DNA of 64,000 nucleotides from contig NZ_JAIELN010000016.1 of NCBI RefSeq assembly GCF_019753045.1, positions 1 to 64,000 on the forward strand, written 5' to 3'. The DNA comes from Hyphomicrobium sp. (GTDB lineage: Bacteria > Pseudomonadota > Alphaproteobacteria > Rhizobiales > Hyphomicrobiaceae). This document shows, piece after piece, positions 1 to 64,000 of the stretch. Positions within the stretch are counted from its first letter, which is position 1. The number at the start of each line of letters is the position of its first letter. A program made the position numbers and the translations under genes. The notes beneath the pieces are model-generated. The model ran no database searches, had not been told where the DNA came from, and saw only the letters and a list, made by a program, of their open reading frames with translations.

Positions 1-187
1 TGTTGCACAGGAGGATCGGCCGCTCGAAACCCTGAGGTCCCGGCAGCCGCCCGAGCGCCGCGCCGAGGAACGACGAGTTTTGATCGTTGAAGAACCGAAT
101 GAACTGCTTCGGATACATCGCCCGCGAGAGCGGCCATAACCGCGTCCCCGACCCGCCCGACAAAATGACTGGGTAAATATTGCTCAC
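1..187 (-). CDS. Mannose-1-phosphate guanylyltransferase, N-terminal fragment (window edge)
   Basis: Only the first 62 or so codons lie in the window; the gene runs off the left edge. The translation shows the nucleotidyltransferase signature SGGSGTRLWPLSR followed by YPKQF, which is diagnostic of the ManC/AlgA/XanB family. That family makes GDP-mannose from mannose-1-phosphate and GTP in the cytoplasm. The GTG start at 187 has a GAGGGG ribosome binding site 7 bases upstream. The gene lies 18 bases downstream of the GH5 gene on the same strand, so the two are probably cotranscribed. GDP-mannose would feed the exopolysaccharide machinery encoded next door. Whether the protein also carries the C-terminal phosphomannose isomerase domain cannot be seen. 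Confidence 0.9.
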   Translation of the reverse strand, partial: MSNIYPVILSGGSGTRLWPLSRAMYPKQFIRFFNDQNSSFLGAALGRLPGPQGFERPILLCN

Positions 188-205
188 GACGTCCCCTCAC
201 GACTG

Positions 206-2161
206 TCAGCGCGGAATGTACTTTTTCAGTTGGTCAAGCATTGGTGGCGCCGCGCCGCCCGGGAAGGGGCGCGGCTCGACGAGATAGGGATAGTTCTTAT
301 CCCACCAGGGGCCCGCGGCCCAATACGTGAAACCTATGTAGCCTCCCTCGGATGGCGTCGCCATCGCGCTCTTCCAACTGTTGAGCATATCCTCGCCCTC
401 GTGGAGACAAAGGAAATTATTGGCCCACCCCGCCTCGCCGATGATGCCCTGCATCTTGTACTTCTTCAGCCACGTCGTGAACGGATCGAGACGACGCGAA
501 CCGCTGAATGGCATGCAGAAAGAGGATGTTCCGGAAGAATCCAGGTCAAGGTATTGATGAGCTTCAACGGCGAAGTTGTTCAGAGGATCGTAGGCCTTGA
601 GAACCTGCACGCTGTTGTCCGATGAATCCCACGAGTGCGCACCATCCCAGTACGAACCTTGAAAGACAATCTTGTTGGGCGCGCCGGCGTCCCGAATGGC
701 CAAAGTAATTGTGTTCGCCGTCTTTATCCACTCGAGCGCCGACTGCTCGTGCGGCTCGTTCATCAGGCCAAACCAGATGTACGGGTTGTTCTTGAAATGC
801 ACAGAGAGCTTCGCCCAGAGCTCCGCCAACTTTTGATTGGAAACGCCGTTGGAGCCAGCCAGTCCCGTCCCCTTGCCGTCGTCGCTGTAATACGATCCGT
901 AATTGTGCATATCCAAGATGCAAACAATCTCGTTTCGCGCACACCGTGATGCCACGCGACCGAGTTCCTGCAGATCCTGAGGGCGAATTTCTTTGTCAGG
1001 ACCAGGCTGGATGTTTTGAAACTTGAACGGGACGCGAAGGATCTTGAACCCCTGCTCCTTGGACCAGTCGATCCGCGCATTCTCCGGATAGACGTAATCC
1101 TTGTTGAACGTCGTGCCCTGACCGAATTCACCGCTCGCCATATTGACGCCCATCGCGGGCTTCGCCGGAGGCAAAGTCCAGTCCCCGAGATGAACGCCTG
1201 CACGGCCCGCATCGATCTCCCCGGTCTCGTTGTCTTTAAGACCGAGAACAAAATCTCCGGATTTAGGATCATCGCGCGCGGTCAGCGTGAACTTTATAGG
1301 AAACTTCGTTTGAGCATCGACGATCAAAACGCCGCTCGATGGATCATACGTTCCCGGCGGCACCGCTGCAGCTATCGCATCGCCGACCTGACCCTGAAAG
1401 GCACCCTCATCCACCGTACTGCTCGGATGGATACTGATGCGAATCTTGGTCGGCTTCTTGATCGCGGCTCCGCTTTCATCAAGCTCGAAGGCAACGCTTT
1501 CACCGGCCGCAATCGCCGGAACGGAACGCAAAATAGACCATCGGACAGCGCGATCATCGCCGCCCGCAAAGCGTGGGCCCTCGGTAACAAGCTTAAAGGT
1601 TGATGAGTCATGAATAGTCGCCGGATTGACCGACCCCGGAGCAATCATGAAATCGATTTGCTCCTGCTTCCCTGGTGCCCACGGAGCCGCATCGCTGCCC
1701 GTAAAATTTCGCCCGCGTGCAAACTTGAACGGGAAATTCAATTCATAGGTGCCGGCGGGCAAGCGATATTCAAAATTATGCGATGTCACCGGTCCAAGTG
1801 ACAGACCGGGCCGCGATGAAAGAGCCTTCTGCGCGACGACGTCATAGGACTCTTCCAACAAATTGTCGTCGCTCGCCACGCCCGAAACTTGCATCTGAAC
1901 CGTTTGCCCATCGGTCACACGGCAGGCGAACAGATCGACATTGAAGCGCTCGCCCTCCGACAAGACGAGAGGGTCGGCACCGATGACATAAACCCCATCC
2001 TGCTTGTTCCGGCAAAAATCATCCGGTGACTTTTCGCTAGGCGTATCGCTAGCGGCGAGATCGCTTCCGGCTGCCAACGTTTGAGAACCGCCCACTGGCG
2101 TGAATGCAGCTGTCACGAACGCGATTACGACAACGGAAGGCAGCTTGAAGTAATCAAGCAT
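206..2161 (-). CDS. Secreted glycoside hydrolase family 5 (endoglucanase-like)
   Basis: The protein has 651 residues when started at the ATG at 2161, which has GGGAG about 8 bases upstream. A GTG at 2215 would add 18 residues ahead of the signal peptide and is less likely. Residues 1-30 form a signal peptide. Residues 35-330 are a non-catalytic beta-rich region of unknown type. The C-terminal part is a GH5 (alpha/beta)8 domain: DMHNY, the acid/base Glu469 in MNEPH, HQY, the nucleophile Glu576 in GEAGW, and YWAAGPWW. The last motifs are most like the GH5_5 endoglucanase group. It probably trims or releases a beta-glucan-like polymer made by the neighbouring exopolysaccharide genes. The exact polymer is inference. 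It is transcribed toward manC. Confidence 0.88.
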   Translation of the reverse strand: MLDYFKLPSVVVIAFVTAAFTPVGGSQTLAAGSDLAASDTPSEKSPDDFCRNKQDGVYVIGADPLVLSEGERFNVDLFACRVTDGQTVQMQVSGVASDDNLLEESYDVVAQKALSSRPGLSLGPVTSHNFEYRLPAGTYELNFPFKFARGRNFTGSDAAPWAPGKQEQIDFMIAPGSVNPATIHDSSTFKLVTEGPRFAGGDDRAVRWSILRSVPAIAAGESVAFELDESGAAIKKPTKIRISIHPSSTVDEGAFQGQVGDAIAAAVPPGTYDPSSGVLIVDAQTKFPIKFTLTARDDPKSGDFVLGLKDNETGEIDAGRAGVHLGDWTLPPAKPAMGVNMASGEFGQGTTFNKDYVYPENARIDWSKEQGFKILRVPFKFQNIQPGPDKEIRPQDLQELGRVASRCARNEIVCILDMHNYGSYYSDDGKGTGLAGSNGVSNQKLAELWAKLSVHFKNNPYIWFGLMNEPHEQSALEWIKTANTITLAIRDAGAPNKIVFQGSYWDGAHSWDSSDNSVQVLKAYDPLNNFAVEAHQYLDLDSSGTSSFCMPFSGSRRLDPFTTWLKKYKMQGIIGEAGWANNFLCLHEGEDMLNSWKSAMATPSEGGYIGFTYWAAGPWWDKNYPYLVEPRPFPGGAAPPMLDQLKKYIPR

Positions 2162-2431
2162 CGATCTCACTCCCGGATGCCTGCTGTCATCCGCCCTGCA
2201 AATCACGCCCTGCACTGATGACTGCAGCGAGACAAAAGCAGCAACAACACCTACTCCTGCTCTCGAGGGAAGTTCCTGCCGACGAGCCTGAAGTCACTTT
2301 TCCTGCTGCGCCGTTTATGCGGCATTGATTCTGAGCTGCCGAACCGGCTTGATCGTCATCGACGAGAACGAAACACCTGAGCCCCCCAGGGAACGCTGCC
2401 GCACGTTGCCGCAGACGAATTGGAGGATCGA

Positions 2432-3427
2432 ATGTCAGATCCGGTCAGTGTGTGCATCCCGACCTACGAACGGCCTCGGCTCTTACAGGCTGCAATTCAC
2501 TCATGCGTAACGCAGGCCTACCGGCCGTTGCGCATCGTCGTTGGCGACGATTCCCGCACGACAGAAACCAACGAAATGCTCGATGCCTTCGCTGTTCCCG
2601 ACGGTGTGAGCATTGAATATTTGCCAAGGACGTCGGTCGCGTCCCAACGCGACAACATTATTAGGTTATTCAATCACGTCGCCACGCCGTACGTATCGTT
2701 GCTACACGACGACGACATGTTCGCACCGAGCGGAATGGACCTTACAATAAAGGCCGCCTACGAAAACCCCTCGGCTATTGGCGCATTCGGCGTCCAGCAA
2801 ATTGTCGACGCAAGCAGCGCACTGCTGCCTGCGGAAACAGAGCAATTCAATAAAACGTACCTTAGAACCAAAGAGTATTTGGACCGCATTCATAGCATTT
2901 GGTTTTCGGTTTTATCCCTACAGCTGCCAAGCAACGGCTTTTTGCTAAGGACTGCCTTGGCAAAACGTGCAGCAACGGCCTTGCCCGCCAACCCCGGCTC
3001 TGCGGTTGACGTGGCATTTGCTCTGCGATTGGCAGAGTTGAGCGGCGACGCATCGCTCTTCCTCACCTCCAGCGTAACGCATCGCTACCGGTTGACACCG
3101 GGAGCCGAAACCGAACGCCTCGATCATCTTCCGATTTACACGTTCTTGCGCGAGATCAACATACCCGCCGCCTACCGCGATCTTCAAAAGCAGCGCTTGG
3201 CAATTTTCTTAGTTGCGGCCATCAACGAACGGCTAAGCCGCGGAGACATGCAAACCGCGCGCGAATTGATACTTTCGAACGACTATCCGGCGGAGCTTCG
3301 GTTGCGGCCGATGGGCATCTTTCACACGGCCGCAGCGCACCTGAGATTGCCGCCCGCTGTCGCTCGCCTGCCCTATGCGATCAGCCGCAAGAGACGATTT
3401 ACGCGCCAAACTGCCGTAAGGGTCTGA
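2432..3427 (+). CDS. Family 2 glycosyltransferase (GT-A)
   Basis: The protein has 331 residues. It begins with a typical GT2 N-terminus (VSVCIPTYERPRLLQAAI) and has GDDS and LHDDDMF acidic motifs that place the nucleotide sugar and metal. It is cytoplasmic, without obvious membrane helices. The ATG at 2432 is preceded by GGAGG five bases upstream; a TTG at 2420 in the same frame has no such site. The gene stands alone on the plus strand, divergent from the GH5 gene and convergent with a GT4 gene. It presumably adds one sugar to the lipid-linked repeat unit. Donor and acceptor cannot be read from the sequence. Confidence 0.85.
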   Translation: MSDPVSVCIPTYERPRLLQAAIHSCVTQAYRPLRIVVGDDSRTTETNEMLDAFAVPDGVSIEYLPRTSVASQRDNIIRLFNHVATPYVSLLHDDDMFAPSGMDLTIKAAYENPSAIGAFGVQQIVDASSALLPAETEQFNKTYLRTKEYLDRIHSIWFSVLSLQLPSNGFLLRTALAKRAATALPANPGSAVDVAFALRLAELSGDASLFLTSSVTHRYRLTPGAETERLDHLPIYTFLREINIPAAYRDLQKQRLAIFLVAAINERLSRGDMQTARELILSNDYPAELRLRPMGIFHTAAAHLRLPPAVARLPYAISRKRRFTRQTAVRV

Positions 3428-3457
3428 ATCAGGCTCTCGACATTCGGGGCGCATGAG

Positions 3458-4660
3458 CTACGAACCGTTGCGGCGAACCAAAGCATCCAGCGCCGCGGCG
3501 TAAGTATTTCTGCCAAGATATGATAAGAACTCGACCTTTGCCTCGCGTGCCCGCTTGATCGAACCGGCACGATCGCTTCTCACTTTCTGAAGCTCGTGCG
3601 CCGCAGCCTCGACGGACGGCTCTGCCCACACGGCATCGGAAACGCCGTGATACGCCGGATCGTCATCGGCAAACGCAACGAGCTTGTAGGCGACCGCCGA
3701 CAGCTTGTCTGGCGAGCAAAAATCAACATTACCGGACCAGCCGGTCGCGATAACGGGAACCTCCATAAGTATCGCCTCTGCGATCGTCAGCCCGAAACCT
3801 TCCGAGCGATGCAACGAGATGTAGGCGTCTGAAGAACAATAAAGTTCTGAGAGTTGCTCATCCGACCAGACTTGATCGATGACGCTGATATTCCGGCTCT
3901 CGCCGATCTCGCTCCTGATCACAGCGAGATCTTGCGGGTACCGCTTCCCCTGTGACGTCTTCAAAACGAGTTCGACGCCCTCTTCATCGCCGAATGCCGC
4001 TCTAAACCCGCGTATGACCGCGAGCGGATTCTTCCTTTCGAAGGAGGAACCCAAATTGAAAACGGAAAGAACCCGGAAAGTCCTGTCTTTCGGCCTCACG
4101 GGAACCACATTGCCCATATCTAACTGGATCGGATGAGGCACCGTAAGCACTGGCTTCATCGTGTAGCGCTGCATCGTTCTCTGGCAAAAACGACTTGGAA
4201 CCATGAACGCATCGACGTACCGCATAGCGTCGATCCAGTCCTTAGGCAAACACTCGAGTTCCCACGCCCAGTACGCAATGTTGTATGATTTGTAGTAGGA
4301 GCGGAGCCCTGCCGTGATGATGCCGGGTAGCAGCATCGGCGCGTTCAAATGAAATATCGAAACATTCGTTCGAAGGCTCTGGGAGCCACGTTGATACGTT
4401 ACATCGTCTCCGCTCGCGTAAAGCCCCGCCACGTCACACGTCGAAATTTCGCAGCCGTAATTCTCAAGCTGCTGAATGCAGAGCCGCGCCGAACGGCCAA
4501 GCCCTGAGGCCGATGACAGGAGTCCCACGACCATGATCTTCGTAGGCGGATCACGAAGAGAACCGCGCGCAGGCGGCATGATCCTCGGCAAAATATGACG
4601 GCGGGCAAAGCGGACAGGCTTTCTGAAAAGTTCGCTTCGCAAGAGCGGCAGCCATTTCAA
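3458..4660 (-). CDS. Family 4 glycosyltransferase (GT-B)
   Basis: The protein has 400 residues at most. It has a group 1 glycosyltransferase layout: a glycine-rich N-terminal strand (VVGLLSSASGLGRSARL) near residue 45 and the C-terminal donor-binding motif SEGFGLTIAEAILMEVPVI, with the E-x7-E pattern. The start is uncertain. The frame opens with a TTG at 4660 that has no clear ribosome site, while an in-frame ATG 27 codons later follows GAGG closely. The role is probably assembly of the exopolysaccharide repeat unit. It is convergent with the GT2 gene. Confidence 0.83.
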   Translation of the reverse strand: MKWLPLLRSELFRKPVRFARRHILPRIMPPARGSLRDPPTKIMVVGLLSSASGLGRSARLCIQQLENYGCEISTCDVAGLYASGDDVTYQRGSQSLRTNVSIFHLNAPMLLPGIITAGLRSYYKSYNIAYWAWELECLPKDWIDAMRYVDAFMVPSRFCQRTMQRYTMKPVLTVPHPIQLDMGNVVPVRPKDRTFRVLSVFNLGSSFERKNPLAVIRGFRAAFGDEEGVELVLKTSQGKRYPQDLAVIRSEIGESRNISVIDQVWSDEQLSELYCSSDAYISLHRSEGFGLTIAEAILMEVPVIATGWSGNVDFCSPDKLSAVAYKLVAFADDDPAYHGVSDAVWAEPSVEAAAHELQKVRSDRAGSIKRAREAKVEFLSYLGRNTYAAALDALVRRNGS

Positions 4661-4834
4661 AACTGGATCAAATAGGCGACTGTGATCGCAATGCGGATCG
4701 ACCCACTAAACTACGACGCCTACGGACAAAAAGACGCATTAGCCAAGCTTTCACTTCTGCGGTTGATAGCTTAGATTTTTGCGGTGCTACCGTGAACCTC
4801 CGCTGAAACGCATAAAGCGGAGAACGGGTTTTTC

Positions 4835-5038
4835 TTATTTAGAAAATAGTAGCGCAACGAAAAGCCAAACAACGAGCGACACGCCTCCGACGAATAGAAG
4901 CCCTAACAATCGGGCTCTTCCCCTGCTGATCTGAGCAGGAGCCACCGAATTGGCGGCATCGGCAGTCGAACGAATATCTTCCTCCGTCGGATCGTTTTTT
5001 CGTTCGCCAGAATTGATCGATGAATGAGTGGAATTCAT
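4835..5038 (-). CDS. Small single-pass membrane protein, unknown
   Basis: The predicted protein has 67 residues. The N-terminal 40 are polar and charged, and residues 43-66 form one strong hydrophobic helix (LLGLLFVGGVSLVVWLFVALLF) ending in SK at the C-terminus. It starts at ATG 5038 with only a weak upstream AGG. It is divergent from the sugar transferase gene, and the shared 63-base gap contains a palindrome. It could be a small accessory of the polysaccharide complex, but nothing in the sequence proves that. No family is recognised. Confidence 0.45.
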   Translation of the reverse strand: MNSTHSSINSGERKNDPTEEDIRSTADAANSVAPAQISRGRARLLGLLFVGGVSLVVWLFVALLFSK

Positions 5039-5054
5039 TTTTTCTAATACCTGA

Positions 5055-5071
5055 GCAGATCTCAGATCTGC
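5055..5071. promoter_or_regulatory. 17-bp perfect palindrome between divergent genes
   Basis: GCAGATCT-C-AGATCTGC is an uninterrupted 8+1+8 inverted repeat. It lies 31 bases upstream of the ExoY-like start and 17 bases upstream of the small membrane protein start. It is embedded in further CTGAG/CTCAG repeats. The position suggests an operator for the exopolysaccharide operon. The regulator is unknown. Confidence 0.45.
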
Positions 5072-5101
5072 GCTGAGTTACCTCATTTTGGAGGAGCGTG
5101 C

Positions 5102-5815
5102 ATGCATTTCCGCACCGTCTCTGACGCCGAAACAATTCTTCTTAACGATCAATTTCAACATCGTGAGCTTGCCATCTCCGCAGAGCCCGGCGCGCAAGCA
5201 CTGCTTCATGCGCGCGCCCACAAGGCCAATACCGCTTTCTTGAAGCGCTCATTGGATATCATTGTATCGGGCGCGTTGCTAGCGTTTCTGGCGCCAGGTC
5301 TCATACTCATCGGGCTTCTCATTCGCCTGGAATCCGATGGACCTGCATTGTTTCATCAAAAGCGCTTCGGTCGGAATGGCAAAATTTTCACATTGATGAA
5401 GTTTCGCAGCATGAAGGTGCAGGAGTCCGATGGCGCCTTCGTTCAAGCGAGAATCGCCGATCCGCGTTTCACTGCTCTTGGCCGATGGCTTCGTCGAACC
5501 AGCGTCGATGAGCTGCCCCAACTGTTCAATGTGTTGATGGGCGACATGTCATTGGTCGGCCCTCGTCCTCACGCTATTGCGATGGACCAGCATTACGCCC
5601 GTATCATTCCCCACTATTCAGATCGACTTCTCGTCCGACCTGGCCTGACCGGACTGGCTCAGATCTCCGGCCTGCGCGGCCCGACGAACACCTACGAAGA
5701 TATTTCGATGCGCGTGAATCGTGATCGTGCCTACGTACGGCGCTGGTCGTTCCTGTTGGACCTCAAAATTTTGGCGCGCACGCCTCTTGCCCTGTTCGGG
5801 CCAAACGCTCTCTGA
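5102..5815 (+). CDS. ExoY-like undecaprenyl-phosphate sugar-1-phosphate transferase
   Basis: The protein has 237 residues, the length of single-domain ExoY-type enzymes rather than the longer WcaJ type. A membrane-inserted hydrophobic helix (about residues 48-72) precedes the catalytic domain. The family signatures KFRSM, RRTSVDELPQLFNVL and MSLVGPRPH are intact. It transfers a sugar phosphate from UDP-sugar to undecaprenyl phosphate at the inner membrane, so it starts the repeat unit. The ATG at 5102 has GGAGG 6-7 bases upstream. It is the first gene of a three-gene operon with the BY-kinase and export protein. Confidence 0.93.
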   Translation: MHFRTVSDAETILLNDQFQHRELAISAEPGAQALLHARAHKANTAFLKRSLDIIVSGALLAFLAPGLILIGLLIRLESDGPALFHQKRFGRNGKIFTLMKFRSMKVQESDGAFVQARIADPRFTALGRWLRRTSVDELPQLFNVLMGDMSLVGPRPHAIAMDQHYARIIPHYSDRLLVRPGLTGLAQISGLRGPTNTYEDISMRVNRDRAYVRRWSFLLDLKILARTPLALFGPNAL

Positions 5816-5856
5816 CCAAGCACCTCCTGAGTACTCGGGCATAGAAAGGCGCTTTG

Positions 5857-7524
5857 ATGCTGGTTCGCAACCACGATGCGCGAAGGGCGCCACCCCATTC
5901 CAGCCAATTTCTTTGGGATACCATCTCGCGCCACCGGACTATTCTGGTCGCTCTCCCGGCACTCTTTCTCGCGATGGCCGCGGCCTACGTATTGACGAGA
6001 GGATCGAGCTATACTGCAGCCTCGCGCTTGGTCATCGATAATCGAATTCTTCAATTCAATCCCCAGGAGGCCATCCTCCCGACATCGTCGATCAGCTCTC
6101 CATTGCTGCAGAGTCAGGTAGCGATCCTGCTGTCCGATAAGATCGCCCGCGATGCAATGAAATCATTGGGCTTGATCAACGACCCCGAATTCCTGCCCAA
6201 ATCCTCCGCGTCAGAAACGGAGCAAAAGCGGGAAGCCCGAGTCCTCGACAAACTACAGAACAAGATACACGCGAGCCGCATCGGCGAAAGCTATCTGATC
6301 GACGTGCGCGCAACATCCGTTGATCCGGTTAAGGCCGCAAAAATCACGAATGCCGTGGTCAAGGCGTACCTGGACGATCAGGCAAATTCGAACGCTGACG
6401 TTGCGAACTCCGTCAGCCCGTGGTTGCGCAGCAAGGTCGCGTCACTCGGAACGACGGCTCGCGTGGTGAGCGAAGCAACACCTCCGTTGAAAAGAGACCA
6501 GCTGCCGGACGGGTTCATCCTCGCCCTCGGCCTGGCATCCGGATTGGTCTTTGGCTTCACGTTGGCCTTCACACTCGACTGGTTCGACAATCGGATAAAA
6601 ACACGCGAGGCCGTTGAACGGGTGTGCGATGCGGAGTGTTTCGGCATGTTGCCGTGCATGAAAAAAGCGCCATGGTACTCGAAACTGGCCTCCCGCAAAC
6701 GTTCACTCACGAACCGCCATACCGTTGCGTCGGATCCGTCTCTCCTTTGGGCAATAACCAATCCGCGAAGTCACTTCGTTCATGTCCTGAGAAATACCCG
6801 AGCGGCCATTCTCGAGCACAAAGACAGCAATCCCGTCATTATTGGCATTACTTCTCCTGCGTCTGGCGAAGGCAAATCTGTCGTGGCCGCCAACCTTGCG
6901 AGACTTATGGCCATCGCAAATCAGAAAGTCCTTCTGGTCGACGCGGATCCATATAGCGCTGGCCTTACCGCGTTGCTTTCCCCTGGAGCTTCCGCTGGAT
7001 TGGCCCAAGCGCTCGATGGCCGCAATCTGCCGGACATACTTTGGACATGCGATAAGACCGGCCTCGAATTTCTACCTAACCCCGCGAGCGAGAACGGCTC
7101 GCACCCGGGTTTCCTCCTCAACGCGACGAACGAAAAATTCTTCACCGAATTGACGCGGGATTACGACAGGATCTTCATCGACCTGCCCCCTCTTGATCCG
7201 GTTCCAGACGTCCGCGAGGCTCAACCGATTGTGCACGGAATACTGCTCGTCATCGAATGGAATAAAACTTCGGCCGAACAGCTGGCGATGATCTTGGATT
7301 CAGCAGGCCCCGTAAGATCCAAGCTTATCGGCGTACTCCTCAATAAAGCCGGCGACAAAATGTTCCGAGGACGACGTTCGCCGCCGCGGCAACCACATGC
7401 ATCAGCCCACATGAAAAGTAAGTTCAATCCGTCGTCGAGAGGCCTTGGAATGGACCCGCCCGGAGACAACATCGGAAAGGGCACTCCACCGGTCCCTCAT
7501 ATTGAATGGACAGCGGGAGAATGA
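5857..7524 (+). CDS. Wzz/BY-kinase polysaccharide co-polymerase, short, tail without tyrosines
   Basis: The protein has 555 residues. It has a first membrane helix (about 27-46), a compact periplasmic Wzz domain, a proline-containing second helix (about 222-243), and a cytoplasmic BY-kinase domain. The Walker A motif is GEGKS at 337-341, Walker A' is VDAD at 361-364, and Walker B ends at Asp442 (FIDLPPL). In ExoP/Wzc proteins this pair controls chain length. The protein is shorter than ExoP, having lost most of the periplasmic coiled coil. The C-terminal 60 residues are basic and Pro/Gly-rich and contain no tyrosine, so the usual phosphorylated Tyr cluster is absent. The ATG at 5857 has AAAGG seven bases upstream. 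Confidence 0.88.
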   Translation: MLVRNHDARRAPPHSSQFLWDTISRHRTILVALPALFLAMAAAYVLTRGSSYTAASRLVIDNRILQFNPQEAILPTSSISSPLLQSQVAILLSDKIARDAMKSLGLINDPEFLPKSSASETEQKREARVLDKLQNKIHASRIGESYLIDVRATSVDPVKAAKITNAVVKAYLDDQANSNADVANSVSPWLRSKVASLGTTARVVSEATPPLKRDQLPDGFILALGLASGLVFGFTLAFTLDWFDNRIKTREAVERVCDAECFGMLPCMKKAPWYSKLASRKRSLTNRHTVASDPSLLWAITNPRSHFVHVLRNTRAAILEHKDSNPVIIGITSPASGEGKSVVAANLARLMAIANQKVLLVDADPYSAGLTALLSPGASAGLAQALDGRNLPDILWTCDKTGLEFLPNPASENGSHPGFLLNATNEKFFTELTRDYDRIFIDLPPLDPVPDVREAQPIVHGILLVIEWNKTSAEQLAMILDSAGPVRSKLIGVLLNKAGDKMFRGRRSPPRQPHASAHMKSKFNPSSRGLGMDPPGDNIGKGTPPVPHIEWTAGE

Positions 7525-7526
7525 AA

Positions 7527-8747
7527 ATGTCGAACCCCCTCATGCGCGCATTATTTGGCCTGACGTTACTTCTCGTTGCATTGCCTGCAACGCCGATCAT
7601 TGCAGCTGATTACACCCTCGATACGGGAGACAAAGTTCGCATTGCCGTTCACGACTGGCCCGACCTTTCCGGCGAATTCAATGTCACCGCGACCGGAACG
7701 ATCTTCCTTCCTCTGGTCGGTGAAGTTCCGGTCAGAAGACTCACCGCCTCGCAGGTCGCTACCAAGGTCGCAACCGAGTTACAGCGGCGGCAGAAGTTGA
7801 ACGACCTTCCGAGCGCGACGACGGAAATCGTCATTTTCAGGCCGTTTTACGTTCTCGGCGATGTACAAAGCCCAGGCGCCTTTCCATTCAAACCGGGCTT
7901 GACGGTTATGCAGGCCGTCAGCGTCGCAGGCGGATACTATCGCCTCGTTGACGTCGCCTCCTTGCGCCTCGAACGTGACGCGATAGCCGCGAAAGGCGAC
8001 ATAGACGTATTCCAGACGCGCATGAAACAACTTGCCGCCCGCCAGATAAGATTGGCAGCAGAGCAAAGCGGCACAAAGGACTTGGTCTTTCCGCCCGAAT
8101 GGAACAAGTTGGACAGCACTTCGCCTGAAGCGCGCCTCGTCGCCGAGGAACGAGGCATCTTCGCGACGAATAACGACAGCTTCGAACAGCGCAAGGCAAC
8201 GTTCGATCGCTTTCATCAGATCTACGAGGGCGAGGTCACGTCAATAAAAGCGCAAATCGAAAGCGAGAGAGAACAATATCGTTCAGTGCAAGACGAACTC
8301 GCAAGCGTCACAGGGCTCGTGGCGCAAGGCTTGACGCAGAAGCCACGGAAGCAATTGCTCGAGCGCACGCTCGCGCAAGTATCCGGAAATATCCAGGGCA
8401 TGAATACGCTCGTCTTGCAAGCGCAGCAGAACATCAGCCAGACCGAGCAAGCGAAACTCGATTTGGTGGTTCAACGAGCCGAACGCATCAATCGAGACAC
8501 ACAAGCGACTCGCGCCGAAATAGATGACACGAATGCAAAAATCGCGACTGCCAAGAGATTGGTCTTCGAAGCTCAAGTGGCGACGCCGGACACCCTGCTT
8601 CGCACAACCAAGGGCCACTTCACGATTGCGAAGCAGGGCCATGGCGAACCAATGCCGGCGAGCGCGGGCACACAGCTCGAGCCCGGTGATGTGTTGACAG
8701 TTGAGCGCTCCCATTCCCCAGAGCCGACCCAATCCGCCCAAAACTAA
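7527..8747 (+). CDS. ExoF-like periplasmic polysaccharide export protein
   Basis: The protein has 406 residues, with a signal peptide over residues 1-27. A Poly_export domain follows (YTLDTGDKVRIAVHDWPDL...GTIFLPLVGEV), then an SLBB-like segment (FYVLGDVQSPGAFPF). A long helical, coiled-coil stretch follows, and then a short C-terminal beta part. This is the ExoF layout. No lipobox cysteine is seen, so it is not a Wza-type lipoprotein. Three ATGs are possible. The one at 7521 overlaps the kinase stop but sits on the ribosome site, and the one at 7527 has GGGAG at a normal 7 bases. It probably links the co-polymerase to an outer-membrane channel encoded elsewhere. Confidence 0.88.
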   Translation: MSNPLMRALFGLTLLLVALPATPIIAADYTLDTGDKVRIAVHDWPDLSGEFNVTATGTIFLPLVGEVPVRRLTASQVATKVATELQRRQKLNDLPSATTEIVIFRPFYVLGDVQSPGAFPFKPGLTVMQAVSVAGGYYRLVDVASLRLERDAIAAKGDIDVFQTRMKQLAARQIRLAAEQSGTKDLVFPPEWNKLDSTSPEARLVAEERGIFATNNDSFEQRKATFDRFHQIYEGEVTSIKAQIESEREQYRSVQDELASVTGLVAQGLTQKPRKQLLERTLAQVSGNIQGMNTLVLQAQQNISQTEQAKLDLVVQRAERINRDTQATRAEIDDTNAKIATAKRLVFEAQVATPDTLLRTTKGHFTIAKQGHGEPMPASAGTQLEPGDVLTVERSHSPEPTQSAQN

Positions 8748-8760
8748 ACAGGAGCACCAA

Positions 8761-10038
8761 TCACGAAGCCAGATCGCCAGTCATATCATCTTCAGCCATC
8801 GGCTTGATCGCCGCTCCATACAAGAACCATAGAAACGCGGCGGATTTGATTGAAAACAGCGAATAGCTGACAAGAAGGTTGAGCCCGATGAAAATGGCGA
8901 CCGCATGTGTTGCACGCCGAATGCGGAGTCGGATTTCCATGTCCGGAACATGATCGCTCGCCACGAGCGTTGTGAACAACCACACGAAACCGCCCCCAAG
9001 CGCGGTTTGCGTAACGATCAGGTAAGTCAATCCACTATCGAGATTGTCGTTGATCTGGCTCCATTCGGCCATGCCAAGCACATCGTAAAAATTAAGATTT
9101 CCCGCAAGTTCCATCGTTTTCGCTACGCGACCGCCGAAGTCGTCACTCAGAGGATCTGGGTGAAATGCATAAACCCCGATTGCGCCGAGTATCACGATCG
9201 TCGGCAAATAGAAGACCGCGGCGCGCGACGGCAGCTTGGACGCCAGTGGTACACAAAGCAGGATAAGGGCCGAAGTGACTGTCGCAAAACGCCCATCGCA
9301 GGCAACCAGCAGAGAAACGGTCGAAACGACAAGCCAGGTCCGCATGATCAACGAAAGTGTCGACCAGAAGCAGATGAGCAAGATGACCATGATGCAAACG
9401 TAATTGCCGAGCGAAACCGGCTCGAGAAATATCGAGGACACGCGGTGAATATCGACAAAGGAAAAAAAGCGCTCGCCCGGCCGTGTCGCACTGACGAAAA
9501 GCGACGAATCCGAGTTCCAGAAGTCGTCAGCCGTGAAGTTGCGGGAATTTATGTAGTAACTCCTGACATCAAAGATGTCTGAGAAGAGATCGGGATTGGC
9601 GACCTCCAGGAGAGCAAAGAAAACGACAATGAATTGCAACTTGGAAAACAATGATACGGGACTGCTCGAATACCGCAAACCGAGCATCACGAAGACCGGT
9701 ATCGACAGCACGTCGCGAATGTTCTTTGCAACCAACTCATCTCTAAACAGGCTTACGACCAACCCCATACCGATGAGCAGGAACATGAGCGCAAGCCACG
9801 GGCGATCATGAGGGGCAAGCGTCAATGCCAGAAGAAGGGCGCTGCAGAAAAATATCAGCAACTCCGCGGCGATCACCTCCCCATTCGTCACGGCCGTCAC
9901 GTGTGCATTGACTGCTGCGAGCACCGCGTTGAACAGCAGAGTTGCGATCATTATCACAGCGATCAGCTTATCTACGGCTTCTCGCGTCAGCACGTCGAAT
10001 GGAATGTCTACATGCGGATCATACCGCTCATAACTCAC
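8761..10038 (-). CDS. Polytopic membrane protein, Wzy-like polymerase candidate
   Basis: The protein has 425 residues with roughly ten hydrophobic helices. A large polar periplasmic loop in the middle (about residues 160-210) has several aromatic and arginine residues, and a second loop lies near 290-340. This is the usual topology of O-antigen/exopolysaccharide polymerases, which have little sequence conservation. The assignment rests on topology and context: it is the last gene of a run with GT4 and GT26 genes, and no other polymerase candidate lies in this locus. Its start overlaps the GT26 stop by 11 bases, indicating translational coupling. Confidence 0.7.
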   Translation of the reverse strand: MSYERYDPHVDIPFDVLTREAVDKLIAVIMIATLLFNAVLAAVNAHVTAVTNGEVIAAELLIFFCSALLLALTLAPHDRPWLALMFLLIGMGLVVSLFRDELVAKNIRDVLSIPVFVMLGLRYSSSPVSLFSKLQFIVVFFALLEVANPDLFSDIFDVRSYYINSRNFTADDFWNSDSSLFVSATRPGERFFSFVDIHRVSSIFLEPVSLGNYVCIMVILLICFWSTLSLIMRTWLVVSTVSLLVACDGRFATVTSALILLCVPLASKLPSRAAVFYLPTIVILGAIGVYAFHPDPLSDDFGGRVAKTMELAGNLNFYDVLGMAEWSQINDNLDSGLTYLIVTQTALGGGFVWLFTTLVASDHVPDMEIRLRIRRATHAVAIFIGLNLLVSYSLFSIKSAAFLWFLYGAAIKPMAEDDMTGDLAS

Positions 10039-10804
10039 GCCTCAGCCTCCCCCATCGTGAAGAGACCGTGATGCGATCGAGCACAACAGCAGCAAGGAAA
10101 TATACGACCTCGATTGTATATCGTCGCCACAGCCGCGACGGCTCCTGAGTTATCCGGAATACCCATTCGCACTTTAAGTTCCGCAGCCAGCGGGGCGGGC
10201 GATTTACGCGCCCGGTTTCGACGTCTAGATAACCGCCGACACCCAGAGCGAGAACACCGCACGCCGAGTTCTTCTCCGACATCCACTGTTCCTGCTTCGG
10301 ATTCCCAAGAGCAACGAGCACAACCTTTGCATGCGCGCGCTTGATAGCGTCTACAGCCACATCTGGGTTATCGCAGTACCCGTCGCACACTCCGCATATT
10401 TCGGATTGGTATTTCTGACGGAGGATCTCAGCCGCACGACAAACGACCGCCGGACGAGAGCCATACAAAAACACAGGCGTCTGTTTAGGCAGTCTCTTGA
10501 GCAGTTCCGGCGTTAAATCCGAGCCATTCAAATTCTCAGGAAATCCTTTTCCGTACAAAATCCGCGAAGCGATATCGACCCCTACGCCGTCGTTCAAAAC
10601 AAGCATTCCATCGAGCTGACGTTGAAGCAGCGGATCTCTCCGCGCCTTCATCAACAAATTTGCGTTCGCAAACGCCACGTTCATGGATCGGGAAGTCCGG
10701 AGCCCATCGACAATAACGTCCAGCGCCTCGGACTTGCTGAGTGTGGCGACATGCACACCAAATATCTCTCGGCTTGGGAGCCATGGCAAACAGCTTTGCG
10801 ACAT
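10028..10804 (-). CDS. WecG/TagA/CpsF-family glycosyltransferase (GT26)
   Basis: The protein has 258 residues, the normal length for GT26. The family landmarks are present: FANANLLMKARRD, LNDGVGVDIASR, NGSDLTPELL, FLYGSRP, LVALGNPKQEQWM and a Gly-rich GVGGYLDVETG segment before a basic PPRWLRNLKCEW motif. Members transfer N-acetylmannosaminuronate, N-acetylmannosamine or hexose to a lipid-linked acceptor at the membrane face. The specific sugar is unknown here. ATG 10804 has GAGGAG six bases upstream. It sits between a GT4 gene and the polymerase candidate in one operon. Confidence 0.92.
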   Translation of the reverse strand: MSQSCLPWLPSREIFGVHVATLSKSEALDVIVDGLRTSRSMNVAFANANLLMKARRDPLLQRQLDGMLVLNDGVGVDIASRILYGKGFPENLNGSDLTPELLKRLPKQTPVFLYGSRPAVVCRAAEILRQKYQSEICGVCDGYCDNPDVAVDAIKRAHAKVVLVALGNPKQEQWMSEKNSACGVLALGVGGYLDVETGRVNRPPRWLRNLKCEWVFRITQEPSRLWRRYTIEVVYFLAAVVLDRITVSSRWGRLRREL

Positions 10805-10819
10805 CCCAACTCCTCAGTG

Positions 10820-11932
10820 TTAAGTCTCGCTCGCAATAGCATCCTGGTAGGTCGTTTGAATTCGGGCTGCAGCAGGAGGCCATGCACACCCCAACGCAAA
10901 ACGACGCGCGCGTTCTCGATCTTGAATATTCTGTGTCTTCTCCCACTGGAGAAACCGCTCCGCCGAAATCGCGGCATCGGTAAAATCAAGCAGCAAACCC
11001 GTCGCCGAACGTTCAAAAATTTCTTGAAATGCGGAATTCTTTTGCATGACCGGCAACAGCCCGGCCGACATCCCCTCCACCTGAACCAAGCCGTAGCCTT
11101 CGTACTGCGACGCCGACACCGTGAACCCACAATCCTTGATCAACGCCTGAAGTTCGGGGCAATCCAGATACCCAAGGCGATGAATGCTGTCCGTCAACTT
11201 CGCGGCACGAATCTTGTTGTTCAAGCGATCCTCATCGCTGGCCGTTCCTGGCCCGACGATGAAAAGCTTTCTCGTGCAATCCGCTCTCATCAGGTGCGCA
11301 AAAAACGGAATAAGACGGTCGACGGATTTGTTTTCAGCAATCCGGCCCCAATAAATTAGGTTACGACCGCCAGCGTAAAGCCACGGAAACGGCTCGACGG
11401 GGTTCAGCAACACCTCCGACCGGATCCCGATCTCTTGAAGCCTGCTCTGATCGTTACGGCTCACCGCGAAGATCTTTTTCGCCTGTGACAGCGTCACTCG
11501 TGAAATTGTCCTGAAGTAGAAATTTTTAAGTTTGTCGAACTTGTGCGTATGAAAAAAGAGACCGTGCGAGGTCACAATCAGCGGCGGAACGCCAAGTCTT
11601 CTATAGATGCTGATGAGATCGGTGAATTGATCCAAAGAGTGCAGATGAATGATATCGTATCTGCGCAAAAATTTCGGCGATAAGAGCGGAATGAAAAATC
11701 GGCTGAAGCCGACATAAGGCACGCGCACGACAATCGAACGATTGACTCGCTGCACCTTTTTCAATCTGCGCGACGTGCCGAACATCCGGTCCAAGGTAAG
11801 GACCGTGACGCGAGAAGATCCGGACTGCCTTTCGACAAGTTGCCTTACATATTCTTCCAGACCTCCGACCGAGGGAGGGTACTGGCGCACAACATGCAGC
11901 ACGCGAAGCGGCGGCTTTGAGTAGGCATCCAT
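10820..11932 (-). CDS. Family 4 glycosyltransferase (GT-B)
   Basis: The protein has 370 residues. The N-terminus VLHVVRQYPPSVGGLEEYV is typical of GT4, where the GG binds phosphate. HLHSLDQF, a central FAVSRNDQ and the C-terminal WGRIAENKSVDRLI and SASQYEGYGLVQVEGMSAG complete the fold. It is cytoplasmic or membrane-associated. It is the first gene of the minus-strand run GT4-GT26-polymerase; the gap to GT26 is 15 bases. Its likely acceptor is the growing lipid-linked oligosaccharide. The ATG at 11932 has only a weak ribosome site. Confidence 0.88.
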   Translation of the reverse strand: MDAYSKPPLRVLHVVRQYPPSVGGLEEYVRQLVERQSGSSRVTVLTLDRMFGTSRRLKKVQRVNRSIVVRVPYVGFSRFFIPLLSPKFLRRYDIIHLHSLDQFTDLISIYRRLGVPPLIVTSHGLFFHTHKFDKLKNFYFRTISRVTLSQAKKIFAVSRNDQSRLQEIGIRSEVLLNPVEPFPWLYAGGRNLIYWGRIAENKSVDRLIPFFAHLMRADCTRKLFIVGPGTASDEDRLNNKIRAAKLTDSIHRLGYLDCPELQALIKDCGFTVSASQYEGYGLVQVEGMSAGLLPVMQKNSAFQEIFERSATGLLLDFTDAAISAERFLQWEKTQNIQDRERARRFALGCAWPPAAARIQTTYQDAIASET

Positions 11933-12259
11933 GGCAGCTACTCGCCTAGATAACTACGAAACGCGCTGCCCACCGATCATCACCGTAACCCGGAGCAAAA
12001 CGAAAGTAACCGTGCACAGCTGACGCAGGGCTTTGAGACGTTCGATCACTACGGCAATAATGATCCGTACACATTTCCTCAGCGAAGCCTCACTGCTCGA
12101 AACTTGGCTTTTTGGCGTTTGATGCGAGCAGCGCTCAAATGTCCAGTTGCCCGTCCCACCAATGCGCAGTCTCATCGGCGCGCATCGAGCCAGTGTCACG
12201 GCGACGTTCACTCATCCGATAGGCCATAGGCCTCTCAACTCAACGATGCAGCAGGGCAC
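11933..12259. other. Intergenic region between divergent GT4 and flippase genes
   Basis: This 327-base gap should carry promoters for both flanking genes. An 85-codon minus-strand frame (11954-12211) is open but has no family resemblance, no convincing ribosome site and a composition like noncoding sequence. I see no strong hairpin or repeat. Confidence 0.4.
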
Positions 12260-13570
12260 ATGGGCACCGCGAAACATTCGTCTTTCGCAGAGTGGAAGCT
12301 GCTCGTAACCTACGTTTCCCGAGAGCGAATAGAGCAATCGTCCGCGCTGTTCTTACGGATATGCAGCGCGGGGCTCGGCTATATCATCATCGCGCTCGCG
12401 GCCCGCATAACGACCGCGCAAGGCTTCAGCGATTTCGTTCTGCTGATGTCATCCGCGGCACTTTTTGGCGGCGTCGCAACGATCGGCCAAGAGTCGATTT
12501 TGCTTCGCGACCTGCCCCTCGTAGTCGCACGCGGAAATCATGGGTTTCGCCCGCTATTGAAACGCTGCTTAATCATAGCGGGCGCAGGGCTGCTGTTCTT
12601 CGCGGCCGTCGGGATGCTCTACGGTTACCACTCGCTTCGGTCATCGGACTTTGAAATTCTTGGCGTCCTCGGCGGCCTCGTTGTCATGAGCGGATTGAAC
12701 GAGCTCAACTTCGCAATTCAGCGAGGATGCGGACATACGTTGCCGGCAGTCTTCGTAAAGGAAATCGCCTGGAAGCTGATCCTCGCGGCGGGACTGGTCA
12801 TCATCGCTTTCGGCAACGCGCATCCCAACGCGACGCTCTTGGGTTGGCTGCTTCTGGTGGCCTACCTCGTCCCCATCACAGTATCGGCGGTGTTTGTGGC
12901 GCGTGCCTGGTACCGAACTCCACAAGGCGATGCCGCCGCACTGTCGGAATATCCGAAGCCCAGCGGCGTTGCCTTCTTTGCGCTCAATTTTATTAGCCAA
13001 GCGGGAACGCAAATCGACATTCTCGTTCTCGGCATAATGTCTTCTGTCTCGAGCATGGAGCTCGGCGCGTACTACGCAGCCCAGAGGACTATACAGATCC
13101 TGTACCTGCTGCCCTATGGAGCTGCGATCACCAGCGCGCCCCTCATTCCGTTGGCATACAGCGAACATAATCCCCGCGAGATCGTGAGGCTGTCGCGGCA
13201 GATCTCTCGAGGCGTTGGATCGATCGTCTTGTTCCTGTCAGTTGTCATGCTGATCTTTCGCACCGAGATCATGTCGATATTCCGCCCGGAATTCGCGAAC
13301 TACGCGATCCTTCTCCCGGTTCTTGCGCTCGGGCCCCTGGTATCAGCAATCGGCGGCTTGCATAGCCTCGTCGCTCCGATGTGCGGGATGGAGCGCGAAT
13401 ACTCACGCGCGCGCATCTGCATCATCGCGGCGGGAACAGCCGCCAAGATCGTTCTCGCAAGCCAAGGTCTGCTTCTTGGGATTGCTCTGTTCAACGCGTT
13501 CGAGGCGATCGTCACCGCCGCGGTCGGAGTGCTGATGGCCCGCCGGCGCCTCGGCGTTTGGATCGTCTAG
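12260..13570 (+). CDS. Wzx-type flippase (MOP superfamily)
   Basis: The protein has 436 residues with about twelve evenly spaced hydrophobic helices and short loops, the layout of polysaccharide flippases. There is no long soluble domain. Its position beside the priming transferase, glycosyltransferases and polymerase supports a role in moving the undecaprenyl-linked repeat unit across the inner membrane. The ATG at 12260 follows AGGG closely. A second, unrelated-looking flippase gene lies at 61513-62817. Substrate cannot be deduced. Confidence 0.85.
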   Translation: MGTAKHSSFAEWKLLVTYVSRERIEQSSALFLRICSAGLGYIIIALAARITTAQGFSDFVLLMSSAALFGGVATIGQESILLRDLPLVVARGNHGFRPLLKRCLIIAGAGLLFFAAVGMLYGYHSLRSSDFEILGVLGGLVVMSGLNELNFAIQRGCGHTLPAVFVKEIAWKLILAAGLVIIAFGNAHPNATLLGWLLLVAYLVPITVSAVFVARAWYRTPQGDAAALSEYPKPSGVAFFALNFISQAGTQIDILVLGIMSSVSSMELGAYYAAQRTIQILYLLPYGAAITSAPLIPLAYSEHNPREIVRLSRQISRGVGSIVLFLSVVMLIFRTEIMSIFRPEFANYAILLPVLALGPLVSAIGGLHSLVAPMCGMEREYSRARICIIAAGTAAKIVLASQGLLLGIALFNAFEAIVTAAVGVLMARRRLGVWIV

Positions 13571-13763
13571 CGGCTTTCGACGCCGTTGCGCAACAAGCCT
13601 TCCCCGACAAATGTTGCATGATTAAACCGCAGCAAGGCGTGGAGACATCTCGACGCTTGGCAACGACCGGAACCGCAGCTAATCCAACACAAAGCACGCT
13701 GCAATCCTGCGTTGGATGCCCACGCATTCGCACAGTAGCATAAACCCCGGGGCACGGCAGTCG

Positions 13764-14504
13764 ATGAGGCGAAAGGAACATGCGGCGGACGAGGTAACCG
13801 GAATATGCGCCGCGGACCTTCCAAGCCTTCCTTTTGCCCTCTCCCACACGCAACGGCTCCTGGTCGCAAGCTTCCATGAGCCTCAGCAAATGCTGAGTTG
13901 GTCGCTCACAAGGCCGGGATTTCAAATGGCTCGGCGAGTGGCGTGGATCGAAATCCGTGATGCCGATTTGCCTGCCGGTCAGGATGCCGAGCAGATCATC
14001 ACCATCCGCATCGCGAAAGCCAAGCTGGCGGATGCCATCTCGCTAATCACCTCGCGCGACGTGAGCAGACATCACACGTCACAGGTCACGATTGACGACG
14101 TCGTCGCGACGTGCGTCACCACCGTCGGGCTCTCGAATGGGGAGAGAGTAGGCCAGCGGTTCGCCACCACACGGACAGGCGTAGGTACGATCAACACGAT
14201 GGTGCATGTATCAAAGCCGCTTTCGGAAGCCGCTTTGATCGAGGCGATTACGATTGCAGCTGAAGCAAGAACGGCCGCTATTCTCGATGCTGGCGTGCGT
14301 CGGTCCGGCGTGGCCATTACGGGGACGGGGACTGACTGCATCGTCGTGGCCGCACCGCGTGGCGGCTCCGTACGGTTCGCGGGCATGCATACGGCCGTCG
14401 GCGAAGCTCTCGGAGCGTCGATCTACAAGGCAATGCGCGACGGCATAGCTACATGGCTCCAGGATATGGAGGCCATGGAGCTCGCCGCCGGCGTTGAAGG
14501 GTAG
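13764..14504 (+). CDS. cbiZ: Adenosylcobinamide amidohydrolase CbiZ
   Basis: The protein has 246 residues from the ATG at 13764; an in-frame ATG at 13716 would add 16 residues, and neither start has a good ribosome site. The CbiZ family core is clear: CVTTVGLSN, a GTINTMVHVS segment, EARTAA and the diagnostic GTGTDCIVVAAP near residue 195. CbiZ removes the aminopropanol side chain of (pseudo)cobinamides so that the corrin can re-enter cobamide synthesis. The gene is an orphan here, with no other B12 gene or transporter nearby. I did not find a convincing cobalamin riboswitch upstream. Confidence 0.85.
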   Translation: MRRKEHAADEVTGICAADLPSLPFALSHTQRLLVASFHEPQQMLSWSLTRPGFQMARRVAWIEIRDADLPAGQDAEQIITIRIAKAKLADAISLITSRDVSRHHTSQVTIDDVVATCVTTVGLSNGERVGQRFATTRTGVGTINTMVHVSKPLSEAALIEAITIAAEARTAAILDAGVRRSGVAITGTGTDCIVVAAPRGGSVRFAGMHTAVGEALGASIYKAMRDGIATWLQDMEAMELAAGVEG

Positions 14505-14774
14505 AATTCAAGCTGCTGCCGGCTAAGCAGACCGCGGCTCGAGCGTCCAATCCGACCTTCCCGAGGGCCTCCGGAATAAGGCCGTCAGTGGTACAACCGG
14601 AGCAGACTCGCCGCCGACGATAACGAGTCAATGCAGAAAAGCTGCCACACTCGGCAGAATGCGGAGACCCAGCTCACTTTTCGTTCGAACCGTCAAATTT
14701 GATTGCATCCCGAATCGGCGCATCGAAATAATGATCGCAAGGCGCGGCTGGCAGCGGCGGAGGCGTGAAAGGAT

Positions 14775-15602
14775 ATGCGGTTAGCAATTCGCACATTGCA
14801 GCGGATAGCTATTTTCGGCCTCGGCGTCTTGAGCGTCTGGCTGATTGTGGATGTCTTTGAATTGGTCGACCGCAGACTGCCGTGGATCCTCGCGGTGAGC
14901 GCCACGTACGTCATCGGCGCATATCTCATTCTCCCGCGCGCCGTCCGGATGGGTCTCAAAATTCTCCAACGTCAACACGTGCCGAGCTTCACGATCACGG
15001 GAGATGGCCTGCCAGGCGACCCCGTGAACTTGGCATTGGCGGGCACCGCGGCTCAACTCCGCGCTGCATTCGCGGCCACGGGGTGGGTCGAAGCGGATAA
15101 GTTGGACATCGCCAGCTCATGGCGAATGGCTCGGGCCTTCGTCCTCAACACGTCATACCCGACAGCGCCATTTAGCACGCTCTATCTTTTTGGACGCGGT
15201 CAGGACGTCGGGTTTCAAAAAGCGATCGATAACAGCCCCCGCAAGCGCCACCACGTTCGCTTCTGGGCCCAAAACCTCAAGAATGGCGAGACGGACTGGA
15301 ACTCAGCCGCCTTCTGGCTGAACGACGAGCGACCAGCGGACGATGAGCACGTGCTCTGGGTGGGAGCCGGCACCAAGGATACCGGCTTCTCTTTGACCCG
15401 CATGACGTTTCAAATGACACACGCGACCGACTCCGACACCAACGCCGAACGGAATTTCATCGTCGAGGAATTGAGCAAGCGCGGCGTCATAGGAAACGTG
15501 ACCAACTACAAAACCGGCGACGAGCTGGTCACGAAGCACGTGAACCACTACGTCACTGACGGCGATGTCGCAGTTGCCGAGTTGGCAGCTCCAACGAATT
15601 GA
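14775..15602 (+). CDS. LssY C-terminal-domain membrane protein
   Basis: The protein has 275 residues. Two N-terminal hydrophobic helices (about 8-28 and 35-55) are followed by a soluble LssY_C domain beginning at GDPVNLALAGTAAQLRAAF and continuing with GWVEADK, LYLFGRGQDVGFQ and the RHHVRFW segment. This domain often occurs fused to PAP2 phosphatases, but no phosphatase part is present here. The biochemical function of LssY_C is not established. The ATG at 14775 follows AAAGGAT, with GGAGG further upstream. It lies 270 bases after cbiZ and probably has its own promoter. Confidence 0.75.
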   Translation: MRLAIRTLQRIAIFGLGVLSVWLIVDVFELVDRRLPWILAVSATYVIGAYLILPRAVRMGLKILQRQHVPSFTITGDGLPGDPVNLALAGTAAQLRAAFAATGWVEADKLDIASSWRMARAFVLNTSYPTAPFSTLYLFGRGQDVGFQKAIDNSPRKRHHVRFWAQNLKNGETDWNSAAFWLNDERPADDEHVLWVGAGTKDTGFSLTRMTFQMTHATDSDTNAERNFIVEELSKRGVIGNVTNYKTGDELVTKHVNHYVTDGDVAVAELAAPTN

Positions 15603-15627
15603 TTGGAATTCAGGCCGCCGCGTCTGC

Positions 15628-15665
15628 AGAAAACGAAAAAGAGGACCGCGAGCAACCGCGATCCC
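15628..15665 (-). terminator. Rho-independent terminator of the autotransporter gene
   Basis: Read on the minus strand, GGATCGCGG-TTGC-TCGCGGTCC (15664 to 15643) forms a nine-pair stem with two G-T pairs. It is followed immediately by a T-rich run (TCTTTTTCGTTTTC). It lies about 40 bases after the autotransporter stop codon. Confidence 0.8.
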
Positions 15666-15702
15666 CTGGCCTCAATAACCCAGCGCTCAAATGAGCTTTG
15701 GG

Positions 15703-18507
15703 TTAGAAGTGAACGTCGACACGGGCTGAACCGATGTGCGCCAGGTAATCCTCGCGAACGTTGGCGTCGTAGTTCAGTTCGAATGTCGTTTCCGCGCTGA
15801 TCTGAGCGAGCATTCCGACGCCGAGTGCCGCGGTGTCTCGTCCAACCGCCGGTCCGCCTGCCGCGAAGGTGCCGCCGCCTGCTGCAAAGCTGGCCGTGAC
15901 GTTCTGTGCGTCGTCAGCGAATTCATGCAGCCACAGTGCGCGACCTTGGATGACGGTATCGTTCGCGATTGGAACGAGCGCTTTCAGACCGAGGCCGGAC
16001 ACCAGTGAGTCGTTATCCTGGCTGGCGACGTCGAGCGCCATGCCGCCATCGCTGCTCTCAGTATAGCCGCTCTGGTGAAGCCGCGAATACGTCAGCGATG
16101 CGACAGGCGCAAGGATCGTGCTAGCGAAACGCATGGGAGCACCCACTTCGATCGCGGCGTTGAATTGACCGCCGTCATGGTTGCCCTCTGCCTTATCGGT
16201 GAAGGGAATGGTCAGCACACGGGTCGTGTCGTAGTCATTCCAAGTGAAGCCCGTGCGCGCCGACGCGTACCATCCAGATCCCTTGACCGCACCGTAGGCT
16301 TGGAACAGGTAGCTGTCGATTTCGGTGTTGTTTCGCGAAGTATCTCCGTCACCGGTGATCCGGGTATTTGCATAACCGCCGGCGACACCGACGCGAACTC
16401 CGGGCGAGATCCAGTTGTCGTAGCCGGCAAGGGCGCCGTAGATGCGGGCATCATAGCCGTCGACTTGTTCGCGCGTGTTTTGGTTCAACCCGGCTCCGAA
16501 GGCCTGGCCCCAGAGCGCCGCGCTGCGGGGAGCAACGAAGTCGGCGTCATCCTTGAGACCGCCACCGAGGTTCGAACGGTTCGGGTCAGACGGCTGCTTC
16601 ATGCCGAGCCCGGACGGTCCGGATGCGAAGGACGGGGCTCCGCCGGTGGCACCAACCGCATTGAGGCGCATATCGATGTGCTGGCCGACCGCGTTGTTCA
16701 AAGCAATCGCGGCTTGCTGGGTTGCAAAGTTCGTTTCAGGCGCAAGCTGATTGGCAGCTTTTGCAACATCGGAGTCGTCCGCCAGTTGCTGGACGGCGCC
16801 ACCTAGCGCATCGAGAACCGGATCCGCACCCGCTGCATCCATCAATACATTGACTGCTACTGCACCCGGCTTGGATATGCCCTCGATGTCGAACGCGTCC
16901 TTGACATCGGCTCCGATGACAAGTGCGTTCCTCGAGTTTTTGGCCGCTTCCCAGCTGACGAGAGCCGAGCCTTCGACTTCCGGAAGAGCCGTACCGAAGA
17001 GGGTCGTCGCGACCGTGTACCATTCACCGCTCTTCACCGTGGCGTCGATGACAGGTGCAAGCGTCGTCGTGCGTGCGATCGAAGAAGTTCCGCCAGCACC
17101 GTTGCTGATACCGTCCGCAATCTTCAGCGTGCCATCGATCAGACCGATCGTGCCTGCGCCGCTTGCGGTATTGGCGGTTGCGCCGCCGCCGCCAAAGATG
17201 TGAGGCGCAATGGTGACCTGGCTATCACGCACCGCGAACGAACCGACGGTTGTTGCCGCCTGCGTCTCGACGGTCAGATTTCCGACATAGGTTCCGGCAT
17301 TTTCGAATGTAAAGGACTTCGCGCCCCACATGCTCAGTGTGTAGGTGGTCGAAGATCCTACTGCTGCGCCGGCCGTTATTGTAGATGCCGAATTCTCATT
17401 GAATGCTTCTGCGGCAGGATTGCCCTGATACGTCGTGCCAGTCGTGGTCGCAGTGGCGAAGCAACCGTTAGCGCCGACCGTGCAAGAACGCCCAGTAACA
17501 ACTTGCATGCGCTGATCAACATCGATATTGCCGGTCAGCATCGCGCCCTTTTCGTTGATGAGCGTATGTTCGCCATTGCCGTAATAGATATTGCCGTCGA
17601 TCGTTCCCCTGTTCGTGATCTCGGAGTCGAGCTGGCCGAATTGATTATTGATGTTCAGTCGAGCGTCGGTTTGCGTACCGCCCGTTCCCAGCCCGTTCGA
17701 GAGAGCCCACCAGCGCACCGCGTTGCCGCCTACGGCAACGATATCGCCGCTGATCGTTCCGTTGTTTTCGATCGTAGCCGACCGAATCTCACCGCTGTCC
17801 GATACGATGCCAAGGGCAATTCCTGCGCCGCGGCCCGCCGTATGCGTGACCGTTCCATCGTTTTGGAGCTCGAATTCCCCAGCGCGGCTGTAGATGCCAG
17901 CTGCCAATTGGCCCGACGCAGAAATGGTTCCGCTGTTATTGATCGAGAGCTCTTCAAGTTCCTCTTCCGAGAAAACACCCGCAGCGGCCGACAAGTTGCC
18001 GCCGCTCGCCTGTAAAGAAGTGGCAGTGACAGTAGTCAACGTCAGCGGCCCGCGCGTAATGGAGATATTGCCTGTATTGTTGACGGTCATTTCTTCGGTA
18101 TCACCATTGCCGGCAATACCATAGAGCTGACCACGGCCCGCGCTCGTGAGCGTTATATTACCTGAGTTGTTGATGACATATTCACCCTCATCATCGGCAT
18201 TGATACCGATGATATTGACCGCATTAAAGGTGTTATTGTTGATTGAGATGTTGCCGAAATTGGTAAGGCGTGCTGCCTCACCCAACGGCACGACTTCTAT
18301 GCCTGTGGTTGCAGGAAGATTGCCCGGTCCCACCGAAATATTTGTGGTGTTGGTACTGGTGCCGTCACAAACGATGACATTTGGCGCGCTCCCAGAAGTA
18401 CAAGCTGCTAGCGCCTGCTGCGACACACCCATACTGAGTGCGGCCCCAAGGGAAGCAAGTATCAATTGCGCGGCCGGACGCCTCAAAACGTGAGTTGACA
18501 CAGACAT
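15703..18507 (-). CDS. Type V autotransporter with C-terminal beta-barrel
   Basis: The protein has 934 residues. Residues 1-34 are a signal peptide ending in QQALA. Residues 35 to about 640 form a passenger with many repeats of the kind INNSGNI(S/T) and ENNGTIS, expected to build a right-handed beta-helix. Residues from about 660 (AALWGQAFGAGLNQN) to the end are the autotransporter barrel, finishing in VDVHF with the terminal Phe used for outer-membrane insertion. No protease or lipase catalytic motif was seen, so adhesion or autoaggregation is the likeliest role (inference). ATG 18507 has GGAGG upstream. Confidence 0.9.
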   Translation of the reverse strand: MSVSTHVLRRPAAQLILASLGAALSMGVSQQALAACTSGSAPNVIVCDGTSTNTTNISVGPGNLPATTGIEVVPLGEAARLTNFGNISINNNTFNAVNIIGINADDEGEYVINNSGNITLTSAGRGQLYGIAGNGDTEEMTVNNTGNISITRGPLTLTTVTATSLQASGGNLSAAAGVFSEEELEELSINNSGTISASGQLAAGIYSRAGEFELQNDGTVTHTAGRGAGIALGIVSDSGEIRSATIENNGTISGDIVAVGGNAVRWWALSNGLGTGGTQTDARLNINNQFGQLDSEITNRGTIDGNIYYGNGEHTLINEKGAMLTGNIDVDQRMQVVTGRSCTVGANGCFATATTTGTTYQGNPAAEAFNENSASTITAGAAVGSSTTYTLSMWGAKSFTFENAGTYVGNLTVETQAATTVGSFAVRDSQVTIAPHIFGGGGATANTASGAGTIGLIDGTLKIADGISNGAGGTSSIARTTTLAPVIDATVKSGEWYTVATTLFGTALPEVEGSALVSWEAAKNSRNALVIGADVKDAFDIEGISKPGAVAVNVLMDAAGADPVLDALGGAVQQLADDSDVAKAANQLAPETNFATQQAAIALNNAVGQHIDMRLNAVGATGGAPSFASGPSGLGMKQPSDPNRSNLGGGLKDDADFVAPRSAALWGQAFGAGLNQNTREQVDGYDARIYGALAGYDNWISPGVRVGVAGGYANTRITGDGDTSRNNTEIDSYLFQAYGAVKGSGWYASARTGFTWNDYDTTRVLTIPFTDKAEGNHDGGQFNAAIEVGAPMRFASTILAPVASLTYSRLHQSGYTESSDGGMALDVASQDNDSLVSGLGLKALVPIANDTVIQGRALWLHEFADDAQNVTASFAAGGGTFAAGGPAVGRDTAALGVGMLAQISAETTFELNYDANVREDYLAHIGSARVDVHF

Positions 18508-19006
18508 GACTTCCCCCCTCCAGCCGGACGCTTTCCGGATGGCCCCTTGTTGATTGATTGTCTTTTGAGTGGATCTGGCTGCAGCTCGTCAGCCGGTCAC
18601 GGTATTTAGATGTTCGACATTTTCATTCGCGGTACCTGTTACTGCGACCCATACGAATTTCCGCGCTTTTAACGGTTTGTAGATATCTGCTGGCGGAGGC
18701 GCGGAGATATAGGACTAGTTCCCACAAGCGAAATAATGCGGCGAATGACTTTTACCGTGGCAACTTAGTTACAGCCGATTCAAATGTATTCTGTGCGCCA
18801 AAGCGTGGATTCACATCGGATGAGGCAAGCGGATCTCTGCCAATAGCTCCGAAAGGAGGTTGTGCGCGACGCGCGCTCCGAGCCTCTGTTGGCGGACGGA
18901 CTATTTTTGCCCCTGGGCCGCCCTTGTAAGAGCCCGGGGCGAGTACGTACATATCTATCAGTACAAAGCCGAAGATACGGTCATTCGATCGCCAAGTGCT
19001 ACCCCG
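18508..19006. other. Intergenic region between autotransporter and pentapeptide genes
   Basis: About 500 bases hold the divergent promoters. A very good ribosome-site-like GAAAGGAGGT occurs near 18850 but has no start codon at a workable distance. A GC-rich imperfect hairpin (CCCC-T-GGGC...GCCCGGGG) lies near 18909-18938. No convincing gene is seen. Confidence 0.35.
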
Positions 19007-19816
19007 ATGGTCCAGATGTTGAAATTCATCGCTGCGAGCTGCGCAGCAATCTTGACGATGGCCAGCGTACCGCCGGCTATGGTCGCTCAAGACATGACCG
19101 GCCTCGACACTTCCTCTCCCGCCTTCACGAAATCTGAGATGACGAGAGCGGATATAGAATCCGGTCTGACCAAGCTTCGGGGGGCGGAGATTCTCGATCT
19201 CAGCGGCAAAAGTTTGAATGGCCTCGACCTCTCGGGCATGGACCTCAGGCGGACCAAGTTGCAGTCCGCAAGAATCAACAACGTCAATTTCAAAGACGCC
19301 AACCTTGAAGGCGTTGTACTGGATCAGGCCTGGGCTCTGAAATCCGATCTGACGGGAGCCAAGCTCAAAGGCTCGAGCCTTTTTGCGACGCAGTTCGGTG
19401 GGTCAAAGCTTGATGGCGCCGATTTCTCGAACGCCCACGTCGCAGCGGATTTCAGTAACGCCAGCGTCACGGGCGCAAAGTTCGACGGAGCAGATCTGTC
19501 GGCCGACGAAAAAAACCAATCGATGGGACTTATGCGCGGCGCCTTCAAGAGCGCCAAACTTGATGGGTCTTCGTTCAAAGGCGCCAATATGGCTCGCGTC
19601 ATGATGGAGTACGCGTCGCTCCGCGGAGCGGACCTGACAAACGCAAACTTGAGAAAAGCCGAACTCGCTGCAAGCGATTTAACTGACGCGAATGTTCGGG
19701 GCGCAAATTTTGACGGCGCAGACGTCGACAGCGCTCGGATCGGCCACCTCATTAATGCAAATGAAGCCAAGAACTTCGATAAGTTGAAAAATGCTGATCG
19801 GAGCGTCCGCGACTGA
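19007..19816 (+). CDS. Exported pentapeptide-repeat protein
   Basis: The protein has 269 residues from ATG 19007; a second ATG at 19016 is equally possible. Residues 4-28 form a signal peptide ending VAQ. From about residue 50 the sequence is a run of A(D/N)LxX-type pentapeptides (LNGLDLSGMDLRRTKL, ANLEGVVL, GANFDGADVD), which fold as a square right-handed beta-helix. Most family members have no defined activity; a few mimic DNA but are cytoplasmic. Export to the periplasm argues against a gyrase-protection role. The upstream frame stays open to 18860 but would bury the signal peptide. Confidence 0.78.
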   Translation: MVQMLKFIAASCAAILTMASVPPAMVAQDMTGLDTSSPAFTKSEMTRADIESGLTKLRGAEILDLSGKSLNGLDLSGMDLRRTKLQSARINNVNFKDANLEGVVLDQAWALKSDLTGAKLKGSSLFATQFGGSKLDGADFSNAHVAADFSNASVTGAKFDGADLSADEKNQSMGLMRGAFKSAKLDGSSFKGANMARVMMEYASLRGADLTNANLRKAELAASDLTDANVRGANFDGADVDSARIGHLINANEAKNFDKLKNADRSVRD

Positions 19817-19923
19817 ACGCGGCCGCTTCGTACCCCTTCAACCCTTCAACAGTGCACGGCCATGGCGATTGGCATGAGATGTACAGATGCCACCCAGCGC
19901 ATCATTGCCCCAACTCTATAAAA

Positions 19924-20358
19924 CTAGGGCTTGGGTTGGCGCAGCGACATTATATATGCCGCGACGTCGCCAAGCTCCTTCCGCGTTAGATGAGCGTTCG
20001 GCATCGGCCCATGAGCATTGTGCAACCAATTCGATATGCGCTCGGCTGACTGGTCATGAATATTGGCAATCGCTACAAAGCTCGGCACGTCAGCGTTCAC
20101 AGCCGAGTTCGGCTGATCTCCGATCATGTGACAGTTCGTGCATAGCGCACGAGCAACGGCGCGCCCGTTTTCGGGATCTGGCTTCTTCGCCTGTATCGCA
20201 TCGGGTTTCTGAACGGGCTCGTTCTCGTTGGACTGACCATTAGCCAGAGACGTAAAGGCACAAGCAGCGGCGGCAATCGCCAATAGTCTGGCAGCAACAG
20301 GGGCGCACCGTTGGATGGGCCTGACGCGCCAAGTAACTGTTCGATGGGACATAGGCAC
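19924..20358 (-). CDS. Small periplasmic class I cytochrome c
   Basis: The protein has 144 residues. The GTG at 20358 has AGGAG eight bases upstream and is preferred over the ATG two codons later. A signal peptide occupies roughly residues 1-41. Mature protein features are the heme motif CTNCH and a distal Met in GPMPNAHLTRKE, followed by a C-terminal helix (DVAAYIMSL). It is a monoheme electron carrier of the periplasm. It aligns visibly with the cytochrome at 26722-27078: FVAIAN...WL..AH..MPN...L...D..AYI.SL matches. The two look like paralogues flanking the oxygen-sensing genes. Confidence 0.88.
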   Translation of the reverse strand: MPMSHRTVTWRVRPIQRCAPVAARLLAIAAAACAFTSLANGQSNENEPVQKPDAIQAKKPDPENGRAVARALCTNCHMIGDQPNSAVNADVPSFVAIANIHDQSAERISNWLHNAHGPMPNAHLTRKELGDVAAYIMSLRQPKP

Positions 20359-20609
20359 GTCGTGAACTCCTGTTGGTTCAAGTCGAACGAAACCCTATCG
20401 AGGCGCGGGCCATTTGCCATTGACGTGGCGCAAATAGAGCTTACCAGCGTTCGAAATCCCTCCGTCGAATTGTATGCCGAATGAAACATATATTCTAAAA
20501 TCCCGCCCGTCGAGTTCACCCAATCGCGTACATTCCTCGAACATTCTTCTCTGCACATTCAAACATTTGGTAAGCCTTCTCCAGAGGCCAATCAGCCAGA
20601 GGTAAGACC

Positions 20610-21053
20610 ATGGCAACCATCGCGCCCGCGAAAGCCAAGCGAGCCTACGCAGGAATCATCATTGCCGCGCTTCCGATTCTCGTCGCGACGGCAGCTGGTG
20701 CGAATTCGCCGGCGACGACGGAAGCTTCGTTAGGGCAACTCTTGTTTGCAGGGCATTGTGCTCAATGCCACGGCGCCGACGGGAAAGGGCACGGGCCGGT
20801 TGCCGACGTGCTCAAGGTTGCGCCATCCGACCTGACGACCATCAGCATGCGCTCCGGCGGAAAATTCCCGGCCGAACGCATCGCCGAAACTATCCGTTAC
20901 GGAGGCAATGTTACCGCCCACGGTACGCGCGACATGCCGATCTGGGGCAAAGTATTTAGCGTCCAAGGCGGTGGCGGCAAACGCGGAGGCGCGTTCTCCC
21001 GGCAAGCCGTAATTCAGCTGAAAGACTACCTGGAATCCATTCAGCAGAAATAA
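20610..21053 (+). CDS. Periplasmic cytochrome c
   Basis: The protein has 147 residues. A signal peptide spans residues 1-31. The heme-binding motif is CAQCHGADGKGHGP, and the likely distal ligand is the Met in RDMPIWG. A C-terminal helix (AVIQLKDYLESIQ) closes the class I fold. A glycine-rich loop, VQGGGGKRGG, precedes that helix and is unusual. This type resembles small electron-transfer cytochromes found beside oxidases or dehydrogenases. ATG 20610 has AGAGGT upstream. It is divergent from the 19924 cytochrome. Confidence 0.88.
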   Translation: MATIAPAKAKRAYAGIIIAALPILVATAAGANSPATTEASLGQLLFAGHCAQCHGADGKGHGPVADVLKVAPSDLTTISMRSGGKFPAERIAETIRYGGNVTAHGTRDMPIWGKVFSVQGGGGKRGGAFSRQAVIQLKDYLESIQQK

Positions 21054-21091
21054 GCACCGGTTTTCGCGCATTCAAAAGGCGTATCTCACGC

Positions 21092-21541
21092 CTAGAGGTA
21101 AACAACATCCTCGAGATGCGAAGCTACGTCGTCGTTAGGAACCTTGGTCAGGTCCTTGTCGACCTCCGCGATCACCTTCGAGGTAACCTCCGTCGCCAGG
21201 CGCTTGCGCAGATAGCCAAGCATTGTTGGCGGCGCCACAATCACTAACCTGTCAAAGGCGTCGATCGCCACGTACTGGCGAAGGTGATCGGCGAGTTGAT
21301 CGGCGAACTGCACTTCCAGAGAATCGTGCGGATCACTTTTGGGTTCGATGGCATGCCGCGTATACCCGACGGATTCATGAACCCGGCCCGGCTCCGCTCT
21401 TCCCAGAAGGTGGCTCGGCGGATTATGCAGCCGCGTTTCGGTTCCCGCCACTTCATGAAGGCCATGCCCCTTGCCGAGGGCCTCAACCATCCGCGCATGA
21501 GCGCCGTCCGCAATGAGGATCCATGTGCGTGTTGGTTTCAT
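21092..21541 (-). CDS. Host-attachment-family protein
   Basis: The protein has 149 residues from the ATG at 21541, which has AGGGA upstream; the frame remains open further but the extra sequence is not protein-like. The sequence matches the small Host_attach family: WILIADGAHARMVE at the N-terminus, a polar middle with HDSLEVQFADQLADHL, VIVAPPTMLGYLRKRL and EVDKDLTKVPNDDVASHL. The name comes from an Agrobacterium attachment study. A biochemical role is not known, and the fold resembles release-factor-like domains. It lies next to the hemerythrin gene on the same strand with a 34-base gap. Confidence 0.8.
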   Translation of the reverse strand: MKPTRTWILIADGAHARMVEALGKGHGLHEVAGTETRLHNPPSHLLGRAEPGRVHESVGYTRHAIEPKSDPHDSLEVQFADQLADHLRQYVAIDAFDRLVIVAPPTMLGYLRKRLATEVTSKVIAEVDKDLTKVPNDDVASHLEDVVYL

Positions 21542-21575
21542 TTTCGCAATTCCCTGAAGCTCAAAAATGTTTGAC

Positions 21576-22109
21576 TCAACTGTCCAGTGCGAGCCCGGCA
21601 AACGGCAACGGATTGGCCGCGGCCCATTCGAGGTAAATTTTGCGTTCGATTGGAGCAAGAGCCTCACGCAACACAGGCAGAAGCAGAACGTGTTCCGCCT
21701 CGATGTGATCCCGCCGCCGCTCTGAAACATGCCGCAAAAGATACGCCAACGTATCGCTTGCCTTCCCGCCGGACACGGCGACGCGAAGCGTCTCGATAAG
21801 TTCATCATTCGCGAAACGGATTTCGCTGTGCTGACGATCAAGTAGCGCCGCACATCCGCATTGCCCACCGCCGTTCCGGCGTTTGAGAAGCGGACAAATC
21901 ACTTCGTCTTGAAAGCGGACATGCCCCAGCCAAGCTGCGTTGAATATTTCAATGAGGCGTTGAGTGAGATTGTGGTCGGCCGTTTTTGGCAGTCCGTCCG
22001 CGAGCGCAAGCAACCCACGGCACACTTCAAGTTGTAGGGCATGGTCAGCAAGAAACCTTGCCCCAGGATGGTCCTCGTCGAACTGTGATGTTGCTGTTTG
22101 CTCGGCCAA
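21576..22109 (-). CDS. Hemerythrin/HHE-domain protein
   Basis: The core is a four-helix HHE domain with the metal-ligand pattern visible: HALQLEVC, HVRFQDEVICPLL, HSEIRFANDEL and HIEAEHVLLLPVL. Such proteins bind O2 or sense iron or nitric oxide. The start is unclear. The frame is open to 22277, overlapping the divergent kinase gene, and has no ATG. I place the start at the TTG at 22109, which follows AGGAG by 11 bases and leaves the domain intact. A FNR/FixK-like site would then lie upstream of it. The neighbourhood (heme-PAS kinase, cytochromes) fits an oxygen-related job. Confidence 0.72.
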   Translation of the reverse strand: MAEQTATSQFDEDHPGARFLADHALQLEVCRGLLALADGLPKTADHNLTQRLIEIFNAAWLGHVRFQDEVICPLLKRRNGGGQCGCAALLDRQHSEIRFANDELIETLRVAVSGGKASDTLAYLLRHVSERRRDHIEAEHVLLLPVLREALAPIERKIYLEWAAANPLPFAGLALDS

Positions 22110-22166
22110 CGGCGTAAAGGCTCCTATTTCGGACCGCCATTTTGCGGCGACCGCGCCATTCGGGCC

Positions 22167-22180
22167 TTGATCGAGATCAG
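22167..22180. promoter_or_regulatory. Possible FNR/FixK box
   Basis: TTGAT-CGAG-ATCAG matches the TTGAT-N4-ATCAA consensus at nine of ten positions. It lies 58 bases upstream of the proposed hemerythrin start and 89 bases upstream of the FixL-like kinase start. It could serve either gene. Such a site can arise by chance. Confidence 0.35.
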
Positions 22181-22268
22181 TTCTGAGCCGCCTCCGCCCG
22201 AATATTTTGCGACGCTCTGATCCGGCGGCGTCTGCTGGATTGCCGAATGCCAAGGCGGTAAGGTGCAG

Positions 22269-24209
22269 ATGAGCCAAGCAATAATCTCAAGGTCATCAAT
22301 GCTCCAGGCGATTCTGGATTCCGCGGTTTCCGCCATCCTGGCGATCGACGACACCGGCCGCATCCGAAGCGTCAATCCGGCGACGGAAGTGATGTTTGGT
22401 TACCGTGCCGATGAAATGCTCAACCAAAATGTTAAGATGCTCATGCCCGAGCCTTATCGCACGGAGCACGACGATTACATCGGCCGGCACGTCAAGACAG
22501 GCGAGAAGCGCATCATCGGCATCGGCCGCGAAGTCAAAGGCCAACGGAAGAATGGCAGCATCTTCCCGATCCACTTGGCCGTCAGCGAATTCATGGTCGA
22601 CGGACGGCGGTTCTTCTCGGGCATCATCAACGATCTCAGCGACCGCGCCAAGTTGCAGGATGAGGTGGATCGTCAGTCGCGCCTGTTCGAGACGGTCTTC
22701 GAACACGCCCCCGAAGCTCTCGTCATCTCGTCCCCCGACGGGAAAATCCTTCTCTTCAATCCAGCCGCAACGAGAATATTCGGGTACGACGTGGCCGAAG
22801 CCACCGGCATGGCATGGTCGAATTTATTTGGAAATCCCGAAGGCCTTCCCCAGATCGAATTCGATATTTCTCGGTCGAGCGAGCGAGCGCCGGACCTCAA
22901 CCTCTCCGTGATGTTACGCCGGAAAGACGGCAGCAGTTTTCCGGCCGAAGGGATAATCACTCAGGTCGCCGATCAGCATGCGAGGCTGAGTGTCCGGGTG
23001 AGCGTCTTTCGGGATGTCACGGAAAGGCTCAAAAACAAAGAAGCGGCGGTCAAATCGCAACGCCTTGAAGCCATCGGACAGCTCACCGGCGGCATCGCTC
23101 ACGACTTCAACAACCTGCTCACGATCATATCGGGCAACCTGGAGCTTCTCGAAGAGCAGCCCTTGAGCGAGCAGGATCGCAATCTTCTTGATCGGGCAGC
23201 ACGAGCGGCGGATTCTGGCGCGCGGCTCACGAAGCGCCTCTTGACCTTTGCACGCCGGCGCCATCTCGCGCCCGCGGTCATCAACCTGAACGACCAAGTG
23301 CGCACCATGACGGAACTGCTCCGTCGCACGCTCGGCGATATGATCGAGCTCCGCACCCAATTCGCGTCGCCTTTATGGCTCGTCCGCGCCGACGCCGGAG
23401 AAGTCGAAGCGGCGGTCTTGAACCTCGCCATCAACGCACGTGATGCGATGCCGGAAGGCGGCACCTTGGCAGTGCGAACCGATAATGTCGTTCTCCAAGA
23501 AGGAGAGACCGGCCTCGAGGATTCGCTCAGAGCCGGAGACTACGTGCGGATTTCCGTTTCCGACAACGGCATCGGCATGAGCAAGGATGTTCTGAGCCGC
23601 GTGTTCGAGCCATTTTTCACGACCAAGCCTGTAGGACGCGGCACTGGCCTTGGCCTCAGTACGATCTATGGCTTCATCAAGCAGTCGAACGGCAATATCA
23701 CGATCAACAGCGAGCCAGGCATTGGCACGACCGTAAATATGTACCTGCCCCGTTGCGACGAAGAAGCCGCGCAGCACGACGAAACCTTATCGCTCGCCCC
23801 GGAACCGCATGCGAACGGCGAGTGCATCCTGGTTGTCGAGGACAACCGGGACGTTCGCCAGTTGACCGTCAACCGGCTCAAGCGGCTGGGTTATGATACA
23901 GTCGAGTGCGCGAGCGGCGTCGAGGCAAAGGCGGCCCTCGAAAGCGGACAACAGGTCAGCGCAGTATTCACCGATATCGTGATGCCCGGCGGCATGACCG
24001 GTATTGAACTCGCGACCTGGATCTCTTCCCACTTGCCGGACCTACCGGTCATTTTGACGACGGGTTTCTCCGATGACGCAGCCGGCAAGAGCGAAGCCGA
24101 CGCCTTCTGGCCAATTCTGCGCAAGCCATACACGCTGAAGCAGCTCTCCAACGTGTTGCGCACAACGATCGATAAGAATGCCGCCCGCCAGGCGTCGCTG
24201 CGCGACTGA
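22269..24209 (+). CDS. FixL-like heme-PAS hybrid histidine kinase
   Basis: The protein has 646 residues and no membrane helix. PAS1 (about 10-125) is very like the FixL heme domain. The heme ligand position is His67 in TEHDD, and Arg73, Ile82 and Arg87 correspond to Arg206, Ile215 and Arg220 of Bradyrhizobium FixL. PAS2 (about 140-255) is followed by a HisKA domain with His278 in IAHDFNN. Next come an HATPase_c domain (NLAINARDAMPEGG, DNGIGM, GTGLGLST) and a C-terminal receiver with Asp569 (VFTDIVMP). It should autophosphorylate when deoxygenated. The attached receiver is the hFixL layout. ATG 22269 has AGGT upstream. It converges with the response regulator gene. Confidence 0.9.
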   Translation: MSQAIISRSSMLQAILDSAVSAILAIDDTGRIRSVNPATEVMFGYRADEMLNQNVKMLMPEPYRTEHDDYIGRHVKTGEKRIIGIGREVKGQRKNGSIFPIHLAVSEFMVDGRRFFSGIINDLSDRAKLQDEVDRQSRLFETVFEHAPEALVISSPDGKILLFNPAATRIFGYDVAEATGMAWSNLFGNPEGLPQIEFDISRSSERAPDLNLSVMLRRKDGSSFPAEGIITQVADQHARLSVRVSVFRDVTERLKNKEAAVKSQRLEAIGQLTGGIAHDFNNLLTIISGNLELLEEQPLSEQDRNLLDRAARAADSGARLTKRLLTFARRRHLAPAVINLNDQVRTMTELLRRTLGDMIELRTQFASPLWLVRADAGEVEAAVLNLAINARDAMPEGGTLAVRTDNVVLQEGETGLEDSLRAGDYVRISVSDNGIGMSKDVLSRVFEPFFTTKPVGRGTGLGLSTIYGFIKQSNGNITINSEPGIGTTVNMYLPRCDEEAAQHDETLSLAPEPHANGECILVVEDNRDVRQLTVNRLKRLGYDTVECASGVEAKAALESGQQVSAVFTDIVMPGGMTGIELATWISSHLPDLPVILTTGFSDDAAGKSEADAFWPILRKPYTLKQLSNVLRTTIDKNAARQASLRD

Positions 24210-24213
24210 CAGC

Positions 24214-24933
24214 CTAAACAGACCGGCGAACGTCGCTCGCGAACATATACCCGACCCCTCGGATCGATTTGATATGCTCGACGTCCGTCTCGTCGTCGAT
24301 TTTCCTGCGTAACCGGCTGACGAGCGCGTCGATCGAGCGATCGAGTGGCGAGTAATCGTGCCCCTTGAGGAGATCCATAATCTCGTCTCGGGACAGCACC
24401 CGATGCGCGTGCCGCACGAACAGCTCGAGCAAATTGAATTCGGCCGTGGTCAACTCGCGGCGCTCGTTCAACTGCCCCTTGAGCTCACGGCTCGTTATGT
24501 CGAGCGTCCAACTACCGAAGCGGAATACTTCATGCGCGGAAGCAGCCGGTCGAGCGGCAGGCGCATTGCCGGCCTCCCTCCGTCTCAACACCGCGCGCAC
24601 GCGCGCCAGAACCTCGCGTGGACTGAAAGGCTTCGCAATGTAGTCGTCGGCGCCGACTTCCAGCCCGACGATGCGATCCACCGTATCGCCCTTGCCCGAA
24701 AGCATCACGATCGGCACGTCGCAGGACGCTCGGATTTCTCGCGCGAGGCTTAAACCGTCATCGCGGCCGAGCGTCAGATCCAAAGTAATGAGGCTGATGG
24801 TGCCGCGCTCCAGCGCAGCCCGAGCGTTCCGGGCGTCAGGCGCTTCAATGACCTCGTAACCTTCCCGCTCGAAGCACGTCTTGAGTAAGTTTCGGATCTC
24901 GGGATCATCATCGACAACGAGTATTTCTGTCAC
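24214..24933 (-). CDS. OmpR-family response regulator (FxkR-like candidate)
   Basis: The protein has 239 residues. The receiver domain has the acidic pair DDD at 8-10, the phosphoacceptor Asp52 (ITLDLTL), and the Thr/Ser and Lys switch residues in MLSGKG and KPFSPRE. A winged-helix Trans_reg_C domain follows (RELTTAEFNLLELFVRH...RVLSRDEIMDLL...RGVGYMF). I chose GTG 24933; a TTG at 24948 would add five residues. The gene lies between the FixL-like hybrid kinase and the fixK-like gene, divergent from the latter. It is therefore the obvious partner of that kinase. In R. etli the equivalent FxkR activates fixK. Identity with FxkR is inference. Confidence 0.88.
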   Translation of the reverse strand: MTEILVVDDDPEIRNLLKTCFEREGYEVIEAPDARNARAALERGTISLITLDLTLGRDDGLSLAREIRASCDVPIVMLSGKGDTVDRIVGLEVGADDYIAKPFSPREVLARVRAVLRRREAGNAPAARPAASAHEVFRFGSWTLDITSRELKGQLNERRELTTAEFNLLELFVRHAHRVLSRDEIMDLLKGHDYSPLDRSIDALVSRLRRKIDDETDVEHIKSIRGVGYMFASDVRRSV

Positions 24934-24959
24934 GACGCGGGGTTCCAAATGTCAGGTCG

Positions 24960-24985
24960 GTTACAATCTATTACAATTGATTACA
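24960..24985 (+). promoter_or_regulatory. Triple TTACA direct repeat (K-box-like)
   Basis: GTTACA-N4-ATTACA-N4-ATTACA occupies 24960-24985 with an exact 10-bp period, so all copies face the same side of the helix. It lies 75 bases upstream of the fixK-like start and 26 bases upstream of the response regulator start. The spacing equals that of the GTTACA-N4-GTTACA K-box recalled for R. etli FxkR. OmpR-type regulators commonly bind such direct repeats. Confidence 0.7.
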
Positions 24986-25060
24986 CAGAACGCAAATGCC
25001 CGGTACGTTAATCCTGTCTTATGCCCCCGACTGACGCAGGGCAGAAGGGATATACGGGAC

Positions 25061-25747
25061 ATGTATAGTGCGCCACAAACCGAGCAGGTCACGGGCTTCA
25101 AAACCGGTCGGAAAGCGCCCAACCGCCATCCCGTTGACGGTCTCGACGGCTTCCATTCAGGGACCGTCCGGCGCGTCGAAGCGAAAGAACATGTCTTTTG
25201 CGAAGGAGACCCCCGGACGCATGTATATCGCATCGAAGACGGTGTGATTGCTCTCTCAAAGGTCCTGAGCGACGGCCGCCGCCAGATCATCGACTTTGCT
25301 TATCCGGGTGATTATATCGGCCTAGGCATGTTCGGCGACCATGTCTTCGACGCGCAAGCCACGTGCGCCTGCAAGGTTAAGTGTCTGCCGACATCGCAGC
25401 TCGAACATGATGCGGCCCGGGATCCTGCCCTTGCCTTCCGGCTCTATAATGCCGTTTCAGCAGAACTCTCGGCCGCGCGCCGGCTGCTCGTCAGCGTTGG
25501 TCAGGGCACCGCAATGGAACGGATTGCTTCGTTTCTTATCGAATTGAAAGGCCGTGGCGGCCACACGGGAGAAGATCTTATTAACCTGCCAATGCGTCGC
25601 TCCGATATTGCCGATCTGCTCGGCTTGACGATCGAGACGGTCAGCCGCACGCTGACGAAACTCAGGATGATGCGCGTCATCGAGATACAGAATGGAAATG
25701 ACGTTCGCATTCTCGATTCCCACCGCCTGGAAGAGATCGCCGGCTGA
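25061..25747 (+). CDS. FixK-like CRP/FNR transcription regulator
   Basis: The protein has 228 residues. It has an N-terminal cNMP-type effector domain, a long dimerisation helix, and a C-terminal HTH (MRRSDIADLLGLTIETVSRTL). The E-T-V-S-R recognition helix is the FNR/FixK type that reads TTGAT-N4-ATCAA. There is no N-terminal cysteine cluster for an iron-sulfur centre, so it should not sense oxygen directly and fits FixK rather than FNR. ATG 25061 is preceded by a weak GAAGGGA. The K-box-like repeat upstream suggests control by the adjacent response regulator. Target genes probably include respiratory or stress genes; only one candidate box was found in this window. Confidence 0.88.
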   Translation: MYSAPQTEQVTGFKTGRKAPNRHPVDGLDGFHSGTVRRVEAKEHVFCEGDPRTHVYRIEDGVIALSKVLSDGRRQIIDFAYPGDYIGLGMFGDHVFDAQATCACKVKCLPTSQLEHDAARDPALAFRLYNAVSAELSAARRLLVSVGQGTAMERIASFLIELKGRGGHTGEDLINLPMRRSDIADLLGLTIETVSRTLTKLRMMRVIEIQNGNDVRILDSHRLEEIAG

Positions 25748-25809
25748 AGTAAGATAAGCTGCCTCTTCTGCCTGGCTACAGCCAAGAATTACGAGCTGGA
25801 GTTTTCGCC

Positions 25810-26655
25810 ATGCCATACCGGACGATGCTGCTGCACTTGAATGACGAAAAGCGCGTCCCTCACCTTATAAAAACGGCCACCACTTTAGCGCGGAGTGGCG
25901 GAGCACATATCATTGGCCTCTACGTCATGCCGTCGGCTGCTCCTCCGCCAGATCTCGTAGGCCCGTTGGCGGTGACGTGGATGGAAGATCAGCTCGCCGC
26001 CTATCGTGACCAAGAACGTCGCATCAAGCTTGCGTTCGAAGCCACGATCAAAGACGCAAGCAACATCACGCACGAATGGCGAACAGACGATTCGAGCTTC
26101 GATGCCAATATCGCCGATGCTGTCATCAATCATGCGCGCTCGGTCGATTTAGTCATCGTCAGTCAGGGAGGCCAAAATCCCTGGATTGACGACGTCCCGG
26201 AACGCGTCGCCCTCGAAAGCGGCAGGCCCACTCTAGTCGTTCCGCAAGAAGGCGATTTCGAGAAAATAGGCAAAGACGTCACCATCGCCTGGAAGCCGAC
26301 CAAAGAAGCCGCACGCGCTGCCTTCGATGCATTGCCTATTTTGAAAGAAGCCGAGCGCGTTCGCATTTTGACCGTCACGGAGGATGGTGACACCCCGTCA
26401 GACGGAAGCAACCGAACATCAAGCGACGAACTCGCTTCCTCGCTGCTGCGCCACGGCGTCCATGCCGAGACCGAAACGGTTGCCCAGGATGATCTATCCG
26501 TTGCCAATCGGCTTCTCGTGCATACGCGCCGCACGTATCAAGACCTCATTGTCATGGGTGTCTACGGTCATTCCAGATTTCGAGAATTCGTTTTGGGCGG
26601 CGTCTCGCGAGATGTCCTGCAACATACAAAGGTGCCGGTGTTGCTCGCCCATTAG
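25810..26655 (+). CDS. Tandem-domain universal stress protein
   Basis: The protein has 281 residues, the length of a duplicated UspA protein. The first domain (1 to about 145) begins RTMLLHLND and ends near GRPTLVVPQ. The second starts about residue 152 (DVTIAWKPTKEAARA) and ends with the ATP-binding signature MGVYGHSRFREFVLGGVSRDVL and VPVLLAH. Tandem Usp proteins in this group are often under FNR/FixK control, which fits the gene directly upstream. ATG 25810 is preceded by TGGAG. No FixK box was recognised in the 62-base gap, so it may be cotranscribed with the fixK-like gene. Confidence 0.9.
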   Translation: MPYRTMLLHLNDEKRVPHLIKTATTLARSGGAHIIGLYVMPSAAPPPDLVGPLAVTWMEDQLAAYRDQERRIKLAFEATIKDASNITHEWRTDDSSFDANIADAVINHARSVDLVIVSQGGQNPWIDDVPERVALESGRPTLVVPQEGDFEKIGKDVTIAWKPTKEAARAAFDALPILKEAERVRILTVTEDGDTPSDGSNRTSSDELASSLLRHGVHAETETVAQDDLSVANRLLVHTRRTYQDLIVMGVYGHSRFREFVLGGVSRDVLQHTKVPVLLAH

Positions 26656-26670
26656 CGCTTACAAGCGCTA
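26653..26670. repeat. Inverted repeat overlapping the usp stop codon
   Basis: TAGCGCT-TACA-AGCGCTA is a perfect seven-pair hairpin whose first three bases are the TAG stop of the UspA gene. No T-run follows, so termination is doubtful; an operator for the cytochrome gene 52 bases downstream or an RNA-stability element is possible. Confidence 0.4.
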
Positions 26671-26721
26671 GAAAACTCGACGCTGCGGCTCACCGCATAT
26701 CTCATTTCGAGGGGTGAAAGC

Positions 26722-27078
26722 ATGACGAGAAAAGTCTTTGGTGGGACAAAGTCATATTACTTGCTTGCGATGACTGTGGCGCTTCTTACGCTGGCGGAGG
26801 CACACGCTGCGGAGCCCGGAAATCCGAACGTAGGCCACACATTCGCGTCGGATCATTGTTCCGAATGCCACGCCGTCAACGAAAATGAGGCGCTATCGCC
26901 GAATGCTGGCGCGCCCAGTTTTACGAGCATCGCCAACACATCGGGAATGACGGGCCTCGCACTTTCAGCGTGGCTCGATACCGCCCACCCGACAATGCCG
27001 AACTTTATTCTTTCAAAGCAAGATCGCGATGACGTGATTGCTTATATTATAAGCTTGAAACGCAAAGCGTCCCAGTAA
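26722..27078 (+). CDS. Small periplasmic class I cytochrome c
   Basis: The protein has 118 residues. The signal peptide runs through AEAHAA (about residue 30). The heme motif is CSECH and the distal Met is in HPTMPNF. The C-terminal helix DVIAYIISLKRK closes the fold. It resembles the cytochrome at 19924-20358 in sequence and length of the mature part. It lies downstream of the UspA gene on the same strand with an inverted repeat between them. The function is electron transfer in the periplasm, partner unknown. ATG 26722 has GAGGGG nearby. Confidence 0.88.
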   Translation: MTRKVFGGTKSYYLLAMTVALLTLAEAHAAEPGNPNVGHTFASDHCSECHAVNENEALSPNAGAPSFTSIANTSGMTGLALSAWLDTAHPTMPNFILSKQDRDDVIAYIISLKRKASQ

Positions 27079-27112
27079 CGGCCTAGGCGCTCAGCCCTGC
27101 TTGCCGCGCCCG

Positions 27113-28177
27113 TCAATCGAAGCGTGCGCCGGCCTCATTGAAGTAGCAAACGTCTTCAAGCGGAAAGCAAACATCGATTGCCTGCCCGGGCTCCAAGTTG
27201 TTGTCCCGCCACTCGGTCAAGGCAACGATCCGGCTGCCCGCCGTCTCGAGGTCGACCATCATGGATGCTCCGAGCGGCTGGAGCGATAGAATTTTCGCCG
27301 TGAACGCGAAGCCGCTCGCCGATCTGGCGCCGAGGCGCACGTTCTCCGGTCTGCATCCCACCAGCGCGGCGCGTCCGGCAGATAGAAGAACGTCTTCGCC
27401 ACTGCCGGAAAAATCCTGCCCAATGATGGGCCGTCCGATCTCCACCGCCGGCACGAGGTTCATACCTGGACTTCCGACGAAGCCAGCGACGAACGTATTC
27501 GCCGGCTTCTTGTAGACCTCCTTCGCCGTCCCGATCTGCTGGATGACACCCTCGTGCATAACGACGATACGCTGTGCCATCGTCATCGCCTCCACTTGAT
27601 CGTGGGTCACGTAGACGATTGTCTTGCGCACGTCCGCATGGAACCTGATCAGTTCCGAGCGCACGCCTTCACGCATGTTCGCGTCGAGATTTGATAACGG
27701 CTCGTCGAACAGAAAAATGCGGGGCTCACGGATGATCGCACGGCCCAGCGCAACGCGTTGGCGCTGCCCGCCGGACAACTGCTTCGGCTTCCGCTGAAGC
27801 AACGCCGAAAGCCCGAGCAAGGCCGCGACTTTCTTCACTTTGGCGTCAATGACGGCGGAAGCCTCGCCGCGCACCTTGAGTGGAAAACCTAAGTTGTGCG
27901 CGACGCTGAGATGGGGATAGAGCGCATAGCTCTGAAACACCATCGCAACGTCGCGTTCGCTTGCGCGCGTGTGCGTCACGTCCTGTCCGGAAATGACGAT
28001 TTCACCGCTCGTCACCTCCTCGAGGCCGGCAATGATCCGCATCAGCGTGGTCTTGCCGCAACCCGACGGTCCGAGCAGCACTGTGAACTCGCCGCTTCGG
28101 ATCGTTAGATCGAGTTCGGGCAAGACGACCAAATCGCCGAAGCGCTTGGTGACCTTGCGGAGGACAATGTCGGTCAT
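27113..28177 (-). CDS. ABC transporter ATPase, MalK/UgpC type
   Basis: The protein has 354 residues. It has a Walker A GPSGCGKTT near residue 36, the Q-loop FQSYALYPH, the signature LSGGQRQRVALGRA, the Walker B IFLFDEP and the switch histidine in VTHDQ. The C-terminal 120 residues form the TOBE/OB domains of sugar-importing ATPases. It should be the energising subunit for the permeases at 30428-32132. I chose ATG 28177; a TTG six codons upstream has no ribosome site either. It follows the binding-protein gene by 40 bases. Confidence 0.92.
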   Translation of the reverse strand: MTDIVLRKVTKRFGDLVVLPELDLTIRSGEFTVLLGPSGCGKTTLMRIIAGLEEVTSGEIVISGQDVTHTRASERDVAMVFQSYALYPHLSVAHNLGFPLKVRGEASAVIDAKVKKVAALLGLSALLQRKPKQLSGGQRQRVALGRAIIREPRIFLFDEPLSNLDANMREGVRSELIRFHADVRKTIVYVTHDQVEAMTMAQRIVVMHEGVIQQIGTAKEVYKKPANTFVAGFVGSPGMNLVPAVEIGRPIIGQDFSGSGEDVLLSAGRAALVGCRPENVRLGARSASGFAFTAKILSLQPLGASMMVDLETAGSRIVALTEWRDNNLEPGQAIDVCFPLEDVCYFNEAGARFD

Positions 28178-28217
28178 GGAGGTATCTTGATACAATGCAC
28201 TATCCGATGTTCTCGGC

Positions 28218-29522
28218 TCATTTCTGATACTTGAGCTGCTTCAGCAGATCATCGAGACCGCTGTGCGCGGCATTCATCGCCTCTTCCGAGTTCTTTTTGC
28301 CGACCCACGCCGCAGAGATCTGGTCATAGACAGTTCGTTGCATCTCGACATATTCCGCTAGATCGGCCGTGAGAGGCAGAAGAACCTCGGCACTCTTGAT
28401 AGGCGCCAGGAACGGATAACGCGTCAGCCATTTCGTATTGTCGTAGGCTTGCGTGCGATAGGCTCCGGGCGCACCATTTTCCAGCATGATCTCCTGGCCT
28501 TCGTCGCTCGTAACGAAGCTGATGAACTGGTAAGCCAGATCAGGCTCCTGAGCCTTGGCGCTGATGGCGATCTGGAAACCGCCGAAATAGTCGCGGCGCG
28601 GGCCATCGAGCGTCTCGCGCGGAGGCAATGCATAAGCCGCTTTGCCAACGATCTTGCTTGCGGACGGATTTTCGATGTCTGCGAAGAACGCGTACCAGTT
28701 GATGTTCATGGCCGCTTGCCCCTGCGCAAAGGCATTGGTTGCCTCGGCGTAACCCATCGCAGCAGCACCGGGTGCAGTATAGGGCTTGATCTCGAGCCAA
28801 CGATCGAGAGCCTTTTTGCCGTTACCCTCGTATGCGATCGTCGACTTGAAATCCTTGTCCCACACGAACTGGTTGGCGTTCGGCGGCATTTTGAGGCCGG
28901 CTAAGCGAACCGTCCACTCCGAATAGGCGCCGTCTTGCTCGGCAGGCATGGTCGCGACGCCGTAAACTTCGGACTCCGGCGCGTTGAGCTTGGCGGCATA
29001 GTCCCGGAATTCGTCCCATGTTTTCGGCGGCTCGGTGAGGCCCGCCTTTTCAAACAGGTCTTTTCGGTAACCGAGGACCTCGATGAAAAAATCGACCGGG
29101 GCCGCATAATGTTTGCCGTTGAAGACGTTGTAGCTATCGACAATGCCCGGGAAAAACCCGTTCCAATCGATTTTCGTCGTGGCCTTCGCCTCGAGCGGCT
29201 CGAAGGGCTGCACCCAATTGTTCTTCACGAAGATCGGCAGCCAGATGCAGTCCAGCACCATGATGTCGTATTCGTCGGAGCCGGCAGTGCCGAGCAACAC
29301 TTCTTTATTATAGGCGTCGGCGTAAGGCAGCTGATCGATCTTCACTTCAATCCCGGTGCGCTGCTTGAAAACGTCGGCAGCAGCCTTCATCGCCGATCCG
29401 TACGCTTCGCCTGTCGCGATAACGCGGACCTCTTTGGCCTCGGCAGAATTTAGCGGCGAAAACGCGAGAACGCCCGCCAGTGCAGTCACAGCCAGTTCGA
29501 TGCCCACCCGATTCCAGATCAT
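28218..29522 (-). CDS. Sugar-type ABC transporter solute-binding protein
   Basis: The protein has 434 residues. Residues 1-29 are a signal peptide ending AEAKE. The mature part is a family 1 extracellular solute-binding protein (VFKQRTGIEVKIDQLPYADAY, EYDIMVLDCIWLPIFVKNNW, PPKTWDEFRDYAAKL, GFQIAISAKAQEPDLAYQFISF). It has no lipobox and should be free in the periplasm. Aromatic residues are frequent, as in carbohydrate or polyol binders, but the ligand is not predictable. ATG 29522 has GGAGG upstream. It is divergent from the DeoR regulator gene and shares its promoter region. Confidence 0.92.
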   Translation of the reverse strand: MIWNRVGIELAVTALAGVLAFSPLNSAEAKEVRVIATGEAYGSAMKAAADVFKQRTGIEVKIDQLPYADAYNKEVLLGTAGSDEYDIMVLDCIWLPIFVKNNWVQPFEPLEAKATTKIDWNGFFPGIVDSYNVFNGKHYAAPVDFFIEVLGYRKDLFEKAGLTEPPKTWDEFRDYAAKLNAPESEVYGVATMPAEQDGAYSEWTVRLAGLKMPPNANQFVWDKDFKSTIAYEGNGKKALDRWLEIKPYTAPGAAAMGYAEATNAFAQGQAAMNINWYAFFADIENPSASKIVGKAAYALPPRETLDGPRRDYFGGFQIAISAKAQEPDLAYQFISFVTSDEGQEIMLENGAPGAYRTQAYDNTKWLTRYPFLAPIKSAEVLLPLTADLAEYVEMQRTVYDQISAAWVGKKNSEEAMNAAHSGLDDLLKQLKYQK

Positions 29523-29579
29523 GGTTTTTCAGTCCTCCGTTGCCGAAATCTGCGCCCCGAGACGACAGATTAATGGCAA

Positions 29580-29618
29580 TCAATCACAAAACGCAATAGA
29601 ATGATTGTTAGTGATTGA
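29580..29618. promoter_or_regulatory. Inverted-repeat operator candidate for the DeoR regulator
   Basis: TCAATCAC at 29580-29587 and GTGATTGA at 29611-29618 are a perfect inverted pair separated by 23 bases, with a further ATGATTGTT copy between them. The site lies between the divergent binding-protein and DeoR genes. DeoR-family proteins commonly bind such spaced repeats near their own promoter. Confidence 0.5.
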
Positions 29619-29649
29619 CTTTCTGGCACCGAATGAGTGTCTTTTCATC

Positions 29650-30423
29650 ATGAGATCCGAAAAGCGAAATCCCTCCGGACGACGAGCAGAACTCCGGCGA
29701 CTGATGCTGGCTCGTGAAACCGTATCGGTGGAAGAGCTTTGCGAAATGCTGTCCGCGTCGCCCGCCACGATTCGGCGCGATCTCGCAGCACTCGAAGCCA
29801 ACGGTGAACTGTCCCGAACCCACGGCGGCGCAGCGCTTCAAGACGTTCGCATGGCCGATCAGGATTTTGCCCAGCGCGAATTGCAGGACGTCGATGAAAA
29901 GCAGCGCATTGCTGATGTCGTTATCCGCCTGATCCCACCCAAAAGTACGGTCTTCATGAATGATGGCTCCACGATCATGGCGGTCGCAAGAGCCATCGTG
30001 TCCGCTGGATCGGAGTTGTTCGTCGCGACGCCGGCCGTGAATGTTGCAACGAAGCTCGCGGAAAATCGCGCCGTCACCTCATGTCTGCTCGGCGGCTTCG
30101 TCCGAACGACGTCGCTTGCAACAAGCGGACACTTCACAGAGGCAATGACCGCTCAAATCAACGCGGACTTCGCCATCATCTCGGCGGACGCCGTGAGCGT
30201 CGAATGCGGACTGGCGTTCGCCGATCCTCACGACGCGGGGCTCGCGCAGAAAATGATGAGCCAGTCCAAAACGACAATCGTCGTGGCGACGGCTCGTAAA
30301 CTGAATGCCCGCGAGCGCGTAACGGCGGTTCCGTTGTCAAAAATTTCCAAACTCATCACCGGACCATCGGCATCAGTTCGCGAACTGGTCGCCGCCGGAC
30401 TGCGCGTCATCGAGGCCAAGTAA
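29650..30423 (+). CDS. DeoR/GlpR-family transcription repressor
   Basis: The protein has 257 residues from ATG 29650; a TTG at 29605 is possible but adds unlike sequence. The N-terminal winged helix has the family signature (VSVEELCEMLSASPATIRRDLAALEANGELSRTHGGA). The DeoR sensor domain follows, with DGSTIMAVARAI and the SADAVS segment. Members bind phosphorylated sugars or polyols. It lies 4 bases before the first permease gene, so it heads the transport and catabolic operon and probably represses both that operon and the divergent binding-protein operon. Confidence 0.9.
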   Translation: MRSEKRNPSGRRAELRRLMLARETVSVEELCEMLSASPATIRRDLAALEANGELSRTHGGAALQDVRMADQDFAQRELQDVDEKQRIADVVIRLIPPKSTVFMNDGSTIMAVARAIVSAGSELFVATPAVNVATKLAENRAVTSCLLGGFVRTTSLATSGHFTEAMTAQINADFAIISADAVSVECGLAFADPHDAGLAQKMMSQSKTTIVVATARKLNARERVTAVPLSKISKLITGPSASVRELVAAGLRVIEAK

Positions 30424-30427
30424 CGCC

Positions 30428-31312
30428 ATGTCGAGGCCGGCAATCAAACAATCAAAAGACGCGTGGAAAGGAATGGCGTTCTTGGCGCCGGCACTCCTTT
30501 TCATTACCGCGCTCACCATTTACCCCCTCTTCTATTCTCTTTGGGCGAGCTTTACCGACCTCCGGCTGACAAGTCCCGTTTGGCGTTATGTCGGATTTGA
30601 AACGTACTGGCTCTCGCTCACAAACGATATTTTTCGACACTCGCTGGTGGTCACCGCCTTCTTTCTAGTCACGGCGGTCAGCCTCGAGTTCCTGGTCGGC
30701 TTCGCACTGGCCCTATCCTTCAGACAGATGCGCGGCCAGCACCCGATCATGCGCGCGCTGCTGATGCTTCCCGTCATGGCAACGCCCGTGAGCGTTGGCC
30801 TGATTTGGAAGCTGATGCTCAACAGCGATTTCGGCATCATCGTGCATGCGGGTTCGGTGCTTGGGCTCGGCGACGTGCACTGGCTCTCGGACACGATGAT
30901 GGCGGTCGTCTCGATCATTGTCATGGACGTCTGGCAATGGACGCCCTTCATGTTCCTGATCCTTTTGGCGGGTCTCGAAGGGCTTCCCGCAGACTTGTTC
31001 GAAGCTGCTGAGATCGATGGAGCGAAACGCCGGCACGTACTCTTCGGCATCACGCTCCCGCTGATGGCTCCGATCATCGCCGTCGCCCTGGTATTCCGTC
31101 TCATGTTCGCGATCGCGACCTTCGACAGCGTATTTGTGCTGACCAAGGGCGGCCCCGCGCTGTCGACGGACCTCATCACACTCTTCATTCAGCGCGAAGG
31201 ACTTATGAACCTCAACGTTGCATCCGCCTCGGCCGCTTCCTTTTTGGTCCTGATCATCGCGTTTGTCGTGATCAGGGTACTGTTCAAGAAAGGCTTCGCC
31301 GGTGCGCACTAA
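30428..31312 (+). CDS. ABC sugar permease, MalF type
   Basis: The protein has 294 residues with six membrane helices. The cytoplasmic EAA loop that docks on the ATPase is clear: FEAAEIDGAKRRHVLFGITLPLM. It belongs to the MalF/UgpA group without the extra periplasmic loop of E. coli MalF. It would pair with the next permease to form the channel, using the binding protein and ATPase encoded divergently. It starts 4 bases after the regulator stop and ends overlapping the next gene by 11 bases, so the cistrons are coupled. Confidence 0.92.
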   Translation: MSRPAIKQSKDAWKGMAFLAPALLFITALTIYPLFYSLWASFTDLRLTSPVWRYVGFETYWLSLTNDIFRHSLVVTAFFLVTAVSLEFLVGFALALSFRQMRGQHPIMRALLMLPVMATPVSVGLIWKLMLNSDFGIIVHAGSVLGLGDVHWLSDTMMAVVSIIVMDVWQWTPFMFLILLAGLEGLPADLFEAAEIDGAKRRHVLFGITLPLMAPIIAVALVFRLMFAIATFDSVFVLTKGGPALSTDLITLFIQREGLMNLNVASASAASFLVLIIAFVVIRVLFKKGFAGAH

Positions 31313-32132
31313 AAGCAAGCTCGGTGCCGAGTGGCTGATGATTGCGGCCAACGTCATGCTCGTGGCGCTGTTTATATTCCCGCTCGCATGGATGGTTCTG
31401 GGCTCGTTCAAGTCCGATGCCGATCTGCTGTCCCCGAGCCCGGTATGGTTCTTCAGTCCGACCTTGGATCACTGGCGATTCATCCTGTCCAACTGGGATG
31501 TCGAACGCCATCTCACCAATAGTGTCATTGTGAGCCTCGCAACGACGTTTCTCACCTTGGCACTCGCGTTGCCGGCAGCATACGGGCTCTCCCGCTTTCC
31601 GGTCTGGCGCAAGGATGCCATTACTTACAATCTGCTCAGCCTCAAGATGATCCCACCGATCGCATCGATCGTGCCGTTGTTCGTCCTCCTGAGACAGGTC
31701 GGGTTGTACGACACGTATCTGGTGCTGATCCTTCTCAACACGTCGTTTCAACTGCCATTCGCCATCTTGGTCATGAAGTCCTTCGTCGACGAAATTCCCC
31801 GCGAGATCGACGAAGCGGCGAGCGTCGACGGGTGCAGCCCGCTCGGCGTTCTTTGGCGCACGATCCTGCCGCTATCGGTTTCAGGGCTCGTCTGCATCGG
31901 CCTGTTCGTCTTCATATTCACTTGGAACGAATTTCTTATCGCGAACACGATGGTTGGCGGCAAGCTGCGGCCCCTGCCGCCGGTGGTGGGGCTCGCCCTC
32001 ACCCATCGCGGCATTCTCTGGGGACCCGCACTGGCGCTCGGCACAGTCGTCCTGGTTCCCGTCTTTTTTCTTGCATTCTCCCTGTCGCGTTACATGGCGC
32101 GCGGTTTGACTTTTGGCGCGGTGAAGGGATGA
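31302..32132 (+). CDS. ABC sugar permease, MalG type
   Basis: The protein has 276 residues, six membrane helices, and the EAA loop IDEAASVDGCSPLGVLWRTILPL. It is the MalG/UgpE partner of the upstream permease. The start is GTG 31302, inside the end of the previous gene. Its stop overlaps the start of the kinase gene (ATGA), which ties transport to intracellular phosphorylation. The charged N-terminus RTKSKLG is followed by the first helix at about residue 10. Confidence 0.92.
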   Translation: MRTKSKLGAEWLMIAANVMLVALFIFPLAWMVLGSFKSDADLLSPSPVWFFSPTLDHWRFILSNWDVERHLTNSVIVSLATTFLTLALALPAAYGLSRFPVWRKDAITYNLLSLKMIPPIASIVPLFVLLRQVGLYDTYLVLILLNTSFQLPFAILVMKSFVDEIPREIDEAASVDGCSPLGVLWRTILPLSVSGLVCIGLFVFIFTWNEFLIANTMVGGKLRPLPPVVGLALTHRGILWGPALALGTVVLVPVFFLAFSLSRYMARGLTFGAVKG

Positions 32133-32941
32133 GCGAAATCGAAATGTTAGAAGCGCTGCCGCTCTGGTCGGCACCGCCGCGTATTGTGCCGATTGCAGGA
32201 GGCCGCACGAACCGGAACTTCGCGGTTCACGACGGCGAACGCTCGTACTTTGCGCGCATCGGCGAAGACTTGCCGCATCACAGGATCGACCGGCAGATAG
32301 AGCGTCAGGCCGTGACGCTTGCGGCCGCCGAAGAGATAACGCCGCCACTCGTCTATGCTCGCGATGGGCTGCTCGTAACCGGCTTCATCGACGGCACGAC
32401 ACTTCACAAGCATCTATTCGAGGATCGCCATCTCGAGGCGATCGCGGCACTGCTGCGTCGCCTGCACCAGATCCCCGCCGAAAGTCTGCCGGCGTTCTCG
32501 CCGACGGATTCAGCATTGTCCTATCTCGACATGCTTCCGGACGCCGCCCTCCCGATTGAACGCCAGCGCCTCGCCGCGAGGCTTTCGATGCTGCCCGCTG
32601 GCGCCCCCCTTTGCCTCGTTCATGCTGATCTCATCCCCGAAAACTTCATCGAACGCACCGGGGGCCTCCAGATCGTCGACTGGGAATACGCGGGCCGCGG
32701 CGTTCCCGAAACGGATCTGGCATCCGTCATCGCGAATTTTGACCTCGATGATCGCCAAACCTCAACACTCCTGGCCGCCTATGGCCCCTATTCATCCGGA
32801 CTACTGGCTGCAATGCGCGAAGCGTCAATCATACGCGAATATCTTTGGTGCCTCATTCAGGCGCGGCACACTGACGAGTTGGGAGATTTGATCGAATACA
32901 CGAACCTTTGCCGGCAACGCCTGCTGGAGATCGGACTATGA
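32129..32941 (+). CDS. APH/choline-kinase-like phosphotransferase
   Basis: The protein has 270 residues. The kinase fold shows a nucleotide loop (IAGGRTNRNFAV), the catalytic LVHADLIPENFI (Brenner motif variant HxDxxxxN) and the metal-binding IVDWEYAG. It belongs to the choline/ethanolamine or aminoglycoside phosphotransferase clan. In this operon it probably phosphorylates the imported compound, perhaps a polyol or amino alcohol, before oxidation by the following flavoproteins. Antibiotic resistance is unlikely given the context. Start and stop both form ATGA overlaps with neighbours. Confidence 0.85.
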   Translation: MSEIEMLEALPLWSAPPRIVPIAGGRTNRNFAVHDGERSYFARIGEDLPHHRIDRQIERQAVTLAAAEEITPPLVYARDGLLVTGFIDGTTLHKHLFEDRHLEAIAALLRRLHQIPAESLPAFSPTDSALSYLDMLPDAALPIERQRLAARLSMLPAGAPLCLVHADLIPENFIERTGGLQIVDWEYAGRGVPETDLASVIANFDLDDRQTSTLLAAYGPYSSGLLAAMREASIIREYLWCLIQARHTDELGDLIEYTNLCRQRLLEIGL

Positions 32942-34317
32942 CATCCGACTTCGACATCGTTGTGATCGGCGCTGGAGTCGTCGGCACCGCCATCGCGCGC
33001 GATCTTTCACGATTTAAGCTCAAGGTCGCATTACTCGAAGCGCGGCCGGATTTCGGAGACGAATCGAGCAAGGGCAACTCGGCGCTGATGACGTCGGGCA
33101 TAGAGATTGCTCCCGATAGCCTGGAGTATCGTCTGGTTCAGCGTGGCTATGCCCGCTATCTCGAAGAAGCACCGGCTCTCGGTTTGCCGATGCGCAAAGT
33201 CGGCGCTCTGACCCTCGCCTGGAGCGATGAGCAGTGCGCGATCCTCGAAGAAGAGTTCGAGCGAGTTCGCGCACTTGGGCACCAGGATTTTTACAGGCTG
33301 GAATCTGCCGAGATCTATAGCCGCTGGCCGAATTTCGGCCCAGGCATCCGCATGGCGTTGTGGGCTCCCGAAGAAGGGATCGCCGACCCGTTCTCGACTC
33401 CCTACGCCTATGTCCTGGACGCGGTCACGAACGGCGTCGAATTCCGTCATTCATGGCCGGTGCAATCCGTCGATCGCCTCCAGAATGGTTGGGCTCTCCA
33501 CAGTGCGGACAGGAACGTCGTTCGCGCGAGGCTGGTAATCAACGCGTCTGGCCTGCGCGCCGACATCGTCGAAGCGCTAGCGGGGTACAATGACTTTGAG
33601 ATGCGCCCCCGCCGGGGCCAATACCTGGTTCTCGATAAGGCCGCCCGCGCAATTCACGACGTGATCGCGATGCCCACACCCACTCCCAAGGGTCGCGGGA
33701 TCCTCATCTCACCAACGATTTTCGGCAACGTCATTGTCGGACCGACAGCCGAAGACGTGGACGATCGCGACGACCGCGCAACGACCGTCGACGGTATAAA
33801 GCTCCTCAAGGAAGCGATGGCGACCATGGTTCCGGGCCTCACAGCCATCCCGGTGAACACCGCCTATGCCGGCATGCGACCGGCCACGAACTACAGCGAC
33901 TATCGGATCATTCCGCGCTTCGATCACGACTGGCTCACCGTTGCGGGTATTCGCTCGACGGGCTTTTCCGGCGCGCTCGGCATCGCCGAGCACGTCATCG
34001 GGCTGATCGTTCCGCACGTCTTCGATGTCAGACCCAAAGGCAGTCTCAGTCCCGTCAGCGTGCCCGACCTATCGGAACCGTCGAACCGATTGCTGAAGAA
34101 CGGCGAGCGCAGTGGCGCCGATCCCGCCTATGCCGAGATGCTCTGCCACTGCGAGTGCATCAGCGTCGGCGAGGTCCGCGATGCCCTCGCGTCTCCCGTC
34201 CCGCCGCAGACGATCAAAGGATTGAAGCGGCGCACCCGCGCGATGTTTGGCAGATGCCAGGGCTTTTACTGCGGAGCACGCGTGCAAGCGATGTTCGACG
34301 AAAGATCGAAACCATGA
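32938..34317 (+). CDS. FAD-dependent oxidoreductase with C-terminal BFD-like [2Fe-2S] domain (GlpA-like)
   Basis: The protein has 459 residues. The N-terminal dinucleotide fold is IVVIGAGVVGTAIARDLS. The middle is a DAO-type substrate domain (EIYSRWPNF, GMRPATNYSDYRI, GIRSTGFSGALGIAEHV). The last 60 residues carry four cysteines in the BFD pattern: CHCE near the start and RCQGFYC near the end. This combination is that of GlpA, the FAD subunit of anaerobic glycerol-3-phosphate dehydrogenase, although it is shorter. It could also be compared to HcnC or opine oxidase subunits. GGAG lies eight bases before ATG 32938. The substrate is inferred to be the phosphorylated product of the upstream kinase. 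Confidence 0.85.
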   Translation: MTSDFDIVVIGAGVVGTAIARDLSRFKLKVALLEARPDFGDESSKGNSALMTSGIEIAPDSLEYRLVQRGYARYLEEAPALGLPMRKVGALTLAWSDEQCAILEEEFERVRALGHQDFYRLESAEIYSRWPNFGPGIRMALWAPEEGIADPFSTPYAYVLDAVTNGVEFRHSWPVQSVDRLQNGWALHSADRNVVRARLVINASGLRADIVEALAGYNDFEMRPRRGQYLVLDKAARAIHDVIAMPTPTPKGRGILISPTIFGNVIVGPTAEDVDDRDDRATTVDGIKLLKEAMATMVPGLTAIPVNTAYAGMRPATNYSDYRIIPRFDHDWLTVAGIRSTGFSGALGIAEHVIGLIVPHVFDVRPKGSLSPVSVPDLSEPSNRLLKNGERSGADPAYAEMLCHCECISVGEVRDALASPVPPQTIKGLKRRTRAMFGRCQGFYCGARVQAMFDERSKP

Positions 34318-35429
34318 AGGCGGCAATCGGAAATCCGCGCGTTTTGATTGTCGGCGCCGGACCTGCAGGCTTGGCGGCAGCGGCTGAACTCGCCCGTTCC
34401 GGCGTAAGCGACGTGCTCATTATCGATCGCGACGACAGCCCGGGCGGCTTGCCGCGCTTCTGTCACCATCCTGGCTTCGGACTTGAGTATGCCCGCTGGC
34501 CATATTCCGGCCCGGCGTTCGCAAAGAAGATGCTGGGACAGCTGCAAGACACCCCCGTTCGGATCAGCATGGGCACGACGTTGCTCTCGATTGAAAACGG
34601 CCCGGTGTGCGAGGTGATTGGGCCCGAGTTCGGACATGCCCAATTGGAGCCTCAGGTCGTCATCGTCGCAACAGGCATTCGCGAAGCCAATCGGGGCAAT
34701 CGCGTCGTCCCAGGTGTACGGCCGGCCCAAGGCATCCTGACCACCGGCTTGCTTCAGCAGTTGGTACATCGAAACGTCAGTCTGCCATCGTACCTGCGCC
34801 GCCTAGTGGTCGTCGGAACCGAGCACGTGTCCTTTTCCGCGATTCTGACGGCAAGGCACGCCGGCATCCGCGTCGTCGCATTGATAGGCGCCGACGAACG
34901 CGTGCAATCCTACTCGGCCGCAGGCTGGCTTGCCCGGGCGCTCGGGATCAACATTCATTTGCGAAGCGAGATCGTCTCGATTGCGGGCACCAGCGAACGC
35001 GTCGAGGCTGTGAGAGTTAGGAAAGACCGTGTCACCCGCGACATTGCTTGCGACGGCGTCCTTTTCTCAGCCGGTTGGATCCCCGAAACGGTGGCGCTGG
35101 CGAACGGGCCGATGCTGATCGACGCGATGACCAAGGGGCCAATCGTCGATCAGGCCATGCGTACGAGCATTCCCGGTGTCTTCGCCGCCGGAAACGTCCT
35201 CCGCGGGGTCGAGACGAGCGGCTTCGCGGCCCTCGAAGGGAAGCGCGCCGGGGCCATGGCTGCCATGGCTGTTGCAGGAAAGATCCCCAGCGGACAAGCC
35301 CGCGAAACGAGAAAGATGGCCCAATCGCGCGTTCCGCAGCATTGGGATCATTCACTCCCCGAGCCGTTGGAACTTTCCGATCGGTGGCGGCCCGCCCGAT
35401 TTCGAGATGCCTACGAGCGGCAAACCTGA
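34314..35429 (+). CDS. FAD/NAD-binding oxidoreductase partner subunit (GlpB/HcnB-like)
   Basis: The protein has 371 residues. It begins VLIVGAGPAGLAAAAELARSG, followed by an FAD-type IIDRDDSPGGL. A second nucleotide fold (VVVGTEHVSFSAILTARHAGI) and a C-terminal FAD-contact motif (GVFAAGNVLRGVETSGFAALEGKRAG) complete the pyridine nucleotide-disulfide reductase fold. There is no redox-active CxxC. It overlaps the GlpA-like gene by ATGA, which suggests the two form one enzyme that passes electrons through the BFD iron-sulfur centre. It is the last gene before a strong hairpin. Confidence 0.83.
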   Translation: MKAAIGNPRVLIVGAGPAGLAAAAELARSGVSDVLIIDRDDSPGGLPRFCHHPGFGLEYARWPYSGPAFAKKMLGQLQDTPVRISMGTTLLSIENGPVCEVIGPEFGHAQLEPQVVIVATGIREANRGNRVVPGVRPAQGILTTGLLQQLVHRNVSLPSYLRRLVVVGTEHVSFSAILTARHAGIRVVALIGADERVQSYSAAGWLARALGINIHLRSEIVSIAGTSERVEAVRVRKDRVTRDIACDGVLFSAGWIPETVALANGPMLIDAMTKGPIVDQAMRTSIPGVFAAGNVLRGVETSGFAALEGKRAGAMAAMAVAGKIPSGQARETRKMAQSRVPQHWDHSLPEPLELSDRWRPARFRDAYERQT

Positions 35430-35483
35430 GGAAATTCGCCGGAAGCGGACGCTGCACACGGAAAGTCTGTGAAAATCCCGGTC

Positions 35484-35525
35484 CAACACTGCGGTTCCCC
35501 CGCAGTGTTGCATTATTGTCCTTGT
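35484..35525 (+). terminator. Strong hairpin ending the transporter-dehydrogenase operon
   Basis: CAACACTGCGG (35484-35494) pairs perfectly with CCGCAGTGTTG (35500-35510) around a five-base loop, followed by CATTATTGTCCTTG. The T-run is interrupted, but the 11-pair stem just after the last gene of the operon supports termination. Confidence 0.65.
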
Positions 35526-35581
35526 CCGCAAGCGTAGCATAAATCACTGGTACTCGGGTCGATTAAGCTCAGCGGGCCCAG

Positions 35582-35848
35582 ATGCATCCAGAAATCGTCT
35601 CCATAGTGATCGATAAGCTGCGAAAGATGAGCCCTGAAAAGGCTTCAGACTTAACCGCACAGAACGCGCAATTCACAACGCTGCGATCACTGGATCTCGA
35701 CAGCCTCGACACGTTGCAGCTCGCGATGGACATCGAGGACGCGCTCGGGATGAGCATCGAGATCGTGAACTTTCCAGATACGTTGACAATCGCGCAGCTT
35801 TCCGAGCACCTCGGCGAGATGAAAGCCGGGCTCCGTCAGTCAGCGTAG
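35582..35848 (+). CDS. Acyl carrier protein
   Basis: The protein has 88 residues with the four-helix ACP pattern. The phosphopantetheine site is Ser41 in LDLDSLDTLQLAMDIEDALGM. It lacks the fully acidic helix 2 of housekeeping AcpP and is not next to fabF or fabD, so it is a dedicated carrier rather than the fatty-acid ACP (inference). It converges with a P450 gene only 7 bases away. An ACP beside a P450 recalls BioI, which works on ACP-bound acyl chains. Two further genes of the cluster follow on the plus strand. Confidence 0.87.
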   Translation: MHPEIVSIVIDKLRKMSPEKASDLTAQNAQFTTLRSLDLDSLDTLQLAMDIEDALGMSIEIVNFPDTLTIAQLSEHLGEMKAGLRQSA

Positions 35849-35855
35849 CTTCACT

Positions 35856-36791
35856 TCAGGTCAGACCAATTTGAATTTGTGCCGGCATCAAGAATGGGTC
35901 GTTGTGAGGACTCATCGTGATGGTGAGAGGTTCCGCCTTAAGATCGCTCCGAGAAAAGGTCTCGACCACAAGTCCCCATACTTTTTCCGAAATCGACTTT
36001 CCCAAACACGTGTGCGCACCGTATCCGAACAAAGCGCGCGCGTTGTCCTCATCCGAATAATCCGCACTCTGCGTGAAGCACCTTACCCGTTCACCCGGAC
36101 GAAACTCGGACTTGGCGACGTCCGCTTCCTTTCCGCAAATTCGGTCTACAAAACGAAGTGAGCTCGACGGGTAGAGTTGCGGCCAGGCGAGATCGCACAT
36201 ACGAGCTTTGGGATTTTCTCTGAAGACCTCATAGAGCGACAAGCTCAATGTCCCGACAAAGGGCCTCGCACCTAACGAAGCGAGACAGAGAAGGATTAGC
36301 CGATCATCCCCTTCTTCCGGATGCGCGCTTAGATAATCTCTAATTCTGTCGCTAATCCTGGCTCTCTCCCGTATGGATAGGATCGGACTGAATAGGGCCG
36401 GAATCTCATCAACAAGGTCCAAAGTCTCGCCGTTCGGCGGAACAATGGAAGCCGAAATTGACCGCCATAGCGGTTGAGAAAACTCCCCAACCAATTCTAG
36501 TTGCGTATTCTTCCGGAAAACCCGCTCGAATAGAATGGTCAGCTGTTCCCGGCTGGCGGTAAGTTGGCAATCCTTTGTCTTCGAGATCTGCTTGGCCATG
36601 GCCTTGCGGATTCTCTGATGAACGTCGCCATCGATAAAAACCGGCAAGCATTCAAGCAATCTGATGGCGGACGAAAAATCAAGCTTGGTTCGCACCGCCA
36701 GCTCGCGATAGCGACTTGCCATGGAGTAGGTGTTGAAATCTGGGGACAGGATAATTGCCTTCGCAATCGCTGCATCCTGCACAGACTTCAT
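35856..36791 (-). CDS. Short divergent cytochrome P450 lacking ExxR
   Basis: The protein has 311 residues, about 90 fewer than usual. The heme loop is intact: FGYGAHTCLG with the proximal Cys262. An HQRIRK segment matches the C-helix. The I-helix lacks the AGx(D/E)T groove (LASLGARPFVGTLS in its place). Where the K-helix ExxR should precede the YPSSSLRFVDR segment, the sequence reads WPQL. The meander before the heme loop is also shortened. It should bind heme, but a standard monooxygenase cycle is doubtful; a peroxide-using or specialised enzyme is possible. GGGGA lies 8-9 bases before ATG 36791. It is divergent from the PP-loop gene. Confidence 0.8.
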   Translation of the reverse strand: MKSVQDAAIAKAIILSPDFNTYSMASRYRELAVRTKLDFSSAIRLLECLPVFIDGDVHQRIRKAMAKQISKTKDCQLTASREQLTILFERVFRKNTQLELVGEFSQPLWRSISASIVPPNGETLDLVDEIPALFSPILSIRERARISDRIRDYLSAHPEEGDDRLILLCLASLGARPFVGTLSLSLYEVFRENPKARMCDLAWPQLYPSSSLRFVDRICGKEADVAKSEFRPGERVRCFTQSADYSDEDNARALFGYGAHTCLGKSISEKVWGLVVETFSRSDLKAEPLTITMSPHNDPFLMPAQIQIGLT

Positions 36792-36915
36792 ATTCGGTTT
36801 TCCCCAAGCCCATTTGAATTTCGGGCAAGATAGCGAAAGAGTTTACGAAGTAAACGGGATAGCATAGGACTGCGTCACTCACGCAAATCTTATCCGCCAT
36901 CAAATCGTCTGTGGA

Positions 36916-38127
36916 ATGCCTACCAATCAGCTTCCAATCGATATCGAAGTCATCGAGACAGATGATGGCGCCTTGCTGAAAAGCCGGGCCGGCGAGATCC
37001 ACGTAACGACAAGCCATCCCGAAAAACGCGGCCGCGAAGCGATGGCCGACTTTGCTGCGTGGTATTTCCTTCCCGTTGGCATGCGGCTCAACACACCTCT
37101 TCGCATCAATGGGCGCGGCACACCCGAGACTGTTGCGAATTTTCGCAGGATTAGCGAGATTTGGCAGTCGTGGCTGCCAGGCCATTTTTACGCGACAGAC
37201 GTGAGCTTCGCCGAACTGATTTCGAGGCAAACAGAAGTTTCACATCAGAACCCGGGCCGCGACCTTCTCTATTTTTCCGGAGGGCTCGATGCCGCCTATA
37301 CCGCACTGGCGCGCCTTAGGGATGGTCGCCGACCGGACCTTCTGACGATTCACGGCATGGATTACAGCCTGAGCGATAAGACGGCTTTCCAGGCACTCCT
37401 CGACAAAACACAAGCATTCGCGGAAGAGCTTTCCGACACGCGCATCGTCGTCAAATCGGATGCTTACGCGCTTTACAACGAGTTGAAAGTCAATCTAAAG
37501 CGGCATCATTTGAGCCATATCTTTGCGTTATCCGGAGCAGGCTTCTATCACTCCGGTGCATACCAAAATCTCATCCTAGCGGCCGACGAACGCCTTGACG
37601 GACAGTTTCTGCATTTTCCATGGGGGTCGAACTCGGCAACCGATCATCTCTTTGACGACGGCTGGACGAAGCTGGTCACAGCAGACGACGATTTAACGCG
37701 AAGCGAGAAGTTGGAATTGATCCTGAAATCCAAGACAGCGCTGGATTCGCTTGCTTTCTGCTGGAACAGGAAGATACAGCCTGAAAATTGCGGGGTCTGT
37801 CAGAAATGCTTGCGGACGAAGATGACGTTTTTGGCGGCAACGGGTGCGGTCCCCGGCATCTTCAAGGATCAGTCGATCCCGTCCGACTGGGCAAGGCGCC
37901 TTCGTTATCGGGATCCCGCCGGCTTTCATGCGGTTCAAGAGATTTTTAATTCCGCGCTGGCCCTTGGACATGCTCGCACGATCCCGAACTTCAACAAGAC
38001 GTACGAGGAAGTATTCGGCTTTTACCGGCGGCTGAGAGTCATTCAAGAGTCGAAGTTCGTCACGTATAACAGCAGGTGGATTAGATCGGCCATCAACAAA
38101 TTGGCGTCGATTGGAACAGGTCTGTAG
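36916..38127 (+). CDS. QueC-like PP-loop ATP pyrophosphatase-family protein
   Basis: The protein has 403 residues. The PP-loop is SGGLDA at 121-126, preceded by the strand DLLYF. Downstream is a Cys4 zinc motif C282-x9-C292-x2-C295-x2-C298 (ENCGVCQKC), nearly the spacing of 7-cyano-7-deazaguanine synthase QueC. The N-terminal 115 residues and the C-terminal 100 are not QueC-like, and the protein is almost twice as long as QueC. PP-loop enzymes adenylate a carbonyl before amide, nitrile or thio formation. Here it may activate an acyl or carboxyl group linked to the adjacent ACP, which is inference. The following gene starts 6 bases after its stop. Confidence 0.72.
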   Translation: MPTNQLPIDIEVIETDDGALLKSRAGEIHVTTSHPEKRGREAMADFAAWYFLPVGMRLNTPLRINGRGTPETVANFRRISEIWQSWLPGHFYATDVSFAELISRQTEVSHQNPGRDLLYFSGGLDAAYTALARLRDGRRPDLLTIHGMDYSLSDKTAFQALLDKTQAFAEELSDTRIVVKSDAYALYNELKVNLKRHHLSHIFALSGAGFYHSGAYQNLILAADERLDGQFLHFPWGSNSATDHLFDDGWTKLVTADDDLTRSEKLELILKSKTALDSLAFCWNRKIQPENCGVCQKCLRTKMTFLAATGAVPGIFKDQSIPSDWARRLRYRDPAGFHAVQEIFNSALALGHARTIPNFNKTYEEVFGFYRRLRVIQESKFVTYNSRWIRSAINKLASIGTGL

Positions 38128-38133
38128 GTCTCG

Positions 38134-38958
38134 ATGAACCGCCGCGAGAAACTCAAAACCGACCTAAAGCACCTGCGGTTTATGGGTCGAAATCTCCGAG
38201 TTTTCACATTCTTGATGCGTAACCGCAGCCAGCCGGCCGACGTGCTTTTCAGAGACGCCTGGAAAAAGCTTGACCGGAATAGCTCCGCCGTCGCCGCCAA
38301 AAATTTCCGGCAAATCCCAGCCCGAAACATTCGGCACCATCATTTTCGTCAAGTCTTCAAACATTTATTCCCGAGCTTTTTACCGGAAATCACCCTTTCC
38401 GATCCTGGCGTCATCGATGAACTGCGCTCCCGCCAATCCATCATCGCAATGATCCATTCGCAAGGCGAATACGCGATCCTCGCGGCCCTGGACCGGGCCG
38501 GCCTACGAAGCGCTATGATCACGGCGTCGCCTATCAACCCGACAAGGCTGGCGAACTACGGCGTTCGAAACGTGCCTCTCAACATATTGAGAACGTCTTC
38601 GACATTCGTTGAGGCTCGCGCTGCTTTGCGTGATGGCTACACGCTGGTATGCGACGTCGATTATGTGCTCGACAAGAAGAGTGCGAACGCAGATCGCTAC
38701 ATCTCCACACCCCTCTTCGATTTTCAGCGGCTCGTGAAGGCAGAGCTGTATTTCGCTCACATTCGCATCGGTGAGGATGGTGAGATGGAATGCGTCATCG
38801 AGCGCGCACCCGGCAACGACAATCCTAACGGGTCCGCAGCTCTGACCGCTGCCGAATTCATTGAATTCATCGACAAGGTTCAAGACAAGCCATCGAAATT
38901 CAAGGTGGCCAGTTGGTCGATGCACATGAACCAAAAGGCTGGCGGTCACCAGGAGTAA
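38134..38958 (+). CDS. Possible LpxL/HtrB-like acyltransferase, distant
   Basis: The protein has 274 residues with no signal peptide or clear membrane helix. A motif MIHSQGEYAILAALDRAGL sits where lipid A acyltransferases have HxxxxE, but the acidic residue is four rather than five positions after the His. A later LRDGYTLVCDVDY and an AHIRIGEDGEMECVIERA stretch resemble the C-terminal half of that family. The match is therefore tentative. It is cotranscribed with the PP-loop gene, and an ACP gene lies upstream, so transfer of an acyl chain is plausible. If the similarity is false, the function is unknown. Confidence 0.55.
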   Translation: MNRREKLKTDLKHLRFMGRNLRVFTFLMRNRSQPADVLFRDAWKKLDRNSSAVAAKNFRQIPARNIRHHHFRQVFKHLFPSFLPEITLSDPGVIDELRSRQSIIAMIHSQGEYAILAALDRAGLRSAMITASPINPTRLANYGVRNVPLNILRTSSTFVEARAALRDGYTLVCDVDYVLDKKSANADRYISTPLFDFQRLVKAELYFAHIRIGEDGEMECVIERAPGNDNPNGSAALTAAEFIEFIDKVQDKPSKFKVASWSMHMNQKAGGHQE

Positions 38959-38989
38959 GGTTCAATCCGCGCGACTTCTGCATCTCGCG

Positions 38990-39010
38990 CCAAGCGGGCT
39001 TCCCGCGTGG
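38990..39010. terminator. Hairpin between convergent genes
   Basis: CCAAGCGGG-CTT-CCCGCGTGG forms a nine-base stem with one mismatch in the 57-base gap between the plus-strand acyltransferase-like gene and the minus-strand flavoprotein gene. There is no T-run on either side, so its efficiency is uncertain. Confidence 0.4.
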
Positions 39011-39015
39011 AGAAC

Positions 39016-40695
39016 TTATATTACAGCAGGCCGGGCATGATTAACCGATGCGAGATAGGTATGAAGCGCGGCAACAACTTGCGCTCCCTCGCCTACGCCA
39101 GCCGCCACGCGTTTGATTGAGCCTGCGCGAATATCACCTATGGCGAACACCCCCGGGACGCTGGTTGCCAATTGGCTCGAACCATCGCCGGCTGCTGCGC
39201 CGGTCAGAACAAATCCCTTCGGATCGAGCCGTACGCCAGATCCCGACAGCCAATCCGACTCCGGATCGGCTCCGATAAAAAGAAAGAGATGATGTATTTC
39301 ACGGCGAACATCCTCCCCTTTCGCCGTTCTCCAATGGATGGCTTCGAGAACACCATCGCGTCCTTCGAGACCCGTAACCACTGCCTGCGTTTGCACTTCA
39401 ACGTTTGCAAGACCACGAATACGATCCACCAAATATTGCGACATGCTTGCGGAGATGTCGCCACCGCGCGCAAGCAACCAGACCTTGGCGGCCCGGCTCG
39501 CCAGGTAAACCACGGCTTGCCCCGCCGAATTTCCGGCGCCCACCAGAACGACTTCCTGTTTGGAGCAAAGCCGGCCTTCAACGGGCGAAGCCCAGTAATG
39601 GACTCCGCTTCCCTCGAATTCGTCGACATTCGCCACATCAAGGTGCCGGTACCGAACCCCACCGGCAATAACGACGGAACGCGTGGTGACGCGTTCGCCA
39701 TCTTTCATGGTCAGAATGAAGCCGCGTTGATCCGGGTCGTTGCTGGATTCGAGCCCCACGACTTGGGCTGGAATGGCAAATTCAGCACCGAACTTCTGCG
39801 CCTGATTGTAGGCGCGTGCCATCAACGCCATACCCGTAATGCCGGTCGGAAAGCCGAGATAATTTTCGATGCGAGATGACGCGCCGGCCTGCCCACCGAA
39901 CGATCGGCAGTCGAGCACGAGAACCGACAATCCCTCCGAGGCTGCATAGACAGCGGCGGCCATTCCCGCGGGTCCCGCACCAACAACAGCAACATCGTAA
40001 ACACGCCGTGCATCGATGGGCCCCACAAGACCGATGCAACGGGCAAGCGCCGTCTCGGACGGATTTTGAAGAAGTTGACCGCCAGGACAGAGAACAATCG
40101 GCAGCGTGTCTCCGTCCACATGGAACCGTTCGATAAGAACGCGCGCCTCGGCATCGGTTGTGGGATCGAGCCACAGATGGGGGTGACCATTGCGCCTTAG
40201 AAAATTCTGGAGACGCAGCACGTCGCTGTTATCGGCAGGCCCGATAATAACCGGACCGCCTCCGCCCGTCTCAAGCAAGCCCACGCGGCGCAAGATAAGC
40301 GCCCGCATAATGCGCTCGCCGAGTTCGGCTTCCGCGATGAGCAATGCGCGAAGTTTCTGAGGCCCGATGATCAGCGCCTCCACTTCGTCATGCGCGCGCG
40401 CGTCGACCAAAGATGGCCGGCCAGAGAGCTGAGCAAGCTCGCCCAAGAAAGACCCCGGCTCGTGTGTAACGATCCGCACGCGGTGACCGCTCGTATCCTG
40501 CTGCGTGACGTCAACTTTGCCGTCGAGGATGATCGCTAGACCGGCGCTGACTTTTCCGATTTCCGCGAGGGCATCACCTGTGTTGAAAGACGTGAGATTA
40601 CCGAACCGGCGGAGACGGTCGATCTCCTGGGGCGCCAGTACGGGAAACATCTGCTCGCGTCGCTGTTCAATGATAGACTGCGCTTCCGACATCAT
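39016..40695 (-). CDS. cNMP-domain fused to thioredoxin-reductase-like flavoprotein without CxxC
   Basis: The protein has 559 residues; several in-frame GTG/ATG starts lie within 21 bases. Residues 15-140 are a cyclic-nucleotide-binding-type domain (GLAIILDGKVDVT, GSFLGELAQLSGRP). Residues 150-215 are a thioredoxin-like insert (HLWLDPTTDAEA). From about 235 is a TrxR fold: VAVVGAGPAGMAAA for FAD, VVLVGAGNSAGQA for NAD(P), and GVFAIGDIRAGSIKRVAAGVGEG. The CxxC redox pair of true thioredoxin reductases is replaced by HYWASPVE. It probably uses bound FAD for a different acceptor. It is the last gene of the probable ECF operon. Confidence 0.85.
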   Translation of the reverse strand: MMSEAQSIIEQRREQMFPVLAPQEIDRLRRFGNLTSFNTGDALAEIGKVSAGLAIILDGKVDVTQQDTSGHRVRIVTHEPGSFLGELAQLSGRPSLVDARAHDEVEALIIGPQKLRALLIAEAELGERIMRALILRRVGLLETGGGGPVIIGPADNSDVLRLQNFLRRNGHPHLWLDPTTDAEARVLIERFHVDGDTLPIVLCPGGQLLQNPSETALARCIGLVGPIDARRVYDVAVVGAGPAGMAAAVYAASEGLSVLVLDCRSFGGQAGASSRIENYLGFPTGITGMALMARAYNQAQKFGAEFAIPAQVVGLESSNDPDQRGFILTMKDGERVTTRSVVIAGGVRYRHLDVANVDEFEGSGVHYWASPVEGRLCSKQEVVLVGAGNSAGQAVVYLASRAAKVWLLARGGDISASMSQYLVDRIRGLANVEVQTQAVVTGLEGRDGVLEAIHWRTAKGEDVRREIHHLFLFIGADPESDWLSGSGVRLDPKGFVLTGAAAGDGSSQLATSVPGVFAIGDIRAGSIKRVAAGVGEGAQVVAALHTYLASVNHARPAVI

Positions 40696-40765
40696 CCCCA
40701 CTCGCACTCCCACGTCTTGTCGAAATGATCGTTACGGGCTTGTCCAGTTGAGTTCTTGGACCGAC

Positions 40766-41755
40766 TTACGGAACATCTAGCTTTTGCTTGGCGAGGAACG
40801 TGCGCGTCAGAGCCGCTATCTGATCAACCGCCTCGTCAAGGGCAAAGTGTCCGGCATCGAGGATGTGAACCTCCGCATCGGGAACATCTTGCGCGTACGC
40901 TGCCGCCCCTGCAACCACGAATGAAGGATCGTATTTGCCCCAGACGACAAGCACGGGTGGCTTATATTGGCGCAGCCACGCCTGCCAGCGCGGATATGAG
41001 GCTACGTTGTTCTGGTAATCATAAAAGAGATCGGCCTGAATCTTGGCTTGGCCGGGCCGTGACAGCGCCGCGAATTCCTCGGCCCAGATGTCCGGATTGT
41101 AGCGCTCGATGTTGGGGCTCGTTCCGATGTGGCGTTGCCTGCACGCTTCGAGCGAGGTGAAGCTCGATATGAAGGCCGCCTCATGTGCCTCTCGGTTCTT
41201 CCAATAGGCTCGTCGGTCCTCCCATATCGGTCCAAGCCCCACTTCATGCGCCACGGCATTTTGGACGATCAGCGCCTGAACGCGTTCCGGATGAGCGACC
41301 GCAAGCCGGAAGCCGACGGGGCCGCCATAATCCTGCATGAATAGAACGTACTCTTTAAGACCCAGCGCCTCGATGAAACCCTCAATGACTTGGGCTTCAT
41401 GATCGAAAGTGTAGGCGAAGGCCGATGCCGGCGGTGCATCGCTTTGCCCGAAACCCGGATAATCCGGAGCAACGACGTGATAGCGATCGGCGAGCAATGG
41501 AATAAGCGTATCGAACATCCGCGACGAAGATGGAAACCCGTGCAAGAGCAGCAAGGTCGGAGCATGGCGCGGACCAGCTTCGCGATAGAAAATCTTCACG
41601 CCATCCACCGCGACCGTTTGATAAGTCGTAGTTGCCGAAGTCGAGGACAAAGACATGGGCTGTGCCTGAGTTCCGTCGCCGGCAAGGATAAACGCAACCG
41701 CAGCCGCAACAAGCGACCGCTTTAATATCGTTAGAACTCTTTTACGACCCGGCAT
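40766..41755 (-). CDS. Exported alpha/beta hydrolase with Asp nucleophile
   Basis: The protein has 329 residues; GTG 41761 is an alternative start. A signal sequence covers residues 1-32. The fold signatures are LLHGFPSSSRMF (oxyanion region) and MQDYGGPVG. The nucleophile is Asp142, as in haloalkane dehalogenases and epoxide hydrolases, rather than the Ser of esterases. The remaining triad candidates are the Asp in WGKYDPSF and the His in AGHFALDE. The true substrate is unknown. It begins 33 bases after the anti-sigma gene and is likely part of the same operon, so it may detoxify a reactive compound. Confidence 0.85.
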   Translation of the reverse strand: MPGRKRVLTILKRSLVAAAVAFILAGDGTQAQPMSLSSTSATTTYQTVAVDGVKIFYREAGPRHAPTLLLLHGFPSSSRMFDTLIPLLADRYHVVAPDYPGFGQSDAPPASAFAYTFDHEAQVIEGFIEALGLKEYVLFMQDYGGPVGFRLAVAHPERVQALIVQNAVAHEVGLGPIWEDRRAYWKNREAHEAAFISSFTSLEACRQRHIGTSPNIERYNPDIWAEEFAALSRPGQAKIQADLFYDYQNNVASYPRWQAWLRQYKPPVLVVWGKYDPSFVVAGAAAYAQDVPDAEVHILDAGHFALDEAVDQIAALTRTFLAKQKLDVP

Positions 41756-41788
41756 CGCCACTGGCTATTTCCAACAAAATCCAATCGA

Positions 41789-42592
41789 TCAGCTACCGGG
41801 CGTCGCCTCGCGCCAACGCGATACAAATTCACGAAGTTCCGGTTCCGGCACGTCCGATACGGCAAAATACTCGAAATCCCGGCCGAACCAGCGGATCACG
41901 GAATATCCGTCCTTGGTCGTCTGAAGAGCCGGAGCGGTGCTCGTCATCTGCCCCGCACGCGGCACCGCAACCACACTGATGACGTGGGCGCGGCGCTGAT
42001 AAACGAGAACGGGCACGGGCTTTCCGTCAACGATTTCCACCCGCCCGCCTGCAAGCGGAAACCCTGCTCCCGCCAAATCGACGACCTGGGGCGAAATGGC
42101 GATCTTGCTGTCGAACCATGGCTTGACGGTATGCCTGTCACTCGATGCGATATCGAACGGCTGAGCCGCCAATAAAGCACGCTGATGATCGGCAACGATG
42201 GCCGCAATTTCGTTCGCACCAGAGTTCTGACGCAGAACTCCGTACATCCCACCTGCCGTGATGGCGGCGGCAACGACTGCGGCGGCAGCCATCTGACGCC
42301 AATCGTAGGATCGAGATTGCCGCGACGGCAGCGCTACGACAACATCTCGCGACGGATCGGCAATCCCCGCGATACGCCGCTTGAAGTCATCCGATGCGCG
42401 CTGCGCTGAGAGATGAGACACCAGCGTGCTCCGCAATTCAGCGATCCGGTCGCGTTCGGCCCGCAGAGCTGGATCGGCCGCCAGACGCCGCTCGACGTCC
42501 AATGCCGAAGCCGCGTCGAGTTCGTCGTCAAGATAAGCATTCAACAGAATGAGGGACTCTTCTCGGGAAGACCATGACGAAGGCTTGATCAT
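41789..42592 (-). CDS. Membrane anti-sigma factor
   Basis: The protein has 267 residues. The N-terminal 70 residues are an anti-sigma helical domain (LLNAYLDDELDAASALDVERRLAADP) without a complete HxxxCxxC zinc motif. One membrane helix lies near 105-120 (MAAAAVVAAAITAGGMYGVL). The periplasmic part has a beta-rich RskA-like character (GFPLAGGRVEIVDGKPVPVLVYQ). It should hold the cognate ECF sigma factor at the membrane until a periplasmic signal releases it. Its start overlaps the sigma stop (ATGA), the usual coupling. Confidence 0.87.
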   Translation of the reverse strand: MIKPSSWSSREESLILLNAYLDDELDAASALDVERRLAADPALRAERDRIAELRSTLVSHLSAQRASDDFKRRIAGIADPSRDVVVALPSRQSRSYDWRQMAAAAVVAAAITAGGMYGVLRQNSGANEIAAIVADHQRALLAAQPFDIASSDRHTVKPWFDSKIAISPQVVDLAGAGFPLAGGRVEIVDGKPVPVLVYQRRAHVISVVAVPRAGQMTSTAPALQTTKDGYSVIRWFGRDFEYFAVSDVPEPELREFVSRWREATPGS

Positions 42593-43131
42593 GCAGCACC
42601 CGCCTTTCCCTCGCCCGCCATGCCGATGCGCTGAATAAGCGAACTCCTCGCGCGCGCCAATCGCGACATCACGGTTCCAACTGGGATGGATAAGACCTTC
42701 GATATCTCCCGATAACTCAGGTCTTCGATCTCTCTCAGAACCAGAACCTCGCGATAGGCAAGCGGCAATGCGGAGATCGCATTCTCCAATTGCGCGGCAT
42801 CGGCTTTCCTTATCAAGATCGCTTCGGGCGATGCCTGTGGTTCAGCCATCTCAAGCCCAGCCTGTTCAAAAATCCCCGCGTCATCCGTTGTCATGATGGC
42901 CTTCGGCCGGTTCTTTGCCATCCAGCTGAAAGCAGTGTTGCGAACAATTGCGAGAAGCCAAGCCCGCGCATTGGCGTTTTGGACCGAGGCGATGGCGCCG
43001 AAAGCTCTGAGACAAGCCTCTTGAACGACATCTTCGGCGTCGGCGGCATTACCGGTCAGCCAACGCGCAAGAGACAACGCATCGTCGACGTACGGGAGCA
43101 CCGCCTCGCTAAATCGTTGCCGTTCGTCCAT
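42589..43131 (-). CDS. ECF-family RNA polymerase sigma factor
   Basis: The protein has 180 residues from ATG 43131, which has GAGGTG about five bases upstream. Region 2 reads ARWLTGNAADAEDVVQEACLRAF and includes the core-binding helix, followed by WLLAIVRN. Region 4 is LPLAYREVLVLREIEDLSYREISKVLSIPVGTVMSRLARAR. There is no C-terminal extension. It is followed by its anti-sigma factor and preceded by a cytochrome c and a metallophosphoesterase gene. A candidate autoregulated promoter lies upstream of the latter. Confidence 0.92.
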   Translation of the reverse strand: MDERQRFSEAVLPYVDDALSLARWLTGNAADAEDVVQEACLRAFGAIASVQNANARAWLLAIVRNTAFSWMAKNRPKAIMTTDDAGIFEQAGLEMAEPQASPEAILIRKADAAQLENAISALPLAYREVLVLREIEDLSYREISKVLSIPVGTVMSRLARARSSLIQRIGMAGEGKAGAA

Positions 43132-43161
43132 CACACCTCGCTTGATTGCGCGGTCTGGCAC

Positions 43162-43545
43162 CTACTTCGCCCGTTCCTTCAAATACTCGATAACGTCGGC
43201 TCGATCTTGGGCGCCATCGAGGTGAAAGAACATTTTCGAACCCGGCACGAGCTTTTGCGGATCCGTAAGCCATCGGTCGAGGCTGTCTTGATCCCATGTA
43301 ATACCCGACTTCTTGAGCGGAGCGGAATAGCTGTAATCGGGAACCGAGCCGGCCTTTCTGCCGAATACCCCCCGATGCTTCGGGCCGACATCGTTGGAAT
43401 CGAGCGAATGACAGTCCTGACAGCTCTGGTAAATTTGCTCCCCGTGCGCGGCATCTGCGGCCGCGTGAGCGGCGGGTATCAGCAAGACCATTCCTAATGC
43501 GGCAGCTGCCAGCCCGGCAGCCGCCAGTATCATTTCGAGCTTCAT
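43162..43545 (-). CDS. Periplasmic cytochrome c (c2-like)
   Basis: The protein has 127 residues. The signal peptide ends at about residue 29 (AHAA). The heme motif is CQDCHSLD, followed by the class I features VGPKHRGVFGRKAG and YSAPLKKSGITW. The distal Met is in GSKMFFHL, with a C-terminal ADVIEYLKER helix. This is a typical c2/cytochrome c550-like electron carrier. It lies between the metallophosphoesterase (4 bases) and the sigma factor (30 bases). Its presence in an ECF operon suggests that the stress response involves periplasmic electron flow. GGAG precedes ATG 43545. Confidence 0.9.
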   Translation of the reverse strand: MKLEMILAAAGLAAAALGMVLLIPAAHAAADAAHGEQIYQSCQDCHSLDSNDVGPKHRGVFGRKAGSVPDYSYSAPLKKSGITWDQDSLDRWLTDPQKLVPGSKMFFHLDGAQDRADVIEYLKERAK

Positions 43546-43549
43546 GGCA

Positions 43550-44494
43550 TTACTCCGCCAATGAGGTGTCGGTTATGGCGAGAGGCGACTCCGTTCTTTT
43601 GAACCCCACGCTCGTTATCCCGAGCACACTTCGGAGCTTCTCGGCCGGTACGACCATCGGACCCGGAGAGGGCGCCGTTCCCGGCGCCGGTTGCGGAAAT
43701 GCCGTCGAACGCGCAGTGTGAAACGTGATGTTCCCTTCGACTTTCTGCATCAGCTGGTGGATGTGGCCATTGAGGACGGTCACCGAGCCGAAGCGCTTTA
43801 GGTAGCCAAGCGCGATCGCGGCATCGTCGGTACCCCATCCCCAGTTCGGATAGACGGACCACAGCGGGATGTGCGCAAAAATGACAATCGGCGTTGATGA
43901 CTTGAGATCGCGAAGATCGTCCTCGAGCCATTCGAGCTGCTCAGTGCCGAGATAGCCGAGACCGAATTGCTTCAGGTTCACGACGTTGTTCAATCCGATG
44001 AAGTGCACGCCGTTGTCGTCGAAGCTGTACCAGCCTCCACCTTTCGTGCCCTTGCCGTACCGTTCGAGATAGGCTTTCTCGGTTGTTTCGTCCGTGATGT
44101 CATGTTCGCCCGGCACGTAATGCACATCGACGCCGGTGCTGCCGATAACCTGGTCTGCAAGGTCGAATTCCGAGGGCTTGGCACTGTGAGTGATGTCGCC
44201 CGTATGCAGCATGAACGTGGGTTTCACAGGCAGCGCATCGATCCGGCCAACCGCCTCCTTGAGCGTATCGAGCGCGTGCGGATTGGCCGGCTTGTTGAAG
44301 CCAACATGACTGTCTGAAATCTGCAAAAACGTAAACCCGCTCTTCGCAGCTTCGGCGGCTTGGGCACCATCAAGCAGCGATAACGATGTCGGAACACCGC
44401 CGGTAACCGTCCAAAGCACACCTGTCCCCGCCCAGATCATGCATTCCAGCGCATGCCGCCGGTTTACGCCCTCGTCGTCCTTGCTGTCGCTCAT
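43550..44494 (-). CDS. Exported metallophosphoesterase (calcineurin-like)
   Basis: The protein has 314 residues. The N-terminus NRRHALECMIWAGTGVL with a twin arginine looks like a Tat signal. The dinuclear metal motifs are in order: QISDSHVG, LHTGDITH, VPGEHD, FAHIPLW and LNGHIHQ. The middle Asn of the canonical GNHE is replaced by Glu (GEHD). It hydrolyses phosphoesters, substrate unknown. The ATG at 44494 has AAAGG seven bases upstream. It is the first gene of the probable ECF operon and is divergent from cytochrome P460. Confidence 0.9.
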   Translation of the reverse strand: MSDSKDDEGVNRRHALECMIWAGTGVLWTVTGGVPTSLSLLDGAQAAEAAKSGFTFLQISDSHVGFNKPANPHALDTLKEAVGRIDALPVKPTFMLHTGDITHSAKPSEFDLADQVIGSTGVDVHYVPGEHDITDETTEKAYLERYGKGTKGGGWYSFDDNGVHFIGLNNVVNLKQFGLGYLGTEQLEWLEDDLRDLKSSTPIVIFAHIPLWSVYPNWGWGTDDAAIALGYLKRFGSVTVLNGHIHQLMQKVEGNITFHTARSTAFPQPAPGTAPSPGPMVVPAEKLRSVLGITSVGFKRTESPLAITDTSLAE

Positions 44495-44538
44495 GACAAT
44501 ACCTTTCTGAAGGTCCGCGACTTGGCGGATCGAAAGGG

Positions 44539-44567
44539 TAGACTCGAGCAACAAGCAATTTATTCCC
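44539..44567 (-). promoter_or_regulatory. Candidate ECF-type promoter of the sigma operon
   Basis: On the minus strand, GGGAATA (44567-44561) is separated by 16 bases from AGTCTA (44544-44539). This resembles GGGAAT/GTC-type ECF promoters. Transcription would start around 44531, leaving a short leader before ATG 44494. The sequence is a guess from spacing and position. Confidence 0.4.
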
Positions 44568-44708
44568 GGGTGTGCGTAAAAAAATTCGGACCCACACCTC
44601 CCGCGCATGGGAAGCAGTAAATTCAGAACAATTCCGCACGCGAACGATGTTAAACAAGGGCCCCATTAACGAAGTCGGCAGTGTCGAGCGAGACAATCTG
44701 CAATTTTG

Positions 44709-44728
44709 ATCCATAGGAGCCTATGGAT
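44709..44728. promoter_or_regulatory. 20-bp palindrome between metallophosphoesterase and P460 genes
   Basis: ATCCATAGG-AG-CCTATGGAT is a perfect 9+2+9 inverted repeat in the 385-base divergent gap 44495-44879. It lies 151 bases before the P460 start and 214 bases before the metallophosphoesterase start. It looks like a dimeric repressor site. The rest of the gap holds only the ECF-type promoter candidate and no gene. Confidence 0.45.
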
Positions 44729-44879
44729 TCTGGTGCTCCGGAATGTCACTATCGTTGCTAGATATTTTTCTTCGCGCGGCGAGCCTCACCAAATCAACCA
44801 CGCGACGCACACCTCCTCAATCACCAGCGTTTGGAACATCACAAACTTCGACTTGCCAACTGGAGCAAAGGGGTAAGCC

Positions 44880-45437
44880 ATGCATGTAAATCAATCGTGG
44901 CCGATCGTGATCCTCGCGGCATCGCTGACACTCGTCGGCGGGCTGGCGATTGCCGCTCAGGATAAGTATGCGGTGAGCGTCCCGAACGGGCTCGCCTTCT
45001 CCGAGTTCAAAGGATACGGAGATTGGGCTGCTGTGTCCGTCAGTCACACGGAAGGCGCTATTGCTGTCATCGTAGCCAACCCAGTGATGATCGAGGCCTA
45101 CAAGGCCGGAATTCCCGAAAACGGCAAGCCTTTCCCCGATGGCTCAAAGATTGCGAAAGTCCATTGGAAACCGGAGAAGAGTGCGGAAGCGCCCGGCCCA
45201 ACGACAGTGCCCGGCGCCCAGCAAAACGTTGACTTCATCGAGAAGGATAGCAAGCGCTTCGCCGATAGCGGCGGATGGGGATACGCCGCGTTTATATACG
45301 ACGCCAAATCCGACACGTTCACACCCGCGACCGTCGATGATCAGCCGCCGCAGGAGAACGACGCCAAGTGCGGCTTCGCCTGCCATACGCTCGTTTCAGC
45401 AAAAGATTACATCTTCACGGCATACGGAAAACGCTGA
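44880..45437 (+). CDS. Cytochrome P460-family protein
   Basis: The protein has 185 residues with a signal peptide over residues 1-26. The P460 fold is recognised by PNGLAFSEFKGYGDWAAVSV, the candidate cross-linking lysine region AKVHWKP, FIEKDSKRFADSGGWGYAAF and the C-terminal heme motif KCGFACHTLVSAKDYIFTAYGKR. P460 proteins oxidise hydroxylamine or detoxify nitric oxide and related species in the periplasm. It is a single gene, divergent from the ECF operon. Ammonia oxidation is not implied; heterotrophs also carry this family. Confidence 0.9.
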   Translation: MHVNQSWPIVILAASLTLVGGLAIAAQDKYAVSVPNGLAFSEFKGYGDWAAVSVSHTEGAIAVIVANPVMIEAYKAGIPENGKPFPDGSKIAKVHWKPEKSAEAPGPTTVPGAQQNVDFIEKDSKRFADSGGWGYAAFIYDAKSDTFTPATVDDQPPQENDAKCGFACHTLVSAKDYIFTAYGKR

Positions 45438-45494
45438 CAGGGCCCAGCCTCACTCTATTTGTCGTAACAACCAGTCCGGCAAGTCATCTAATTC

Positions 45495-45776
45495 CTACTC
45501 GCCGACCGCAGCTCGAGCGAGCATTCGGATCACGTTGTCTTGCGTCCGAGCATCCCTCGAAAGCGCGTCCATGACGTCGCCCCAAGACAACTCGATCCAG
45601 CCGTCAATCTTTCGCTTCGCTGCAAAAACCCGACCCGTGTCTTTCCTCCTCACGAGCGCCAGTCTTCTCTCTTCGGGAGCAGCGTTCTCCCAAAGAACGA
45701 CGGAACACCATTTGGAGCCACAGGAGCACTCAACCACAACTTCGCCGTTACCCCGCACCATTCGACGTTCGCTCAT
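45495..45776 (-). CDS. Small cysteine-containing protein, unknown
   Basis: The protein has 93 residues from ATG 45776, which has a perfect GGAGG eight bases upstream. It starts SERRMVRG, then a strand VVVECSCGSKWCSVVLWENA with a CxC-x4-C cluster, and continues RRLALVRRKDTGRVFAAKRKIDGWIELSWGDVMDALSRD. The well-spaced ribosome site and mixed alpha/beta composition suggest a real gene. A zinc-ribbon-like or redox role is only a guess. It is convergent with cytochrome P460. No family is recognised. Confidence 0.5.
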   Translation of the reverse strand: MSERRMVRGNGEVVVECSCGSKWCSVVLWENAAPEERRLALVRRKDTGRVFAAKRKIDGWIELSWGDVMDALSRDARTQDNVIRMLARAAVGE

Positions 45777-46234
45777 CTTCCGTTCCTCCACTCAGTGCTC
45801 GCAGTGAACTCAATACCTGACGATAAATCTCGGATCATACACAAACCTGAACTCACTCGGTTCAAACCAATTTCAGAATTCGCGGCAGCCGAGACACTCG
45901 GCACGTTCCGCCGATATTCAAGCCTCGGACCATAAGGTCTTTTGTGGATAACCATATCGCGACCGTCTGATTAAGCCAGATGGCAACTGTTCGACACGGC
46001 CTGCGCTGTGCTGTGATTGGAAACATTCATCTCACTGAGCATTTCATTTTCAGCCACCACCGACTTTGAGTCCACATCTATTTTTGCTCTATCGGGCGCC
46101 GATATTGGGAGCCGCTCATGCGTCACATAATAAGCCTTCATGGTCGCGCGATGACCCGCACATCTCAGAAGGCGGCCTTGGCCTCGTCCTGGCTCTGAAT
46201 CGCGAGCTCGGCTCCAGAAGAGTCCTTGCAAGAT
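45777..46234. other. Intergenic region upstream of the pyruvyltransferase-like gene
   Basis: About 460 bases separate the small protein gene from the large transferase gene. Short frames exist on both strands (for example a 56-codon minus frame at 45971-46141), but none has a ribosome site or family resemblance. No strong hairpin was seen. Confidence 0.35.
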
Positions 46235-48478
46235 ATGAAACAAATTCGCTTTGACGATCCCGGCTCGGTCCAGCAACGAGCGCTTTTGCTCGGCCATTTC
46301 TCAACGGTCGGCGATATTCAATGTCTGGAGTTCGTCAAGCGATGTCTTACGAACACTGGACTACGCTATGACGTCGCGGCCTTCGGGGCCGATGTTCGCA
46401 GCGAGCTTAAGGGCGCCATAAGCCCGGCAATGGCAGAGCCGCGTTCCTATACTCATCTCGTCATTATTTGCGGCCCTTGCTGGCCCGGCCTGCTTCAGAA
46501 CCACAATTTCGATATCGACAAATATGGGCACTGCAAATGCATCGGCATCAATCTGACGATGGTGGAACCGCTCTCCATCTGGAATCCATTCGATGTATTG
46601 CTTGAGCGCGATTCCGATGCTGCCACGAGGCCCGATCTCACCTTTCTGGTCGGCACGAACAAGGTTCCAGTGTTGGGCCGCTGCCTTATCAAGAGCCAGC
46701 ACGAATACGGCTCTAGGCAAAAACACAGCAAAGTCATCGACAGCATAAACGATTTAATCGAACGGCGCGGATTGCCGGTTTTCGATATCGATACGCGATG
46801 GCCTAAAGCGTCTAACGCGGGCCGCATTGGTTCGCCGGAAGGCGTCAGCGCGCTCATCGGTGTTGTAGACACGTTGATTACAAATCGATTGCACGGGCTT
46901 GCATTCGCGCTTCGAAACGGCGTGCCAGTCATTGCTGTCGACTCCGTTGCCGCCGGCGACAAAGTAACCGCGCAAGCTCGGACCCTTGAGTGGCCGGTGT
47001 GCTTGCAAGCTGATGAAGCAACGCCCGAAGCGATGGATGCGGCGTTGAACTGGTGCCTGACGTCTGATGCACGTGCTGCAGTGTTGCACTCACGGGAACG
47101 GGCTCAACGTCTCCTAGCCGGCATCGAACTTCAAATTTCCGAGATGCTTGCGCCAGTCAATCATCCGATGTCCATCAGCTCAGATGAGATCGTCCACCCT
47201 GGAACATCAGGTTACTTTTCGCTCCGGGTGCCGCCTCCAGACAAGCCGACATCTGCCAAGCCGCACTTTAAATCGTTTGGAGCCGGTGACGCCGCAAAAC
47301 AGAGCGGTTGGATTGAGCCGGATCAACTGCAAATCACCCGTAGCGTCGGAGCAAAACCCGCCACCGACCGAAGCGCTCTACTCCGTGAGTTAATTGGACT
47401 TGTCGGCAAACCGGAGCCTACCGAGCCAGCCGAGAACGATGAAAATAAGCGTGACACGATCAGCCCCCGGCAACTATCGTCAGAAATCGAGTTCGACGCC
47501 GATGGCGACTGTCGCTATGCCCGAAATGACACGCACTTCGCACGCGTCGCCCATATATTTCATCAGAATTGGCACGGGATACGTTCTGCCGCTGGCGTGC
47601 AGCCGGGTCACAAGGTTGCGATCCCTTTGCAGCGCCCCTTAAGCAGGGGCGATCTAATGAAACTCGTTACGCAGCTCGAAGAATGGGGCATCCGGAAAGC
47701 TGTATTTCATGGCTTCTCAGATGCCGCCGAGCGCGCTCTCCGGTTAGTGCGTGCAGCTGGGATCGAATGCTACCTCGTTTGGCATGGAAATTTGAGCCAA
47801 CTTGCGTGGAACCCCGAAGCTCAGTTTTTCGACCGCGCCATCGCAATCTGCCGGCGCGGCATCGTTCGGCGCGTGCACATGATGAAGTCCGGCATGGGCA
47901 TGGTATTCCCGCGGAGCTACGAACCAATGCTCCTCAACTGTCCCCCCTCGACGAACCGGCGCCGGCTTGTTCCGGCCTTTTCCGGAAACCACAAGATTGC
48001 TCTGGTGCCGGCTTTTCCTGATATCCGCAAGAACTTGCACACCAGTCTCCTCGGAGCCGCGCTATCGAGCTCGATTCAAGAAATTCTCCACTACGGAAAA
48101 ATTCACGGGGGCATGCCAGAGACCGCGAGATGCAAAAGGGTGCTGTATGCGGGTCATCACAACCACATCGCATTCCTGCACGACATAGACGTCAGCGTAA
48201 ATGTCACGACGATCGATTGCCATCCGATGGTCGACATGGAGGCGCTTGGAGCAGGAGCCATGGCCCTTTCAGGGCCCTTGTTTCTCGACGCCCTGACAGA
48301 GCATCCGTTTACGGCGCTCAGCGTTATAGCAAACCCATTTAATGTGCGTGAAATCGGAAAGCGCCTCGATTACCTGAGCTCGATGAACAATTCGGAGCTG
48401 CAGGCAATCATGTCGGACTACGCAGCGGAAATTACCCGCGTTTCGAGAATGCGTTATGCCGAATTTCTCAACCTCTAA
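46235..48478 (+). CDS. Polysaccharide pyruvyltransferase-like / GT-B-like fusion protein
   Basis: The protein has 747 residues. The first 310 match the polysaccharide pyruvyltransferase family, ending with the typical TNRLHGLAFALRNGVPVIAVDS. A polar linker of about 120 residues follows. The last 310 residues look like a GT-B-type transferase: KVAIPLQRPLSRGDLMKLV, ECYLVWHGN, KIALVPAFPDIRKNLHTSLLGAA, and DCHPMVDMEALGAGAMALSGP near the donor site. Pyruvyltransferases add ketal pyruvate to sugars. Fusion to a glycosyltransferase would couple modification with chain assembly. ATG 46235 is weakly supported; a TTG lies three codons before. The next gene follows after 18 bases. Confidence 0.72.
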   Translation: MKQIRFDDPGSVQQRALLLGHFSTVGDIQCLEFVKRCLTNTGLRYDVAAFGADVRSELKGAISPAMAEPRSYTHLVIICGPCWPGLLQNHNFDIDKYGHCKCIGINLTMVEPLSIWNPFDVLLERDSDAATRPDLTFLVGTNKVPVLGRCLIKSQHEYGSRQKHSKVIDSINDLIERRGLPVFDIDTRWPKASNAGRIGSPEGVSALIGVVDTLITNRLHGLAFALRNGVPVIAVDSVAAGDKVTAQARTLEWPVCLQADEATPEAMDAALNWCLTSDARAAVLHSRERAQRLLAGIELQISEMLAPVNHPMSISSDEIVHPGTSGYFSLRVPPPDKPTSAKPHFKSFGAGDAAKQSGWIEPDQLQITRSVGAKPATDRSALLRELIGLVGKPEPTEPAENDENKRDTISPRQLSSEIEFDADGDCRYARNDTHFARVAHIFHQNWHGIRSAAGVQPGHKVAIPLQRPLSRGDLMKLVTQLEEWGIRKAVFHGFSDAAERALRLVRAAGIECYLVWHGNLSQLAWNPEAQFFDRAIAICRRGIVRRVHMMKSGMGMVFPRSYEPMLLNCPPSTNRRRLVPAFSGNHKIALVPAFPDIRKNLHTSLLGAALSSSIQEILHYGKIHGGMPETARCKRVLYAGHHNHIAFLHDIDVSVNVTTIDCHPMVDMEALGAGAMALSGPLFLDALTEHPFTALSVIANPFNVREIGKRLDYLSSMNNSELQAIMSDYAAEITRVSRMRYAEFLNL

Positions 48479-48496
48479 TTTTCAAGAGATCGCTTT

Positions 48497-50698
48497 ATGG
48501 CCATTCGCGTCTGCATTGCAACGTTCGAACTGAAGCATTTTACATCGGGCGGCATTGGAGTTCTGGTTCACAATCTACTCAAGACATACGCCGGTGATCC
48601 CGGTCTCGAATTTTCAATCCTCTGGTACGGCGAGAAGGCCCTGAGTGAAGGATTGTTCCGGCGCATTCACCCGGTGTGTGCATTCTTCGATGCCAAGGCG
48701 TGGGCTTCCCGGACTTCTACGGACAATATCAGCTATCCGCCTGCCGATGCTTTCATGCTGGCCCGTCACGGCCAATCCGCCGAACTGATGAAAGCGCTTC
48801 GTGCCATCGAGCAAAGCACGGGCCCCTTCGATGTGATCGAGTTTCCAGATTTTGGCGGCATAGCGTTTGCCACCCTGCAGGAAAAGTTGATGGGTCGCGC
48901 CTTCGCACGTTCAACGATCGCCGTACGTATCCACAGCACAGAAGCTGTTCTACGCAGCCGAGACCACCGGCCTGCGCATTGTGGAAATCTGGTGATCGCC
49001 GACATAGAAAGGAAAGCGCTTTCCGACGCCGATGTCGTCGTTGGTCACCTTCACCCGATCATCGATGATGTCGCTTCGCATTTTGGCTTTAGCGAAACAT
49101 GGCAGCGAAAAGCCGTCGTTGAAACGCCGCCGGTGCTGCTGGAATCCGACGAACGCGAAGAGAGCGCCAAATTCACTGAGACCACCCCGCTCGTATTCAC
49201 CAGCAAGATACAGTGGGTGAAACGAGCTCACGTGTTCATCAATGCTGCCGTCGGCTTCATGGACTCCACCCCGGAATATCAAGGCGATGCATTGCTACTG
49301 GCTCACATCGTCAACGACGAACTGTACCGGCATTGTGAAAGCTTGATTCCGGATCATCTCAAAGCACGCATCAAAATCCTGGACAATCTGCATAACACCT
49401 TGCGGGAAGAGACCATCTCCAATTCGGTCGCGATATTCCCCGCTGCCTATGAGAGCTTCTGTCTTGCCGCATATGAAGCAAATCTCCTGGGTGCACTCGT
49501 CATTCTAAATAGAAACAATCCGGCCTTCGGTCATAAGACGCCTTGGGCAAATGGAACCAGTTGCGAGAAGTTCGATGGTACTGCACACGATCTTGTCGGC
49601 TTGCTCCAAGATATGTGGTCACGCCGCCATGGCCTGAAGCATGAGCGGGTAGCATTGAAGCCCGCCTCAGCGCCATATTGGATGCATACCGCGACAAGCA
49701 AACCATCGCTGGCGTCCGAAGCTGAACTGAAACGGCTCTCGATCATCGTTGCGACCAGCGATGAGTATGGCGATCCAATGGATACGATCTATTCGGCACT
49801 TCAAGTGGAAGGGCTGAACGTCGAAGTTATCTTCGCATGCGATCGCCTCCCATCCGCGACCGAACGAGCAGCTGTCTTCGAACGTCTAAAGGCGTCTTCG
49901 CTCGTTTCCAACGGGACGGTCAAAATTGTCGAACTCGGCTTTCGCGGCGGCCTGGCGGCACTCTGCAATCTGGGGATCCGCAGCACCGAGAATGACTTCG
50001 TTGCAATTTGCAGAGCCGGAACATCGATCGGCGCGGCGTTCCTGATCGATGCCGTAGAGGCGCTGAACGCGCAACCCGATTTTGACTTCGTGATTCCGCA
50101 ATTGATTTTCGAGAAGCTGCCGTCGGAACCGGCAGCTCTGTATCCCGATAGAGTTCGCTTAGGTGAGGCGCTGAATACCGGGGTCGTGGCAAATCTCTTC
50201 GGCACTATCGAAATGGTAGGACGACGCCCAGCAATCGAAGCCATTGGCTTCGATGAGTCTTTGGACCGAAACGTCGATTGGGACTTCCATATGCGAGCAT
50301 GCGCGAGCGGACATCGCTACATCGTAAGCAATCGGGTTGAAGCTCGCGTCGAGCTATTCCCGGATGCTACGCCCATTAGCTTCAGAAGTCATATCGATGC
50401 GGTTCTCGTCAAACACGAGGCGAACTCGCCCGGCGGAAAGGTAACGCTTGCTGCCGCACTCGATGCGACTGACTTGAGCTACAAAACTTGGAAAGGAGTG
50501 GGTGAAAACGAGGGAGAAGAGCCTGATATTTCGACGGCAAATTCTGTGCTGATCTCTCGACGGCCGATCTCCTATTACTTCCACGAACGAAGGCCTTGGT
50601 GGAAAATCGCGCTGAAAAATCCAAACAAACCTGTGAGGTGGCTGCTGTTGCGGGAAATGCAGGCGCGCGTGCGAAACCGTCCACAGCGGGGCAATTGA
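48497..50698 (+). CDS. Two-domain glycosyltransferase (GT4-like + GT2-like)
   Basis: The protein has 733 residues. Residues 1-390 resemble a GT4 domain: IATFELKHFTSGGIGVLVHNLLKTY at the N-terminus, VIEFPDFGG, TSKIQWVKRAHVFINA and the donor motif AAYESFCLAAYEANLLGALV. Residues 410-650 are a GT2-like domain beginning LSIIVATSDEYGDPMDTIYSAL, with an acidic site less clear than usual (CRAGTSIGAAFLI in place of DxD). The second domain may be inactive. It shares an operon with the fusion protein upstream and is convergent with the type I secretion cargo gene, separated by a hairpin. Its acceptor is unknown. Confidence 0.75.
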   Translation: MAIRVCIATFELKHFTSGGIGVLVHNLLKTYAGDPGLEFSILWYGEKALSEGLFRRIHPVCAFFDAKAWASRTSTDNISYPPADAFMLARHGQSAELMKALRAIEQSTGPFDVIEFPDFGGIAFATLQEKLMGRAFARSTIAVRIHSTEAVLRSRDHRPAHCGNLVIADIERKALSDADVVVGHLHPIIDDVASHFGFSETWQRKAVVETPPVLLESDEREESAKFTETTPLVFTSKIQWVKRAHVFINAAVGFMDSTPEYQGDALLLAHIVNDELYRHCESLIPDHLKARIKILDNLHNTLREETISNSVAIFPAAYESFCLAAYEANLLGALVILNRNNPAFGHKTPWANGTSCEKFDGTAHDLVGLLQDMWSRRHGLKHERVALKPASAPYWMHTATSKPSLASEAELKRLSIIVATSDEYGDPMDTIYSALQVEGLNVEVIFACDRLPSATERAAVFERLKASSLVSNGTVKIVELGFRGGLAALCNLGIRSTENDFVAICRAGTSIGAAFLIDAVEALNAQPDFDFVIPQLIFEKLPSEPAALYPDRVRLGEALNTGVVANLFGTIEMVGRRPAIEAIGFDESLDRNVDWDFHMRACASGHRYIVSNRVEARVELFPDATPISFRSHIDAVLVKHEANSPGGKVTLAAALDATDLSYKTWKGVGENEGEEPDISTANSVLISRRPISYYFHERRPWWKIALKNPNKPVRWLLLREMQARVRNRPQRGN

Positions 50699-50714
50699 GA
50701 CATCACCGGATCTA

Positions 50715-50742
50715 GGGCTGCCGGATGCGAGGCCGGCAGCCC
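50715..50742. terminator. Bidirectional hairpin between convergent genes
   Basis: GGGCTGCCGG (50715-50724) pairs perfectly with CCGGCAGCCC (50733-50742) around an eight-base loop. It lies midway in the 66-base gap between the glycosyltransferase and cargo gene stop codons. No T-run follows, but a ten-pair GC-rich stem at this place probably ends transcription from both sides. Confidence 0.6.
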
Positions 50743-50764
50743 ATGACCCGATTGCGCGACGAGG

Positions 50765-53700
50765 TTATACGTGACTTACGATTTGAGTATTCGACGCGCT
50801 GCTCACCACAATGCTATCGACACCCGTCCCGTTGACATCGGCAACGCCACGGAAATTCTGAGAGGGTGAGTACCCTTCATTCGTTCCGTAAGCATGCAGG
50901 CTTTCGCTGATCGCAAACGTGACATGCCCCGTCGTCGCATCGACGGTCGGCCTTGCGACAAAAGTATAATCTGCACCAAATCCGATAATGTCGACCTCGC
51001 CTTTGTTGTAAACATCGCCTAACACGCGCGTGTTGACCTCTGCGCTCCACCCTTGCTGCGTACCGAAGTTTGCCATGGCAAGGTAGGCTGCGCCGAACGC
51101 ACCGCTTCCGTCGGCATTTGCCTGCTGGCCGAGAGAGACCCAGACGCCCGCGTCACCGAAAGCGACGACGTCGAGCCGTCCGTCTCCATTGATGTCCGCG
51201 AGAATGCGTTCCGACGTCGATGTATCCCACCCCTGGTCTCGCCCGAAATCAATATTCGTACCGGTAGAGCCCTTCTGAATGGCGCCGAGCGAGTAAACTT
51301 GTGAGCCCGCCGTCGCACCGGCGGTAAACTGACCATAGGCGTACTCCATTCCGGTCGGACCCATTCCGACGAAGTCAGCGATTCCGTCGTTGTTCAAGTC
51401 GATCATGTTGCCTCGGTAATCGCGGAACGTTTGGATATCCAACGTGCTGTCCCATCCCGATGCGCCGCCGAGCGTTTGCGAGCCAGCTGCAATATAGCTC
51501 GCCGCCGGCGTCGCTGTTGGGTTGAACGCCTGTTGTCCAACCCAAAGACCAGAAACGCCAAACCCGAGGATTGAGGCATAGGTATCGGATTTGGAGAGGA
51601 AGGCGACCTCGACACCGTATGTCTGCGTCCAACCTTGGGCGAGCCCGAAGTTGTTATAGACCTTCGACGACGTTGCTGCTCCGGAACCGGTAACAGAAGC
51701 GTAGTGAAACCCATCCGCGCCGACCGCCCAGAGCGCCTCGAAGTGATCCGTCGGAGAACTCGAGAGGTTTCCGACGAAATCGATTCCGCGCTGGTTCGCC
51801 GACGTGTAGCCCTGAGCGATTGTAAAGTCGTTGGCCAAGGCTGTGAGACTTGCCGAAAAGCTTGCCCCCCCGTTGTACTGCGACGCGTCGCCGAGAGACG
51901 CAGAAGCGTAGACCGTCGAGGCACCGAACCCGACGATATCGGCGCGGCCGTCACCGTTGAAATCGGCGAGCGTACGCATCGTATCTGGCGTCGCCCATCC
52001 CTGCGAAACGGCAAAATTACTGTAGAAATCCGTGATCGAAAAATTGGGGCTAAGAAGCGGATGCGCAAGATTGGCGACGTCATCCACCGAACGCGCCAAA
52101 ATAGTATAGGAACCCGTCGCCGCGGGAGTCCACGCGTAGGTCCAACTGACGTTCGCGGCGGCGGCTGCGAAATCGGCTTCGTGCCAAGTATTGCCGCCGT
52201 CGGTCGATACTTCTACGCCCGCAACGACGCCACCACCCTGGTCTGTTGCCGTACCGGTGATTGTTGCGAGTTGCCCCGCAACAAACTGTGCGGCCGTATC
52301 TGTTGATATGACCGTCGTCGGCGGCAAGAAGTCTGTCGACTTTGAAGCCAAGACCAAGCTCGAATCCAGGGATTGCGGCTGAATTCCCTCTTGGGCAAGA
52401 AGATTGACCATCGCCTGTTGAAAGGCCGCATCGGCTGGAGCGTCGGTCGGCGACCCATCCGGCCCCGGCGTATGCAAGGACGAGAGCGACCACGTCCACA
52501 TGATGCTTCCCGCGGCGAATACCAACGCACCGCTGGGTGCGCGATACATGGTCAGATTGTGGGTTACAGTGCCCGTAATCAGCCCCGAGAGTATGTAGGC
52601 GTTGCTCACCGCGTCGGACGTCACCGTCGTGGAGGATAGAGGCACGAGCCCGGCCGGACTGAACCCATTGTTCGCCACGTCGCTTGATGTGGCGTTGACG
52701 TCCCATTCGTATCCTAGGTAGTCGCTCTGACTTGTATATGTTTCGCCAGGCTGAAGATTAGCGACATCCGTATTTTTCCAAATGTTGAGTTGAGCATACT
52801 TATAAGGGACTGTGATTGGATTGAGCGGAGTGTTGTGATCCCAATCCACGTAGTACATCTGGCCGGAAAGTCCGTTCTCGGGAATGAGGCCGCCAGCGGG
52901 ATCACGGGTCGCCCCCGTCCATACGCCGTCGGGATTCTGCAATCCGGTGGCTGATGTTTTGTAGGTCACCAGCGTGCGATTGGGATCTCCACTTCCGTCG
53001 ATGCTCGGAAGAAGCTCAGTCGTCCAATAGCTTTCGTTGCCGCTCCAAAAATTGAGACTGACACCCGCGTCGCGAGCCGCCCGGACGTTGTCCTGCTGCT
53101 GTGCAGTCCAATATTCATCGTGGCCGACCGACAAAAATGCCTTGTGGTTAAGCAAGAGGCTGCCGTTCGTCGCCGTATCAATTCCGGATTGATAGCTGAC
53201 GTCGTAACCGTTCTTCTCGAGGAAATAAATCGCCGGCAGTTCCTCTCCGAAAACGAAATCCCAAGGTCCCGACGCGGTCGTATCGTCAGGCCCGGCGGGA
53301 GTTTGAATCGGCCGGTTGTAGCTTATGTTCTGTGCCGTATCGGTGTAGAAGCTTCCGCCACCCCAGGCATTGTAAGCTTGCCAAGTCGAATCCGACGTTT
53401 GAAAGATGATGTCGGAGGTGCTCGCATTGTTCGTCACAACGAACGGGATGATATTTTCGCCGCCCGTTCCGTCCAGCCTGGTCAATTTAGCAATGTAGAC
53501 GCCAGAAGTCGCATTGGTTGGGATATTCCATGAATCCGTGACGCTCCAGTTCCCGGCGTCGATGTTGCCGGTGGTCGGGTCAGTTATCGGATTGGGCTGA
53601 TTGACCGCCCCCTGGTGCTCCATCGACGTGACCAACGTGGCCCCATCGCCGCCGTAGTACCCCAAGCGATAGATATCGATCCGGTAATCATTGGAGTCTG

Positions 53701-53851
53701 TGTTGATTTTGAAATTAACAGTGCTCCCCAAATTCGTGCTCATCGAGGTCGTGAAACCCTCGATACTCGAACTCGCCTCGCCCGGTTGGAGCATCCATTC
53801 GCTTTGGGGAGCTCCCGGCTTCTGATTCTCAACTACAATTGCATTCGACAT
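50765..53851 (-). CDS. Dimethylformamidase-like / FG-GAP protein, probable type I secretion cargo
   Basis: The protein has 1028 residues and no N-terminal signal peptide. Residues about 20-480 match the N,N-dimethylformamidase large-subunit-like domain (DIYRLGYYGG, WQAYNAWGG, LSVGHDEYW, GVSLNFWSGNESYW). Residues 510-610 are an Ig-like domain (ITGTATDQGGGVVAGVEVSTDGGNTW). From about 620 onward several FG-GAP-like repeats carry DFNGDGRADIVGFG, DLNNDGIADFVGMG and DINGDGRLDVVAFG. No GGxGxD RTX repeats were seen. A hydrophobic, Ser/Thr-rich C-terminus (DSIVVSSASNTQIVSHV) may be the export signal. Directly upstream lie the adaptor and ATPase of a type I secretion system. AAGG precedes ATG 53851. 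Amidase activity is not shown. Confidence 0.8.
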   Translation of the reverse strand: MSNAIVVENQKPGAPQSEWMLQPGEASSSIEGFTTSMSTNLGSTVNFKINTDSNDYRIDIYRLGYYGGDGATLVTSMEHQGAVNQPNPITDPTTGNIDAGNWSVTDSWNIPTNATSGVYIAKLTRLDGTGGENIIPFVVTNNASTSDIIFQTSDSTWQAYNAWGGGSFYTDTAQNISYNRPIQTPAGPDDTTASGPWDFVFGEELPAIYFLEKNGYDVSYQSGIDTATNGSLLLNHKAFLSVGHDEYWTAQQQDNVRAARDAGVSLNFWSGNESYWTTELLPSIDGSGDPNRTLVTYKTSATGLQNPDGVWTGATRDPAGGLIPENGLSGQMYYVDWDHNTPLNPITVPYKYAQLNIWKNTDVANLQPGETYTSQSDYLGYEWDVNATSSDVANNGFSPAGLVPLSSTTVTSDAVSNAYILSGLITGTVTHNLTMYRAPSGALVFAAGSIMWTWSLSSLHTPGPDGSPTDAPADAAFQQAMVNLLAQEGIQPQSLDSSLVLASKSTDFLPPTTVISTDTAAQFVAGQLATITGTATDQGGGVVAGVEVSTDGGNTWHEADFAAAAANVSWTYAWTPAATGSYTILARSVDDVANLAHPLLSPNFSITDFYSNFAVSQGWATPDTMRTLADFNGDGRADIVGFGASTVYASASLGDASQYNGGASFSASLTALANDFTIAQGYTSANQRGIDFVGNLSSSPTDHFEALWAVGADGFHYASVTGSGAATSSKVYNNFGLAQGWTQTYGVEVAFLSKSDTYASILGFGVSGLWVGQQAFNPTATPAASYIAAGSQTLGGASGWDSTLDIQTFRDYRGNMIDLNNDGIADFVGMGPTGMEYAYGQFTAGATAGSQVYSLGAIQKGSTGTNIDFGRDQGWDTSTSERILADINGDGRLDVVAFGDAGVWVSLGQQANADGSGAFGAAYLAMANFGTQQGWSAEVNTRVLGDVYNKGEVDIIGFGADYTFVARPTVDATTGHVTFAISESLHAYGTNEGYSPSQNFRGVADVNGTGVDSIVVSSASNTQIVSHV

Positions 53852-53950
53852 CGTACACCTTCAACAATTTTTGAAAAAACATTCTGACTACTGATCTATG
53901 ATATTTTATTCCAGACTTTCATGATCACCGATATTGAGTACCTAATTCGA

Positions 53951-55756
53951 TTAGCGTTCCTGCAGCGAAGCGGATTGAATTTCGCGGAGCGGAGACAATA
54001 CGTAGTCGATAGCGCGGCGCTGTCCCGTCTTGACCTCGGCACTCACCGACATCCCAGGACGCAGCCGAATTTTGTCACCATCGACATCGATTGTTTCTCG
54101 CGAGATGGTTATTCTGGCCGGGAACGCGAGCGTCTCCGCTGTGGCAGCATTGGCTGAAGTGGGCGCCCCTTGCGGTCTCGTCAGGCTTGCGGCGTCGCTT
54201 AGATTTGCAGCCGTCTTCTGGTCGACGCCATCGTGCGAGATGGTCGTCACGGTACCGTCGAGCGTCCCATATCGCGTGAATGGAAACGCATCGACCTTGA
54301 TCGTCACGGGTTGCCCAACTTTCACGAAGCCGATGTCGCGATTGAGGATCATGGCTTCAATTTCGATTGGCGCATCATCCGGCACAATCGTCATCAGCGA
54401 TTGCCCGCTCGCTACGACTTGACCGACTGTCGTCACCGAAAGTTGCTGAACCATTCCGTCGATGGGCGCCGTTAACCTGGTCTGCGTCTCCTTCTCTGTC
54501 GCTTTGATGAGATCCTGCACCAGCCCGTCGCGTTTGCGCTGAGCCTCAGCGAGCTTGGCCGTTTGCTCGGCAATGAATTGTGCCATAGCTTCGTCAATTT
54601 TGGCCTTGGCGGAATTCTTAGCTGCCTGGACCTCAATAAGCTCACCCTGATCGCTCGCGAGATTCGTCTTTTCTCGCTCATATTCCTGCATGGCATCGAG
54701 GACCCTTGCCCGATATCCACCGCTCTGCGTGTCGATCTCATTTCTTACATCCACGCGTTCCTTCAATACGGCGAGCAAACCGTTCCTCGCCGCAACCGTC
54801 ATCGTCGTATGATCGTAGCGCGCGACCGCCTCTCTCAACTGTGCTTCAAGGCTGTCGCGCGTTGAAACCAAGTGAGCAACATCCGCTGCGAGAACGTGCT
54901 CTTCCCGATCGCGCAGGACATCGCCGAGGCTCTCGTCGAAAGGAATAGGCCGCAGCGCAAGGGTGTCGCTGCGAGCGATTGCAACGGCGACCTCGCGCCG
55001 CGCGATTTCTGCTCGCGTGGCCTGCAGTTCCAACGCTTGCGCTGTCTTATCGGCCGCCGTTTCCGTCGGATCGAGTTCGATGAGAAGATCGCCTGCTTTG
55101 ACATGGCTGCCGTTCTCAACGTGCATCGCGATGACTTTACCCGGCAGCAATGGCTGAACGATTTTTGAGCCGCCTCTGGGCTGAATCTTTCCGCTCGCCG
55201 TCGCATAAATATCGAGATGGCCGAAATACGACCACGCCAGCACGGACGATAAGCCGAGACAAATGAACCAAAGCAAAGCGACGACGATCGGCGACGGCGG
55301 AGTTTCAACAAGTTCGAGCGCCGCCGGTAGAAACTCCCGATGCGCCGCCTCCATTCGTCGGCGTGCGTCCGCGGATGCGACAACGGCGCGGCCTTTGAGA
55401 ACCGGCCCTAAACCGCTTTTAGTGAAGAACCGCGCAATCGCGTTGGCGCGGCTGCGGAACGGATCGCGCGACCTCAAGAAAAATATCGCAAAGAAAAGAG
55501 CCAGCGTCACCGGAACCGAAACGAGCAGCTCCACAAATGCCAACACCAATGGCTCCCCATTGAACGCGTCACCGGCGTTACGGGACGATGCCATGATGGC
55601 GGACGGAACGTCCATCCACCAGCCCACGACGGATGGGGATGACAGGAGCCCGCCCCAAGCGCCACCTGCAAAATGCAAGAAGAGTTGATGGATGATACCG
55701 AGAGTGGCGGCGAACAACGACAGGCACCCGATCCAACGGACAGCGCGCGCTTTCAA
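53951..55756 (-). CDS. HlyD-family type I secretion adaptor with extra membrane helices
   Basis: The protein has 601 residues, against 430-480 for usual HlyD proteins. A 150-residue N-terminal extension has two additional hydrophobic helices (10-30 and 69-94) before the normal anchor (156-178). The typical adaptor follows: GKIQPRGGSKIVQPLLPGKV lipoyl half, a long coiled coil (about 250-420), the RLTAPIDGMVQQLSV half and a beta-barrel end. The start is TTG 55756 directly after the ATPase stop, with GGAGG five bases upstream, so the extension is likely real. It joins the ATPase to an outer-membrane TolC channel encoded elsewhere. Confidence 0.87.
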   Translation of the reverse strand: MKARAVRWIGCLSLFAATLGIIHQLFLHFAGGAWGGLLSSPSVVGWWMDVPSAIMASSRNAGDAFNGEPLVLAFVELLVSVPVTLALFFAIFFLRSRDPFRSRANAIARFFTKSGLGPVLKGRAVVASADARRRMEAAHREFLPAALELVETPPSPIVVALLWFICLGLSSVLAWSYFGHLDIYATASGKIQPRGGSKIVQPLLPGKVIAMHVENGSHVKAGDLLIELDPTETAADKTAQALELQATRAEIARREVAVAIARSDTLALRPIPFDESLGDVLRDREEHVLAADVAHLVSTRDSLEAQLREAVARYDHTTMTVAARNGLLAVLKERVDVRNEIDTQSGGYRARVLDAMQEYEREKTNLASDQGELIEVQAAKNSAKAKIDEAMAQFIAEQTAKLAEAQRKRDGLVQDLIKATEKETQTRLTAPIDGMVQQLSVTTVGQVVASGQSLMTIVPDDAPIEIEAMILNRDIGFVKVGQPVTIKVDAFPFTRYGTLDGTVTTISHDGVDQKTAANLSDAASLTRPQGAPTSANAATAETLAFPARITISRETIDVDGDKIRLRPGMSVSAEVKTGQRRAIDYVLSPLREIQSASLQER

Positions 55757-58045
55757 TTAAGCCTCCATCGTAGAAAATTGAAGTTTATGAAGGGTCGCGT
55801 ACGCGCCGCCGACACACTTGCGAAGTTCGATGGGCGCGCCGTCCTCGACTATGCAGCCGTCTTTGACAACGATAATTCGTTCGCAGCACTGCACCGCTGC
55901 CAGGCGATGTGCAATGATAATGACGGTGCGCCCCTTCGTCATTTCGCGCATATTGGCGCGAATGATCTGCTCACTTTCGTAGTCGAGCGCGCTCGTCGCT
56001 TCATCGAGGATAAGGATGCGTGGCTGAGTGACCAAGGCTCGCGCGATGGCGATGCGCTGTCGCTGTCCCCCGGACAGGTTGGCGCCGCGTTCCTCGATCA
56101 ATGTGTCGTAGCCAAGTGGCAGCTTCGAAATGAATTCATCGGCGCCCGCAAGCTTCGCGGCGGACATGATCGCACTGCGCGGCAACGCCGGATTGGCAAG
56201 CGCGATGTTGTCGTGGATCGAACGGTTGAACAAAAGGTTCTCTTGCAGGACAACGCCAATTTGGCGCCGCAGCCAGCTCGTATCGACGTGTCCGATATCG
56301 ATGCCGTCCAAGAAGATCTGTCCGCGCTCGGGACGATATAACCTCTGGACCAGCTTCGTCAGCGTCGACTTTCCGGACCCGGAAGGCCCCACGATGCCGA
56401 TGACTTGCCCCTCCGGAATTTCAATATTGATATCCCTCAGCACATCGCTGCTGTCGGGCGAATACCGGAAACTGACGTCGCTGAACTTAATGGCGCCCCG
56501 CAAAGGCCCGAGGCTCATGCACGCTTGAGGTTTGTTCTCGACCGGGCTTCTCAAAATATCCCCGAGCCGGTCGACCGAAATATGGACCTGCTGGAAGTCT
56601 TGCCAAAGTTGCGACAGCCGAAGTATCGGCGCAATGGCCTGATTCATGATCATCGTGAAGGCAACCAACGCGCCGATGCTCATCTCGCCGTTCATTACTG
56701 CGCGCGCGCCAAATAGGATGACAAAGGCGGTTGTCGCCTTTCCCACGTACTGGATCGCGTTCTGCCCGAGGTTGCTTAAAGTGACAGCCTTGAATGATGT
56801 GCGCACATACGAAGCAAGCTTCTCTTCCCACTCATTGCCCAAGGTAGGCTCGATCGACGCGGCCTTGAGCGTCTGCATGCCGACGATGGACTCGACCAGA
56901 AACTGCTGGCTGGCCGCGCCACAGTTGAAGCGCTCGTCAATCCGCTGACGCAATATGGGCCTGACCAGGACGGCAATCGTCACGTAGAAAGGGATCGAAG
57001 CCAGTACGATTGTTGCGAGCAGCGCCGAATAGCAAAACAGGACCGAAATGAAAATGACCGCAAAAAGCGAGTCAATGATCGACGACAACCCTTGGCCCGT
57101 GAGGAACGACCGAATCGTCTCGAGTTCCCGAATGCGAGCAACAGTCTGCCCTGTCGGGCGCGTTTCGAAATATGAGAGCGGCAGGCGCAGCAGATGATCG
57201 AATAACCGCGCTCCAAGCTCGACGTCGATCCGGCTTGTCGTGTGGTTGAGAGCATAGGAACGCAAATATTGGAGCGTGACGTCGAACGCACCCAGCAAAA
57301 CCAGGCCGCCAACAATGACCAACAGAGTCGACTCGCCTTTGTAAGGGAGAACCTTGTCGATGATCACCTGAAAGAACAGAGGAGTGATCAATGCAAAAAG
57401 CTGAATGAATAAGGAAGCCGCCAGCACATGAGAGAGCGGACGGCGATACCGCCAAATAGAAGCGAGAAACCAGCGATAATTGAACGCGACCGGGCTCATA
57501 CCAGCACCAGCCAGTCGACGCCGCAGAAGGATGACTTCGCCCGCCCAGCATTCGGCCAGCGCGGCCGAGTCTGCGACCTTCACCGCACGCGTCATTGGGG
57601 ATACGAGCCGGAACCGGCCGTCGGCAAGCCGATTGGAAAGGACGATATGCTGGCCGTCATTCAGCCGCAAAACCGCCGGCAGCGGCACAGCATTCAGGCG
57701 GTCGATATTCTGATGCTTCAAAACTTTCGACTTCAAACCTATTTTTTGAGCGCCGCGAACAATATCCTCGCTACTGCAATGCTTCCCGTAAATGCCAAGC
57801 GAATGAGCTATTTGCTCGGGCTGAGCTGAAATTCTGTAATGCGCCGCTATCGCAGCCAGCGCCCAAAAGCCGCTCGCCGATGAGGTCGGCGTCATTGAAT
57901 TTGCGGCATTGGCTCCTGCTTCATCGCGGTTGAGGTAGGCAACATTGTCGAGAGTCTTCGTATGGGCGCTCGTCTTCGGTGCAGCGTCCTTCCCCGTATC
58001 GACTTCCCCTGAGAGGCCAACAGCCCCCGCCGAAACACTCACCAT
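55757..58045 (-). CDS. Type I secretion ABC permease/ATPase, HlyB-like
   Basis: The protein has 762 residues. Residues 55-185 are a C39-like domain matching HlyB (SGFWALAAIAAHYRISA), with no catalytic cysteine, so it binds cargo rather than cutting a leader. Six membrane helices follow (about 205-480). The ATPase domain has GPSGSGKST, LSGGQRQRIAIARA, ILILDEATSALD and the switch His in IIAHRL. It exports unfolded protein in one step together with the HlyD protein and TolC. ATG 58045 has a GGGGG ribosome site. It is the first gene of the operon and is followed by the adaptor with no gap. Confidence 0.93.
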   Translation of the reverse strand: MVSVSAGAVGLSGEVDTGKDAAPKTSAHTKTLDNVAYLNRDEAGANAANSMTPTSSASGFWALAAIAAHYRISAQPEQIAHSLGIYGKHCSSEDIVRGAQKIGLKSKVLKHQNIDRLNAVPLPAVLRLNDGQHIVLSNRLADGRFRLVSPMTRAVKVADSAALAECWAGEVILLRRRLAGAGMSPVAFNYRWFLASIWRYRRPLSHVLAASLFIQLFALITPLFFQVIIDKVLPYKGESTLLVIVGGLVLLGAFDVTLQYLRSYALNHTTSRIDVELGARLFDHLLRLPLSYFETRPTGQTVARIRELETIRSFLTGQGLSSIIDSLFAVIFISVLFCYSALLATIVLASIPFYVTIAVLVRPILRQRIDERFNCGAASQQFLVESIVGMQTLKAASIEPTLGNEWEEKLASYVRTSFKAVTLSNLGQNAIQYVGKATTAFVILFGARAVMNGEMSIGALVAFTMIMNQAIAPILRLSQLWQDFQQVHISVDRLGDILRSPVENKPQACMSLGPLRGAIKFSDVSFRYSPDSSDVLRDINIEIPEGQVIGIVGPSGSGKSTLTKLVQRLYRPERGQIFLDGIDIGHVDTSWLRRQIGVVLQENLLFNRSIHDNIALANPALPRSAIMSAAKLAGADEFISKLPLGYDTLIEERGANLSGGQRQRIAIARALVTQPRILILDEATSALDYESEQIIRANMREMTKGRTVIIIAHRLAAVQCCERIIVVKDGCIVEDGAPIELRKCVGGAYATLHKLQFSTMEA

Positions 58046-58518
58046 GGAATGCCCCCTTGAATTGGAGAAAAAATCAGTTTTTTTCCAGCGTGGGCCTCAA
58101 AGGCGGATGCCCCGGACGCCTCTAGATTTTCTAATGAATGCAACAAAAATCATACGTTCGCGTCGAACATTGCCGCCGCGCAGAAGTAATGATGGACAGA
58201 TCTACGAATTCGAGAACAGCAGCTTGGCGGGCTGCGAAATCAAGAAATCAACTGGCAATTATCTCTGCGAGAATATGAGAACTAAAATCTGCGCTGCTGT
58301 GAATTCAAACAACCGCGAAAGGCGGCTTACACTCATCGATAATTTTTCGACACATTAAATTGCGACGATTGTTTTTATCCGGCGGGGGTGAAAGAAGGAT
58401 TAATGTTGATTCAATATTCCAACATTCTTCGGGGAGCCGCATTCGGCCGCACGGACAAAAATCCAGTTAGCGTATTTGAGAATTCGGCGAATGCAGCGGC
58501 CACCGGCCGACGCCATTT
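58046..58518. other. Intergenic region upstream of the type I secretion operon
   Basis: About 470 bases, richer in A/T than the surroundings. It must hold the promoter of the secretion operon, read leftward. A short A/T hairpin (GAAAAAA-TCAG-TTTTTTC) lies at about 58064-58082, inside the presumed leader. No gene is supported on either strand. Confidence 0.4.
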
Positions 58519-59412
58519 TTATTCGGCGCGGAATCCGCTGACATAATCGCCGAAGAAGGCCAGTTCACTATAGGCCAAGTCGCCAAGTCGGGGGGCCCTC
58601 TGCCCTTTGAAGAATTTCGGCTTATTATCCATGAAATGCCCGACCAATCCCTTGATGGGGCCATTGCAATCAATCGCCAGAAGCGGGATTCCGCGCGTAA
58701 GAAGATGCCGGCCGATAGGCCCCGCGTATTTGATGATGTCGGATGGTTGTCGGCAGTAGATCAACTGCGCATAGGAAACATATTGCCTGCGCCTCAGGAA
58801 TACGAACGGAAGTGCCTTATCGGGCGTCTCGCACACCAGACTGATGCAGCCGTAATTTCTGTGATCGGCCAACAACGCAGCATCTGAGGGCGAAAGCTTT
58901 GAACCCTCTGAGTTGTAAGCGGCATAATCCCAGATCCGCGCTGGCCCGCGAGTAGGACTGGCAGCTGCTACTGTCAAAAAATGTCCTCTGCAATAAGGCG
59001 CGAACCCAAGATGATCGAGGACCGGACGCGTGCCGGCGCCAGGTGTTGGATTGAAATAAATGACGTCGTTGAATTTGGCTGCTTGCCGCGCCAAGCGGAA
59101 GCCTTGGCCACGAAACTCCGACTCGACATACCAACTGGACGTACTGCAACGAATCTCAACCCGCCGCTCGACGGGAACCGCGGTGAAAATTGTGAAGATG
59201 CTGCCGACGACACGGCCTTTGCTTTCCAACATCCATCCAAATCTTGGAAAGCCGCCGGGCCAGGGCCGATCGGCCAAACGCCGACAGAAACCTTTCCAAA
59301 CTGCACGATCGTAACTTGGGAAACCTCTCGCAAGAAGATCTGCAACCCCGTCGAGATCTGCTTCTTCGATTTCCCGGCAAATGGCTCTGGTCAATGGCGC
59401 ATTGCCGTTCAT
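58519..59412 (-). CDS. GNAT-like acyltransferase
   Basis: The protein has 297 residues, longer than simple GNAT enzymes. The N-terminal half shows the fold: EIEEADLDGVADLLARGF, RVVGSIFTIFTAVP, and SSWYVESEFRGQGFRLARQAAK, in which the acetyl-CoA loop RxxGx(G/A) reads EFRGQGF. The C-terminal half (about 170-297) may be a second, degenerate domain. Probable substrate is an amino or hydroxy group of a sugar, judged from the polysaccharide neighbours. ATG 59412 has AGGGGA upstream. It follows the methyltransferase gene by 40 bases. Confidence 0.72.
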   Translation of the reverse strand: MNGNAPLTRAICREIEEADLDGVADLLARGFPSYDRAVWKGFCRRLADRPWPGGFPRFGWMLESKGRVVGSIFTIFTAVPVERRVEIRCSTSSWYVESEFRGQGFRLARQAAKFNDVIYFNPTPGAGTRPVLDHLGFAPYCRGHFLTVAAASPTRGPARIWDYAAYNSEGSKLSPSDAALLADHRNYGCISLVCETPDKALPFVFLRRRQYVSYAQLIYCRQPSDIIKYAGPIGRHLLTRGIPLLAIDCNGPIKGLVGHFMDNKPKFFKGQRAPRLGDLAYSELAFFGDYVSGFRAE

Positions 59413-59452
59413 GGAAGGTCCCCTGTTTCAAATTAAAAAACAAAATTGCAAG

Positions 59453-60223
59453 TTACAACGGCTTTCGAAATGCGAACTGCCAAGCCCACGGAAGTATCCC
59501 AAGGCGCGAATGAATGGCCGCGAGCCAGTGCACCGATTTTGGTATCGCGCGTACCGAGTAGTTGAAATTTCGGACAGCAATAACCTCAAAACCGCAAGCC
59601 TGCGCTCTACGTTTGAGATCGTTCATCGAGACGCTGAAAAAATGCGCCTTGTCGAAATCCCACCCGGTGGGCGTCAGCCGCCAATACACGCGCTGAAACG
59701 GTCGAGGCAACACACCTAGGAACGGCAGGCGACTGTGCGACTCGATAGGAAAGTACGGGTTGGGCAATTGTCCGACTAGAATGCCCCCTGGCGTCAAACA
59801 GCGGTAGATCTCCGCTAAAGTCGCGGCGCGCAGTGCAGGCGGCACATGTTCGTATACATTCGCGAAGGTGACGCAGTCGAAGTGGTCATTGGGAAAAGCC
59901 AGCTGGTGGCCAAATCCGGGATAGAGACGCGCGCCATTGCGTGAAATTTTGCTTTCAGGAATATCCGGATCGATGCCTGACCAGCTGAGATTCAAGCCTT
60001 CGCCATATCGATCTGTCAGCTCGCCCGACATACAGCCGACATCCAGGGCATTGTCGGTCCTGGCGAGGCGGTACCTCCGAATGAGCTGGTTCAACGAAGC
60101 TGACAGCTCGTCGTTGCGAGCTTCCCATTCATCTCTGGACTGTAGAAGACCTGTGCCTCTTAAGGCATCGATCTCTTGGCGCGTGCCACGTGGATTGGCG
60201 TTTGCAGTATGTTCCATCGTCAT
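59453..60223 (-). CDS. Class I SAM-dependent methyltransferase
   Basis: The protein has 256 residues. The SAM-binding motif I is ALDVGCMSGELTDRYG at about residue 60. It is followed by SGIDPDIPES, the acidic region FDCVTFANVYEHVPPALRAATLAEIYRCLTPGGILV, and a C-terminal aromatic region. This is the Methyltransf_11/UbiE-like shape used by many sugar and lipid methyltransferases. The surrounding genes suggest a polysaccharide or lipid-linked sugar as acceptor. The start is ATG 60223 or the ATG two codons later; no strong ribosome site. Confidence 0.85.
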   Translation of the reverse strand: MTMEHTANANPRGTRQEIDALRGTGLLQSRDEWEARNDELSASLNQLIRRYRLARTDNALDVGCMSGELTDRYGEGLNLSWSGIDPDIPESKISRNGARLYPGFGHQLAFPNDHFDCVTFANVYEHVPPALRAATLAEIYRCLTPGGILVGQLPNPYFPIESHSRLPFLGVLPRPFQRVYWRLTPTGWDFDKAHFFSVSMNDLKRRAQACGFEVIAVRNFNYSVRAIPKSVHWLAAIHSRLGILPWAWQFAFRKPL

Positions 60224-60287
60224 AAGATACTCGCAGTATTACTGTTCAGAATGATTCAAAAAATTCGCCGCGACAAACGTCGTTAGT

Positions 60288-61502
60288 CTATTTGGTTGAT
60301 GGATATTGAATTGAAAAAGAAAGAGTGGGCTTTGAAATTTGCCGCACGGCTGCTGACTGCATAAGGCGCCACAGCGGACTATCATCGTTGTGAATATCGA
60401 AGCCGTCGACAGAATCATCCGGATACTTCCCGCTGTCCTGCCGCGAAACAAGACGCCAGACCATCCAGCCGGAGCAGTCTTGGTTCTGATAGATGGTATT
60501 CAGCCAGTTTTGGTAGACCTCGATCTGGTTTTCGTGAACCCTGGACCAACCGAACTCCTCAAGCAGCACAGGCTTGTTATACGTCGCGCCCACAGCGCAG
60601 AACGCGTTGATGCGCTCGTTCATTTCAGCCGGAGTAATAGCGTTGAAACGCGGGTAGCCATGCCAAGTACCAAAATCAATGCCATCGGTTTGGAGATCAA
60701 AGAAATCGCCGTTTGAATTGCCGTGACCGCTCGCGAGCAAGTGATTGCTATCCTGCGATTTCACGAATTGAGCCATCTCCGCGAGCCACGATCGCAGAAG
60801 TGGAACCGGATGGATGTCCGGTTCGTTCATCAGTTCCCACGCAAAGATGGTCGGATCGTCGGCATAGCGTTTGCCATTGATACTATTGACCCGCGTGATG
60901 ACTGCCTGCACCCAGTTCTTGTAGTCGGCAGTTGTGCGCGGGTCCTTCGCAAAAAACGTGTAGGTGTCGTCACTGCCGTACCAAGCGCGCATCTGTTGGG
61001 CGCCGCCCGTGTATGACCAGAAATCGAGAAATGCCAAAATAACCTTTAGGTTGCGCTTGCGAGCTTCCTCGAGAAGAAAGTCGATGCGGCGCATGCCGTC
61101 CACGCCGTCGTTGATCGCCATCCGGGATTGTGTTGCGTCCCAATAGAGCATGTAGACGCCGTGCACGCCGAGATTGCTCGTCTCAGCCGTGCTTTTCCAA
61201 TCCCAAATGGCAGGCACATTATTGTCGAGCGATCCTATGACCGGCTGAATGAATGTCCGTATGACATTGGCGTGCATCGCAACGGCGTCATCAAGAACGT
61301 CGGTTACCTCCTGCAGCGATCCGTAGGGAAGATAGTGATTGTTGACGCCGGCGACGTAGAAAGGAATCCCATCGACAGCAAAATGAGTTCCACTCCGAGT
61401 TACAAACGGCGATCGATCCACACCGTAAGAAAGGTGAGCCGGCATCAGCAAAAGCGATAAAATGACCAGCGACACCAGAACAAAAATTGAGCGCCTTTGC
61501 AT
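60288..61502 (-). CDS. Secreted glycoside hydrolase family 5 (mannanase-like)
   Basis: The protein has 404 residues with a signal peptide of about 28 residues. The catalytic domain runs nearly full length: FYVAGVNNHYLPYGS, VIRTFIQPV, the acid/base Glu227 in MNEPDI and the nucleophile Glu316 in LLEEFGW. The pattern FxxxGxNxxYL with an early VIRT fits the GH5_7 endo-mannanase group more than cellulases. GAGGAG lies six bases before ATG 61502. It probably acts on a mannan-containing product of the neighbouring genes or on environmental mannan. This is the second GH5 gene in the window and is not a close paralogue of the first. Confidence 0.87.
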   Translation of the reverse strand: MQRRSIFVLVSLVILSLLLMPAHLSYGVDRSPFVTRSGTHFAVDGIPFYVAGVNNHYLPYGSLQEVTDVLDDAVAMHANVIRTFIQPVIGSLDNNVPAIWDWKSTAETSNLGVHGVYMLYWDATQSRMAINDGVDGMRRIDFLLEEARKRNLKVILAFLDFWSYTGGAQQMRAWYGSDDTYTFFAKDPRTTADYKNWVQAVITRVNSINGKRYADDPTIFAWELMNEPDIHPVPLLRSWLAEMAQFVKSQDSNHLLASGHGNSNGDFFDLQTDGIDFGTWHGYPRFNAITPAEMNERINAFCAVGATYNKPVLLEEFGWSRVHENQIEVYQNWLNTIYQNQDCSGWMVWRLVSRQDSGKYPDDSVDGFDIHNDDSPLWRLMQSAAVRQISKPTLSFSIQYPSTK

Positions 61503-61512
61503 GCCCCACTCC

Positions 61513-62817
61513 TCAACTCTGCGCCACTGGCGGGCCGAACCGTAGGGTCCAGCCTGCAGCGTTGATGATCGCGGGAAGTTGCATGAGTGACTGCAGCGTT
61601 ACGGCCACCAACCAAAGAGCCGTGAGACCGAACAGGCCGCCGCTCAGGCCGCCAACAACGACGGCAACGATTTCGATGAGAGCCCCGGCGAACATCATGA
61701 GCGCGGCGGTTGTCATTCGACGCTGCAAACGCATGACCGCGATATAGTGATACTTGATCATGATCGGCAGCAAGCTGAAGCCCAGCCAATCCAAGCCAGC
61801 GCCAGCAATTTCAGGATACCGCGGATTGAAAAAACCTAGAATTGGCTTCAGGAACAAATAACAGGCCAGGCCGCCAAAGATGCCAAAAGCCGCCGACAAT
61901 CCCAATGAAAACCGCAAACGCTGTGCTGCTGTATCGGGATCGGAGGAAGAGGTTGCGAAGAGCGCGGTGCCAACCGCCGCGGGCACGAGCATCGCAGCCT
62001 GCAGCAACATCCATGCCGCATAAAAGACCGCGTTGACTGTCGGCGATAAAACCACTGTCACAAGAAACGGCAATGCGATCGATGGTCCGAGTGCGCCAAG
62101 ATTTAGAATGTGATGGCCGAGGATGTCTGCGGCATAGGTTCTAAGCCCGGCAAAGTCTGGCCAGGCGAGCAGTTCTCTATGATAGACGGCATAAACAAGG
62201 GTGCAGCCAAGCGAGGCGACCAGCGCCGCAATCCAGACAGATACAATTGCTGATGCTTGAGGTGCCAAGGAATATGAAAGCACGAAAAACAGCAGCAGCA
62301 AGCGCAACAACGAAAAGACGATTTCGCGCACCATACGGGCCCAGCTCGCAAGCAACCCGATGGCGCCTCCATCGGCCGTAATTGCGATCGCTGTTGCGAC
62401 CACTCCCGTAAGAAACACGATGCTGTAGCTGCTAAGCACGGATTGAAGTTGCGGAGACAGCCAACTGCTACAACCAATAAAGATGCAACCTACCGCTAGG
62501 CTCGTCAGCGCGCCACACAGTATGGCTGCGGTTATTAATCCGTACACACCTCTCCCGGAGTCCGGCCGCCCCATTAAAAGTGTGCCAAGACTAAATTCGC
62601 CACAGAACGCAATAAGGTTCATCGCCGAAATCGTCGCGGCAGCAAGTCCCTGCCGTTCCGGAGAAAGGATACGCGCCGTCCAGACCCAAAACAGAAAACC
62701 CATCAGGGCGCTCGCCGCAGCCGCAGCCGTCAGAAAGCCGGCATTGGTCAAGAGCGTCTGGTTCACGATCAGATCGCTTTTCAGACGTGGCATCCAGAAG
62801 CGGAGCAGCCTTTTCAT
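61513..62817 (-). CDS. Wzx-type flippase (MOP superfamily), second copy
   Basis: The protein has 434 residues from ATG 62817, which has GGGAG seven bases upstream; the frame extends 19 codons further inside the upstream gene. It has about twelve hydrophobic helices with a basic N-terminus (KRLLRFWMPRLKSD). Residues LSPERQGLAAATISAMNL and a GEFSLGTLLMGR segment fit lipid-linked oligosaccharide flippases. Its start overlaps the stop of the GT2 gene by four bases, and the GH5 gene follows after 10 bases. It differs from the flippase at 12260, so the cell may export two glycans. Confidence 0.82.
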   Translation of the reverse strand: MKRLLRFWMPRLKSDLIVNQTLLTNAGFLTAAAAASALMGFLFWVWTARILSPERQGLAAATISAMNLIAFCGEFSLGTLLMGRPDSGRGVYGLITAAILCGALTSLAVGCIFIGCSSWLSPQLQSVLSSYSIVFLTGVVATAIAITADGGAIGLLASWARMVREIVFSLLRLLLLFFVLSYSLAPQASAIVSVWIAALVASLGCTLVYAVYHRELLAWPDFAGLRTYAADILGHHILNLGALGPSIALPFLVTVVLSPTVNAVFYAAWMLLQAAMLVPAAVGTALFATSSSDPDTAAQRLRFSLGLSAAFGIFGGLACYLFLKPILGFFNPRYPEIAGAGLDWLGFSLLPIMIKYHYIAVMRLQRRMTTAALMMFAGALIEIVAVVVGGLSGGLFGLTALWLVAVTLQSLMQLPAIINAAGWTLRFGPPVAQS

Positions 62818-63788
62818 CGCGGCTCTCCCGACCCGTGCAGAACAAGCGGGTGCGCGAAACGACCAGCCTTGCAAAATCCTATGCCGCTCACATAGCCAAC
62901 GAACGTCGCGATGAAGCCGCAGATGATTGCGCTGGCCCGGCCGAGACCTCCTATGTCACCGTGAAAGCATGCAGACATTCCACGTAGAACCCCGCGTGGA
63001 AGCACACTCGCAACATACCGTCGTTCGGTTGAAAGCGCCGCCGACGGCAGTGCGACGTCCGCAAGTGCAGCCTTTGATTTGCCTTCCGCAAAGCACCTGC
63101 GAATGAAATAGCCGAATGTCAGGCGTTCATCGCCGACGAGGTGGAAAGCACAAGGTTTTGCATCGAAGACAAACGCGCTTCCTGGAAATGCTGCCCCTGC
63201 GCGGATGCAGAGCTCCGTTTCTTCACAGCCCATCGGCAGCCGGCCGCTGCTCCTGCCAAGATGATTGTTAAAACCGCCTACGCTACCGAACACATCGCGC
63301 CGGACGCACATGGCGGCACCGATGAGATTCCTTACAGCTCCGGGCCGCATGCCTTCATAGGTGCAGCCCACGACCCAAAGAAACTCCTCGGGGAACCAAA
63401 ATGGTCTGATGCCTTGCCATCGCGGTACGATGCGGCTCGTAACGCCCAAAGTCCTGCCGCTGTCGAAATGCTTCGCAGTTTCGCGAACCCAATCGGGTTC
63501 GAGAGCCGCATCATCGTCGAGGAAAAGCAGGAAGTCGCCCTTCGCAAGAGCGACTCCGGTGTTGCGGGCGCCGGATAACCCCCGATCCTGGCTATTGGGA
63601 ACGACAGTGACACCCTGAAACGATTCTTCGAGGCGCCTTTCCAGTTCGGCGTTGTGATCGACGATGATCAGAATTTCCAGGACGGGACGGCTCTGAGACC
63701 GGACCGACTCGACCGCCCCGAAAATGGCATCCCAACGCTTGAAGGAGTGGACGCAAATGATCACGGAAACGCTATCATACGCTGGCAT
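62814..63788 (-). CDS. Family 2 glycosyltransferase (GT-A)
   Basis: The protein has 324 residues. The GT2 features are clear: SVSVIICVHSFKRWDAIFGAVES, RGLSGARNTGVALAKGDFLLFLDDDA with the metal-binding DDD, a central MCVRRDVFGSVGGFN, and GCEETELCIRAG as the acceptor-side catalytic acid region. A C-terminal hydrophobic region (about 280-305) may anchor it to the membrane. AGGAG lies seven bases before ATG 63788. It is coupled to the flippase downstream by overlap and overlaps the stop of the upstream gene by 14 bases. Confidence 0.9.
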   Translation of the reverse strand: MPAYDSVSVIICVHSFKRWDAIFGAVESVRSQSRPVLEILIIVDHNAELERRLEESFQGVTVVPNSQDRGLSGARNTGVALAKGDFLLFLDDDAALEPDWVRETAKHFDSGRTLGVTSRIVPRWQGIRPFWFPEEFLWVVGCTYEGMRPGAVRNLIGAAMCVRRDVFGSVGGFNNHLGRSSGRLPMGCEETELCIRAGAAFPGSAFVFDAKPCAFHLVGDERLTFGYFIRRCFAEGKSKAALADVALPSAALSTERRYVASVLPRGVLRGMSACFHGDIGGLGRASAIICGFIATFVGYVSGIGFCKAGRFAHPLVLHGSGEPR

Positions 63789-64000
63789 TCGCGGACTCCT
63801 GACTGGCTCGAAGCGCTGAGGCCTGGTCGCAGACAGAATTTGATTTCACCTTCGCAACCGGCAGAAATGTCAAATCGATCGCGTCGTCTGAAGGAGCGCC
63901 GTAGACGTCGATCGCCTCAAAGCTGCCGCTGCGGTTATAGGTGTGAGCGCCGCGGAATGAGCGCGCATCTCTAGGCGACAACGTCGCAATTTCGACTTGC
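63775..64000 (-). CDS. C-terminal fragment of an unknown protein (window edge)
   Basis: The frame is open from the right edge and ends at TGA 63775-63777, overlapping the start of the GT2 gene. About 74 residues are visible, beginning VEIATLSPRDARSFRGAHTY and including EAIDVYGAPSDDAIDLTFLPVAKVKS. The tight overlap with GT2 and the operon suggest another envelope or polysaccharide gene. The family cannot be named from the fragment. Confidence 0.55.
   Translation of the reverse strand, partial: QVEIATLSPRDARSFRGAHTYNRSGSFEAIDVYGAPSDDAIDLTFLPVAKVKSNSVCDQASALRASQESANASV

Follow-up and report, generated by a model that had tools for sequence, protein, structure and literature searches.

Introduction

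In Bradyrhizobium, the FixLJ-FixK2 system joins a heme PAS sensor to a fixK output, with FixJ as a LuxR-type regulator that recognizes another site. As far as the excerpts of the two papers go, Rhizobium leguminosarum (johnstonii) 3841 and R. etli CFN42 have a cascade that comprises a hybrid kinase with a FixL-type heme PAS and an OmpR-type regulator, FxkR, whose gene is divergent to a fixK (fixK9b/fxkR9), with GTTACA-N4 repeats between the two genes and an anaerobox in the loop (PMC7888657; PMC4999443). All these traits, the anaerobox as a candidate site, recur in the locus analyzed here, located in a window of 64,000 nucleotides from Hyphomicrobium sp. (contig NZ_JAIELN010000016.1), which shares with the Bradyrhizobium system the heme PAS sensor and the fixK output and is without FixJ. 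Among the literature matches listed for FxkR in non-rhizobial genera, none contained FxkR.

Organization of the locus and proposed circuit

The kinase gene is followed by a convergent regulator gene and the latter by a divergent fixK, with the operator repeat in the gap between them; the rhizobial kinase gene lies instead behind a fixK. The features are the following:

21576-22277, minus strand: hemerythrin-domain gene, longest ORF (Pfam), divergent from hfixL
22167-22180, plus strand: anaerobox-like site TTGATCGAGATCAG, 1 mismatch, between hfixL and the hemerythrin gene
22263-24209, plus strand: hfixL, hybrid histidine kinase (Pfam; solved PAS1 relatives; hydropathy), starting at GTG 22263 or ATG 22269
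22299-22634, plus strand: FixL-type heme PAS domain with H69, R75, I84 and R89 (alignment to FixL chains 1d06, 8js5 and 1dp6)
24214-24933, minus strand: fxkR (lineage B), OmpR-type response regulator (Pfam; tree; identity to R. etli CFN42 FxkR), starting at ATG 24933, with a possible upstream TTG at 24948
24960-24985, plus strand: predicted operator GTTACAATCTATTACAATTGATTACA, with GTTACA at 24960-24965, ATTACA at 24970-24975 and ATTACA at 24980-24985, in exact 10-bp phase (sequence; genome-unique; same-genus conservation)
24992-25022, plus strand: possible fixK core promoter, weakly indicated by an alignment of 11 genus promoters
25061-25747, plus strand: fixK, CRP/FNR-type activator without N-terminal cysteines (Pfam; FixK2 as top solved structure; cysteine positions)

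Judging from sequence, the locus likely encodes a microoxic circuit of the hFixL-FxkR-FixK type, whose regulator belongs to a second lineage of FxkR (lineage B in what follows). We infer oxygen as the ligand, as well as the phosphotransfer, the binding and the sign of regulation: when oxygen falls, O2 would leave the heme PAS and the hybrid kinase would autophosphorylate, passing the phosphate to the OmpR-type regulator either via its own receiver or directly. The phosphorylated regulator would then bind head-to-tail on the three half-sites, which follow each other in helical phase in the fxkR-fixK gap, activating fixK and probably restraining its own divergent gene. FixK would activate anaerobox genes and, via the anaerobox-like site, act in turn on both hfixL and the hemerythrin gene.

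The hybrid kinase

According to Pfam, the kinase is arranged as heme PAS-PAS-HisKA-HATPase_c-receiver. Its residues H69, R75, I84 and R89 (numbered from the GTG; H67, R73, I82 and R87 when counted from the ATG) align with solved FixL at positions that we take to be H200, R206, I215 and R220 of BjFixL, in agreement with the aligned spacing. The first-pass annotation had described these four residues as kept, which stands, and the kinase as soluble, in line with which no transmembrane-like stretch was found by Kyte-Doolittle analysis (highest 19-residue mean, 1.29). The arrangement differs from that of R. johnstonii hFixL9, in which the extra region is an N-terminal extension that precedes heme PAS-HK-REC, where the window kinase has its second PAS after the heme PAS; moreover, Rl hFixL9 has His in place of Arg206. 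Among solved structures, PAS1 is closest to the heme PAS domains of FixL (E 1.9e-33 and 5.1e-28), with DosP behind them.

No FixJ-type LuxR regulator was found beside the sensor, so that the earlier statement that FixJ is missing holds for the locus, as judged by Pfam and the ORFs. Elsewhere in the genome, one FixJ-like protein (C1:484719) reached 236.7 bits, short of the curated threshold of 255, and no FixL-like PAS was found near it. The FixJ-type receiver model had 50 matches in the genome, which thus contains many receiver domains.

Two lineages of FxkR regulators

The regulator carries Response_reg and Trans_reg_C domains (Pfam) and is 54% identical to the R. etli CFN42 FxkR on p42f, the next best p42f match being at 32%. 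Its position was examined in a tree built with 94 of 146 rows, after long-branch, distant and duplicate rows had been removed. Lineage A (22 rows, support 100/97) includes the R. etli and R. leguminosarum FxkR, lineage B (37 rows, support 99/98) includes the window regulator, and the two join at 99/90, apart from 35 other OmpR-type regulators. A placement far from FxkR had been named beforehand as evidence against the proposed circuit; this is not what the tree shows, the window regulator falling in the sister clade of the characterized rhizobial FxkR. The supposed match to the R. etli cascade is therefore good at the level of the clade formed by A and B, while the regulator is a sister of, and not nested in, the rhizobial FxkR, and the domain order of the kinase departs from that of hFixL9. 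A fixK divergent to the regulator was present in 43 of the 146 loci examined, all 43 belonging to lineage A or B.

Besides the family of the window, which clusters with a named Hyphomicrobium, lineage B was found in Devosia, Methylocystis, Terrarubrum and others, and one of its rows (L033) is titled Rhizobiaceae bacterium, so that the lineage is not wholly outside Rhizobiaceae. The same divergent fixK/fxkR pair with a convergent kinase occurs on the Terrarubrum flagellatum plasmid NZ_CP091853 (L103), in Devosia (L025, L027) and in Methylocystis (L024). The Terrarubrum locus also shares the third half-site with the window and has a cco operon close by, its annotation giving only a response regulator and a PAS protein; its kinase and those of Devosia have Asn for Arg206, and the Methylocystis kinase is without the heme signature. 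Since the same wiring is found in the sister lineage, the FxkR-type circuit is probably an older microoxic switch that was later used in symbiosis.

A predicted phased operator before fixK

The repeat GTTACA-N4-ATTACA-N4-ATTACA, reported before fixK in the first-pass annotation, is present in the fxkR-fixK gap, and the genome-wide search proposed there found exact RTTACA-N4-RTTACA nowhere else in the 4.5 Mb genome, the only two matches overlapping at 24960-24985. Under a first-order Markov model built from the window, about 4e-5 exact triples and 0.24 pairs are expected per genome. The exact triple was found in two of 297 genomes from the order, the window genome and G276, both times between fxkR and fixK. 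A chance repeat was rejected on the basis of this expectation, of the uniqueness in the genome and of the count in the order. When one mismatch was allowed, the triple matched in 8 of the 297 genomes vs. 7 for the reversed control pattern, too even a result to be informative. A relaxed search for further FxkR targets in the genome (two mismatches or fewer) returned 24 matches vs. 27 for the reversed control, hence no target beyond fixK stands out.

The K-box form GTTACA-N4-GTTACA before fixK appears here as GTTACA-N4-ATTACA plus a third half-site. The comparison of many genomes suggests three evenly spaced copies as the predicted DNA target of the regulator, vs. the two described in rhizobia. 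The pair was rejected as an identifier of FxkR when taken alone: among 80 loci with other OmpR-type regulators, 21 have it with one mismatch or fewer, and what is specific to FxkR is therefore limited to the linkage and the additional half-sites; furthermore, 7 of the 43 loci with a divergent fixK lack the pair within two mismatches. Among loci with the pair, the third half-site was found in 16 of 26 in lineage B vs. 2 of 33 of other OmpR-type regulators (Fisher p 6e-6), the remaining 10 lineage-B loci having none within two mismatches. In 21 representatives, 3.33 of six letters matched at offset +20 vs. 1.63 at other offsets (z 5.5), and in held-out lineage-B loci the values were 3.90 vs. 1.52 (n = 10; shuffle p 5e-5), a signal in which shared ancestry remains. 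The triple had previously been presented as a deviation from the two half-sites of R. etli. It is real, yet it is no peculiarity of the window, being frequent in lineage B and recurring in held-out loci, and the rhizobial boxes of lineage A likewise extend beyond two half-sites, with two good ones, a third that is degenerate and one more after it. In R. johnstonii 3841 the fixK9a and fixK9b boxes both begin 77 bp before the start sites reported in the excerpt of PMC7888657, with more half-site-like letters between box and promoter.

Longer arrays of this kind are known for E. coli ArcA, a member of the OmpR/PhoB family, for which the excerpt of PMC3798270 describes direct repeats, three to five in number and each a helical turn from the next, with footprints set by the outermost ones. 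ArcA differs in its 11-bp phase and its many, mostly repressed targets, while in the window the phase is 10 bp, a single target is clear and the regulator is predicted to activate. It may quite possibly be, and we offer it as a tentative proposal, that the phased arrays used by FxkR regulators differ in length between the lineages (three half-sites in a row in B; the longer, partly degenerate series in A) and reach the fixK promoter, and that the sharpness of the oxygen threshold would come from an odd or extended polymer instead of one dimer. In that case the K-box as published would make up just the upstream half of the full operator; from the comparison of operators, the known K-box of R. 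leguminosarum and R. etli is predicted to be incomplete. The candidate fixK promoter in the window consists of GCAWA, a conserved block at 24992-24996, and TCTTAT at 25017-25022, spaced roughly like -35 and -10 elements in the 11 genus promoters.

Same-genus genomes offer a natural separation of the box from the regulator gene. The box was found before fixK in all 10 relatives having the regulator, half-sites one and two with 0-1 mismatch and the third with 0-3. In five of these 10 no fixK adjoins the regulator: G434, G331, G438, G439 and G443 keep fxkR and hfixL together and fixK elsewhere in the genome. Neither fixK nor a pair within three mismatches was found beside fxkR/hfixL in these five genomes, and the box with its third half-site lies about 100 bp before the distant fixK, of 67-70% identity. 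Two further lineage-B members of the genus (L163, L167) lack both fixK and box next to the regulator.

Alternative explanations

The fact that the third half-site accompanies the box to fixK genes away from fxkR, recurs in held-out lineage-B loci and is rare at other OmpR-type regulators speaks against a simpler explanation, in which only two of the three half-sites matter, as in a normal K-box bound by one dimer, and the third merely results from a promoter element or from a site register that wanders. The K-box with two half-sites of the rhizobial papers (in the excerpts of PMC7888657 and PMC4999443) agrees with this simpler explanation, as do the four Devosiaceae-type boxes without a third half-site (L025, L196, L199, L200), the G432 box, whose third half-site has three mismatches, and lineage A, where no third site within two mismatches was found in 10 boxes whose pair has one mismatch or fewer. 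We regard it as rather unlikely.

It appears less probable still that the signal of the kinase is not oxygen but NO, CO or redox (via PAS2), which would make the circuit a nitrosative or redox switch. A second PAS between the heme PAS and the kinase core and the adjoining divergent hemerythrin gene would fit such a role, and the heme signature is absent in 11 of the 28 lineage-B kinases read (Hyphomicrobium group, Methylocystis and others), so that oxygen sensing is not universal in the lineage; however, the window kinase keeps all four FixL heme-PAS residues, resembles FixL ahead of DosP and has FixK as neighboring target. The proposed circuit also presupposes that kinase and regulator are partners. 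R. etli Mim1 (L102) has no such kinase within 8 kb on either side of fxkR, and the many receiver domains of the window genome would leave room for each protein to be served by another partner, but hfixL remains with fxkR in the five genomes that have fixK and box elsewhere and in many lineage-B loci, and we consider mere neighborhood without partnership very improbable.

FixK and candidate anaerobox sites

The hFixL-FxkR-FixK circuit would end in a FixK with the CRP/FNR domain (Pfam) and FixK2 (4i2o) as closest solved chain. The protein has no Cys before residue 47 and is therefore without an N-terminal Fe-S motif. The anaerobox-like site before hfixL has two mismatches or fewer in 7 of 8 aligned genus sequences, window included, which suggests a candidate site for FixK feedback; in the excerpt of PMC7888657 the anaerobox is placed between fxkR9 and fixK9b. 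The palindrome TTGAY-N4-RTCAA occurs at 27 sites in the genome vs. 2 control sites, 16 of them inside predicted ORFs and 11 outside. The genome encodes the cbb3 oxidase subunit ccoN (over cut-off), in line with the proposed circuit. No clear anaerobox was found before it, its best upstream site having two mismatches, and consequently no FixK regulon is claimed.

Genes preceded by some of the 11 sites outside ORFs include those for a hemA-like aminotransferase, a metal P-type ATPase and a protoglobin chemoreceptor, and an acetyl-CoA-ligase-like gene accompanied by a phaC-like one, the hemA and phaC labels being given by eye. One of the 16 sites inside ORFs (L308) is at the very start of an ORF with a CRP-type HTH and may precede the true start.

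The true start of the hemerythrin-domain gene is probably near 22142 or later, as predicted from protein comparisons. The main match to L322 and L323 runs from residue 46, the first ~60 residues matching only as a separate piece, and all 233 residues match L321 in one piece.

Gene Arrangement and Regulator Lineage

The predicted circuit occupies 22263-25747 of the window as three genes and one putative operator, and sequence together with Pfam confirmed the set and order proposed in the first-pass annotation (hybrid kinase, OmpR-type regulator, FixK-like gene), the ends of the convergent kinase and regulator genes lying 4 bp apart.

Features of the circuit and its surroundings
15703-18507, -, autotransporter protein gene
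18860-19816, +, pentapeptide-repeat protein gene
19924-20358, -, small c-type cytochrome gene
20610-21053, +, small c-type cytochrome gene
22167-22180, anaerobox-like site TTGATCGAGATCAG, between hfixL and the divergent hemerythrin gene
from 22263, +, hybrid kinase gene (hfixL), 648 aa (sequence, Pfam)
24214-24933, -, OmpR-type regulator gene (fxkR) (sequence, Pfam)
24960-24985, operator GTTACA-ATCT-ATTACA-ATTG-ATTACA, between the regulator gene and fixK (sequence)
25061-25747, +, FixK gene (sequence, Pfam)
26722-27078, +, small c-type cytochrome gene

The flanks also hold genes for a host-attachment/baeRF12 protein and a universal stress protein; the flanking genes (cytochromes, baeRF12, universal stress) were retained in the three closest relatives, with one cytochrome not found in L323.

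The regulator proved not to be far from FxkR: in a careful tree of 94 regulators, the remainder of 146 after removal of long-branch, distant and duplicate rows, it fell in lineage B (37 rows, support 99/98). Its sister is lineage A (22 rows, 100/97), to which the FxkR proteins of R. etli CFN42 (L106) and R. johnstonii (L101) belong, and A+B were separated (99/90) from 35 other OmpR-type regulators. The quick 146-row tree recovered both lineages with weaker joins and put the long-branch rows of Azospirillum and Telmatospirillum next to A; L043, one of the rows removed afterwards, had grouped among B rows. Named members of lineage B include Devosia, Methylocystis, Hyphomicrobium and Terrarubrum flagellatum, the last with the gene order of the window and a cco operon nearby. 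In most B loci the kinase and regulator genes converge, and in most A loci the kinase gene lies behind fixK. In two lineage-B loci of the window's genus (L163, L167) neither fixK nor a box adjoins the regulator, whose neighbor resembles, by eye, a zinc-binding transport protein gene, and the lineage may include members with other duties.

A Putative Lineage-Specific Operator Array

PMC7888657 and PMC4999443 describe the K-box as two half-sites, report the cascade from R. etli, R. leguminosarum and S. meliloti, and place its origin in the Rhizobiaceae ancestor. The claimed GTTACA-N4-ATTACA-N4-ATTACA in the gap before fixK was found at 24960-24985, and a search of the 4.52 Mb genome for TTACA repeats, run as RTTACA-N4-RTTACA, gave only two overlapping matches, both within this operator, where a first-order model from the window predicts ~0.24 pairs and 4e-5 triples per genome. 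The exact triple occurred in 2 of 297 genomes of the order (the window's own and G276), in both between fxkR and fixK; allowing one mismatch added six genomes, including G247 with eight matches, and a reversed control pattern matched in 7 genomes, so that one-mismatch matches carry no weight.

Among the 146 loci, fixK was divergent to the regulator in 43, of which 36 carried a half-site pair (≤2 mismatches) on the fixK strand; L021, L171, L182, L185, L189, L198 and L205 had no passing pair and were excluded from the offset statistic. The match at +20 from the first half-site averaged 2.92/6 letters in all 36 loci (z 4.4, rank 1/48) and 3.33/6 in 21 representatives (<70% identity; z 5.5, rank 1/48), other offsets averaging 1.63. 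It reached 3.77 in lineage-B representatives (n = 13, z 6.6) and 2.62 in those of lineage A (n = 8, z 1.5, rank 3/48, p 0.03), in which +30 was stronger (3.62). The hypothesis was retested on loci fetched after it was formed. Ten of 25 B-family loci remained once near-copies of the window (L217-L219) and 12 loci without adjacent fixK were dropped, with a mean of 3.90 vs. 1.52 at +20 (p 5e-5) and no signal at +30; L229 and L234 repeat the boxes of L021 and L182, which were outside the first statistic. The rhizobial-family search supplied 15 loci, of which ten were scored: L262, L264, L265 and L269 were already part of the data, and L273 had no pair even at 3 mismatches. The means in these ten were 2.60 at +20 (p 0.018) and 3.80 at +30 (p 5e-5). 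L268 and L275, whose boxes are poor, were kept, as was L276; L275 and L276 are of B-like layout and outside the tree.

The pair alone was rejected as a mark of FxkR, since with ≤1 mismatch it occurred in 21/80 loci of regulators outside A+B (shuffled control 0/142; one round, mononucleotide-shuffled sequence); its frequency there marks it as a motif of the OmpR family. At ≤2 mismatches, the third half-site was found in 16/26 B, 1/17 A and 2/33 other loci (Fisher tests: B vs. others 6e-6; B vs. A 3e-4). The three half-sites noticed in the first pass are therefore real but no oddity of the window. According to PMC3798270, ArcA uses arrays of three to five repeats, so the idea of an array is not new for the family; what appears new, as judged from sequence comparison, is an array in FxkR and its lineage-specific form.

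Exact RTTACA-N4-RTTACA lies upstream of seven OmpR-type regulators outside A+B, directed toward the own gene in L039, L044, L095 and L210 and away in L208, L211 and L215; the four directed toward it suggest autoregulation through a shared family motif. In Devosia and genomes grouping with it (L025, L196, L199, L200), two good half-sites are followed by none at +20 and by ATTAC near +32, some two turns of the helix further, a spacing resembling the 22-bp spaced repeats of ArcA.

Association of the Box With fixK

The regulator was detected (E < 1e-70) in 10 of the 21 same-genus relatives listed. Where fixK adjoins it (G433, G444, G435, G431, G432), half-sites 1-2 are exact and the third has 0, 0, 0, 2 and 3 mismatches, respectively. 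In the other five (G434, G331, G438, G439, G443) fxkR and hfixL are still neighbors; fixK is missing next to them, and the adjacent 300 bp contain no pair even when 3 mismatches are allowed. The box lies elsewhere, ~100 bp before a FixK gene whose product is 67-70% identical to that of the window, and its third half-site departs from the motif at 1 or 2 positions. Since the box precedes fixK even where fixK lies apart from fxkR, it belongs to fixK. An alignment of the 11 fixK promoters showed upstream conservation mainly in the half-sites and in a GCAWA block. One extra box match was found in each of G434, G331 and G443, that of G434 preceding a second FixK-like gene (36%), and G435 has a second match close to receiver-domain genes.

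A fixK gene divergent from the regulator was not found in six Hyphomicrobium-group loci (L022, L181, L183, L187, L188, L192), whose kinases are without the heme signature; the box is kept with ≤2 mismatches in five and with 3 in L192. A small divergent protein with no Pfam match (5446-5844) takes the place of fixK in L022, near fixG and a metal P-type ATPase.

As for promoter position, both K-boxes of R. johnstonii 3841 have their first base 77 bp upstream of the start sites reported in PMC7888657, whose -62 corresponds to the 3′ end of the 16-bp K-box; the lineage-A fourth site then falls at -47 to -42, immediately upstream of the expected -35 element. For the window's fixK, a -10-like TCTTAT at 25017, placed by promoter alignment only, would put the third half-site near -48.

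The Kinase and Its Predicted Heme PAS Domain

PAS1 aligned without gaps to FixL structures across the heme pocket, and its His, Arg, Ile and Arg are spaced as H200, R206, I215 and R220 of BjFixL, so that the four residues are kept as claimed. The 19-residue Kyte-Doolittle mean of the kinase nowhere exceeded 1.29. The proposed match to the R. etli cascade stands in that A and B form one clade, but the regulator belongs to the sister lineage and the kinase order (heme PAS, PAS, HisKA, HATPase, receiver) differs from R. johnstonii hFixL9, in which ~140 residues precede the heme PAS, nothing as large as the window's second PAS separates it from HisKA, and His replaces the Arg206 kept in the window.

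Residues were readable in 44 (16 A, 28 B) of 50 A and B loci surveyed. The four heme residues were intact in 13/16 lineage-A kinases, the other three having His for Arg206, and in 6/28 of lineage B, where 10 changed only at Arg206 (Asn or Ala), one only at Ile215, and 11 were without the signature on weak alignments (50-76 bits), among them 6/6 of the surveyed Hyphomicrobium group, the Methylocystis locus and its sister L178.

Anaerobox-Like Sites and Genome Context

The site at 22167-22180 is a candidate for FixK feedback. Eight genus sequences were aligned there, the window plus 7 of the 10 relatives; all but L325, which lacks the site, have ≤2 mismatches from the anaerobox at this place, with variable surroundings. 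The longest hemerythrin ORF overlaps it; the main protein match begins at residue 46 in L322 and L323, with the first residues matched in a piece of their own, which makes an intergenic position of the site probable. In L321 the whole ORF matched in one piece. As the window holds 35 such sites (≤2 mismatches) vs. 26 expected, this one matters through its conservation and not its existence.

The absence of FixJ reported earlier holds for the genes of the locus, but one FixJ-like protein below the cut-off (236.7 vs. 255 bits) lies at C1:484719 of the same genome, beside a frame with a kinase ATPase domain only and with no FixL-like PAS nearby. The genome carries ccoN and 27 palindromic anaeroboxes (vs. 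2 control matches), 16 of them within predicted ORFs. A palindromic anaerobox-type site lies ~300 bp upstream of a protoglobin-coupled chemoreceptor (G000:C19; L312:1783-3462).
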